Below, piece by piece: positions 1 to 42,683 of a stretch of 42,683 nucleotides of DNA; position 1 is the first letter of the stretch, and every line of letters begins with the position of its first letter. The stretch covers positions 1 to 42,683 of the forward strand of contig NZ_JANJUE010000153.1 in NCBI RefSeq assembly GCF_024710765.1, written 5' to 3'. The notes beneath the pieces were generated by a model. The model was not told where the DNA came from. It did not search any database and was given only the letters and a program-made list of their open reading frames with translations. Origin of the DNA: Pseudoxanthomonas sp. GTDB taxonomy: Bacteria; Pseudomonadota; Gammaproteobacteria; Xanthomonadales; Xanthomonadaceae. A program made the position numbers and the translations under genes.

Positions 1-250
1 CGGCGGACGATGCCGCCGGCTGGCCGGCGCGCGCCGCGCGCGCGCGCAGCAGCGCTTCCGAATCCAGCGTGCCCGCCGCTTCCCACAAGGCGGTCAGATC
101 GTCGAAAGCCGCGGCATGGGCCGGCGTGGCCATCCATTCGCACCAGGCTTCCAGTTCGGTCGCCGGCACATCCTCTTCCTGCATGCGCAGCAGCCAATGG
201 CCGGCTTCACGCAGGGCCGCCTTGCGCGGCTCCGTGGATGTCGGGTTCAT
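1..250 (-). CDS. FecR-type anti-sigma/sigma regulator, N-terminal part (cut by window edge)
   Basis: The first 83 codons read as the cytoplasmic N-terminal domain found in FecR-family regulators (DUF4880 type): an alpha-helical start with the pattern A..W..RM...D....E...W..W. Proteins of this family sit in the inner membrane, bind the partner ECF sigma factor through this domain, and receive a signal from an outer-membrane receptor through the periplasmic part, which lies outside the window. The start codon overlaps the sigma-factor stop as ATGA, so the two are probably translationally coupled. A GGAGG-like site lies inside the end of the sigma gene. The identification rests on this domain and the gene order only; membrane and periplasmic domains cannot be seen. 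Confidence 0.8.
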   Translation of the reverse strand, partial: MNPTSTEPRKAALREAGHWLLRMQEEDVPATELEAWCEWMATPAHAAAFDDLTALWEAAGTLDSEALLRARAARAGQPAASSA

Positions 251-825
251 GATTGTTCTTCCTCCCACTCGTCCGTGATGCCGTCCAGGCGTTCCTGGCA
301 GTACGTCAGCGCGCGCGCCACATGGATGCGGACCATCCGCTCGGTCAGGCCGAGGATGCTGGCCGCATCGGCAAAGCTCAATTGTTGCACCCTCACCAGG
401 CGGAAGGCTTCGGCGCAGTTGTGCGGCAGTTCCGCCAGCAGGGAGGGCAGTCGTTCCACCAACTGCGCCGCATTGGCGGAGCGTTCCGGGCTCGCCTCCG
501 GATCCGGCCACAGATCCACGCCATCGGGCGCCGGCTGCTCGGTATGGGCGCGGCGGCGCAACAGATCGGTCGCCAGGTTCTGCGCAATCCGGAACAGGTA
601 GGCCCGGTGGAAACTGATCGCGGTTTCGTTGCCCAGGTTCAGCAGCTTGGCGTACGCCTCCTGCGCGACCTCCCAGGCATCGTCGTAGGAACCCAGCCGC
701 AACTGCAGCATGCGCACCAGCGACTGGTTGAAGTCGCGGACCAGGTCCTCGGCGGATGCGCGTGCGTTCCCCGCGACAGGAGCCGGGCACGCGCCGGGGG
801 GAGGTTTGTTGGTGGATTGAGCCAT
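247..825 (-). CDS. FecI-type ECF RNA polymerase sigma factor
   Basis: The 192-residue product has the two-domain layout of ECF sigma factors. Region 2 (about residues 28-100) includes the DAWEVAQEAY segment and a helix ending in AQNLATDLLRRR. Region 4 (about 130-185) has a helix-turn-helix around LSFADAASILGLTERMVRIH. Members of the FecI branch direct transcription of receptor or surface genes in response to an outside signal and are held by a FecR partner, which here follows with a 4-base overlap. No TonB receptor is visible inside the window; one could lie beyond the left edge, after fecR. The first 25 residues are Pro/Ala-rich and less reliable, but no better internal start is evident. Confidence 0.9.
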   Translation of the reverse strand: MAQSTNKPPPGACPAPVAGNARASAEDLVRDFNQSLVRMLQLRLGSYDDAWEVAQEAYAKLLNLGNETAISFHRAYLFRIAQNLATDLLRRRAHTEQPAPDGVDLWPDPEASPERSANAAQLVERLPSLLAELPHNCAEAFRLVRVQQLSFADAASILGLTERMVRIHVARALTYCQERLDGITDEWEEEQS

Positions 826-1216
826 GCCGTAGAGACGAAGCAGGAAGCCGGAAGTGAAATGCCGACCCTGGCGGCTTCCAGCCCGACCGTGTCATGCCGG
901 TCCCAGCATACCCGGCGTGACCGGCCTGCGCAGGGAGCGTGCCCGCGGGGGCCGGAGACATCGCGGGCCGACTCGGGCGATCCGGTCTTCCCGCGCGCGG
1001 CCAGGTTGTCGCCCGTGAGGGGAACGACGGGACACCCCGGCCCGCGCACTTCACCTGGCATCCCGCTCGCACATCGACCTGCCCTGATCGACGCGCCCTG
1101 CACATGCCTGAATACCGATGACGCCCGAGTTGGGGCGTGGTTAACAGAAGCCGCGCGCGGGAATGCCTAACGTGTCGGCGCGGTCTTCCGCCGCGACCTT
1201 CATGGAGATGATCATC
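826..1216. other. Divergent intergenic region between the ECF sigma gene and a small exported peptide gene
   Basis: About 390 bases without a convincing gene; the open frames here have no recognisable protein character. It must hold the promoters of both flanking genes. Two GC-rich stem-loops are visible: an 8-base stem (843-850 with 872-879), which would sit in the leader of the sigma-factor mRNA just before its start codon, and a 7-base stem (941-947 with 962-968). I see no clear -35/-10 pair. Confidence 0.5.
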
Positions 1217-1435
1217 ATGGCTCGCAACCGTATTCCCGTTGTCGTCGCATCGCTGGCCCTGCTCACGCTGACCTCCTTCAGCGCCTCCGCCGGCTGGCAG
1301 GGCACCTGGCACTACTACGATGAAGAAGGCGTCCTGGTCGGCGGCTGGACCGCCGGGTGCGGTGCGGCGGATGGACGCTGGGGTGTCGTCACCAGCAACA
1401 AGACCTTTACCCAGGGATGTCGCGACGCAAGTTGA
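1217..1435 (+). CDS. Small exported peptide, DUF6289-like
   Basis: A 72-residue protein with a classic signal peptide (MARNR, a hydrophobic stretch, then SASA before the mature Gly). That leaves about 47 residues containing a W..TWHYYDEEGVLVGG pattern and two cysteines spaced to form one disulphide. The layout, tyrosine pair and cysteines resemble the short secreted DUF6289 proteins common in Xanthomonadaceae; function is unknown. The start was chosen at the ATG preceded by GGAG with 9-base spacing; a longer frame opens upstream but would put a poor leader before the signal peptide. It stands alone, divergent from the sigma/FecR pair, and ends just before a strong terminator. Confidence 0.7.
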   Translation: MARNRIPVVVASLALLTLTSFSASAGWQGTWHYYDEEGVLVGGWTAGCGAADGRWGVVTSNKTFTQGCRDAS

Positions 1436-1443
1436 GCCGCAAA

Positions 1444-1470
1444 AAAAAGCCCCGCGCGAGCGGGGCTTTT
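1444..1470. terminator. Bidirectional intrinsic terminator
   Basis: A perfect stem (AAAGCCCCGC against GCGGGGCTTT, loop GCGA) flanked by A and T runs on both sides. It lies between the convergent small-peptide gene and the PHB depolymerase gene and can serve both. Confidence 0.9.
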
Positions 1471-1500
1471 CGGTCTTGCGGGATGTCGCCGCGTGGCCGA

Positions 1501-2751
1501 TCAGTCGGCGTACCTGGCAATGAAATCCCGCACCTGCGGATAGACCTTGTCGCGCCAGCGGCGGCCGCTGAAGATGCCGTAGTGGCCGGCGCCTTCCACG
1601 GTGATGTGCGCATGCCGGGCCTTGGGAATGCCGGTGCACAGATCGTGCGCGGCGGCGGTCTGGCCCAGTCCGGAGATGTCGTCCAGTTCGCCTTCGATGC
1701 TGAGCAGCGCGGTCTTCCTGATAGCGGCCGGATTGACCAGCTCGCCGTTGACCTTCCACTTGCCGCGCGGCAGCAGGAACTCCTGGAACACGACCCGGAT
1801 GGTGTCCAGGTAGTACTCGGCCGGCATGTCCAGCACCGCGTTGTATTCGTCGTAGAAGCGGCGGTGCGATTCGGCGTCCTGCAGATCGCCCTTGACCAGG
1901 TTGGCGTAGAAATCCCAGTGCGACATGAAGTGGCGGCTGGGATTCATGGCGATGAAGCCGGCATGCTGGAGGAAGCCCGGATACACCGAACGGCCCTGGC
2001 CGGGATAGGGCATCGGCACGCTGTGGATGACGTTGTTCTCGAACCACGACAGCGGATTGCGGGTGGCCAGGCTGTTGACTTCGGTCGGGCTGCGGCGCGC
2101 GTCGATCGGGCCGCCCATCATCACCAGCGAACGCGGCGTGGCCTCGCCGCGCGCGGCCATCAGCGACACCGCCGCCAGCACCGGCACGGTCGGCTGGCAG
2201 ACGCTGATGACGTTGAGGTTGTCCGCGCCGATGTGGCGGATGAACTCCTCCACGTAGGCGACGTAGTCGTCCAGGCTGAAGGCGCCTTCGGACGTCGGCA
2301 CCATGCGCGCGTCGACCCAGTCGGTCACGTAGACCTTGTGGTCGCGCAGCAGGGTGCGCACGGTGTCGCGCAGCAATGTGGCGTGATGGCCGGACAGCGG
2401 CGCGACCACCAGCACCACCGGATCGTCCTTCAGCGCCTTGATGCTGTCGGCGTCATCGGTGTAGCGCTTGAAGCGCAGCAGCCGGCAGAACGGTTTCTTG
2501 ATGATTTCCTGTTCCACCACCGGCACGGTGTGGCCCTCGACCTCCACTTCATGGATGTCCCAGGCCGGCTTCTCGTAGTCCTTGCCGATGCGGTAGATCA
2601 GTTCGTTGCCGGCGGCGATGCGTTCGGCGCCGGGCAGGCTGGAGAGCCAGCTGCCGGGCGCGGAAAAGATGCGCGCGTTGGCTTCGGCCATGTAGGCGAG
2701 CGGCGCCATCCAGGCACGGCCTAGTTCGTGCCACTGATAAAGAAGGGTCAT
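1501..2751 (-). CDS. phaZ: Intracellular polyhydroxyalkanoate (PHB) depolymerase
   Basis: The 416-residue protein matches intracellular PHB depolymerases of the PhaZ1 type, which break stored polyhydroxybutyrate granules into hydroxybutyrate units. It opens with MTLLYQWHELGRAWMAP, typical of the family. The alpha/beta-hydrolase nucleophile is the cysteine in SVCQPTVP (Cys185), the acidic residue lies in GELDDISG, and the histidine in EGAGHYGIFSG. No signal peptide is present, as expected for a cytoplasmic granule enzyme. A much longer reading frame extends upstream through the next gene, but homology begins only at this ATG, about 80 bases after the methyltransferase stop. No PHA synthase or phasin gene lies nearby. 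Confidence 0.93.
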   Translation of the reverse strand: MTLLYQWHELGRAWMAPLAYMAEANARIFSAPGSWLSSLPGAERIAAGNELIYRIGKDYEKPAWDIHEVEVEGHTVPVVEQEIIKKPFCRLLRFKRYTDDADSIKALKDDPVVLVVAPLSGHHATLLRDTVRTLLRDHKVYVTDWVDARMVPTSEGAFSLDDYVAYVEEFIRHIGADNLNVISVCQPTVPVLAAVSLMAARGEATPRSLVMMGGPIDARRSPTEVNSLATRNPLSWFENNVIHSVPMPYPGQGRSVYPGFLQHAGFIAMNPSRHFMSHWDFYANLVKGDLQDAESHRRFYDEYNAVLDMPAEYYLDTIRVVFQEFLLPRGKWKVNGELVNPAAIRKTALLSIEGELDDISGLGQTAAAHDLCTGIPKARHAHITVEGAGHYGIFSGRRWRDKVYPQVRDFIARYAD

Positions 2752-2831
2752 GGGCGACGGGAATCCCGGATTTGGTGCAATCTGCTGCGGCGCAGCATAG
2801 CGCAAACCGGCACGCCCCGGAATCGGCCTGT

Positions 2832-3428
2832 TCAGCCAGCGTCCGGGCGCTCCAGCGCGGCGGTTTCCGCCGCCAGCCCCGGCGCCAGCCAGCAGTGCGA
2901 GCCCACCGCGCGCAGCCCGGCGGCCTCGAACTGGCGGCGATACCAGCGCCCGGGCCGGGACTGGAAGCCGTCGTGGTCGCCTTCGTACTCGTCCTCGCGG
3001 GCGAAGGTCTCCAGGAAGGCGACGCCGCCGCACAGTTCCGCCAGTCCGGGCAGGCCGCGCCGCAGTTCGCGCGTGGACAGGTAATGCAGCACATCGGAGC
3101 AGATCAGCAGATCCACCGGCGGGCACGGCCGCAGATACTCGAAATCGGCGAACGCGGCCAGATGGAGATTTCGGCTGCGGCCGTAGCGCGCAATCGCGTA
3201 CTCGCTGCTGTCAAAGCCCAGGTAGCGAAGGCGCGGGCGCAGCTTGAGCAGCGGCGCCCGCCAGGCGCCTTCGCCGCAGCCGATGTCCAGCACGGTGCGG
3301 ATCGGTCGCTCCAGGTAGTACTCGGCGGTGGCCACGGCCAGCGCCACCTTGCGCGCGAGCCGCTGCGGGCCGCCGATGTCGCCATCGCGGTACCAGCGCT
3401 GGAAATAACGGGCGTCGTATTGTTTCAT
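2832..3428 (-). CDS. Class I SAM-dependent methyltransferase
   Basis: About 198 residues with a Rossmann-type SAM-binding motif I (VLDIGCGEGAW, near residue 45), an acidic end of strand 2 (YLGFDSS) and a motif III-like PPVDLLICSDVLHYL. This is the fold of small-molecule or lipid methyltransferases; the acceptor cannot be told. The start MKQYDARYF is chosen because the upstream extension is Arg/Pro-rich and without family character; no strong ribosome-binding site is present. It reads in the same direction as phaZ, 80 bases upstream of it, and diverges from the HemJ-like gene. Confidence 0.75.
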   Translation of the reverse strand: MKQYDARYFQRWYRDGDIGGPQRLARKVALAVATAEYYLERPIRTVLDIGCGEGAWRAPLLKLRPRLRYLGFDSSEYAIARYGRSRNLHLAAFADFEYLRPCPPVDLLICSDVLHYLSTRELRRGLPGLAELCGGVAFLETFAREDEYEGDHDGFQSRPGRWYRRQFEAAGLRAVGSHCWLAPGLAAETAALERPDAG

Positions 3429-3571
3429 CCGGGCAGGTCGCATCATTCGAAGCCGCAAGGATCGCGGTTTGCGCGGCGGAGGAAAAGAGGCGCGCGGTGC
3501 GACCGCGGTTGGACAGCCATCGGCGTGATGGCGGAGAATCCGCCCACCCTTCGCCCGCACCGGAGTCCCGC

Positions 3572-4033
3572 GTGGACAAAGCCAGCCTTTATTTCTGGGT
3601 CAAGACCTTCCATCTCGTGTTCGTGATCGCGTGGATGGCGACGGTGTTCTACCTGCCGCGGATCCTGGTCAATCTCGCCGAGACGAAGGGCCAGGCCGAT
3701 GTGCAGGCGCGGTTGCTGCTGATGGGGCGCAAGCTCTATCGGTTCGGCCACAACATGTTCGGCCTGGCGGTGATCCTGGGACTGGTGCTGTGGCTGGGCT
3801 ACAAGGTGATCCCGGGTTTCCCGACCATGGCCGCGCCAGGCGCCGGCTGGCTGCACGCCAAGCTGACCCTGGTGGTGCTGGTGCTGGCGCACTTCATCAT
3901 CGCCGGCCGCTGGCTCAAGGGCGTGGAAAAGGGACGCACGCTGCCTTCCTCCTTCACCCTGCGGCTGTTCAACGAAGCGCCGGTGATCGTGCTGATCGGC
4001 ATCGTCTGGCTGGTGCTGGCCAAGCCGTTCTGA
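3572..4033 (+). CDS. hemJ: HemJ/CopD-like membrane protein (putative protoporphyrinogen IX oxidase)
   Basis: A 153-residue protein with four predicted membrane helices. Key family features are seen: WVKTFHLVFVIAW in helix 1 with the conserved His, FYLPRI after it, a GWLHAKLTLV segment, and the closing RLFNEAPVIVLI. This is the HemJ (UPF0093) pattern; HemJ oxidises protoporphyrinogen IX to protoporphyrin IX in haem synthesis in bacteria without HemG or HemY. The GTG start is preceded by CGGAG at good spacing; the frame runs further upstream without homology. Annotation pipelines often call such proteins simply CopD family, so the enzymatic role is likely but unproven here. It stands alone, divergent from the methyltransferase. 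Confidence 0.78.
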   Translation: MDKASLYFWVKTFHLVFVIAWMATVFYLPRILVNLAETKGQADVQARLLLMGRKLYRFGHNMFGLAVILGLVLWLGYKVIPGFPTMAAPGAGWLHAKLTLVVLVLAHFIIAGRWLKGVEKGRTLPSSFTLRLFNEAPVIVLIGIVWLVLAKPF

Positions 4034-4096
4034 TTCGAATCGGACAGGAGCGCTCCCGGACCACGGGCTTCCGCCGGGTAGCGGCAGACGGTTTTT

Positions 4097-4173
4097 GTAG
4101 GAGCGACGTCAGCCGCGAGCTTTTCGACCGGCCCGCCACCAGCATGGCGAGCTTCGACTGACGTCGCTCCCAC
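4097..4173. repeat. GTAG-headed palindromic repeat (REP/SMAG-like doublet), unit 1
   Basis: A 77-base unit starting GTAGGAGCGACGTCAG and ending with the near reverse complement CTGACGTCGCTCCCAC, so the transcript would fold into a long hairpin. The GTAG head and stem sequence recall the SMAG-type REP elements of Stenotrophomonas and relatives, thought to be moved by RAYT transposases encoded elsewhere. It lies between the convergent HemJ-like and phosphatase genes. Confidence 0.85.
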
Positions 4174-4217
4174 AAGAGAAGGAGTGCGTCGGCGACCGGT
4201 CGCGCAGGCTGTCTAGT

Positions 4218-4294
4218 GTAGGAGCGACGTAAGTCGCGAGCTTTTCGAACAGAGCACCACAAGCATCGCGAATCGCGACTGACGTTGCTCCTAC
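4218..4294. repeat. GTAG-headed palindromic repeat (REP/SMAG-like doublet), unit 2
   Basis: A second unit of exactly 77 bases, same orientation and plan as unit 1, from GTAGGAGCGACGTAAG to CTGACGTTGCTCCTAC. By hand comparison about 62 of 77 positions agree, including the loop segment CGCGAGCTTTTCGA, so the whole doublet and not only its stems is conserved. Forty-four bases separate the two units. Confidence 0.85.
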
Positions 4295-4300
4295 AAGGGA

Positions 4301-4326
4301 AAACGCCCGGGGCTGCCCGGGCGTTT
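4301..4326. terminator. Intrinsic terminator between convergent genes
   Basis: Perfect 11-base stem AAACGCCCGGG / CCCGGGCGTTT with loop GCTG, placed 5 bases after the phosphatase stop codon. T-rich stretches follow on both sides, so it can act in both directions. Confidence 0.85.
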
Positions 4327-4330
4327 CGTT

Positions 4331-6037
4331 TTACGGCTTCCTCTCGAATTCCGCGGGCTTCGGCAATTCCACCGGCACGCCCTCGGCGTTGCAGGTGTTG
4401 GCCGCGCACAGGCGCTGGCGCAGCTTCGGCGTGGCCTGCACGATGAAGTGATAGAGGGTGTTCTGCTCGACGGTGCCGCGCACCGCCTCGCTGCCCGGGC
4501 CAATCGCCCAGATGCCGACATCCTCGCCGCCATGCGATTCGGATTTCAGCGGCACCAGCGATTCCTGCAGATAGTCCGGATGCTCGGTGTCCACGGCGGT
4601 CAGGTCCGGGCGTCCCTCGCTGCTCTCGACGTTGCTGGGCGCATGGATGAAGCGCTTGGGGCCGGCCTTCTGCTGGTTGCTCTCGCCGGTGTAGCCCGGG
4701 CCGTTGGCGTAGCTGAGCGTGGTGAACGGCAGGCCGGTCTGATCGCGGGCCAGATCGCCGGGGACGTCGTCCTCGCCGCCCTGGCCGCGGACCTTGCCCA
4801 GGATTGGATTGCCGCGCACCGGGTACCCGACGAAGTTCAACGTGTGCGAGTGATCGGCGGTGACCAGGATCAGGGTGTCCTCGCGCGAGGTCGCGTCCAG
4901 CGCCGCCTGCACGGCCTCGGACATGGCGATGGTCTCGTCGAGCGCGCGGAACGCGTTGCCGTAGTGGTTGGCGTGATCGATGCGCGCGCCTTCCACCATC
5001 AGCACGTAGCCGTCCTGGCCGCGCGAGAGGGTATGGATGGCGGCGCGGGTCAGTTCGGCCAGCGAAGGCTCGCCGGTGTCGCCGCGCGAACGATCATGGT
5101 CGAACTGCATGTGATCCGGCTCGAACAGGCCGAGCAGGCGCGGCGCGTCCTTGGCGGCTTCCAGCTGCTTGCGGTTCCATACGTACTGGCCGTCCGGATT
5201 GGCCTTCAGCCATTCGGCCGGCAGATCGCGGCCGTCCAGGCGTTCGCCGACCTTGTCGTCGTATTCGGGATCACGCTGCTCGGTGCTGGTGAACTCGGCG
5301 CGGCCGCCGCCCAGCGCCACGGTCGGGCCACGGCCGAAGCGGGAGGAGGTCAGCAACTGCTGGGCGATGTCGCGGCAGCCTTGATCGACCGCCGTCCTGG
5401 GCAGATCGGTGTCGTTCTCCCAATTGCGGTCCGGCACGTGCGCGTAGGTCGCCGCCGGGGTCGCGTGGGTCAGGCGCGCGGTGGTGACGATGCCGGTGGC
5501 CAGGCCGGCGCTGTCGGCCAGTTCCAGCCAGGTCAGCGCGGCCTTGCCCAGGCTGTCGGCGCAGTCGTCGCGACGACCGGCGGTGACGCCGATGGCGCCC
5601 ATGTGGGTCTTCACGCCGGTGGTGATGGCGGTCATCGTGCCGGCCGAATCCGGCGTCTGCGAATCGGTGTTGTAGGTCTTGCTGAAGGCGGTGTGCGGAA
5701 AGCGTTCCCAGCTCAGCAGGTTCTCCTCGCCCGAGCCGCCCTTGCGCTGGCCGTCGAGGATGCGCGCGGCGGCGACCGTGGTCAGGCTCATGCCATCGCC
5801 GAGGAACAGGATGACGTTCTTCGCGCGTCCGTTCATGGCGCCGTTGGCGGCGGCGCGGGAAGCGCCGTTGCGGTACCACCAGGCCGGGGTCTCGCCGCCG
5901 GGATGGGCGACCACGGGGACGTCGACGGTGGCGACGGCCGGAGAAGTGGAGGAGGAGGACGCGGGCGCCGTGGCGCAGCCAGCGAGCAGGGTGGCGAGGG
6001 ACACGCCCAGGGCGGGCAGGACGGCGGTACGGCGCAT
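4331..6037 (-). CDS. Alkaline phosphatase, PhoA superfamily, lipoprotein
   Basis: A 568-residue exported phosphomonoesterase. The N-terminus is a lipoprotein signal ending LATLLAGC (Cys21), so the enzyme is probably anchored to the outer membrane facing the periplasm. The metal site begins with FLGDGMS (Asp81); the nucleophile is Ser131 in the PDSAGTMTA motif; further metal ligands lie in GARIDHANHYG and TADHSHT. The C-terminal part carries the HGGEDVGIWA ligand motif. A start 19 codons earlier is possible, but this ATG has GGAG 6 bases upstream and opens directly into the signal peptide. A candidate Pho box lies upstream, pointing to induction under phosphate shortage. Longer than E. coli PhoA (about 470 residues). 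Confidence 0.92.
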   Translation of the reverse strand: MRRTAVLPALGVSLATLLAGCATAPASSSSTSPAVATVDVPVVAHPGGETPAWWYRNGASRAAANGAMNGRAKNVILFLGDGMSLTTVAAARILDGQRKGGSGEENLLSWERFPHTAFSKTYNTDSQTPDSAGTMTAITTGVKTHMGAIGVTAGRRDDCADSLGKAALTWLELADSAGLATGIVTTARLTHATPAATYAHVPDRNWENDTDLPRTAVDQGCRDIAQQLLTSSRFGRGPTVALGGGRAEFTSTEQRDPEYDDKVGERLDGRDLPAEWLKANPDGQYVWNRKQLEAAKDAPRLLGLFEPDHMQFDHDRSRGDTGEPSLAELTRAAIHTLSRGQDGYVLMVEGARIDHANHYGNAFRALDETIAMSEAVQAALDATSREDTLILVTADHSHTLNFVGYPVRGNPILGKVRGQGGEDDVPGDLARDQTGLPFTTLSYANGPGYTGESNQQKAGPKRFIHAPSNVESSEGRPDLTAVDTEHPDYLQESLVPLKSESHGGEDVGIWAIGPGSEAVRGTVEQNTLYHFIVQATPKLRQRLCAANTCNAEGVPVELPKPAEFERKP

Positions 6038-6081
6038 CGGGGACTCCAGACAAGGCAACGCGGCATTATGACCCCGGCACA

Positions 6082-6099
6082 GTGTCCTGTTCATGACAC
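6082..6099 (-). promoter_or_regulatory. Candidate Pho box upstream of the alkaline phosphatase gene
   Basis: On the minus strand the 18 bases GTGTCATGAACAGGACAC match the E. coli phoA Pho box as I recall it at 12 of 18 positions, with the first half-site (GTGTCAT) nearly perfect and the second weak. It ends 44 bases before the phosphatase start codon. It is also an inverted repeat (GTGTC/GACAC), so another operator is possible. Confidence 0.45.
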
Positions 6100-6177
6100 A
6101 TTGGCTTTCCAGCCGTGCCGTCGCGTATGGCGCGTGCCTGGGCTATCGTTCCGGCTTCCGTGTTTTCAGGGCTGCCG

Positions 6178-7515
6178 ATGAAGCTGGTCTCCGCGTGGTT
6201 GAAGATCCCGTTCTGGCAACGGGTGGTCGGTGGCTTCGTGCTCGGCGCGCTGGCCGGCTGGTTGCTCGGGCCGGCGGCGGACACCTGGTTCGGCCCGCTG
6301 GGCACGCTGTACGTCACCCTGATCAAGATGATCGCGGTGCCGCTGGTGTTCTTCGCGGTGATCAACGCGGTGTCCAGCCTGCACGGGCAGCAATCGGTCG
6401 CGGCGCTCGGCGGCAGGACCTTCCTGTGGTTCGTGGTCACCGCCGCACTGGCGGTGGGCGTGGGCCTGGCGGTCGGCGTGATCGTCCAGCCGGGTGTCGG
6501 CGTGACCACGCTGCACGTGGATCCCGGTTACGTGCCCAAGGACGTGCCCAGCCCGATCAAGGTGCTGCTGGACGTGGTGCCCTCCAATCCGTTCCATGCG
6601 CTGACCGGCATCGGCACCACCACGAACGCCGCGGGTGAAACCGTGCTGGCGGCGGGCAAGGGATCGATCCTGCCGGTGATCTTCTTCGCCGCGCTGCTCG
6701 GCTTCGCGATGGTCAAGCTGGGCGATCGCGTGGCCGCCGCTCGCAAGCTGGCCGGCGAGAGCAGCGAGATCATGATCCAGGTCACCCGCTTCGTGCTGGA
6801 AGTGACCCCGCTGGGCACGTTCGGCCTGATCGCCTCGCTTGTCGGCGCCTACGGTTTCGGCAAGCTGCTGCCGCTGGCCAGCTTCGTCGGCGCGCTGTAC
6901 CTGGCCTGCGCCTTGCACATCGTGGTGACCTACAGCCTGCTGCTGCTCAGCCATGGCCTGAATCCGTGGAAATTCTTCCGCGGAGCCGCCTCGGCGATGC
7001 AGGTGGCCTTTGTCAGTTCCTCCAGCTTCGCCTCGATGCCGGCGGCGATCCGCGCGGTCACCCACAACCTGGGCGTGGACAGGAACTACGCCTCGTTCGC
7101 GGTGCCGCTGGGCGCGAGCATCAAGATGGACGGCTGCGGCGCGATCTATCCGGCGCTGTGCGCGGTCTTCATCTCGCAGTACACCGGGCATCCGCTGAGC
7201 GCGGATCAGTATTTCGTCGTGCTGATCGCCTCGGTGCTGGGCAGCTTCGGCACCGCCGGCGTGCCGGGCACGGCGGTGGTGATGGCCACGGTGGTGCTGA
7301 CCGCCGCCCGCCTGCCGCTGGAAACCATCGGCTATCTCTATGCGATCGATCGCGTGCTCGACATGATGCGGACCATGACCAACGTGACCGGGCAGATGGT
7401 GGTGCCGGTGCTGGTGGCCAAGGAAACCGGACTGCTGGATCGCGCGACCTACGAGGCCGCGCCGACCAACCTGGGGCTGGAGGAGGGAGCCGGTTCCGAT
7501 GAGCGCGCCGTCTGA
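6178..7515 (+). CDS. Dicarboxylate/amino acid:cation symporter (DAACS family) with altered cation-site motifs
   Basis: The 445-residue protein aligns along its length with GltP/DctA-type secondary transporters: membrane segments from residue 10 on, the serine-rich re-entrant loop (VSSSSFASMP), the second loop GSFGTAGVPG, and the substrate-binding helix LDMMRTMTNVTG. Transport of an acidic amino acid or dicarboxylate coupled to Na+ or H+ is expected. Two positions differ from the usual pattern: NMDGT is replaced by KMDGC, and the Asp that follows NVTG is Gln. Both are sodium-site positions in characterised homologues. The start ATG follows an AGGG site; the frame is open further upstream. The 3' end overlaps the GNAT gene by 17 bases. 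Confidence 0.9.
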   Translation: MKLVSAWLKIPFWQRVVGGFVLGALAGWLLGPAADTWFGPLGTLYVTLIKMIAVPLVFFAVINAVSSLHGQQSVAALGGRTFLWFVVTAALAVGVGLAVGVIVQPGVGVTTLHVDPGYVPKDVPSPIKVLLDVVPSNPFHALTGIGTTTNAAGETVLAAGKGSILPVIFFAALLGFAMVKLGDRVAAARKLAGESSEIMIQVTRFVLEVTPLGTFGLIASLVGAYGFGKLLPLASFVGALYLACALHIVVTYSLLLLSHGLNPWKFFRGAASAMQVAFVSSSSFASMPAAIRAVTHNLGVDRNYASFAVPLGASIKMDGCGAIYPALCAVFISQYTGHPLSADQYFVVLIASVLGSFGTAGVPGTAVVMATVVLTAARLPLETIGYLYAIDRVLDMMRTMTNVTGQMVVPVLVAKETGLLDRATYEAAPTNLGLEEGAGSDERAV

Positions 7516-7924
7516 TCCCTACACGCTGCTCGAGCGGTTCCCCGGTGTCGACGACTTCCGCCGCCTGCGCGCGGTGGCCGGCCTGTCGCCGAAAGCGCAG
7601 GCCGCCGCCGAACGCGGCCTGCCCAACACCCTGTACGGCGTCAGCATCCTGCATGAAGGCCGCGCCATCGGCATGGGCCGGATCATCGGCGACGGCGGCC
7701 TGTGCTTCGTGGTGGTGGACATCGCGGTCGAACCGGAGCACCAGGGCCGCGGCCTGGGCAAGCGCATCATGGCCGCGCTGGACGCCTGGCTGAAGGCGAA
7801 CACGCTCGACACCGCCCATGTCTCGCTGATCGCCGACGGCGAGGCGAAACACCTCTACGCGCAATACGGCTTTGCCGACGTAGGACCGGCCTCGCTGGGC
7901 ATGCATTACCTCGTCCGCCGTTGA
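7499..7924 (+). CDS. GNAT-family N-acetyltransferase
   Basis: A 141-residue protein with the GNAT core: a strand leading to the acetyl-CoA-binding loop in VEPEHQGRGLGKRIM (the Q/R-G-x-G/A pattern), then LDTAHVSLIADGEAKHLYAQYGF, where the Tyr is the usual general-acid candidate. The substrate is unknown; such short GNATs acetylate small amines or protein N-termini. It begins 17 bases inside the symporter gene, with a GGAGGGAG site in the symporter's last codons, so the two are likely co-translated. A 7-base GC stem without a T run follows the stop. Confidence 0.88.
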   Translation: MSAPSDPYTLLERFPGVDDFRRLRAVAGLSPKAQAAAERGLPNTLYGVSILHEGRAIGMGRIIGDGGLCFVVVDIAVEPEHQGRGLGKRIMAALDAWLKANTLDTAHVSLIADGEAKHLYAQYGFADVGPASLGMHYLVRR

Positions 7925-8011
7925 CGCAAGCGGGCCCGGCCATGACTTCCGGGCCGGGGCGGGCGGGACAGGCCGGCGTAGGCTGCGGGGACTCTACTGG
8001 GGAGATTCCCG

Positions 8012-9385
8012 ATGCGCATCCGCACCGCCGCCGGTTTCCTGGCGGGCCTGTTGCTGGCGTTGCCGGCCATGGCCGCCGACGCCGACCACTGGACCGTCCC
8101 GGTCGCCGTCAAGAAACTCGACAACGGCCTGACCGTCGTCATTTCCGAGGATCACAGCTCGCCGGTGGTCGGTGTGAGCGTGGTCTACCACGTCGGCATG
8201 CGGCTTGAGCCGCGCAACCGCACCGGCTTCGCCCACCTGTTCGAACACCTGATGTTCCAGGGCACGCCGAACGCCAAGAAGGGCGTGTTCGACAGCGTGA
8301 TCACCGGCGGCGGCGGCAACAACAACGGCTCCACCCGCGCCGATTTCACCAACTACATCGAGACCGCGCCGGTGTCCTCGCTGGACGCGCTCCTGTGGCT
8401 GGAAGCGGACCGCATGAAGACCCTGGACTTCAACGCCGAAACGCTGAAGAACCAGCAGGACGTGGTGAAGGAGGAAATCCGCGTCAACGTGAAGAACCAG
8501 CCCTATGGCGGCTTCATGTGGATTGATATCGGCCAGCAGGCGTTCCAGAAGTGGGAGAACAACCACGACGGCTACGGCAGCTTCGAGGATCTGGAGAACG
8601 CCAGCCTGGAAGACGTGAAGGCCTTCCATCGCGACTACTACGGTCCCAACAACGCGGTGCTGGCGATTGCCGGCGACGTCACACCGGAGCAGGGCTTCGC
8701 GCTGGCGCAGAAGTACTTCGGCGGGATCCCCGCGCGCGCCACGCCGGCCGCGCCGGATTACAAGGAAGGCCTCAACACGCAGGAAAAGCGCGTGCAGCAG
8801 AGCGACGCGCTGGCGCAAGTGCCGGCCATCGCCGCGGCCTGGAAGATGCCCGATCGCGGCAGCCGCGACCAGGCACCGATGGCGGTGCTGGGCGCGCTGC
8901 TCGCCAACGGCGACGCTTCGCGGCTGTACCAGGGCCTGGTCAAGGGCCGCGAACTGGCGCTCAACGTGGAGTCGCTGTACGGCCTGACCAGCGAGTGGGA
9001 ATACGACGGCCCCACGCTGTTCACCGTGTTCGCGCTGTACAAGCCCACCACCGACGCCGACACGGTGCTCAAGGGCATCGACGAGGAGATCGCCCGCATC
9101 GCGCGCGAAGGCGCCGATGACGCCACCCTGGCGCGCATCAAGACCCAACTGCTGGCCGACTGGTACAACGGCCTGGAAATGTTCCTGAATCGCGCCGACA
9201 CCCTCGCCAAGCTGCAGACCCTGTGGGGCGACGCGAACGTCGCCAACCAGATTCCCGGCTGGATCCAGGGCGTCACGTCCGATGACGTCAAGCGCGCCGC
9301 CGCCACCTACCTGACCCCGGCCAACCGCACCGTCATCGACCGCAAGCCCGCGGCGATGCTGGCGCCGGCGGCGAAGAAGGAATGA
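8012..9385 (+). CDS. M16 zinc metallopeptidase, catalytic subunit
   Basis: A 457-residue exported insulinase-type peptidase. The signal peptide ends ALPAMAADA. The inverted zinc motif HLFEH (His75, Glu78, His79) is intact, and the third ligand fits Glu155 in VVKEEIRVN, 76 residues on, as expected. The C-terminal half lacks the R/Y pair that completes the active site in single-chain M16 enzymes; that pair is in the next gene. So this is the zinc-bearing half of a two-gene periplasmic M16 peptidase, like those described from other Proteobacteria. GGGGAG precedes the ATG. It ends 11 bases before the partner gene. Confidence 0.93.
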   Translation: MRIRTAAGFLAGLLLALPAMAADADHWTVPVAVKKLDNGLTVVISEDHSSPVVGVSVVYHVGMRLEPRNRTGFAHLFEHLMFQGTPNAKKGVFDSVITGGGGNNNGSTRADFTNYIETAPVSSLDALLWLEADRMKTLDFNAETLKNQQDVVKEEIRVNVKNQPYGGFMWIDIGQQAFQKWENNHDGYGSFEDLENASLEDVKAFHRDYYGPNNAVLAIAGDVTPEQGFALAQKYFGGIPARATPAAPDYKEGLNTQEKRVQQSDALAQVPAIAAAWKMPDRGSRDQAPMAVLGALLANGDASRLYQGLVKGRELALNVESLYGLTSEWEYDGPTLFTVFALYKPTTDADTVLKGIDEEIARIAREGADDATLARIKTQLLADWYNGLEMFLNRADTLAKLQTLWGDANVANQIPGWIQGVTSDDVKRAAATYLTPANRTVIDRKPAAMLAPAAKKE

Positions 9386-9396
9386 GGAGAATCCCG

Positions 9397-10812
9397 ATGA
9401 GCCTGCACAAGACCGCGATTGCCCTCGCCCTGGCCACCCTGTTCGCCGGCGCGGCGCATGCCGCCGAACCTGTACTGCCGAAGGATCTGCCGCCGTACGC
9501 GCCGGACAAGCCGTTGCCGGTGCCGCAGATCGAAAAGAAGACCCTGGCCAACGGCCTGGAAGTGTGGGTGGTGCCGCGCGACGGCATCCCCCGCGTGGAC
9601 TACGTGCTGGCGGTGCGCAACGCCGGCCTGGCTGCGGACGCCGCCAACGCGTCGGGCTTCGCCAGCCTGTTCGCCGGCCTGCTGACCGAAGGCACCGCCC
9701 GCCGCGACTCGCGCGCCATCGCCGAAACCGCACAGGGTTTTGGCGGCAGCATCGGCGCGGGCGCCAGCAACGACGGCGTCACCGTGTATGCCGACGCGCT
9801 CGCCAGCCAGGCCGCGCCGATGCTGGATCTGCTGGCCGAGGTCGTGCGCGAGCCGACCTTCCCCGAGAACGAGGTCAAGCTGGCGCAGGCCAATGCGACC
9901 CAGCAGTTGAAGGCGAACGAGGCGCAGCCGTCGTTCCGCGCCAACCGCGCGATGCTGGCGGCGGTGTACGGCGATCATCCGTATGCGCGCACCCAGCTCA
10001 GCGAAGCCGGCATCGCCGCGCTGGCCACGCCCGCGCTGCGTGCCGAGCACGCGCGTCGCTTCCATCCCCAACGCAGCCTGCTGGTCATCACCGGCCGGGT
10101 CACGCCGGCCGATGGCTTCGCGATGGCGGAGAAGGCGTTCGGCAGTTGGAAGGGCGCCAGCGGCGAAGTGGCGGATACCGCGGCCACCCCGCGCACCGCC
10201 ACGCCGAAGTACGTGCTGCTGCAACGCGACGGCAGCGTGCAGTCCACCCTGCGCATCGGCCAGCCGGCGCTGGCTGCCACCGACCCGGACTACATCCCGC
10301 TGCAGCTCGCCCGCATCGTACTGGGCGGCGGTTTCAGCAGCCGGGTCAATCTCAACCTGCGCGAGGAAAAGGGTTACACCTACGGTGCGGGCACGCGCCT
10401 GTCCGCCTCCCGCGCGGGTGGCGATCTGGTATCGCAGGCCGATGTGCGCAACGAGGTCACCGGCGCGTCGCTGAAGGAGTTTTTCGGCGAATTCGATCGC
10501 ATGCGCAACGAAGCCGTGCCGGCCAAGGAGCTTGACGACACCAAGCGTTACATCGCCGGCGACTATGTCCTCAGCAACCAGTTGCAGGGCGCGGTGGCGG
10601 GCACGCTGGCGAAGAACTGGCTAATCGGCCTGCCGTCGGATTTCCTCGGCCAGTATGTGCCACGCCTGCGCCAGATCGACGCGGCCAAGGTGCAGGCGGT
10701 GGCGAAGCAGTATTTCGATCCGAAACAGCAGTCGATTATCGTGGTCGGCGACGGCAAGGCGATCGCCGAGCAGCTCAAGCCCTACGGTGCATTCCAGGCG
10801 TCACAGAAGTAA
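9397..10812 (+). CDS. M16 peptidase family, non-catalytic (R/Y) subunit
   Basis: The 471-residue exported protein (signal peptide ending GAAHAA) shares the M16 fold, but the zinc motif position reads FASLFAGLLTEGT, with no His or Glu ligands. It does contain the NLREEKGYTYGAG segment near residue 330, the R/Y element that contacts substrate in M16 enzymes. It therefore probably pairs with the zinc subunit encoded just before it to form one active heterodimer in the periplasm. GAGGAG overlaps the upstream stop codon and lies 7 bases before the chosen ATG; the frame opens 15 bases earlier, inside the previous gene. A strong terminator follows. Confidence 0.92.
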   Translation: MSLHKTAIALALATLFAGAAHAAEPVLPKDLPPYAPDKPLPVPQIEKKTLANGLEVWVVPRDGIPRVDYVLAVRNAGLAADAANASGFASLFAGLLTEGTARRDSRAIAETAQGFGGSIGAGASNDGVTVYADALASQAAPMLDLLAEVVREPTFPENEVKLAQANATQQLKANEAQPSFRANRAMLAAVYGDHPYARTQLSEAGIAALATPALRAEHARRFHPQRSLLVITGRVTPADGFAMAEKAFGSWKGASGEVADTAATPRTATPKYVLLQRDGSVQSTLRIGQPALAATDPDYIPLQLARIVLGGGFSSRVNLNLREEKGYTYGAGTRLSASRAGGDLVSQADVRNEVTGASLKEFFGEFDRMRNEAVPAKELDDTKRYIAGDYVLSNQLQGAVAGTLAKNWLIGLPSDFLGQYVPRLRQIDAAKVQAVAKQYFDPKQQSIIVVGDGKAIAEQLKPYGAFQASQK

Positions 10813-10842
10813 ACCGCAGGAAACGCAGTTCCCCTGTCATTC

Positions 10843-10871
10843 AAAGCCGGCCTCCGCGCCGGCTTTTTTTT
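10843..10871 (+). terminator. Intrinsic terminator of the M16 operon
   Basis: Perfect 9-base stem AAAGCCGGC / GCCGGCTTT with a 6-base loop, running into eight T residues; 30 bases after the stop codon of the second M16 gene. Confidence 0.93.
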
Positions 10872-10946
10872 GCGCGGCGGCAGGATGAACGGACACCGCG
10901 GACGCCGGACTGGCGTATCGTTGCCGTTCCATCCGAGGAGGTGCCC

Positions 10947-11441
10947 ATGAGCGGCGAGCAGCGTGAACTGAATTTCCGTTTCCTGGCCCAGCCGACCGAC
11001 GTCAACTACGGCGGCAAGGTGCACGGCGGCATCGTGATGAAATGGATCGACCAGGTCGGCTACGCCGCCGCGGTGGGCTGGAGCGGGCATTACAGCGTGA
11101 CCGTGGCGGTGGGCGGCATCCGCTTCGTCGCCCCGATCCGCACCAGCGATCTGGTGACGGTATCGGCCAAGCTGGTCTACACCGGCACCAGCAGCATGCA
11201 TTTCGCGGTGGACGTACGCGCCCGCGACCCGATGGGCGGCGAATCGCGCCTGTGCACCCATTGCATCATCGTGTTCGTGGCGCTGGACCAGGTCGAAGGC
11301 CGGCCCATCGCGGTGCCGGCGTGGAAGCCGGAGACGCCGGAGGACTGCCGCCTGGCCGAATACGCATTGAAGGTGATGGAACTGAGCAAGGGCATCGAGG
11401 AAACCGTGGCCCATTACCAGAGCACCGGCGCGACGGCCTGA
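10947..11441 (+). CDS. Hotdog-fold acyl-CoA thioesterase (YciA/BACH type)
   Basis: A 164-residue cytoplasmic protein that should hydrolyse acyl-CoA to free acid and CoA. It shows the hotdog core: NYGGKVHGGIVMKWIDQVGYAAA, with the conserved Asn, the HGG turn and the catalytic Asp at the end of the central helix, and a second strand region VTVAVGGIRFVAPI. Length and motif order match the YciA/cytosolic acyl-CoA hydrolase group. Start chosen at the ATG 6 bases after GAGGAG rather than the GTG directly abutting that site. It is a single gene between the M16 terminator and a repeat element. Confidence 0.88.
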   Translation: MSGEQRELNFRFLAQPTDVNYGGKVHGGIVMKWIDQVGYAAAVGWSGHYSVTVAVGGIRFVAPIRTSDLVTVSAKLVYTGTSSMHFAVDVRARDPMGGESRLCTHCIIVFVALDQVEGRPIAVPAWKPETPEDCRLAEYALKVMELSKGIEETVAHYQSTGATA

Positions 11442-11458
11442 AGCCCGAACGCCCTGTT

Positions 11459-11580
11459 GCAGGAGCGATGTGAGTCGCGACCGGAGCGCAAGGCGCGGCC
11501 GGACCCGGACAGGCGAGCGGCTTGTCGCTGCCGCGGTTCTGGATAACGTGCAAAGAGCTCGCGACTGACCTCGCTCCTAC
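11459..11580. repeat. Diverged REP/SMAG-like palindromic doublet
   Basis: The left arm GCAGGAGCGATGTGAGTCGC and right arm GCGACTGACCTCGCTCCTAC are the same arms as the 77-base units near 4.1-4.3 kb, here 122 bases across with an unrelated middle. The head reads GCAG instead of GTAG. It lies between the convergent thioesterase and NlpC/P60 genes, the same kind of site as the other pair. Confidence 0.75.
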
Positions 11581-11632
11581 ATTCCACATCGCGCAATGGG
11601 TGGGACGCGCGCGCAACGGCGTCCCGTAGGGT

Positions 11633-12418
11633 TTACATCGCGACGCGGCGGGCCTGCATGAAGCGCGGTGCCCAGTAGCCGCTCATCAGGGTGTCCACGC
11701 GCACGTCCTTGCCGGCGCTGGGGGAGTGCAGGAAGCGGCCTTCGCCGACGTAGATGCCGACATGATTGATCCGGCCCTTACGGCCGAAGAACACCAGGTC
11801 GCCCTGCTTGAGCTCGTCACGGCTGGCAATCAGCTGGCCGTTGGCCTGCGAGGCCATGTCACGGGACACGCGCGGCAGTTCGATGCCCAGCGCGGTGCGG
11901 AACACGTAGCCTACCAGGCCGCTGCAGTCGAAACCGCTGTCCGGCGAGGTGCCGCCCCAGCGGTAGGGCGTACCCATCAGGGTCAGCGCGCGCTTGAGTA
12001 CCGTCTGGATCTTGCCTCCCTCGTCCTTGACCACGCCTTCCTGGCTGAGGTCATAGCCGGCCAGGAGGCGGCTGAGGTCGCCGGCCACCATGGTGGAACG
12101 GTCCAGCAGCGGCAGGCTGTCGCTGGCGGCCAGGCGGGGCAGGAGGGCGGTGAGCGTGGCGGTGGCGGCTTCGGCCGCCTTTTCCTTGATGCTGAACGAG
12201 GCCGGCTTGGCGGCTTCGCGGGAAGCGGATTCCGGAGCGACCGCCGTGGCGGTTTCCGCGGAATCGGCCTCGACCGCATCGGCGGTCGGCACATGCTGCT
12301 GGGCCCAAGCGGGGACGCCCGCGGCGGCCAGCAGGATCAGGGAAAGGAATCGGGTCACGCCCCGCGGGATGCGGTGGGTGGCGGCGGGCTGGCCTGGCGG
12401 CAGGTCGTCGGTCGTCAC
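11633..12418 (-). CDS. Exported NlpC/P60 peptidoglycan endopeptidase (first of tandem pair)
   Basis: A 261-residue protein with an N-terminal signal (VTRFLSLILLAAAGVPAWAQ) and an Ala-rich helical region, then a C-terminal NlpC/P60 domain (about residues 130-260): TPYRWGGTSPDSGFDCSGL with the catalytic Cys, INHVGIYVGEGRFLHSPS with the catalytic His, and a following polar residue. Such enzymes cut the D-Glu/diamino acid bond in cell-wall peptides. The annotated GTG start places about 20 residues before the signal peptide; a second GTG at 12358 gives a cleaner signal and may be the true start. Same strand as, and 116 bases downstream of, a second NlpC/P60 gene. Confidence 0.88.
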   Translation of the reverse strand: MTTDDLPPGQPAATHRIPRGVTRFLSLILLAAAGVPAWAQQHVPTADAVEADSAETATAVAPESASREAAKPASFSIKEKAAEAATATLTALLPRLAASDSLPLLDRSTMVAGDLSRLLAGYDLSQEGVVKDEGGKIQTVLKRALTLMGTPYRWGGTSPDSGFDCSGLVGYVFRTALGIELPRVSRDMASQANGQLIASRDELKQGDLVFFGRKGRINHVGIYVGEGRFLHSPSAGKDVRVDTLMSGYWAPRFMQARRVAM

Positions 12419-12466
12419 GCGGGGTCGGGAAAAATGCGAAGCGGCAATAGTGCCGTCATATCGCCT

Positions 12467-12485
12467 CGATTTGGTTCACAAATCG
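12467..12485. promoter_or_regulatory. Perfect 7-5-7 inverted repeat in the NlpC/P60 promoter region
   Basis: CGATTTG, spacer GTTCA, CAAATCG. It sits in an unusually A/T-rich stretch (about 12455-12505) before the first hydrolase gene, 49 bases from its annotated start. Operator-like in shape; no known factor is recognised. Confidence 0.45.
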
Positions 12486-12534
12486 TTATTTATTCGTTAA
12501 TGATCCCGGGCCTGGGTCACAGAAGTGGCCTGCT

Positions 12535-13095
12535 TCAGTGCAGAACCCGTTTGGCGCCGGTGTAGTGGTCGCGCCAGTAGCTGCCGTCCAGATGGTCCAG
12601 CCGGACCGTGCCGCCGGTACTGGGGGCATGCACGAACCGGCCTTCGCCGACGTAGATCCCGACATGGCTGACGCTGCCGCGGCTGCCGAAGAACACCAGA
12701 TCGGCCGGGGCCAGCTTGCGCGGCTCGATGCGCGGCCCCTGGACCCGGGAAAGTTCGCCCGAGGTGCGTGGCAGCTTCAGGTCCAGCATGTCGCGGAATA
12801 CGTAGGCGACCAGCCCGCTGCAGTCGAACCCGGATTCCGGAGTGTTGCCGCCGTAGCGGTAGGGCGTGCCGACCAGGCCGATGGCCCGCATCAGCACGGC
12901 ATTGGCGGCGGCCGGGTCCTCGGCGTCGACCCGGGGCCACTCCCGGGCGGGCGGCGGCGGCGAGCGGCGGACGGTTTCCTTGCCGCCACCGCAGCCGGCC
13001 AGCAGGGCCGTCAGCAACAGCGCGGCCAGGACGACGGCGTGGGGGACCGCGGGTGGCGGCGGGGCGTCCAAGCCGGGATAATGCACGGTCTTCAT
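12535..13095 (-). CDS. NlpC/P60 family lipoprotein (second of tandem pair)
   Basis: A 186-residue cell-wall hydrolase with a lipoprotein signal ending LLTALLAGC, a short Pro-rich linker, and an NlpC/P60 domain closely similar to its neighbour: TPYRYGGNTPESGFDCSGL (catalytic Cys), VSHVGIYVGEGRFVHAPS (catalytic His). It should act on peptidoglycan stem peptides from a membrane anchor, comparable to Spr/MepS. The start MKTVHYPG lies before a 17-residue polar stretch and has no strong ribosome-binding site. The frame extends far upstream across the slyD gene but only this portion has homology. It diverges from slyD across 81 bases. The pair looks like a tandem duplication. Confidence 0.88.
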   Translation of the reverse strand: MKTVHYPGLDAPPPPAVPHAVVLAALLLTALLAGCGGGKETVRRSPPPPAREWPRVDAEDPAAANAVLMRAIGLVGTPYRYGGNTPESGFDCSGLVAYVFRDMLDLKLPRTSGELSRVQGPRIEPRKLAPADLVFFGSRGSVSHVGIYVGEGRFVHAPSTGGTVRLDHLDGSYWRDHYTGAKRVLH

Positions 13096-13176
13096 TGCGG
13101 CGCATCTTCGCCCGCAATCCACCTGGCCGACAAGCCACCACGCCTGCCGCCGGCAGCCCATATTCCAGAGTCCTGA

Positions 13177-13656
13177 ATGAAAATCGCAAAAGACAGCGTC
13201 GTCCGTTTCCACTACACCGTCTCCGAGGTCGGCCAGGAGCCGCTGGAAACTTCGAAGGACCGCGAGCCGCTCGCCATCCTGATCGGCCACGGCAACATCA
13301 TCCCGGGCCTGGAGAACGCGATGCAGGATCGCGAGGCCGGCGAGAGCTTCAGCGTGGACGTGACCGCCGCCGACGCCTACGGCGAGCGCCGCGACGGCCT
13401 GAGCCAGCGCGTGCCCAAGAAGCACTTCGGCACCCAGAAGCTGGTGCCGGGCCAGCAGGTCGTGTTGAACACCAACTTCGGCCCGCGCGCCGTGACCATC
13501 CAGAAGGTTGGCATGAGCGTGGTCGACGTGGACCTGAACCACCCGATGGCCGGCAAGGACCTGCATTTCGACGTCGAAATCGTCGAAGTGCGCGAAGCCT
13601 CGCCGGAAGAAGTCGAGCACGGCCACGTGCATGGCGACGGTGGCCACCACCACTGA
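13177..13656 (+). CDS. slyD: FKBP-type peptidyl-prolyl isomerase SlyD
   Basis: 159 residues: the split FKBP domain (VRFHYTVSEVG at the start; GNIIPGLENAM; closing FDVEIVEVREAS) with an inserted chaperone flap, and a histidine-rich tail (EHGHVHGDGGHHH) that in SlyD binds nickel and other metals. The enzyme isomerises X-Pro bonds and acts as a cytoplasmic folding chaperone, with a role in hydrogenase nickel supply where hydrogenase exists. The tail is much shorter than in E. coli SlyD. Single gene followed by a good terminator. Confidence 0.93.
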   Translation: MKIAKDSVVRFHYTVSEVGQEPLETSKDREPLAILIGHGNIIPGLENAMQDREAGESFSVDVTAADAYGERRDGLSQRVPKKHFGTQKLVPGQQVVLNTNFGPRAVTIQKVGMSVVDVDLNHPMAGKDLHFDVEIVEVREASPEEVEHGHVHGDGGHHH

Positions 13657-13682
13657 GTGGACGATTCCGCCATCGGCAAGGG

Positions 13683-13706
13683 AACGGCCCGCGCGAGCGG
13701 GCCGTT
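13683..13706 (+). terminator. Intrinsic terminator of slyD
   Basis: 10-base perfect stem AACGGCCCGC / GCGGGCCGTT, loop GCGA, followed by TTCGTTT. It lies between the convergent slyD and RidA-like genes. Confidence 0.85.
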
Positions 13707-13732
13707 TTCGTTTCCGGCCTGGGGCGGGCGGT

Positions 13733-14236
13733 TCAGGGGGCGGGCGTCGCGCCGTCCGCGGGTTCGGGAATGACGGCGATGGCGTCCACTTCGACCCGCA
13801 CGTCCGGCTGGAACAGCGCCTGCACGCCGACCAGCGCGCTGGCGGGCGGGCGCTCCGGATCAATCCAGCGATCCCGCGCCGCCCGTATCGCCGGCAACTG
13901 CGCGGGGTCGAAATCGCGGACATAGATCGTCAATCGCGCCACGTGGGAGAAATCGCTGCCCGCCGCGCGCAGGGTGGCGTCCAGGTTGCGCATCACCTGT
14001 TCCATCTGCGCTTCCAACGAACCTTCCACCACGCTGCCATCCGCACGCAGCGGGACATGGCCGGACAGCAGCAACAGCTTGCCGCCGTCGATGCGCATGG
14101 CCTGGGAGACGTTGGGGATGGTGGCGCCGGGGGGATTGACGGCTTGCAGCATGGTGTCGGGCTCCTGGGCGAACAGGGAGAGGGAATGTCCGGCGAGCAG
14201 CGCCGCCAGACCGAAACAGATGCCGCCAGATTTCAT
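13733..14236 (-). CDS. Exported RidA/YjgF-family protein lacking the catalytic arginine
   Basis: 167 residues: a signal peptide (MKSGG, hydrophobic core, ending LSLFAQ) followed by a complete RidA (YjgF/YER057c) domain with LLLLSGHVPL, the trimer-forming core and the closing VEVDAIAV strand. RidA proper is a cytoplasmic enamine/imine deaminase using an arginine in a P-A-R-x-x-V-E-V pattern. Here the same place reads PASALVGV, Ser133 by hand alignment, so classical deaminase activity is not expected; it resembles the Rid subgroups without Arg. The start overlaps the stop of the preceding isochorismatase-like gene as ATGA, implying coupled translation and a shared process in the periplasm. Confidence 0.85.
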   Translation of the reverse strand: MKSGGICFGLAALLAGHSLSLFAQEPDTMLQAVNPPGATIPNVSQAMRIDGGKLLLLSGHVPLRADGSVVEGSLEAQMEQVMRNLDATLRAAGSDFSHVARLTIYVRDFDPAQLPAIRAARDRWIDPERPPASALVGVQALFQPDVRVEVDAIAVIPEPADGATPAP

Positions 14237-14952
14237 TCGTTCGTCTCCGTCAGTGCGTGGATGACCTCGCCACTGGGCATGGCGTGGCCGAAATGATGGA
14301 CAACCTCGTCGAGCACGTGGGTACGCTGGGCGGTATTGAACGCCGCGCTGGCGTCGTCGACCAGGATGACTTCATACCCCAGGTCATGTGCGGCGCGCAG
14401 CGTCGATTCGACGCAGACGTGCAACGCGAAGCCGGCGATGAGCAGGGTCTTGATGCCCCGGTTGCGAAGGTAACTGTCCAGGTTGGAACCGGCGAAGGCG
14501 CTCGCGCCCAGGCGGCCGCCGACGACGAACTCTCCGGGAACCGGCTGGAAGGGACCGAAGAAATCCGCACCGGTGCCGCGGAACGTCCCCACGCGGGGAA
14601 TGGCTTCGCGCAGGCCATGGCGGGCCTGTCCGAGTTCCGGGTGTCCGGGCTCGAAACGCAGCCCCGAATGGATTATCGGCAGGCCGGCGGTGCGGGCCGC
14701 GTCGAGCAGATGGGCGCCGGCCGTGACGGCATCCGCGAGTTGTGCGCGATCCTGGACCAGGCCATTGAGCTTGCCATCCGCAGCCAGCCATTCGTTCTGG
14801 AATTCGATGAGCACCAGGGCGGTCTGTCCAGCCTGATGGCGTTGCCGCAGCGCCTCCGCGTTGGCGGTGCGAATGCCTGCCGACGCGGAGTCGGTCAACG
14901 CCGCGCACAGGACCGTGGCGCCGAGCACGGCCTGCCAAGGAAAAGGAATCAT
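14233..14952 (-). CDS. Exported isochorismatase-fold cysteine hydrolase
   Basis: 239 residues with a signal peptide (MIPFPWQAVLGATVLCAALTDSASA is its span) and an isochorismatase-like hydrolase domain from about residue 42. The catalytic Cys180 is present in GFALHVCVESTLRAA. The usual catalytic Asp is Glu50 in LVLIEFQNEW, and the usual Lys is Arg147 (VVGGRLGASAF), both by hand alignment. Family members hydrolyse amides or vinyl ethers such as nicotinamide, ureidoacrylate or isochorismate; the substrate here is unknown. The ATG has GGAG 7 bases upstream. It forms a two-gene unit with the RidA-like gene (4-base overlap) and diverges from a LysR regulator. Confidence 0.87.
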   Translation of the reverse strand: MIPFPWQAVLGATVLCAALTDSASAGIRTANAEALRQRHQAGQTALVLIEFQNEWLAADGKLNGLVQDRAQLADAVTAGAHLLDAARTAGLPIIHSGLRFEPGHPELGQARHGLREAIPRVGTFRGTGADFFGPFQPVPGEFVVGGRLGASAFAGSNLDSYLRNRGIKTLLIAGFALHVCVESTLRAAHDLGYEVILVDDASAAFNTAQRTHVLDEVVHHFGHAMPSGEVIHALTETNE

Positions 14953-15053
14953 GGGGTGCTCCAGAGGGATTAGGACGGGAGCCGGCAGACTATTCAGTTC
15001 CATTTGTGCAGGATATGGGTGATTTTTGGATATCAGATTGCAGATTTGGAATC
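14953..15053. promoter_or_regulatory. Divergent promoter region between the LysR gene and its presumed target operon
   Basis: 101 bases, more A/T-rich than its surroundings toward the regulator side. A GATT-N10-AATC dyad (15036-15053), containing the T-N11-A pattern favoured by LysR-type regulators, abuts the LysR start codon. The divergent layout is typical of a LysR regulator acting on the neighbouring operon and on itself. Confidence 0.45.
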
Positions 15054-15950
15054 ATGCTGGACGATCTCGCCCTCTTCATCGCCATCGTCGAAGCCGGCAG
15101 CCTCAATCAGGCGGCCAGACGGCTGGACCTGCCCACGTCCACGCTGACCCGGCGCCTGCAACGGCTTGAGCAGGATCTGGGCTGCAGGCTGCTGCATCGA
15201 AGCGCCCGCCGGATGACCCCCACGGCCGAAGGCTGGCAGTACTACGAACGCAGTCGCCCGCTGGTGCATTCGTTGCAGCAGGCGATGGAGCAACTCGACG
15301 ACAGCCTGCGCGAAGTGAAAGGGCTGTTGCGCGTGCTGGCGCCGGTCAACCTGGCCAATGGCGTGTTCGCCGATGCCTGGAGCGGATTCCTGTCGCGGTA
15401 TCCCCAGGTCCGGCTGGAGTTGCAGCTGAGCAACCAGACCCAGGACCTGCATGCCAGCCATGCCGATCTCGCCATCCGTACCGGCGAGCAGCCCGATTCA
15501 CAGCTGCAGCAGCGCAAGCTGGGCGAGGTGGGTGTCAGGCTGGTGGCATCGCCCGTCTATCTCCGCGATCATGCGCCGCCGGCCACGCCCGCCGATCTCC
15601 ATGCGCATGACATCGTGGTGGCCGAGCCGCTGGCACTCTGGTCGTTCCGCCACCGTGACAGCGGCGAACGCTTCGAATTCAGTCCCGCCGGACGCCTGCG
15701 TGTCAACGATCTGGGCTTGGCGGTCGATGCCGCCCGCAAGGGCATGGGCATCCTGATGTGTCCGCTGAACGCCTGCCAGGCATGGCTGGCCGAGGGAGAA
15801 CTGGTGGAAGTACTGGCGGACTGGCGGCTGCCTGCGCGCGCGGTGTACGCGGTATGGGCGCAACAGCGCTATCTGCCCGCCCGAGTGCGCGCGCTGGTCG
15901 AACACCTCGCCGGATTCGCCAGCGGGCAGGCCCTGCTCCGCTCCCACTGA
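15054..15950 (+). CDS. LysR-family transcriptional regulator
   Basis: 298 residues with the LysR layout: an N-terminal winged helix-turn-helix (LALFIAIVEAGSLNQAARRLDLPTST, span 4-30, then LTRRLQRLEQDLGCRLLHRS) and an effector-binding domain (about residues 90-290). The start at MLDDLALF matches family starts; the frame is open from an upstream GTG at 15006. It is transcribed divergently from the exported isochorismatase-like/RidA-like pair, its most likely target. The effector is unknown; the CrgA/AphB-like sequence of the C-terminal half does not identify one. Confidence 0.92.
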   Translation: MLDDLALFIAIVEAGSLNQAARRLDLPTSTLTRRLQRLEQDLGCRLLHRSARRMTPTAEGWQYYERSRPLVHSLQQAMEQLDDSLREVKGLLRVLAPVNLANGVFADAWSGFLSRYPQVRLELQLSNQTQDLHASHADLAIRTGEQPDSQLQQRKLGEVGVRLVASPVYLRDHAPPATPADLHAHDIVVAEPLALWSFRHRDSGERFEFSPAGRLRVNDLGLAVDAARKGMGILMCPLNACQAWLAEGELVEVLADWRLPARAVYAVWAQQRYLPARVRALVEHLAGFASGQALLRSH

Positions 15951-16013
15951 AAGTGGTGGATGCGCCCCCAGTCCGACATGCTTTAATGCCGACCGGATCC
16001 AGGGAGGAAGGAC

Positions 16014-17288
16014 ATGAACGCCATACCGGCGAATGCAGATGCGCGGCTGCGGCCGGTCGCGGCCAGCGAACGCATCGAAACCATGGATGTGCTGCGCGGT
16101 TTCGCGCTGGTGGGCATCCTGCTGATGAACATCGAGGGCATGGCGGGGCCGCTGTTCGCCTCCTTCACCGGGCTTGACCCCGCCCTGAGCGGCGCCGACC
16201 GGGTTGCCGACGCGCTCATCTACATCTTCGTGCAGGGCAAGTTCTACACCCTGTTCTCGCTGTTGTTCGGCATGGGGTTCGCGGTGATGTCCAGCCGCGC
16301 CGAAGCGCGCGGGCAGCCATTCGCGGGCGTGTACTGGCGGCGCAGCCTGGTGCTGCTGGTCATCGGCGCGATCCACGGCCTGCTGATCTGGTCGGGCGAT
16401 ATCCTGCTGATGTACGCGCTGCTGTCGTTCCTCCTGCTGGCGTTCCGCAACGTATCGACCCGATGGTTGCCATGGCTGGCCGGCCTGGCCTACGTCGCGT
16501 CGTCGGGCATGATGATGCTGATCGGCCTGCTGGGAACGGTCTCGCAACTGGATCCCGCCGCGGCCGCGCAGTGGAACCAGGAAATGGCCAAGGCGGGCGC
16601 GGAAATGAACGCCATGCTGGAGGCCCAGCGCCACGCGTATGGCAGCGGCACCTACCTGGAAGCCGTCGCGCAGCGGGCCCGGGATGTCGGCTTCATGTTG
16701 AGCAACCTGTTGTTCATCGGTCCCACGGTGTTCGGCATGTTCCTGTTCGGCACCTGGTTCGTGACGAGCGGCGCCATCGCCGCGCCGAACGGGCATCCGC
16801 GGCTGTTCGCATGCCTGCGCTGGGGCGCGCTGCCGCTGGGACTGGCCCTGATGTTGTTGTCGTTCCGGATGGAGCCCACCTCGCGTTTCGACAACATCAA
16901 CCTGCATTCATCGACCGCGTTCGCGGCCAGTTCGATCGGCAGCGTGCTGATGGCCTTCGGCTACCTCGGCTGGATCGTGAAGGGGGTGCAGTCGGCCGCG
17001 AGCGCGCCGCTGCTGCATTGGCTGGCGCCTGCCGGCAGGATGGCGCTGACCAACTACCTGATGCAGTCGATCGTGTGCACGTTGATCTTCAACGGCTACG
17101 GCCTGGGCTATCTGGATCAGCTGTCACGCGCCTGGCAGGTGCCATTCGTGTTCGGCCTGTTCCTGATCCAGGTGCTGTACAGCCGCTGGTGGCTGTCGCG
17201 TTTCCGTTTCGGTCCGGCCGAATGGGTCTGGCGGTCACTGACCTATCTGCGCGCGCAGCCGATGCGTCCCAGTCCGGTTTCGGCTTGA
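16014..17288 (+). CDS. DUF418 (YeiB-like) multi-pass membrane protein, paralogue 1
   Basis: 424 residues with about ten membrane segments. Family marks: MDVLRGFALVGILLMNIE near residue 24, VQGKFYTLFSLLFGMGFAVM near 75, and in the C-terminal DUF418 domain LAPAGRMALTNYLMQS followed by YGLGYLDQLSR. Function is unknown; related proteins are proposed to be membrane acyltransferase-like or transport proteins. AGGGAGGAAG precedes the ATG. It follows the LysR gene by 63 bases in the same direction and ends at a terminator. A second copy of the family lies near 22 kb. Confidence 0.9.
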   Translation: MNAIPANADARLRPVAASERIETMDVLRGFALVGILLMNIEGMAGPLFASFTGLDPALSGADRVADALIYIFVQGKFYTLFSLLFGMGFAVMSSRAEARGQPFAGVYWRRSLVLLVIGAIHGLLIWSGDILLMYALLSFLLLAFRNVSTRWLPWLAGLAYVASSGMMMLIGLLGTVSQLDPAAAAQWNQEMAKAGAEMNAMLEAQRHAYGSGTYLEAVAQRARDVGFMLSNLLFIGPTVFGMFLFGTWFVTSGAIAAPNGHPRLFACLRWGALPLGLALMLLSFRMEPTSRFDNINLHSSTAFAASSIGSVLMAFGYLGWIVKGVQSAASAPLLHWLAPAGRMALTNYLMQSIVCTLIFNGYGLGYLDQLSRAWQVPFVFGLFLIQVLYSRWWLSRFRFGPAEWVWRSLTYLRAQPMRPSPVSA

Positions 17289-17301
17289 TCGACCCCAAGG
17301 A

Positions 17302-17327
17302 AAACGGCCCGCTTGCGCGGGCCGTTT
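17302..17327. terminator. Bidirectional intrinsic terminator
   Basis: 11-base perfect stem AAACGGCCCGC / GCGGGCCGTTT with loop TTGC, between the convergent DUF418 gene and the M4 protease gene; AA/TT-flanked on both sides. Confidence 0.88.
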
Positions 17328-17351
17328 CCTGTTGCGCTGCCGGGGACAGGC

Positions 17352-18956
17352 TCAGTTGACGCTCACCGCGCTCCACGCGCGCGCCACCGCGTTGTACTGC
17401 GCCGAGCCCGCGCCATACAGGTCGCTGGCCGCATTCAACGTGGCCGTGCGCGCCTGCGGATAGGTCGTGCCGGAGGTCATGTACACGGTCAAGGCGCGGT
17501 ACCAGATGCGCTGGGCGGCATCGCGGCCGATGCCGGTCACGCCGGTGTCGCCATTGCAGACCAGCTGGCTGGCGGTGTAGCTGAAGCCGGCCGGCGAGAC
17601 CGCGCCTTCGGCAAGCAGGTAGAAGAAGTGGTTGGCCGGACCCGAGGAGTAATGCGGATCCACGCCGGCAAAGCCCGCCGCCGGATAGCAGTTGTAGGAA
17701 CGGCCGGCATCGGCGTCGCCGGGGCGGAACATGTAGCGAAGCGCCTTCTTGCCGTCCGGATTGCTGCGGTAGATCTTCTCGCCGATCATGTAGTCGCCCG
17801 GGTCGCTGGCATTGTTGACGAAGTACTCCACCATCGTGCCCATGATGTCGGAGGCGGCTTCGTTCAGTCCGCCGGCATCGCCGGAGTAGGCGAGGTTGGA
17901 GGTCGCTTCGGTCACGCCATGGGTCATCTCGTGGCCGGCGACGTCGATCGCCACCACCGGATACCAGGTCGAGGTGCCCAGGCCGTAGGCCATGAACTTG
18001 TACGGCGCGCCATACCAGCCCGCGTTGCCGCCGGTGGCCGGGCCGCCGCCGCCGCGGAAGGTGACGTTGACGATGCTCTTCACGCCCACGCCATCGTTGA
18101 AGATGCCGTTGCGGCCGAAGGTGTTCTTGTAATAGTCCCAGGTGGCGGCCACGCCGAAATGCGCGTCCGAGGCTTCGCTGGCCACCTGCGATTCGGTGTT
18201 GTTGCCCCAGTTGTTGTCGGCGTCGGTCATGATCGCCGCGGTGCTGTACACGCGGCTGATTTCCTTGCCCAGGCCGTCGCGGGTGTTGCCGCCGCCGCGG
18301 GTCGGATCCAGCAACTGGTAGCCGCCGCTGATCGAATTGGTGGTGATGGCGACGTCGCCGAGGAACAGGGTCTGGCCGGTGCCGACGGCCGCGGCGGTAT
18401 GGATGATGTTCCAGTGATCCAGCACCTTGCCGCTATGCGCGTCGACGAAGTAGCGCATGTCCGCTTCACCCTGGCTGTCGGACACGCCGCGCACCCGCAC
18501 TTCGTACGCGAGTACCGGCTGCGCGCCGCGCGCATAGATCACCAGGCCCTGGCTGCCGATGTCGTCGATCTGGCCCTTGAAGTCGGCGCCGGCCGAGATC
18601 ACCGCGGCGTCGGCGTCGATGCCGGCCTTGAGCGCCGGACGGCCGTTGCCGCGCAGGGTGAGGCTGGTGGATTTGAGTTTTCCATTCCTGGAGTGAATCA
18701 CCACGTCGCCGCCGATGACCGGCAATCCCCTGTAGCGACGATCCATGCGCACGTGCTCCGTGCCGTCGCGATCGACGATAACATCGCGGGCGACGAACTC
18801 GTCGCCGTCGCTACTCTTCAGCGCGGCGGCGTGGCCCAGCGCCAGGCCCTTGGCGCGGCTGGCGGCTGGCGTCTGGTCGGCGTTGGCGGCGTAGAGCGGT
18901 GAAGAGACGAGGATGGCGGCGATGGCCGTGGTGATGAGACTGATCTTCCGTTGCAT
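17352..18956 (-). CDS. Secreted M4 (thermolysin-family) metalloprotease
   Basis: 534 residues: a signal peptide ending SSPLYAANA, an FTP/PepSY-type propeptide (about 30-190; RYRGLPVIGGDVVIH is characteristic), then the M4 catalytic domain. The zinc site is complete: HEMTH (His342, Glu343, His346) and the downstream NEAASD (Glu366). The C-terminal alpha domain contains VDPHYSSGPANHFFYLL with the transition-state His. Enzymes of this type are secreted as zymogens and digest extracellular protein. No PPC or other C-terminal extension is present. The start MQRKIS was chosen for the signal peptide; the frame opens 50 codons earlier without signal-like character. Confidence 0.95.
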   Translation of the reverse strand: MQRKISLITTAIAAILVSSPLYAANADQTPAASRAKGLALGHAAALKSSDGDEFVARDVIVDRDGTEHVRMDRRYRGLPVIGGDVVIHSRNGKLKSTSLTLRGNGRPALKAGIDADAAVISAGADFKGQIDDIGSQGLVIYARGAQPVLAYEVRVRGVSDSQGEADMRYFVDAHSGKVLDHWNIIHTAAAVGTGQTLFLGDVAITTNSISGGYQLLDPTRGGGNTRDGLGKEISRVYSTAAIMTDADNNWGNNTESQVASEASDAHFGVAATWDYYKNTFGRNGIFNDGVGVKSIVNVTFRGGGGPATGGNAGWYGAPYKFMAYGLGTSTWYPVVAIDVAGHEMTHGVTEATSNLAYSGDAGGLNEAASDIMGTMVEYFVNNASDPGDYMIGEKIYRSNPDGKKALRYMFRPGDADAGRSYNCYPAAGFAGVDPHYSSGPANHFFYLLAEGAVSPAGFSYTASQLVCNGDTGVTGIGRDAAQRIWYRALTVYMTSGTTYPQARTATLNAASDLYGAGSAQYNAVARAWSAVSVN

Positions 18957-19082
18957 TGCTTGCTGACCCCTGTGGTGTGTGGATGTGGGTGATGCGACAG
19001 CAGGATTCGGAACAGGATCGGAAGCGGATGGGGTGCGCTCCATCGCGCGGTGGCGGACGCGACCGGCGATGTCCCTACGATG

Positions 19083-19096
19083 TTGTCCCGGGACAA
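19083..19096. promoter_or_regulatory. Perfect 14-base palindrome in the protease/oxidase intergenic region
   Basis: TTGTCCCGGGACAA, its own reverse complement, about 127 bases upstream of the M4 protease start and between divergent genes. It looks like a dimeric repressor or activator site; no matching regulator is recognised in the window. Confidence 0.4.
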
Positions 19097-19257
19097 TGGG
19101 TGTCAATGGAAACCATGTGAAGAAAGACAGAGAATGACGGTTACCTTCTCCGGATTACGCTTGACATGTCCGCAGCCGCTGGCGTCGCAAGGACAGGGCA
19201 GCCATTCGATCGGACATGCGTTATTCCATGGGAACGCCTGATGAGCAGACAGCACGC

Positions 19258-20508
19258 ATGAATTCGCGCGACGAGATTCTCATTCTCGGTTCGGGTGCGA
19301 TCGGCCTGTCGACCGCGCTGATGCTGCTGGAAGCGGGGCGCGCGGTTCGCGTGCTTGAAGCGGGCGAGCACATCGGCGCCGGCGCGTCGCACGGCAACTG
19401 CGGCACCATCACCCCCAGCCACGCGCCACCGCTGGCCGCGCCAGGCGTGGTGCGACAGGCGTTGCGCTGGATGCTGACCCCGGACGCGCCGCTGTATCTG
19501 AAACCGCGTGTCGACCCGGCCCTGTGGGGATGGCTGCTGCGCTTCTCCGCGCGCTGCAATCCACGTGACTGGCAGGACAGCGCACGGGCGCGCGCCGCGT
19601 TGCTGGACGATTCGCGCGCGCGGCTTGCGAGGTGGGTCGAACGCTATCCGTTGCAATGCGAGTTCCAGGAAGAAGGGCTGGATTACGTGTTCCGGGATCC
19701 GCGCAATTTCGAGCGATATGTGCACGAATGCGAATCGCTGCGACGGATGGGAATCGCCAGCGAGGTGATCGGCGGGGCCGAATACGAAACCCAGGAGCCG
19801 GCGATGCGCGAAGGCGTCGCCGGCGCGATCCGGTTTTCCGGCGATGCGCGCTTGCGCCCGGATCGTTACGTCGCCGAGCTCGCGCGCGTCGTGCGTGAGC
19901 TCGGTGGGGAAATCGAAACCCGCTGCCGCGTGCTCGGCTTCGAGGACGACCGCGACGGCGTGCGGATCAGCACGTCGCAAGGAATGCGACAAGGACGCGA
20001 AGCGGTGTTCGCGCTGGGTGCATGGACGCCGGCATTCGCGCGCCGGCTTGGCCTGCGCATTCCGATCCAGCCGGGCAAGGGTTATTCGGTGACCTACAGC
20101 CGTCCGCAGCGGGTGCCGAAACGGCCGCTGGTGCTGAAGGACCGCTCGGTCTGCGTGACCGTCTGGGACAGCGGCTTCCGCCTGGGCAGCACGATGGAAT
20201 TTTCCGGCTACGACGATCACCTCAACGACGTCCGCCTGGCGGCGCTGGAGCGCGGCGCGCGCGAGTTCCTGCATGACCCGGTCGGCGATGTCGTGCAGGA
20301 ACGCTGGTGCGGCTGGCGGCCGATGACCTGGGACGACCTGCCCCTGCTCGGCCGCGTGCCGCGACATCCGCGCCTGTGGCTGGCCGCCGGCCACGGCATG
20401 CTCGGCATCAGCATGAGCGCCGCCACCGGCCAATTGATGGCCGACCTCATCACCGGCCAGGCGCCGGCGTTCGATCCCTTTCCCTATCGACCGGAGCGTT
20501 TTTCATGA
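19258..20508 (+). CDS. FAD-dependent D-amino acid dehydrogenase-like oxidoreductase (DadA family)
   Basis: 416 residues with an N-terminal FAD-binding Rossmann motif (ILILGSGAIGLSTALML followed by the acidic VLEAG) and the closing FAD contact LWLAAGHGMLGISMSAATG. WCGWRPMTWDDLPLLGR is typical of the DadA/glycine-oxidase group, which oxidises D-amino or imino acids such as D-hydroxyproline and passes electrons to the respiratory chain. The start is uncertain: ATGs at 19216, 19228 and 19258 are in frame; this one fits family N-termini but none has a strong ribosome-binding site. Its stop overlaps the start of the glutathione reductase gene (ATGA). No racemase or other catabolic partner is nearby. 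Confidence 0.85.
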   Translation: MNSRDEILILGSGAIGLSTALMLLEAGRAVRVLEAGEHIGAGASHGNCGTITPSHAPPLAAPGVVRQALRWMLTPDAPLYLKPRVDPALWGWLLRFSARCNPRDWQDSARARAALLDDSRARLARWVERYPLQCEFQEEGLDYVFRDPRNFERYVHECESLRRMGIASEVIGGAEYETQEPAMREGVAGAIRFSGDARLRPDRYVAELARVVRELGGEIETRCRVLGFEDDRDGVRISTSQGMRQGREAVFALGAWTPAFARRLGLRIPIQPGKGYSVTYSRPQRVPKRPLVLKDRSVCVTVWDSGFRLGSTMEFSGYDDHLNDVRLAALERGAREFLHDPVGDVVQERWCGWRPMTWDDLPLLGRVPRHPRLWLAAGHGMLGISMSAATGQLMADLITGQAPAFDPFPYRPERFS

Positions 20509-21866
20509 ATCCGCAGACCCATTTCGACCTCATCGTGATAGGAGGCGGCTCCGGCGGACTGGCCGGTGCGTTCCGCGCCGCGGCCCATGGCGCGCGGGTC
20601 GCCCTGCTGGAGCCGGCGGAACTCGGGGGGACCTGCGTCAATGTCGGCTGTGTGCCGAAGAAGGCGATGTGGCTGGCCGCCGACACCGCCCAGCGCATCG
20701 CCCTGGCCGCGCAACTGGGTTTCGAACTGGAATCGCGCCCACTCGACTGGCGCGAGTTCATCGTCCACCGGACGCGCTACATCGCCGGCATCCATGCCAG
20801 CTACCGCAAGCGCCTGGATGAGAGCGGCATCGTCTGGATGCCGTGCCGGGGCCGCCTGATCGATGCGCACACCGTTGAGAACAGCGAGGGCGCACGCCTG
20901 CATGGCGATCGGATCCTGCTTGCCACCGGTGGCAAGCCGCGCCGGCCGCCGGTGCCCGGCGCGGAGCTTGGCGGGGTGTCGGACGACTTCTTCCAGTTCT
21001 GCGAACCGCCGCCGCGGGTGGCGTTGATCGGCGGCGGCTACATCGCGGTCGAGCTGGGCGGCGTCCTGCAGGCGCTCGGGAGCCAGGTGGAACTGTTCGT
21101 GCGCGGCCAGCGGCTGCTGGAAGGTTTCGACCACGAACTGGCCGCGGACCTGCTCGAGGACAATCGCCAGCATGGCCTGCACGCGCATTTCGGCCACAGG
21201 CTGGCGGAACTGCAGCCGGCGGGCGATGGCAAGGTCGTGCTGGTGGATGCGAATGGCGAACGCAGCGATCCGTTCGATCGGGTGATCTTCGCCACCGGAC
21301 GCGTCCCCAGCACCGCCAGCCTCGGCCTGGAGAACGCCGGCGTGGCGCTGGATGCGCGCGGCTTCGTGCAGGTCGACGAATGGCAGGACACCAGCGTGGC
21401 GAACATCCACGCGGTCGGCGACGTCACCGCCGGTCCGGCGCTGACCCCGGTGGCGATCGCCGCGGCGCGCCGCCTGATGGATCGCCTGTATGGCGGCAAG
21501 CCAGAGTCCCGGCTGGAGTTCCGCGACATCGCCACGGTGGTGTTCTCGCATCCGCCCATCGGCAAGGTCGGGCTGACCGAGCAGGAAGCCCGCGCCCGCT
21601 TCGGCGACGATGCCGTGCGGGTCTATCGCGCCCGATTCCGGCCGATGCTGCATGCCTTGGCCGATTCCCCGCAGCGCAGCCTGTTCAAGCTGGTGTGCGT
21701 GGGCGACGAGGAAAAAGTGGTGGGCCTGCATCTGCTGGGCGAGGGCGCCGACGAGATCCTGCAGGGCTTCGCGGTGGCGATCCGGCGCGGCATCACCCGC
21801 CGGGATCTGGAAGACACCATCGCCATCCATCCGACTTCGGCCGAGGAAGTCGTGTTGATGCGCTGA
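20505..21866 (+). CDS. gor: Glutathione-disulfide reductase
   Basis: 453 residues matching Gor along the whole length. The FAD motif is VIGGGSGGLAGAFRAA, the redox-active disulphide is GGTCVNVGCVPKK (Cys44, Cys49), the NADPH motif is GGGYIAVELGGVLQALG followed by an Arg-containing FVRGQR, and the C-terminal interface has the catalytic HPTSAEE. It reduces GSSG with NADPH in the cytoplasm and maintains the thiol pool. The ATG lies within the last codons of the DadA-like gene, so translation is probably coupled. Length equals the E. coli enzyme's (about 450). Confidence 0.95.
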   Translation: MNPQTHFDLIVIGGGSGGLAGAFRAAAHGARVALLEPAELGGTCVNVGCVPKKAMWLAADTAQRIALAAQLGFELESRPLDWREFIVHRTRYIAGIHASYRKRLDESGIVWMPCRGRLIDAHTVENSEGARLHGDRILLATGGKPRRPPVPGAELGGVSDDFFQFCEPPPRVALIGGGYIAVELGGVLQALGSQVELFVRGQRLLEGFDHELAADLLEDNRQHGLHAHFGHRLAELQPAGDGKVVLVDANGERSDPFDRVIFATGRVPSTASLGLENAGVALDARGFVQVDEWQDTSVANIHAVGDVTAGPALTPVAIAAARRLMDRLYGGKPESRLEFRDIATVVFSHPPIGKVGLTEQEARARFGDDAVRVYRARFRPMLHALADSPQRSLFKLVCVGDEEKVVGLHLLGEGADEILQGFAVAIRRGITRRDLEDTIAIHPTSAEEVVLMR

Positions 21867-21992
21867 CACGCGGCGACAGGCGCGGGATGATCCGACCGGC
21901 GGCGGGCCATGCCGACGGTTGGGTGACCTCCGGCACCTGAGCCTCCCCACGCCCGGCGCTATGGTGCGCCGGGTACAGGCAGGAGAGCCGCC

Positions 21993-23462
21993 ATGCAGCA
22001 GGACGTTTCCGCAACCGCCACGCCCGCGCCCACGGAGACGGGCGCCGCGCTGACCCCCATCGACGCGGGCGAGCGCATTGCCGCGCTGGACGTCATCCGT
22101 GGCTTCGCCCTGATCGGCATCTTCCTGATGAACGTGGAGTGGTTCACCCGCCCGATCAGCGAACTGGGTCGTGGCATCGATCCTTCGCTGCATGGGCTGG
22201 ACTACGCGGTGAGCTGGGGGGTGTACGTGCTTGTCCAGGGAAAATTCTGGACCCTGTTCTCGCTGTTGTTCGGGATCGGTTTCGCGGTGATGCTGGGGCG
22301 CGCGGAGAGCCGCGGCCGGGCGTTCGTGACGCCCTACCTGCGGCGCATCCTTGGATTGATGCTGTTCGGCATCGCCCACTTCATCCTGATCTGGACCGGC
22401 GACATCCTGCACAACTACGCCATCACCGCGCTGGCCCTGCTGCTGGTGGTGACCCGAAGCTGGAAGCTCTGGCTGGGCATCCTGCTCTCGTTCGTGGTTG
22501 CCTCCATCGCCCTGAAGTCAGACGCGCTGGGAGCATCCATCGCCGTGCTCGTGCTGGTCGGCGTGCTGATGTTCTTCCTCAATCGCGGCAGCCTGGCGCG
22601 CTGGTGGAAGTGGGGCGTGACCCTGTATTCGCTGATGTTCGTGCTTGGCCTGGTTGGCGCGGGCGTGACCGCGGTGTACCCGCAGATCCGCTCGCCGGAA
22701 ACCGCGGAGCAGACCAGCAAACGCCAGGAGCGATTGGCGGAAAGGGCGAAGGAGCGGGTCGAGGAGATTCGCATCGACAGCCGCGGCACCTACGCCGAAG
22801 CGGTCCGTTACCGCGCCGGCAAGTTCGCCGAGGACATCCAGGGCGCGGCCGGCCTGAGCTTCATGGCCTTGCCGATGTTCATGATCGGATTCTGGTTCGT
22901 CCGCGCCGGCGTGATTGCGCGCCTGCGCGATCATGCGGCCCTGTTCCGCCGGCTGGCGACATGGACCTTGCCGGTCGGCATGGCCCTGACCTTGCTGAGC
23001 GTATGGATGGTGCCGAGCTTCCCCGGCGACGGACTGGGAGGCCGGGACCCGGCGCGAATGGCGGCGATGTCGTTGTTCCAGCTGGGGGCGCTGCTGCTGT
23101 GCCTGGGCTACTTCGCCGGCATGGTCCTGTTGCTGGGAACGCGGATGGGCCGCTGGTTGGCGCCGTTGGGATACGCGGGCCGGATGGCGCTGACCAACTA
23201 CATCGGCGCGTCGCTGGCGGGCACCCTGTTTTTCTTTGGCTATGGCCTGGGCTACTGGGGCCAGTTGTCCCGGCCCGGGCAAATGGCGTTCGTGGCGGTG
23301 GTGTTCGCGTTGCAGGTGGGCTTCAGTTACCTGTGGCTGCGCCACTTCCGCTATGGACCGCTGGAATGGGCCTGGCGCGCGCTGACCTACTGGCAGTGGC
23401 CGGTGATGCGTCGTTCCCGGAACGTCGCGGCCGGCGCGGATGGAACGGTGCATCCGGCCTGA
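21993..23462 (+). CDS. DUF418 (YeiB-like) multi-pass membrane protein, paralogue 2
   Basis: 489 residues; same family as the protein encoded at 16 kb. Matching marks: LDVIRGFALIGIFLMNVE, VQGKFWTLFSLLFGIGFAVM, LGYAGRMALTNYIGAS and YGLGYWGQLSR. It is about 65 residues longer, mainly through an Arg/Glu-rich soluble loop in the middle (about 235-280, with KRQERLAERAKERVEE) between membrane segments. Function unknown. A GCAGGAGAG site precedes the ATG. It stands 126 bases after gor in the same direction. Confidence 0.9.
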   Translation: MQQDVSATATPAPTETGAALTPIDAGERIAALDVIRGFALIGIFLMNVEWFTRPISELGRGIDPSLHGLDYAVSWGVYVLVQGKFWTLFSLLFGIGFAVMLGRAESRGRAFVTPYLRRILGLMLFGIAHFILIWTGDILHNYAITALALLLVVTRSWKLWLGILLSFVVASIALKSDALGASIAVLVLVGVLMFFLNRGSLARWWKWGVTLYSLMFVLGLVGAGVTAVYPQIRSPETAEQTSKRQERLAERAKERVEEIRIDSRGTYAEAVRYRAGKFAEDIQGAAGLSFMALPMFMIGFWFVRAGVIARLRDHAALFRRLATWTLPVGMALTLLSVWMVPSFPGDGLGGRDPARMAAMSLFQLGALLLCLGYFAGMVLLLGTRMGRWLAPLGYAGRMALTNYIGASLAGTLFFFGYGLGYWGQLSRPGQMAFVAVVFALQVGFSYLWLRHFRYGPLEWAWRALTYWQWPVMRRSRNVAAGADGTVHPA

Positions 23463-23562
23463 GCCGGATCATGCGGGTTTAGAATGCGCGCATGGATGAG
23501 CGCATTTCCCCCCACGCGTCACGCCTTCCTTCCGTTCCCGCCACGCCTCCGGACTGCCGACG

Positions 23563-24543
23563 ATGAGCGGTGCCGGGCAGGACGACGAAGCACAGCAGGA
23601 TGAATCCGCCAGCGCGGTGCTGGATCCGGAGGCGGCGCCTTCCGGATCCGTGGCACCGCGACCGCTGCTGGGCGGTTTCGCCCTGGCGGCACTGGGTGCG
23701 ATCGCGTTTTCGGGCAAGGCCATCATCGTCAAGCTTGGCTACCGCCATGGCGTGGATGCCGTCACCCTGCTGGCGCTGCGCATGCTGGTCGCGCTGCCAT
23801 TCTTCGTGCTGATGGGCGCGTGGGCCGCGCGCCGCGCTTCGCCGCTGGCGAAGGGCGACGGCTTGAAGATTGTCGGGCTGGGATTCTTCGGCTACTACCT
23901 GGCCAGCTTCCTGGATTTTGCCGGGCTGGTCTTCATCACCGCCACCCTGGAACGGCTGATCCTGTATCTCACCCCGACCCTGGTGCTGGCGATCGGCCTG
24001 CTGGTGTTCCGGCGCCGGGCACGCCGTGCGCAGCTGGTGGCGCTGGTGATCAGCTACGCCGGCGTGTTGCTGGCATTCGGCCATGACTGGTCGCTGGGGG
24101 GCGGCAACATCGCGCTGGGCAGCCTGCTGGTGTTCGGCAGCGCGTTGGCCTACGCCATTTATCTGGTCGGCAGCGGCGAGATGGTGCGCCGGGTCGGCGC
24201 GGTGCGCCTGACCGCGTACGCCAGCAGCGTGGCCAGCGTGCTGTGTATCGGCCAGTTCCTGCTGCTGCGGCCGCCGGCGAGCCTGCTGGACGTTCCCGTG
24301 CCGGTCTGGTGGCTATCGCTGCTCAACGGCACCGTCTGCACGGTCCTGCCGGTATTGATGGTGATGATGGCGGTGTCGCGGATCGGTTCCGCGCTGGCCG
24401 CGCAGATCGGGATGATCGGGCCGGTTTCGACCATCGTGCTCAGCCTGCTGCTGCTGGGCGAGCCGATGGGGGCGTGGCAGATCGCCGGTACCGTGCTGGT
24501 GATGTCCGGGGTGTTCGTGGTCTCGCGGCAGAAGGCGGCATGA
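23563..24543 (+). CDS. EamA-family (DMT superfamily) transporter
   Basis: 326 residues with ten predicted membrane segments arranged as two EamA repeats (about 38-170 and 185-322), each ending in a helix with a Pro/Gly pattern (LTPTLVLAIGLLVF; IGPVSTIVLSLLLLGEP). Such carriers mostly export amino acids, nucleobases or drugs; the substrate cannot be read from sequence. The N-terminal 35 residues are polar and acidic, longer than usual, so the start may be further in; no clear ribosome-binding site is seen. The next gene, an MFS exporter, follows by 57 bases on the same strand. Confidence 0.88.
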   Translation: MSGAGQDDEAQQDESASAVLDPEAAPSGSVAPRPLLGGFALAALGAIAFSGKAIIVKLGYRHGVDAVTLLALRMLVALPFFVLMGAWAARRASPLAKGDGLKIVGLGFFGYYLASFLDFAGLVFITATLERLILYLTPTLVLAIGLLVFRRRARRAQLVALVISYAGVLLAFGHDWSLGGGNIALGSLLVFGSALAYAIYLVGSGEMVRRVGAVRLTAYASSVASVLCIGQFLLLRPPASLLDVPVPVWWLSLLNGTVCTVLPVLMVMMAVSRIGSALAAQIGMIGPVSTIVLSLLLLGEPMGAWQIAGTVLVMSGVFVVSRQKAA

Positions 24544-24600
24544 GCGAACGCGCCCTGCGCCTTCATCCGTCCGCGGCTCCGGCACGGGCACAATGAACGC

Positions 24601-26028
24601 ATGAATTCCTCCGCGACCCCGCCGCCCGCCATCGCCCTGCGACCGCTGCTGTGGCTGGTGGCGGCCGGCGTGTTCATGCAGATGCTGGACAGCACCATCG
24701 TCAACACCGCGCTGCCGGCGATGGCCCGTGATCTCGGCCAGTCGCCGCTGCGCATGCAGGCGGTGGTGGTGGCCTATGCCTTGACCGTCGCGATGCTGAT
24801 ACCCGCCTCGGGCTGGCTGGCGGATCGCTTCGGCACCCGGCAGATCTTCATCGCCGCGGTCGCGCTGTTCACCCTGGGCTCGTTGACCTGCGCGTTGTCG
24901 CAGAACTTGTCGCAACTGGTGGCCTCGCGTGTGCTGCAGGGTGTCGGCGGGGCGATGCTGCTGCCGGTCGGACGGCTGGCGGTGCTGCGCGCGGTGCCGC
25001 GCAAGGATTTCCTGGCGGCGATGAGCTTCGTTACCGTACCCGGCCTGATCGGGCCACTGATCGGGCCCACGCTCGGCGGCTGGTTGGTGGAAGTCGCCTC
25101 GTGGCACTGGATCTTCCTGATCAACCTGCCGCTGGGCGTGCTCGGTACGATGGCGGCCCTGCGCTGGATGCCGGACCTGCGTGGCCCGCGGGTGCGCTTC
25201 GACGCATTGGGTTATGTCCTGCTGGCTTTCGGCATGGTGGCGATATCGCTGTCGCTGGACAGCCTGTCCGATCATGCCGGCCGCCGCGGCGCGATGATGG
25301 TGCTGCTGGTGTTCGGCCTAGCGGGACTCGTGGCGTACTGGCTGCATGCGGCGCGGGCGCCGCGCCCGTTGTTCCCGCTGGCGCTGTTCCGGGTGCCAAG
25401 TTTCAGCATCGGCCTGCTGGGCAACCTGTTCTCGCGCATGGGCAGCAGCGGCATGCCGTTCCTGATTCCGCTGATGCTGCAGGTCGGACTGGGTTTCTCG
25501 CCGATGTCGGCGGGCATGCTGATGATCCCGGCCGCGCTGGCCGGCATGTTCTCCAAGCGCATCGTGGTGCCGCTGGTGCAGCGGCTGGGCTATCGCCGCG
25601 TGCTGGTCGGCAACACGGTGCTGGTCGGGCTGGCGATGGCCAGTTTCGCGCTGGTGTCGGCGGACCAGCCGACGTGGGTACACCTGCTCCATTTCGCCTG
25701 CTTCGGCGCGGTCAACTCACTGCAGTTCACCGCCATGAACACCCTGGCGCTGCGCGATCTCGACGGCGACCTGGCCAGCAGCGGCAACAGCCTGCTGTCG
25801 ATGACGATGATGCTGGCGATGAGCATCGGCGTGGCGCTGGCCGGCAGCCTGCTGGGCATGTTCGGCAACCTCAGCCTGCATCCCCTGCAGGGGCAGGCAT
25901 TGTCGGCATTCCGCTGGACCTTCGTCTGCGTGGGGTTGATCACGATGGCGTCGGCGGCCATCTTCGCCCAGTTGCAGCCGACCCACCGTATTCCACCGTC
26001 CAGCGTGAAGCGCGCCGATCCGGGCTGA
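24601..26028 (+). CDS. MFS drug-efflux transporter, MdtD-like (DHA2 group)
   Basis: 475 residues, mostly membrane helices. It opens with the DHA2 motif QMLDSTIVNTALPAMARDL, has motif A GWLADRFGTRQIF between helices 2 and 3, and motif C-like GLIGPLIGPTLGGWL in helix 5. The sequence is closest in style to the putative multidrug exporter MdtD of enterics. Proton-driven export of hydrophobic compounds is the likely role. No TetR or MarR regulator is beside it. The start ATG overlaps a tiny out-of-frame reading frame (ATGAACGCATGA) which might influence initiation. Confidence 0.88.
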   Translation: MNSSATPPPAIALRPLLWLVAAGVFMQMLDSTIVNTALPAMARDLGQSPLRMQAVVVAYALTVAMLIPASGWLADRFGTRQIFIAAVALFTLGSLTCALSQNLSQLVASRVLQGVGGAMLLPVGRLAVLRAVPRKDFLAAMSFVTVPGLIGPLIGPTLGGWLVEVASWHWIFLINLPLGVLGTMAALRWMPDLRGPRVRFDALGYVLLAFGMVAISLSLDSLSDHAGRRGAMMVLLVFGLAGLVAYWLHAARAPRPLFPLALFRVPSFSIGLLGNLFSRMGSSGMPFLIPLMLQVGLGFSPMSAGMLMIPAALAGMFSKRIVVPLVQRLGYRRVLVGNTVLVGLAMASFALVSADQPTWVHLLHFACFGAVNSLQFTAMNTLALRDLDGDLASSGNSLLSMTMMLAMSIGVALAGSLLGMFGNLSLHPLQGQALSAFRWTFVCVGLITMASAAIFAQLQPTHRIPPSSVKRADPG

Positions 26029-26043
26029 GCGGTCCGCGCCGGA

Positions 26044-27174
26044 TCAATCCTGCGCCGGCACGCTGGCCTCGGCCAGCCAATCCACCACGGCCTGCAGGGC
26101 ATCCAGGCGTCCGTCACCGGCATGCCGGCGCTCGCGATAGATCGCCAACTGCCGGTGCGCGCTGGTGCCGTGCTGGAGAATCCGCCAGATCTGTTCGAAC
26201 GCGTGGCCGGCGTCCAGCGCGGCGATGTCGTCCTCCAGCACCTGCTGGGTGCTGCGCAGCATCTCCCGCACCGGCACCAGTCGTCCGCTGGCGAGATCGA
26301 TCAGGCCGGCGTCGTAGCCGTGGCGCTGCGCCCGCCACAGGTTCTCCGCGATGATCGCCTGCACGCCCGTGTCCAGTCCCGCATGCCGTTCCGGATGGCG
26401 TTCCAGGTGGCGGACCAGGCAGCGGAACAGTTGCGCCAGCGCCAGCGCATCGTCGGCATCGGTGCAGCAATCCGGTACCCGCAGTTCCAGGGTGGGAAAG
26501 CGCAGTGAGGGGCGGATGGCCCACCACAGGAAACTGGCGTCCTCGATGGTGCCGGACTGCACCATCCGCGCGACGTAGCGGTCGTAGGCCGCCTGGTTGG
26601 CGAACAGCGGCGGCAGGCCGGTGCGCGGGATTTCCTGGTAGGCCGTCTGCCGGTAACCCATCAGCCCGGTGGGATGGCCCATCCAGAACGGTGATGAGGT
26701 GCTGATTGCCAGCAGCAGCGGCAGGAACGGCTGCAACCGACGCAACAGATCGATGCGTGATGAAGTGTCGGCCGGCTGCACATGCACGTGCAGCCCGCAG
26801 ACCAGGTTGCGATGGCCGAGCATCTGCAACTGCTCCATCACCCGGTCGTAGTGTGGCTTGTCGGTGCTGCGCTGATCCCGCCACAGCCCCATCGGATGGG
26901 TGCCCGCGGCGAGGATGGCCAGGCCATGCTCGGCGGCGACGGCGCCCACCGTCCGGCGCAGGTGTTGCAGATCGCGCCGCGCCTCTCCGTGGTCATGATG
27001 GACGAGCGTCTGCACTTCCACCTGGGTCTGCAGCAGTTCGCTGCCCACCCGATCGCCCAGCGCTTCGTGGCAACGGGCGAAGAACGCCCGCGGCATGTGC
27101 CGCAACCGGCGGCGGTTGCGGCGTACCAGGAAATATTCTTCTTCGAGTCCGAAGGTGTAGGGATGTGCCTGCAC
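26044..27174 (-). CDS. ybdK: YbdK-type carboxylate-amine ligase (GCS2 family)
   Basis: 376 residues, the usual length for this family. It begins with TFGLEEEYFLV, the metal/ATP-binding acidic cluster, and contains CGLHVHVQP, RFPTLELRVPDCCTDADDA and the AENLWRAQRHG segment near residue 280. Relatives are annotated as putative glutamate-cysteine ligase 2; E. coli YbdK shows weak activity in glutathione synthesis, but the true substrate in most species is uncertain. The GTG start has no free Shine-Dalgarno: the only purine-rich stretch lies in a hairpin immediately upstream. It lies convergent to the MFS gene (15-base gap) and downstream of the S9 peptidase gene. Confidence 0.88.
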   Translation of the reverse strand: MQAHPYTFGLEEEYFLVRRNRRRLRHMPRAFFARCHEALGDRVGSELLQTQVEVQTLVHHDHGEARRDLQHLRRTVGAVAAEHGLAILAAGTHPMGLWRDQRSTDKPHYDRVMEQLQMLGHRNLVCGLHVHVQPADTSSRIDLLRRLQPFLPLLLAISTSSPFWMGHPTGLMGYRQTAYQEIPRTGLPPLFANQAAYDRYVARMVQSGTIEDASFLWWAIRPSLRFPTLELRVPDCCTDADDALALAQLFRCLVRHLERHPERHAGLDTGVQAIIAENLWRAQRHGYDAGLIDLASGRLVPVREMLRSTQQVLEDDIAALDAGHAFEQIWRILQHGTSAHRQLAIYRERRHAGDGRLDALQAVVDWLAEASVPAQD

Positions 27175-27178
27175 GTAG

Positions 27179-27202
27179 GGCCTGTCCGGAAAGGAACAGG
27201 CC
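27179..27202 (-). promoter_or_regulatory. Hairpin directly upstream of the ybdK-like GTG start
   Basis: Arms GGCCTGT and ACAGGCC (perfect 7 bases, extendable with one bulged base) ending 4 bases before the start codon on the minus strand, covering the place where the ribosome-binding site should be. There is no T run after it, so it is a poor terminator for the upstream S9 peptidase gene. Confidence 0.4.
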
Positions 27203-27277
27203 GTTTATCGCATTGGCGGGGTAAACGTATCGTTCATGCGCGCCCCATCGCCGGTGCGGGCGATAGGGCGCACGGAT

Positions 27278-29230
27278 TCACTTGCCGAGGTGCTTGCCGA
27301 GGAAGGCTTCCATGCGCCGATACAGCTCGGCGCGGTTTTCCGGCTTGTAGAAGCCGTGTCCTTCGCCGCCGACGACCAGGGTCTCCACCGGTGTTCCCTG
27401 TTTCTTGAACGCATTCTCCAGCGCATTGAACTGGTCCATCGGAACACGCTGGTCCAGTCGTCCCTGCACCAGCATCACCGGGATCTTGATCTTGTCGACG
27501 TTGCGGGCGGGCGAGTTGGCGGCCAGGGTGGCGGGATCGTTGCCGAGTATCCGGTCCAGATAGCGGCGACCGGATTTGGTGTCGTTGATGTCGCCTTCCT
27601 TGTGCATGACCTGCAGGTCGTAGACGCCGACATAGCCGATGGCGCATTTGTACAGTTCGGGATAACGGATGGGGTTCATCAGCGCGGCATAGCCACCAAA
27701 GCTGGCGCCGTACGTGCAAATACGGTCTGCGTCGGCAAGCTTGTTGTCGATGGCCCAGCGCACGCCATCGGCGATGTCGTCCATCATCTTGCCACCCCAT
27801 TCACGATAGCCCAGCCGTTCAAAGGCTTCGCCACGCCCGCCGGAACCCCGGAAGTTGACCTGCAGCACCGCGTAGCCGCGGCTGGCGAGGAACTGGACGT
27901 CGTCGTCGAACGCCCAGCTGTCGTACGGTCCGTAGGGGCCACCATGCGCCATGACGATCAGCGGCTGCGGACCCGTAGCCCCCGCCTTGGCGGTGTAGAA
28001 GCCGAACAATTTCAGGCCGTCGCGGGCCTTGAACTCGAATGGCCGCATCGGCGCCATCTGTTCCGGCTTGATCCAGGGCCGGACCTCGCTGATCAACTGC
28101 ACCTTGCCGGCGTCGCGATCCAGCACGTAATAGCTGCCAGAATGGCGATCGGACCAGGTGCTGAACAGGATCTTGCGATTGTCGCGGCTGAAATCGAGGA
28201 TGCTGACCATCTGCCCCGAGAATGACTTGAGCAGTCCGGCGTGCAGCTTCGCCCATTCCGAGCCATTGTCCAGGTAACGGATGGACGGCTTGTCGGAATC
28301 GAAAATCACCCCGAACGGGACCCCGTCATGGCCGGCGTACAGCAGGCGGCTGACCGAGGCATCGTCGCGACCGACCAGCAGGTTGCGGGTGCCGGCGGCG
28401 AAATCGATACGGAACAGTTGCGCGGGCTCCTGTTTGTCGGATACCAGCGCGTAGGCGGTGTTGTTGTCGCTGTCGAAACTCAAACCATACATCATGTAGC
28501 CCGCCAGCGCGGCGGGCACCGCCTGCCAGTCGGCGCCCGGCGTGGGCCGGTTGTGCAATACCGGTTCGTCATTGCCGTCGCGGGTGATGCGCAACCGTGG
28601 CTTGCCGGCGCGATCATAGTAGAAGCTCGCGGGCTTGGCCGAACGCTCGATCTCCTTGCGGGCGCCGGTGCGGGTATCCACCTTGTAGACGACGGTGGGC
28701 GACTCTTCGCCGCATACGCCCGGCCAGCAGGTGAAGTCGACCAGGATGCTGCCGGGCTCGCCTTCCAGGATGTGATCGACCGCTGCGAACCCCTGGTCCT
28801 TGCGGCGTCCGCTGCGAAGCCCGTCGTCCTTCACGTAGGCGAACAGGGTTTCCTGGGTCTTGCCGCGGATGTCCGAAGCAATCAACTCGCCATAGCTGTA
28901 AGGCCGGGCATGCAGTGGCTCCATCCTGGCGCGTGAAACCACGATCTGATCATCGTCGCTCCAGATGGGCGTGGCCACGTGTTGCTGCGGGCCGAAGCGC
29001 AGTACCTGCACCTTGCCGCTCCCATCCAGCGGTACGATCTGCAACTGGGTTTCCAGTCCGTCGGCGCTGGGTACGGCCAGCGCCACGTGTTTGCCGCTGG
29101 GCGACATCGCGATGCCGCTGATTTCGCCATGCTTGGCGAAGCTCTCCACGGGAATCACCTGGCTCCAGGCAGGAGACGCCACCAGGCCACACAGCAGCGC
29201 GGCCCATTTCAATCCTTTCGATGCGTACAC
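27278..29230 (-). CDS. Exported S9 family prolyl-oligopeptidase-like serine peptidase
   Basis: 650 residues: a signal peptide (LKWAALLCGLVASPAWSQ), a long beta-propeller region (about 30-390) and a C-terminal alpha/beta-hydrolase domain. The catalytic serine lies in TYGASFGGYAAL, the acid in QGRLDQRVP, and the His in GGEGHGFY, the complete S9 triad. The family removes dipeptides or acyl-amino acids from short peptides; here it would act outside the cytoplasm. The GTG start follows GGGGAGGAACC; the ATG 32 codons upstream is not needed. An unusual Cys pair (CWPGVC) in the propeller may form a disulphide. It is downstream of parE on the same strand. Confidence 0.92.
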   Translation of the reverse strand: MYASKGLKWAALLCGLVASPAWSQVIPVESFAKHGEISGIAMSPSGKHVALAVPSADGLETQLQIVPLDGSGKVQVLRFGPQQHVATPIWSDDDQIVVSRARMEPLHARPYSYGELIASDIRGKTQETLFAYVKDDGLRSGRRKDQGFAAVDHILEGEPGSILVDFTCWPGVCGEESPTVVYKVDTRTGARKEIERSAKPASFYYDRAGKPRLRITRDGNDEPVLHNRPTPGADWQAVPAALAGYMMYGLSFDSDNNTAYALVSDKQEPAQLFRIDFAAGTRNLLVGRDDASVSRLLYAGHDGVPFGVIFDSDKPSIRYLDNGSEWAKLHAGLLKSFSGQMVSILDFSRDNRKILFSTWSDRHSGSYYVLDRDAGKVQLISEVRPWIKPEQMAPMRPFEFKARDGLKLFGFYTAKAGATGPQPLIVMAHGGPYGPYDSWAFDDDVQFLASRGYAVLQVNFRGSGGRGEAFERLGYREWGGKMMDDIADGVRWAIDNKLADADRICTYGASFGGYAALMNPIRYPELYKCAIGYVGVYDLQVMHKEGDINDTKSGRRYLDRILGNDPATLAANSPARNVDKIKIPVMLVQGRLDQRVPMDQFNALENAFKKQGTPVETLVVGGEGHGFYKPENRAELYRRMEAFLGKHLGK

Positions 29231-29461
29231 GGTTCCTCCCCAGGAACGGGTGCGGGTGTACGCGGATGTTGACACCGTGGCCGCCGGGTTGTCATCGGGC
29301 GGCGCATCTGGAAGCAGGGGGCGCAAGCCTGCGGCAGTACGAATGCGACCGGAGCGGCTTGGCTCATCAGGCCGGGGCGAGGCCCCGGAAGGGTTGTCGG
29401 GGCCGGGGAAGGCGGTGCGGGGACCGGCACCGCCGCCGTGGCTATCGATGGCGTCACGCCA

Positions 29462-29505
29462 GGATCAGACTTCCAGCGACGCCAGATCGCCCTTGGTTTC
29501 CAACC
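29462..29505 (-). repeat. Duplicated copy of the parE 3' end
   Basis: 44 bases repeating, with 2 mismatches, the last codons and stop of parE plus the next bases (29575-29618), offset by exactly 113 bases and in the same orientation. The in-frame peptide LETKGDLASLEV-stop is identical in both copies; both mismatches fall in third codon positions (GAA/GAG, GCG/GCA). The rest of the 347-base gap between the S9 and parE genes holds only GC-rich hairpins (29372-29388, 29411-29434, 29532-29547) and no recognisable gene. Confidence 0.9.
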
Positions 29506-29577
29506 GCGCCGTAGGAAGAACACCGACGAGGGACGGCCGGTGCCGTCGCCACGGCGCATGACAAGGAAGAGCCCGGA

Positions 29578-31467
29578 TCAGACTTCCAGCGATGCCAGAT
29601 CGCCCTTGGTCTCCAACCAGCTCTTCCGCTCGCCCGCCCGCTTCTTCGCCAGCAGCATGTCCATCAGCGCGTGGGTCTGGTCGCCGTCCTCGACCGTCAG
29701 CTGGACCAGCCGGCGCGTATCGGGATGGATGGTCGATTCGCGCAGCTGCGAGGCGTTCATTTCACCCAAGCCCTTGAAGCGGGTGACGTTGACCGCGCCC
29801 TTGATCTTCTCGCGTTGGATCTTTTCCAGCAGCAGGCGCTTTTCTTCCTCGTCCAGCGCGTAGAACACCTGCTTGCCCACGTCCACGCGGAACAGTGGCG
29901 GCATCGCCACGAACACGTGGCCGGCCTGCACCAGCGCCGGGAAATGGCGCAGGAACAGGGCACTCAGGAGGGTGGCGATATGCAGGCCGTCGGAGTCCGC
30001 GTCGGCCAGGATCACCACCTTGCCGTAGCGCAGGCCGCTGATGTCCTCCTTGCCCGGATCGCAGCCGATCGCCACCGCCAGGTCATGCACTTCCTGCGAA
30101 GCCAGCACGCTGCCGGAAGCGACCTCCCAGGTGTTCAGGATCTTGCCGCGCAGCGGCAGGATCGCCTGGAAATCCTTGTCGCGCGCCTGCTTGGCGCTGC
30201 CGCCGGCCGAATCGCCCTCGACCAGGAACAGTTCGGTCCGCGACAGATCCTGGCTGATGCAGTCGGCCAGCTTGCCCGGCAGGGCCGGGCCCTGGGTGAT
30301 CTTCTTGCGGACGACCTGCTTCTCGGTCTTCAGGCGCGCGGCGGCGCGCTCGATCGCGATCTGGGCGATCTTCTCGCCCAGATCCACGTGTTGGTTCAGC
30401 CACAGGCTGAAGGCGTCATGGGCCGCGCCTTCGATGAAGCCGGCGGCCTGGCGCGAACTCAGGCGTTCCTTGGTCTGGCCGCTGAACTGTGGGTCGGTCA
30501 TCTTCAGCGACAGCACGAAGGCGACCCGATCCCATACGTCTTCCGGCGCCAGCTTGACGCCGCGCGGCAGCAGGTTGCGGAAGTCGCAGAACTCGCGCAG
30601 CGCATCGGTCAGGCCGCTGCGCAGGCCGTTGACGTGGGTGCCATGCTGGGCAGTCGGAATCAGGTTGACGTAGCTCTCCTGCACCAGTTCGCCATCCGGC
30701 ATCCAGGCCACCGCCCAGTCGACGATCTCGGTGTCCTTCTTCAGCTGGCCGACGAACAGATCCGGCGGCAGCAGCTCGCGGCCCTGCATCTCGCCTTTCA
30801 GGTAGTCGCGCAGACCGTCCTCGAAATGCCAGGTGTCGCGCTCGCCGGTGGCTTCGTCATACAGCTTGACCGTCAGGCCCGGGCACAGCACCGCCTTGGC
30901 GCGCAGCAGGTGGCGCAGGGCGCGCGCATTGAACTTGGGGGTGTCGAAGTACTTGGCGTCCGGCCAGAAACGCAGGCGGGTGCCGGTGTTCTTCTTGCCG
31001 ACGCTGCCGACGGTTTCCAGCTTGGAGGCGGCATCGCCATCGCGGAACTCCATCCGGTACTCGTTGCCTTCGCGCTTGATGAAGATCTCCACCTTCTTCG
31101 ACAGCGCGTTGACCACGCTCACGCCGACGCCGTGCAGGCCGCCGCTGAAGGTGTAGTTGCGGTTGCTGAACTTGCCGCCCGCATGCAGGCGGGTGAGGAT
31201 CAGCTCGACGCCCGGGATCTTCTCTTCCGGATGGATGTCCACCGGCATGCCGCGGCCGTCATCGCTGACTTCGGCGCTGCCGTCCTTGTACAGGGTGACC
31301 TCGATCTCGCCGGCATGCCCGGCCAGGGCTTCGTCGACCGCGTTGTCGATCACTTCCTGGGCCAGGTGGTTGGGCCGGGCGGTGTCGGTGTACATGCCCG
31401 GGCGGCGCTTGACCGGATCCAGGCCGGAAAGGACTTCGATGTCGGCGGCGTTGTAACGACTGCTCAT
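29578..31467 (-). CDS. parE: DNA topoisomerase IV subunit B
   Basis: 629 residues, standard ParE length. The GHKL ATPase domain shows VIDNAVDEALAG, SDDGRGMPVDIHPEE and SGGLHGVGVSVVNALS; the TOPRIM domain shows ELFLVEGDSAGGSA and VVILADADSDG; the C-terminal tail has RFKGLGEMNASQL. With ParC it unlinks replicated chromosomes. The frame is open further upstream, but MSSRYNAADIEVL is the family start. It is preceded by an exported-protein gene with a 34-base gap, so the two may be cotranscribed. No strong terminator follows; instead a duplicate of the gene's own last codons lies 113 bases on. Confidence 0.97.
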   Translation of the reverse strand: MSSRYNAADIEVLSGLDPVKRRPGMYTDTARPNHLAQEVIDNAVDEALAGHAGEIEVTLYKDGSAEVSDDGRGMPVDIHPEEKIPGVELILTRLHAGGKFSNRNYTFSGGLHGVGVSVVNALSKKVEIFIKREGNEYRMEFRDGDAASKLETVGSVGKKNTGTRLRFWPDAKYFDTPKFNARALRHLLRAKAVLCPGLTVKLYDEATGERDTWHFEDGLRDYLKGEMQGRELLPPDLFVGQLKKDTEIVDWAVAWMPDGELVQESYVNLIPTAQHGTHVNGLRSGLTDALREFCDFRNLLPRGVKLAPEDVWDRVAFVLSLKMTDPQFSGQTKERLSSRQAAGFIEGAAHDAFSLWLNQHVDLGEKIAQIAIERAAARLKTEKQVVRKKITQGPALPGKLADCISQDLSRTELFLVEGDSAGGSAKQARDKDFQAILPLRGKILNTWEVASGSVLASQEVHDLAVAIGCDPGKEDISGLRYGKVVILADADSDGLHIATLLSALFLRHFPALVQAGHVFVAMPPLFRVDVGKQVFYALDEEEKRLLLEKIQREKIKGAVNVTRFKGLGEMNASQLRESTIHPDTRRLVQLTVEDGDQTHALMDMLLAKKRAGERKSWLETKGDLASLEV

Positions 31468-31501
31468 GAATTGGCTGTTGTCTCGGGGTTGCGTGTGCGG
31501 C

Positions 31502-32209
31502 TCAGGGACGGGAAACGTCCAACGAACGGCCGGTGTAGGGGTTGTACATGAAATCGCCGGGGAACGATTCGCCGGTGGCGGCGTCGCGCTTGTCCGGCAG
31601 CAGGCTGCCCAGCGGCAGGCGGAAATCGTGCCGCTTGTTGGTGGTCCTGACCTGGGCCAGGCCATCGCCCAGCGGGTCGATCAGACGGTTGCCCCGGGCG
31701 TCGTTGCCGGGAAACACCAGGAAATACATGCTCCGGCCCATCGGACCGATGCCGTTGGCCAGGATCGGCTTCAGGAAGGCCAGGGTCGACGCCAGCCGGG
31801 TCGGCACCTTGTCCTCGGCCAGCACCGCGTGGGTGTGGCCCTGCGGATCGATCAGCACGGTGGATTCGCGCACGTCCGCTTCCGGGGTGAAGCGATACTC
31901 GAGGTCTTCGGCCATCGTGGCCTGCACCACCGCGACGATGTTGTAGTCGTTGAAGGTCTGGCCCAGCCCGGCGAGCATCTCCGGAGTCGCGCCCTTCTGC
32001 TGGGTCACGGCGACCTGCCAGTACTCCGGCGGGATCCACCACACCACCTCCATGCTGCCGCTGCCCAGGCCGTGCTTCTGGGTGTCGCGGGTGAGCGCGT
32101 CCAACTGCACCTGCTCGGGCGGCAGCGCGACGCGTGCGGCCAGGGCCGGGCTTGGCAGGGACTGGGCGAACAGCAGGAGCAACGCGGAGCAGATCAGGGC
32201 AGGGCGCAT
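31502..32209 (-). CDS. Exported protein of unknown function upstream of parE
   Basis: 235 residues with a signal peptide (MRPALICSALLLLFAQSLPSPALA) and a soluble domain without cysteines. I do not recognise the family by motif; conserved-looking blocks are MEVVWWIPPEYW, GQTFNDYNIVAVVQA, and NGIGPMGRSMYFLVFPG. Tryptophan and aromatic content suggest a folded periplasmic domain. The frame runs upstream far beyond the signal peptide with no homology, and no clear ribosome-binding site precedes the ATG. Its position 34 bases before parE on the same strand suggests an operon; a divergent small exported-protein gene starts 163 bases away. Confidence 0.75.
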   Translation of the reverse strand: MRPALICSALLLLFAQSLPSPALAARVALPPEQVQLDALTRDTQKHGLGSGSMEVVWWIPPEYWQVAVTQQKGATPEMLAGLGQTFNDYNIVAVVQATMAEDLEYRFTPEADVRESTVLIDPQGHTHAVLAEDKVPTRLASTLAFLKPILANGIGPMGRSMYFLVFPGNDARGNRLIDPLGDGLAQVRTTNKRHDFRLPLGSLLPDKRDAATGESFPGDFMYNPYTGRSLDVSRP

Positions 32210-32372
32210 CGGATGGCGGTATCGGAATCCCACGAGACGCGAAGTGTGCGGCCAGCGCGCGGTTTTTGCACGTTCAGGGGCAGGCGGGGACGGCCGGGGT
32301 ATGGTGCGGGCGCCGGGTTGAATTGCGGCCGTTCCGGCCCCAACTGGCGTACGAGTAAACCGGAGACATGCC

Positions 32373-32633
32373 ATGAAACCGCGCAAGCTGCTGATCCTCG
32401 CCCTGGCGGCCGTGACCGCCGCCACCGCCGGCCTGGTGCTGGCGCAGCAAACCAAATCCGGCAACCAGGACGCCGAGAAGTCCGGATCCTCGCAGTCCGA
32501 CTCCTCCGATGCCGATCGCAAGGCGCAGCGCCGGGCCGCCAACGAGGCCGCCGCCGCGGCCCGCGCCAAGCAGAAGGGCGAGCAGGACAAGAAGTCCGGC
32601 GGGCAGGAAGAGGAAGAAGAGCGCAAGCCCTGA
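32373..32633 (+). CDS. Small exported low-complexity charged protein
   Basis: 86 residues: a signal peptide ending GLVLAQ, then about 60 residues made almost only of Ser, Asp, Lys, Glu, Gln, Ala, Arg and Gly, predicted disordered, with a KAQRRAANEAAAAARAKQKG helix-prone stretch and an EEEEER end. GGAG lies 8 bases before the ATG. The clean start, signal and following terminator support a real gene despite low complexity. Function unknown. It is divergent from the exported-protein gene upstream of parE and precedes pyrG. Confidence 0.7.
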   Translation: MKPRKLLILALAAVTAATAGLVLAQQTKSGNQDAEKSGSSQSDSSDADRKAQRRAANEAAAAARAKQKGEQDKKSGGQEEEEERKP

Positions 32634-32686
32634 TTCCCGCGAAACCTTTGCCGCACAAGGCTTTCGAGCCTTCCAGGCAACCCCGG

Positions 32687-32716
32687 ACGCCCCGCCTGCG
32701 CGGGGCGTTCGGCTTT
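32687..32716 (+). terminator. Intrinsic terminator before pyrG
   Basis: 9-base perfect stem ACGCCCCGC / GCGGGGCGT, loop CTGC, then TCGGCTTTT. It separates the small exported-protein gene from the pyrG transcription unit. Confidence 0.8.
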
Positions 32717-32719
32717 TAG

Positions 32720-34426
<1,707 letters not shown>

Positions 34427-34487
34427 GTCCGCTCCGGCCCGTCGCAATGCCGATGCGTTGCGGCCCGCCGGTGTGCTGGTGTCACGG

Positions 34488-34509
34488 TCGCGACTGACGT
34501 CGCTCCTAC
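34488..34509. repeat. Single REP/SMAG-like arm next to the kdsA start
   Basis: 22 bases reading CGACTGACGTCGCTCCTAC at their 3' end, the same right arm as in the doublets at 4.1-4.3 and 11.5 kb, without a visible left arm. It ends 12 bases before the kdsA start codon, just ahead of the GAGG ribosome-binding site. Confidence 0.8.
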
Positions 34510-34521
34510 CGAGGTATTGCA

Positions 34522-35355
34522 ATGAAACTCTGCGGTTTTGAAGTCGGCCTGGACAAGCCCCTGTTCCTGATTGCCGGTCCCTGCGTGATCGAGTCCATGC
34601 AGTTGCAGCTGGATGTCGCTGGCCGCCTGAAGGAAATCACCGGCAAGCTGGGCATGAACTTCATCTTCAAATCCAGCTTCGACAAGGCCAATCGCACCTC
34701 GGGCACCAGCTTCCGCGGCCCGGGCAGGGAAGAGGGCCTGAAGGTGCTGGCCGAGGTGAAGAAGCAGATCGGCGTGCCGGTCCTGACCGACGTGCACGAG
34801 TACACCCCGATGGATGAAGTCGCCTCGGTGGTGGACGTGCTGCAGACGCCGGCGTTCCTGGTCCGCCAGACCGATTTCATCCGCAAGGTCTGCTCGGCCG
34901 GCCGCCCGGTCAACATCAAGAAGGGCCAGTTCCTGTCGCCGTGGGACATGAAGCCGGTGGTCGAGAAGGCCAAGTCCACCGGCAACAACGACATCATGGT
35001 GTGCGAGCGCGGCGCCAGCTTCGGCTACAACAATCTGGTCAGCGACATGCGCTCGCTCAGCGTGATGCGCGATACCGGCTGCCCGGTCGTATTCGACGCC
35101 ACCCATTCCGTGCAGCTGCCGGGCGGGCAGGGCAGCAGTTCCGGCGGCCAGCGGGAATTCGTGCCGGTGCTGGCGCGCGCGGCGGTCGCGGTCGGCGTGG
35201 CGGGCCTTTTCGCCGAGACCCATCCGGATCCGTCCAAGGCGCTGTCCGACGGCCCCAACGCGTGGCCGCTGGACAAGATGGAAGCGTTGCTGGAAACCCT
35301 GCTGGCGCTGGATGCGGTGACCAAGCGTTCGGCATTCCTGGAACAGACGCTGTAA
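34522..35355 (+). CDS. kdsA: 3-deoxy-8-phosphooctulonate (KDO 8-phosphate) synthase
   Basis: 277 residues matching Kds[14 protein letters not shown] near the N-terminus, [24 protein letters not shown], and the C-terminal [13 protein letters not shown] and AETHPDPS blocks. It condenses phosphoenolpyruvate with arabinose 5-phosphate to make the KDO precursor of lipopolysaccharide. Gene order pyrG-kdsA-eno is a known proteobacterial arrangement; here two extra genes stand before eno. GAGG lies 7 bases before the ATG, immediately after a REP arm. Confidence 0.97.
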
Positions 35356-35368
35356 GCCACCCACGGAC

Positions 35369-35887
35369 ATGCGGCCGGCGATGAAATCGCTGTGGTTGCT
35401 GACCATCCTGGGCATCGCGGGGGCAGGGACTCCCGCGCTCGCCTGTTCGATCGGCAGCGGCATTCTCGAGGACGACCTGGCGGAAGGCTACCGGCAAAGC
35501 GGCCACGTCTTCGTCGCGCGCCTGATCCGCTACCGGAAAGTGGCGCCACCTACGGGTGGCACCCTCATGCAGGTCGAAGCGGACTACGTACTCGTCGAAG
35601 CCATCAAGGGCCATCCCGCTCCGCATGGCGTACTGATCGAGTCGGATCCGTATTCTCCGCTGCCGGGGCATCCGCCCGGGCCGGCCTGCGGACCCTGGCT
35701 GGTGCATGGGGAAAACGTGGGCACCTTGGCGCTGGTCATGGAGGACGATGATGGTGCGGTCGATGCGCGGCACCTGCGCGTGCATCCGTTTTCGCGGCGC
35801 CTGTCGGCGACGGAGCAGGGGATGGATGAAGGGCTGGAGATCATCCTGCGTCTCCATGAGCACTCCGCCTCGCCGAAGACTCGTTGA
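35369..35887 (+). CDS. Exported protein of unknown function between kdsA and eno
   Basis: 172 residues: a signal peptide (MKSLWLLTILGIAGAGTPALA) leaving a mature N-terminus CSIGSG, then a beta-rich domain with HVFVARLIRY, a VLVEAIKG block and a late PACGPWLVHGENVG. The mature N-terminal Cys, the V..EAIKG strand and the CG...GE segment recall small netrin/TIMP-like (NTR) secreted domains of bacteria, but this is only a resemblance. An in-frame ATG at 35381 may be the true start. It follows kdsA after 13 bases in the same direction, so cotranscription is likely. Confidence 0.75.
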   Translation: MRPAMKSLWLLTILGIAGAGTPALACSIGSGILEDDLAEGYRQSGHVFVARLIRYRKVAPPTGGTLMQVEADYVLVEAIKGHPAPHGVLIESDPYSPLPGHPPGPACGPWLVHGENVGTLALVMEDDDGAVDARHLRVHPFSRRLSATEQGMDEGLEIILRLHEHSASPKTR

Positions 35888-36032
35888 ACGGTTTTGCGGA
35901 CAGGCGTGTGATTCGTAGGACAAGGATCCACTGCGCACGTCATTGTGATTTGGCAGGGGCCAACCCGGTGGGGATAATCGAGGCGTGGCCGAATCCGGCT
36001 GTTCTTCTTTCATTTCCGGTATTTGTCTACGC

Positions 36033-38536
<2,504 letters not shown>

Positions 38537-38541
38537 GCCGT

Positions 38542-38913
38542 ATGCGCCGACTGGTCTGGCTGTTGCTGGTATTGGTACTGCTGCTGGCATGGCTGCAGTA
38601 CCGGTTCTGGTTCGGCGCAGGCAGTTCCGGCGAGGTGGTCGCCCTGGAAAGCCAGGTGATCGTGCAGAAGCGCGAAAACGCCGGGCTGCAGGAACGCAAC
38701 GACGCGCTCGCCGCCGAAGTCGAGGACCTCAAGTCCGGCGAGGCGGCGGTCGAGGAACGCGCGCGCAGCGAACTGGGCATGATCAAGCCCGGCGAGAAGT
38801 TCTACCGCGTGGTGGAACCGACCCCGCCGGTACCGCCGCCGCCCGGCTCCGGAGAAGAGGGCGACGCGGCGGCCGAACCGGCACCCGTCGCCGAACCGGA
38901 GCACCAGCCCTGA
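38542..38913 (+). CDS. ftsB: Cell division protein FtsB
   Basis: 123 residues: a short cytoplasmic start, one membrane helix ([17 protein letters not shown]), then a periplasmic coiled coil (about 30-80) with heptad Leu/Val and the conserved [19 protein letters not shown] end. FtsB joins FtsL and FtsQ in the division complex. The C-terminal 30 residues are a Pro/Glu/Ala-rich tail ([10 protein letters not shown] then acidic), making it longer than the 103-residue E. coli protein. It follows eno directly, and its stop shares bases with the ispD start (TGATG). Confidence 0.95.
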
Positions 38914-39608
38914 TGGCCGGGATCTGGGCGGTCATTCCCGCCGCCGGGCGCGGCACGCGCTTCGGCGGCGAGGTACCCAAGCAATACCTGCGGGTCGGTG
39001 GCCAGTTGCTGCTGGAACACACGCTGGCGGCGCTGTTCGCGCACGATGCGGTGCTCGGCGCGGTGCTTGCGATTTCCGCCGATGATCCGGACTGGCCGGG
39101 CTGGACCTCGTTCGCCGGCCGGCCGCTGCTTGCCTGCACGGGCGGCGCGACCCGCGCCGAATCGGTGCTGGCCGGGCTGAACGCGCTGCCCGACGACGTG
39201 CGCGCCGATGACTTCGTGCTGGTGCATGATGCCGCGCGCCCCAACCTGGCGCTGGCCGACTTGGCGCAATTGCTGGAACGCGGCCGCAACGATCCGGTCG
39301 GCGCGATTCTCGCCGCGCCGGTGCGCGACACCCTCAAGCGCGCCGGCGACGACGGCGGCATCGACGGCACCGAACCGCGCGAGCGGTTGTGGCGCGCGTT
39401 CACTCCGCAGCTGTTCCGTCGCCTGCACCTGCAACGCGCGCTGGAAGGCGCCGCCGGAGCGGGCATCGAAGTCACCGACGAGGCGATGGCGATGGAACGG
39501 CAGGGCCTGCGCCCGTTGCTGATCGAAGGCGCCGAGGACAATTTCAAGATCACCACCCCGGCGGATCTGGCGCGGTTCGAGTTCGTGCTGGCCCAGCGCG
39601 GGCGTTGA
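38913..39608 (+). CDS. ispD: 2-C-methyl-D-erythritol 4-phosphate cytidylyltransferase
   Basis: 231 residues. The nucleotide-binding start [20 protein letters not shown], the substrate contact [11 protein letters not shown], and the closing [11 protein letters not shown] are diagnostic. It couples MEP with CTP in the non-mevalonate isoprenoid pathway. Its ATG overlaps the ftsB stop by one base; no separate ribosome-binding site is strong. ispF follows after 70 bases. Confidence 0.97.
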
Positions 39609-39678
39609 GCCGCCGCCGCATTCGCGGGTGCGAGAATCCGTTTCGCCCGATGACCCCTTTACCCGCAGGACCGCGTAC

Positions 39679-40170
39679 ATGCCCGACCTTCCTTCCATCC
39701 GCATCGGCCAGGGTTTCGACGTCCATGCCTTCGGTGATGGCGATCACCTGATGCTTGGCGGCGTGCGCGTGCCGCACGAGCGTGGCGTGCTGGCACACAG
39801 CGATGGCGACGTGGTCCTGCACGCGCTGTGCGACGCCATCCTCGGCGCGCTGGCCCTGGGCGACATCGGCAGGCATTTCCCGCCCTCGGACCCGCGCTGG
39901 AAAGGCGCGGACAGCCGCCATTTCCTGCGCCACTGCAATGCCGTGATCGGCGAACGCGGCTGGCGGGTCGGCAATGCCGACGTCACCGTGATCGGCGAAC
40001 GGCCCAAGGTCGGACCGCATGCGGAGGCGATGCGCGCGGCGATTGCCGAGGACCTTGGCATCGCGCTCGACGCGGTCAGCGTCAAGGCGACCACCACCGA
40101 GAAGCTGGGTTTCACCGGTCGTGGCGAAGGCATCGCCGCGCAGGCGGCGGTGCTGCTGGTGCGGGCATGA
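39679..40170 (+). CDS. ispF: 2-C-methyl-D-erythritol 2,4-cyclodiphosphate synthase
   Basis: 163 residues. The zinc-binding start [11 protein letters not shown] (Asp and His), [14 protein letters not shown] with the third zinc His, and the C-terminal [17 protein letters not shown] are all present. It follows IspC-E in the MEP pathway, forming the cyclic diphosphate. AGGA lies 8 bases before the ATG chosen; the frame is open 17 codons further up. The stop overlaps the truD start (ATGA). Confidence 0.97.
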
Positions 40171-41204
40171 GCGCGGATCTACCGCGCGCCTTCGGCCCGC
40201 CGGTGCTGCAAGCGCGTTTCCGCGCCGCGCCGGAAGATTTCTTCGTCGAGGAGTTGCCCGGTTTCGAACCGACCGGCGAGGGCGAGCACCTGCTGCTGAC
40301 CGTGCAGAAGCGCGGCATGAACACCGCTTTCGCCGCCAAGCGCATCGCGGCATGGGCCGGACTGCCGGAAATGGCGATCGGCTACGCCGGCCTGAAGGAT
40401 CGCCACGCGGTCACCCGCCAGCGTTTCAGCGTGCACCTGCCCAAGCGCAACGCGCCCGACATCGCAGCCCTGAACGCGGACGATTTTCTGGTGCTGGAAT
40501 CGACCTGGCACAATCGTAAACTGCCGCGCGGCGCGCTGGCGGGAAATCGTTTCGTGCTGGTGCTGCGCGAAACGCTTGGCGAACGCCGCGCCATTGAACA
40601 GCGCCTGGCGGATATCGCCGCGCAGGGACTGCCCAATTGGTTCGGCGAACAGCGCTTCGGTCGCGACGGCGGCAATGTCGCCGCGGCGCTGGCGATGTTC
40701 GGCGGCCGCCGTGTGCGCCGCGATCAGCGTTCGATGCTGCTGTCGGCCGCGCGCTCCGAACTCTTCAACCGGGTGCTGACGGCGCGCATCGTCGCCGGCA
40801 ACTGGAACCGGGGCATCGACGGCGAAGTGTGGATGCTCGATGGCAGCCGCAGCGTGTTCGGGCCGGAACCGTGGAGCGATGCGCTGGCGCAGCGGCTGGC
40901 CGCGTTCGACATCCATCCCAGCGGCCCGTTGTGGGGCGCGGGGGAATTGCGCAGCACCGACGCCTGCCGGGAGCTTGAACTGGCGGCGCTGGCCGACGAC
41001 ACCGCGATGCGGTTGCGCGGCGGCTTGGAGCAGGCCGCACTGCGCCAGGAGCGTCGCGCGCTGCGCCTGCGCCCGCAGGGACTTGCATGGGAATGGCGGG
41101 ACGACGACGTGCTCTCGCTGGCATTCGCGCTGCCGCCCGGCAGCTACGCCACCGCACTGCTGCACGAATTGGGCGAGGTGGTCGAGGCGCCTTTGGCGGG
41201 ATAG
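40167..41204 (+). CDS. truD: tRNA pseudouridine(13) synthase TruD
   Basis: 345 residues with the TruD-specific circularly permuted fold. The catalytic Asp78 is in [28 protein letters not shown] and the [17 protein letters not shown]-terminal block match the family. It makes pseudouridine 13 in tRNA-Glu. It begins within the last codon of ispF. In related genomes the order truD-(smr)-surE follows; here a lipoprotein gene on the other strand lies between. Confidence 0.96.
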
Positions 41205-41246
41205 CGTCCCTGGACCGTCCCCGTCCGAACCGCTTTCCCGCGACAC

Positions 41247-41603
41247 TCATTCGTGATGCACAGGGCGCTTCTCTCCCGTCGACAAGTCTTCCGTGCCGAG
41301 GAATGTCAGGCTGGGGAGGAAGGCGACGGGCGAAACATCCGACCCGCCAGCCATCGAATAGGTTGCCAAATAGTAGTAGACAACCTGGCAACGCTGGATG
41401 CGGATGTCCTGGGTTAGGGACTGGATGGGCGCGCGCCAGCGTTTCTCCTTTTCCTCACAGGGGCTGCGACGGGCCGAGTCGTCGGCCGCCTCCTGCTCGG
41501 CGACCATTACCGCTGCTTCGAGTTCCGCCAACGCGGCCTGTCGGGACAGGGACTGGCAGCCACCCAGCAGTGGCAGCAGGATGAAAAGAATGGTTGTCCT
41601 CAT
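41247..41603 (-). CDS. Small lipoprotein of unknown function
   Basis: 118 residues with a lipoprotein signal (MRTTILFILLPLLGGC, lipidated Cys16), an Ala/Glu-rich helical segment (AALAELEAAVMVAEQEAADD) and a C-terminal part with two further Cys. No family is recognised. The region around it is less GC-rich than the flanking housekeeping genes, and its reading direction is against truD and surE, which suggests a later insertion. The start choice follows the lipobox; no strong ribosome-binding site is seen. About 145 bases between it and the smr stop hold nothing I can identify. Confidence 0.65.
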   Translation of the reverse strand: MRTTILFILLPLLGGCQSLSRQAALAELEAAVMVAEQEAADDSARRSPCEEKEKRWRAPIQSLTQDIRIQRCQVVYYYLATYSMAGGSDVSPVAFLPSLTFLGTEDLSTGEKRPVHHE

Positions 41604-41748
41604 GGTGGTCGAGTCGGCTTCCTGATGGCGTTGATGACATCCTGGCGCCCCGACCACGGGTCAGGGCGAAGAGGCGTCATCATGGAAGCACGCGCGAGGC
41701 TGGCCTATCGGAAGCGTCCGATTCTTCCGGGCATGGCGTCGACGAGCA

Positions 41749-42285
41749 TCAGCGCCGCGCCAGCAACACCAGCACCGCGCCCGTGCCGCCCTGCGCGGGC
41801 GGCGCCGAATGGAACGCCAGCACGTCGCCGCGCTGGCGCAACAGCCGATCCACCAGGTTCTTCAGCACCGGAATCTCGCGCTCGTTGCGACGGCCCTTGC
41901 CATGGATGATGCGCACGCAACCATGCTCGTGCGCATGGGCTTCCAGCATGAACTGGCGCAGCAGGCGCTCGGCCTCGGCGGCGGTGGCGCCATGCAGATC
42001 CAGTTCGTCCTGGGCCGAGAACTGGCCCTTGCGCAGGCGCTGGAACACCCGCGGCGGCACCTTGTCGCGGCGGAAACTGAGTACGTCGCCGGCCTCCAGC
42101 AGCGCCAGATCGTCCAGCCCGCGCTGGAATTCGCTGCGCGCGTCCACCTCGTCGCGCTCGGCCATCCGCGCGGCCGGACGCGGCCTGGGCCGGCGCGGCG
42201 GCGGGGCCGCGTCGGCCAGGGGCTTCACCTCGCCGATGGCCTGGCGGAACAAGGCGGCGTCGTCGTCTTCGGGGGGATCGGACAT
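41749..42285 (-). CDS. Smr-domain protein (SmrA/YdaL type)
   Basis: 178 residues: a Pro/Arg-rich N-terminal region, then a C-terminal Smr domain (about 95-178) with the LDLHG motif and RIIHGKG, the nuclease/nucleic-acid-binding signature, ended by an Ala-rich GGTGAVLVLL strand. Stand-alone Smr proteins are linked to endonuclease action on DNA or on stalled-ribosome mRNA (SmrB). This one is of the SmrA-like group by its DUF-type N-terminus; which role it plays is not settled. It diverges from surE across 90 bases. Confidence 0.9.
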   Translation of the reverse strand: MSDPPEDDDAALFRQAIGEVKPLADAAPPPRRPRPRPAARMAERDEVDARSEFQRGLDDLALLEAGDVLSFRRDKVPPRVFQRLRKGQFSAQDELDLHGATAAEAERLLRQFMLEAHAHEHGCVRIIHGKGRRNEREIPVLKNLVDRLLRQRGDVLAFHSAPPAQGGTGAVLVLLARR

Positions 42286-42375
42286 GCGCCACAGCGTAGC
42301 GCGGCGGGCGCGTGACGCAAGCGCGGGAAGCGGTCAGCCGCTTCCGGTATCATGGGCCATCCCCCGAGGAAGCAC

Positions 42376-42683
42376 ATGCGCGTACTTGTCAGCAACGATG
42401 ACGGCGTCGACGCCCCCGGTATCCGCGTCCTGGCGGAAGGGCTGCGCGAGGCCGGCCACGAGGTGTTCGTCATCGCGCCGGATCGCGACCGTTCCGGCGC
42501 CAGCAATTCGCTCACCCTGGATCTGCCGATCCGGCTCAAGCGGATCGATCACTACACCTGCAGCGTCGCCGGCACGCCGACCGACTGCGTGCACCTGGCG
42601 CTCACCGGCATGCTGGAGTTCGAGCCGGACATCGTGGTCTCGGGCATCAACAATTCCGCCAATCTCGGCGACGACGTGATCTA
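42376..42683 (+). CDS. surE: 5'/3'-nucleotidase SurE (cut by window edge)
   Basis: The first 102 codons are present: [16 protein letters not shown] with the metal-binding Asp pair, [14 protein letters not shown] with the phosphate-binding Ser/Asn, [11 protein letters not shown], and [15 protein letters not shown], all SurE signatures. SurE removes phosphate from nucleotides, with preference for 3'-AMP and short polyphosphate, and is tied to stationary-phase survival along with pcm and rpoS, usually just downstream. GAGGA precedes the ATG at proper spacing. Confidence 0.97.

What the first reader, a model, noticed from the sequence alone, without database searches (positions are those of the whole stretch)
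13733..15053. Exported isochorismatase-like/RidA-like pair with substituted catalytic residues under a divergent LysR
Two genes overlap by 4 bases (ATGA), and both products carry signal peptides. One is an isochorismatase-fold hydrolase, the other a RidA-fold protein. The cytoplasmic Rut pathway pairs the same two folds (RutB, RutC) for pyrimidine breakdown, but there neither is exported and other rut genes are present. Here, by hand alignment, the hydrolase keeps its Cys (180) but has Glu50 for the catalytic Asp and Arg147 for the Lys, and the RidA-like protein has Ser133 where the deaminase arginine should be. A two-protein periplasmic module with altered chemistry and its own LysR regulator does not match any pathway I know.
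Basis: partly seen in the sequence, partly recalled or inferred. Interest (0 to 1): 0.72.

Follow-up and report, generated by a model that had tools for sequence, protein, structure and literature searches.

The report
Rare regulated hydrolase–RidA gene pair
Two overlapping genes beside their own regulator encode members of a rare, uncharacterised branch of a well-known hydrolase family and an exported RidA-type protein; the pairing recurs in distant bacteria, so it probably does something useful, but both proteins belong to known families and what they act on is unknown.

Summary
In detail: an isochorismatase-fold hydrolase (HYD, 14233-14952, -) overlaps a RidA-fold gene (RID, 13733-14236, -) by ATGA, beside a divergent LysR (15054-15950, +). 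The residue calls are right (Glu50, Arg147, Cys180; Ser133), but "substituted" misleads. Glu-Arg-Cys is present in 24 of 24 distinct loci examined: it is the signature of a rare subfamily, not local decay. Ser instead of Arg is in print for about 10% of RidA proteins. RID export is well supported; HYD export is plausible but weaker (no charged n-region).

The pair is not a one-off. RID lies next to HYD in 5 of the 24 loci and as a relic in a sixth, in three HYD clades, with different regulators (LysR, GntR, MerR). Inside the window's genus, however, HYD was found only in this genome, and two relatives carry RID alone at the same site. HYD shows no signal in three of the six pair loci, so a two-protein periplasmic module is not the general rule. 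RutA was not found.

Best reading: an inducible, mobile Cys-amidohydrolase plus exported RidA-like helper acting on an external amide/ureide-type compound; substrate unknown. New variant of known kinds, modest interest.

The parts
13733..14236 (-). RID: RidA/YjgF-fold protein, 167 aa, Sec-type signal peptide, Ser133 at the RidA arginine position, Glu149 kept
14233..14952 (-). HYD: isochorismatase-like cysteine hydrolase, 239 aa, Glu50-Arg147-Cys180, probable signal peptide (residues 1-25)
14233..14236 (-). ATGA overlap: start of RID and stop of HYD
14953..15053 (.). divergent HYD/LysR promoter region; a 42-bp block at the LysR side is shared with the Solimicrobium LysR/HYD intergenic region
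   Evidence: local score 29; 0 of 2000 shuffles of the window stretch reach it, best shuffle 28, a narrow margin
15054..15950 (+). LysR-family regulator, 298 aa from the ATG at 15054 (an in-frame GTG lies at 15006)
   Evidence: 59% identical to the LysR beside HYD in Solimicrobium
14152..15975 (.). segment (RID signal-peptide codons, HYD, LysR) without DNA match at this site in the two sister genomes, which have about 206 bp there

Best explanation
A small inducible, horizontally moving enzyme module. LysR, reading from a shared divergent promoter, senses a small compound and turns on HYD and RID as one transcript. HYD is a cysteine-nucleophile amidohydrolase of the isochorismatase-like superfamily that uses Glu50 and Arg147 in place of Asp and Lys, and cuts an amide/ureide-type bond of an external compound, probably in the periplasm here. 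RID, exported by Sec, binds or speeds the breakdown of the unstable product, or mops up a reactive by-product, as RutC does after RutB. Shown: genes, overlap, folds, residue conservation, recurrence of the pair, conserved promoter block. Inferred: export of HYD, catalysis, order of reactions, inducer, and the class of substrate.
For: Glu-Arg-Cys in 24 of 24 distinct loci down to about 41% identity, in a clade with full support apart from eight same-genus relatives that carry Asp. HYD model pLDDT 86.6; nearest folds are 3kl2 (TM by target length 0.85-0.90), then triuret hydrolase, biuret hydrolase and RutB, which cleave amides or ureides. RID adjacent to HYD in 5 of 24 HYD loci plus one relic, although RID occurs in only 5 of 398 phylum genomes (E<=1e-22). 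Overlapping stop/start also in L015 (4 bp) and L020 (8 bp). RID next to HYD has an in-frame signal-like start in 4 of 5 intact pairs; in L020 both proteins have Tat-type starts. A regulator lies adjacent to HYD in 12 of 24 loci and one or two genes away in 8 more, of seven families.
Against: HYD shows no signal in L015, L045 and L019 although RID there has one (out of frame in L045), so the two need not meet in one compartment. In 18 of 24 loci HYD has neither RID nor its relic beside it. On the RID tree the paired members are not clustered (4 changes; 287 of 500 shuffles as low). Two sister species keep RID without HYD or LysR. The HYD n-region lacks positive charge. I saw no pathway gene, transporter or substrate clue that is conserved. 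Rid proteins without the arginine have no detectable deaminase activity according to PMC8113886 (passages).
Confidence: 0.42

Rival explanations
1. HYD is a stand-alone inducible stress or detoxification hydrolase; RID is a frequent but functionally independent operon passenger.
For: 18 of 24 HYD loci lack a subfamily RID or relic beside HYD; HYD instead sits with glutathione S-transferase and/or SDR genes in five alphaproteobacterial-type loci (L026, L027, L028, L030, L031), with a carboxymuconolactone-decarboxylase-family gene in L017, under many regulator families. RID stands without HYD in the stretches held for G012, G036, L034, L035, L036 and L038.
Against: RID is rare (5 of 398 genomes), yet found beside HYD in three HYD clades, with overlapping genes in three loci; chance adjacency of two rare genes is improbable.
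Confidence: 0.33
2. HYD acts on isochorismate or another non-amide compound, as true isochorismatases do, and export aims it at host or rival metabolites.
For: Fold shared with the isochorismatase domains of AngB and VibB; an isochorismatase-fold protein is a proposed effector of a plant-parasitic nematode, with a Cys-Asp-Lys triad and complementation of an E. coli entB mutant (PMC7694671, passages), so a Cys does not rule isochorismate out.
Against: Nearest characterised folds are triuret, biuret and ureidoacrylate amidohydrolases, and isochorismatases rank lower. Bacterial isochorismatases such as EntB lack the nucleophilic Cys that is invariant here (recalled).
Confidence: 0.1
3. A relocated Rut-like pyrimidine step: HYD is a RutB and RID a RutC.
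For: Same two folds, adjacent (Rut pathway from passages of PMC8113886).
Against: RutB model 63.6 bits against a cut-off of 377.95, RutC 25.8 against 169.1; RutA not found in the genome, while the control search rang in E. coli among 6 of 14 control genomes; triad and deaminase arginine differ.
Confidence: 0.04
4. One or both proteins are catalytically dead and act as binding proteins or sensors.
For: Both differ from the textbook catalytic residues.
Against: Invariance of Glu/Arg/Cys plus Asp68, Arg87, His95 and Glu182 over 24 loci argues for retained catalysis in HYD. For RID the possibility stays open.
Confidence: 0.11

Closest known systems
3kl2, putative isochorismatase of Streptomyces avermitilis (structure only)
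   Same: Best sequence and fold match to HYD; Glu in place of Asp; Asp68, Arg87, His95 and the Cys-Val-Glu-Ser-Thr motif shared
   Different: Keeps Lys where HYD has Arg; about 35% identical; I know of no tested function (the one paper found that names 3kl2 uses it as a modelling template)
Triuret hydrolase TrtA and biuret hydrolase BiuH (isochorismatase-like hydrolases)
   Same: Fold, Cys nucleophile position, probable amide chemistry
   Different: Asp-Lys-Cys triad (PMC7948467, passages); BiuH model scores 77.6 bits against a cut-off of 370; the word Rid does not occur in the main text of PMC7948467
RutB/RutC of the Rut pathway
   Same: The same two folds encoded in one operon; RutC acts on the RutB product (PMC8113886, passages)
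   Different: Far under the RutB and RutC cut-offs, no RutA found; RutC needs its arginine, which RID lacks
RidA family with Ser at the arginine position; structure 5v4f (Yersinia Rid-family protein)
   Same: RID fold and sequence; Ser reported in about 10% of RidA-subfamily proteins (PMC4433059, passages); 5v4f also lacks the arginine and shares the Gly-Val-Gln-Ala-Leu stretch
   Different: RID has a signal peptide and scores 63.9 bits against the TIGR00004 cut-off of 106.25

Membership tests
Isochorismatase-like hydrolase superfamily (PF00857) | Profile score over the curated cut-off | tested here: met
   128.1 bits, cut-off 27
Isochorismatase-like hydrolase superfamily (PF00857) | Asp-Lys-Cys triad | tested here: not met
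   Glu50-Arg147-Cys180 by alignment to 6xix; Cys met, Asp and Lys replaced by residues of like charge in 24 of 24 subfamily loci
RutB | NCBIfam TIGR03614 cut-off | tested here: not met
   63.6 against 377.95 bits
RutC | NCBIfam TIGR03610 cut-off | tested here: not met
   25.8 against 169.1 bits
Rut pathway | RutA present in the genome | tested here: not met
   No match at E<=1e-5 in the window's assembly (listed as 99.88% complete); control rang in 6 of 14 genomes, E. coli among them, over the cut-off in 2
Biuret hydrolase BiuH | NCBIfam NF050097 cut-off | tested here: not met
   77.6 against 370 bits
RidA-fold family (PF01042) | Profile score over the curated cut-off | tested here: met
   85.1 bits, cut-off 27.3
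RidA deaminase (TIGR00004) | Curated cut-off | tested here: not met
   63.9 against 106.25 bits
RidA deaminase (TIGR00004) | Catalytic arginine (Arg105) | tested here: not met
   Ser133 at that position, and Ser in every RID-type match listed
Rid4 to Rid7 subgroups | Subgroup footprint residues (CDD) | not testable with these tools
   CDD models not held; absence of arginine alone fits several subgroups and also the Ser-bearing minority of RidA (PMC4433059, passages)
LysR-type regulator | HTH_1 and LysR_substrate domains | tested here: met
   72.8 and 131.9 bits
Sec-exported protein (HYD) | Charged n-region, hydrophobic core, Ala-X-Ala | tested here: inconclusive
   Core and Ala-Ser-Ala present by eye, no charge; crude test only
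Sec-exported protein (RID) | Charged n-region, hydrophobic core, cleavage motif | tested here: met
   By eye and by the crude scan; signal-like N-terminus also in two sister species; SignalP itself not available

The most novel reading that the evidence does not exclude
A previously undescribed family of mobile, inducible periplasmic detoxification modules in which a Glu-Arg-Cys amidohydrolase and an arginine-less, exported RidA-type protein together dismantle an external nitrogenous compound, with a new catalytic role for the Ser-type RidA fold.
Probability: 0.18. Interest if true: 0.6.

Novelty: new variant of a known kind. Interest (0 to 1): 0.36.

Why it matters
In the papers seen, Rid-family proteins without the deaminase arginine have no deaminase activity and no known function (passages). 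A gene pair that repeatedly joins such a protein, usually exported, to a hydrolase that can be assayed gives a direct handle: find the hydrolase's substrate and test whether its product is what the RidA-like protein acts on. The Glu-Arg-Cys subfamily is also a clean test of how far the isochorismatase-like triad can shift.

Tried and rejected
Rejected: Rut membership; local decay of catalytic residues; one-off in this genome, though HYD was found in no other of the 37 genomes of the genus searched. Alternative positions for Asp/Lys/Arg were looked for by alignment to solved structures and not found.

Led nowhere: plasmid searches gave HYD relatives without RID in the three regions opened (3 of 40 records), RID relatives without HYD in the two opened (2 of 10 records), two already known records with the L020 RID, 18 records with the L020 HYD of which none was opened for it, and none with the L015 HYD at E<=1e-50. 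Paper searches combining isochorismatase with RidA and periplasm or signal peptide, Rid7, biuret, LysR/operon, or triad residues listed no paper on this pair as far as titles, counts and abstract starts show (open-licence PMC papers only). The HYD tree has 9 of 29 inner branches open; the pair label needs four changes on it (26 of 500 shuffles as low), so one origin with losses and several origins are both possible; the RID tree is nearly unresolved and shows no clustering of the pair. My signal-peptide scan is crude and its automatic cleavage-site column missed sites visible by eye.

Not done: structure of the complex, SignalP, AlphaFold DB search, subgroup assignment by CDD.

Full report
What is there. 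Two minus-strand genes, HYD (14233-14952) and RID (13733-14236), overlap by ATGA; a LysR gene (15054-15950, +) is divergent from HYD with a 101-bp gap. Pfam places them in PF00857, PF01042 and the LysR families well over the cut-offs. Of 20 other window ORFs scanned, four matched nothing and the rest are ordinary: NlpC/P60 proteins, an FKBP-type isomerase, DUF418 proteins, peptidases, transporters, enolase, CTP synthase and the like.

Residues. HYD Glu50, Arg147 and Cys180 align with Asp24, Lys129 and Cys162 of triuret hydrolase (numbering from PMC7948467, passages). These are not local changes. Loci L001, L032, L044 (the window itself), L024 and L047 (taken as L012, same match) and L048 (as L026) were dropped before counting. 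All 24 carry Glu, Arg and Cys, with Asp68, Arg87, His95 and Glu182. Eight same-genus relatives at 33-36% identity carry Asp and fall on the other side of a fully supported branch. 3kl2, the nearest structure by sequence and fold, has Glu with Lys, an intermediate state. The triad keeps its charges, so catalysis by the Cys remains the natural reading; PMC7948467 assigns to Lys the lowering of the Cys pKa by its positive charge, which Arg could also do (inference).

RID has Ser133 at the RidA arginine, and Ser is found in every RID-type match listed. Niehaus et al. 2015 (PMC4433059, passages) state that about 10% of RidA-subfamily proteins have Ser there and that Rid4-7 lack the arginine. RID is under the TIGR00004 cut-off, so I leave its subgroup open. 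The genome has 9 matches to PF01042, RID among them. Of seven others looked at, the aligned residue was Arg in two, Trp in two and Ser in one; the best RidA match (L049) and L051 gave no residue. RID is therefore unlikely to be the housekeeping RidA (inference).

Recurrence. L018 has a much more distant signal-bearing Rid-like gene, also with Ser, about 390 bp downstream; I do not count it. The other 18 loci have neither. The stop/start overlap recurs in L015 (4 bp) and L020 (8 bp). The paired HYDs fall in three places of the HYD tree (4 changes; 26 of 500 shuffles as low), while on the RID tree the paired members are not clustered (4 changes; 287 of 500 shuffles as low). Both genes are rare at the thresholds used: HYD in 6 of 398 phylum genomes (E<=1e-35), 3 of 369 of the class and 2 of 385 of the class of G088 (profile, E<=1e-55); RID in 5 of 398 phylum genomes (E<=1e-22), 2 of 119 of the family of G439 (E<=1e-25) and 2 of 203 of the class (profile, E<=1e-35). 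The window's genome is counted in all of these but, and some other genomes occur in more than one sample. Repeated adjacency of two rare genes is not chance, though the sample was drawn through HYD and this is not a formal test.

Compartment. RID next to HYD has a Sec-like (window, L015, L019) or Tat-like (L020) N-terminus in frame, 4 of 5; in L045 a signal-like stretch lies upstream in another frame (partly by eye). RID not next to HYD has one in G012, G036 and L034 but not in L035, L036 or L038; L039 is unclear (partly by eye). HYD has a Tat-type N-terminus in L020 and L021, a probable but uncharged one in the window, and none in L015, L019 and L045 (L045 by eye). So export of RID is the steadier feature of the pair.

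Regulation. A regulator lies directly beside HYD in 12 of 24 loci (LysR, MerR, GntR, MarR, cNMP-binding Crp-type, HxlR) and one or two genes away in 8 more (MerR, AraC, LysR); in 4 I recognised none (L011, L012, L028, L046). Pfam was run on the regulators of nine loci (window, L014, L015, L017, L018, L019, L022, L025, L029); L025 is just under the cNMP_binding cut-off (26.8 against 27.5) but 34% identical to the L018 protein. L010, L013, L016, L020, L021, L023 and L045 follow by similarity, L030 and L031 by record annotation, L026 and L027 by eye. Window and Solimicrobium share LysR (59%), HYD (70%) and a 42-bp promoter block whose score (29) none of 2000 shuffles reached, the best being 28. 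HYD is thus typically a locally regulated gene whose regulator family differs between lineages, which suits an inducible catabolic or detoxifying enzyme (inference).

History. Of 37 genomes of the genus searched with HYD, the window's included, only the window's has the subfamily; of 38 searched with RID, three have it. In the other two (G012, G036) RID, 83-84% identical, stands at the same site between the FKBP-type isomerase and DUF418 genes, but 14152-15975 of the window (RID signal codons, HYD, LysR) has no DNA match there, about 206 bp taking its place; their best LysR matches elsewhere are 35% identical. Either LysR-HYD was lost there or was gained here with the start of RID exchanged. 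GC3 of HYD, LysR and RID (0.79-0.84) is below that of the two neighbours measured (0.885 and 0.894), mildly in favour of gain.

Structure. HYD model pLDDT 86.6; best PDB matches 3kl2, then TrtA, BiuH and RutB. RID model, from four sequences, mean pLDDT 72.1 with residues 1-44 under 50 and a better core; best matches 2csl and 5v4f. These confirm folds, not function.

Precedent for export. I found no paper describing this pair (listings). PMC5053998 (passages) describes a ridA gene in an operon with an amino-acid oxidase predicted to be Tat-exported, and mentions a RidA-type subunit with a periplasmic oxidase in an alga, so an extracytoplasmic RidA is itself not new.

Verdict. Function remains an inference.

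Noticed in passing
   Followed up: partly
   Followed up: no
L021:3567-3713: 48-codon remnant of RID between a MerR gene and HYD in Thauera linaloolentis: the pair seems to be decaying.
   Followed up: partly
L045, about 1400-1500: A signal-like stretch upstream of RID is out of frame with it; real frameshift or sequencing error not decided.
   Followed up: no
window 16014-17288 and 21993-23462: Two DUF418 membrane-protein genes about 5 kb apart; short stretches of the second match the sister-genome copies of the first at about 68-72% DNA identity.
   Followed up: no
window 11633-12418 and 12535-13089: Two NlpC/P60-family genes in tandem, both with apparent export signals by eye.
   Followed up: no
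window 19216-20508: FAD-dependent oxidoreductase (DAO family) about 4 kb from the pair; RidA proteins are linked to amino-acid oxidases elsewhere, but nothing ties the two here.
   Followed up: no
L017:3046-4474: MerR, carboxymuconolactone-decarboxylase-family and HYD genes in a row in an uncultured Photobacterium.
   Followed up: no
genome locus L055: Another RidA-fold gene of the same genome also shows Ser at the arginine position in a weak alignment (30% identity).
   Followed up: no
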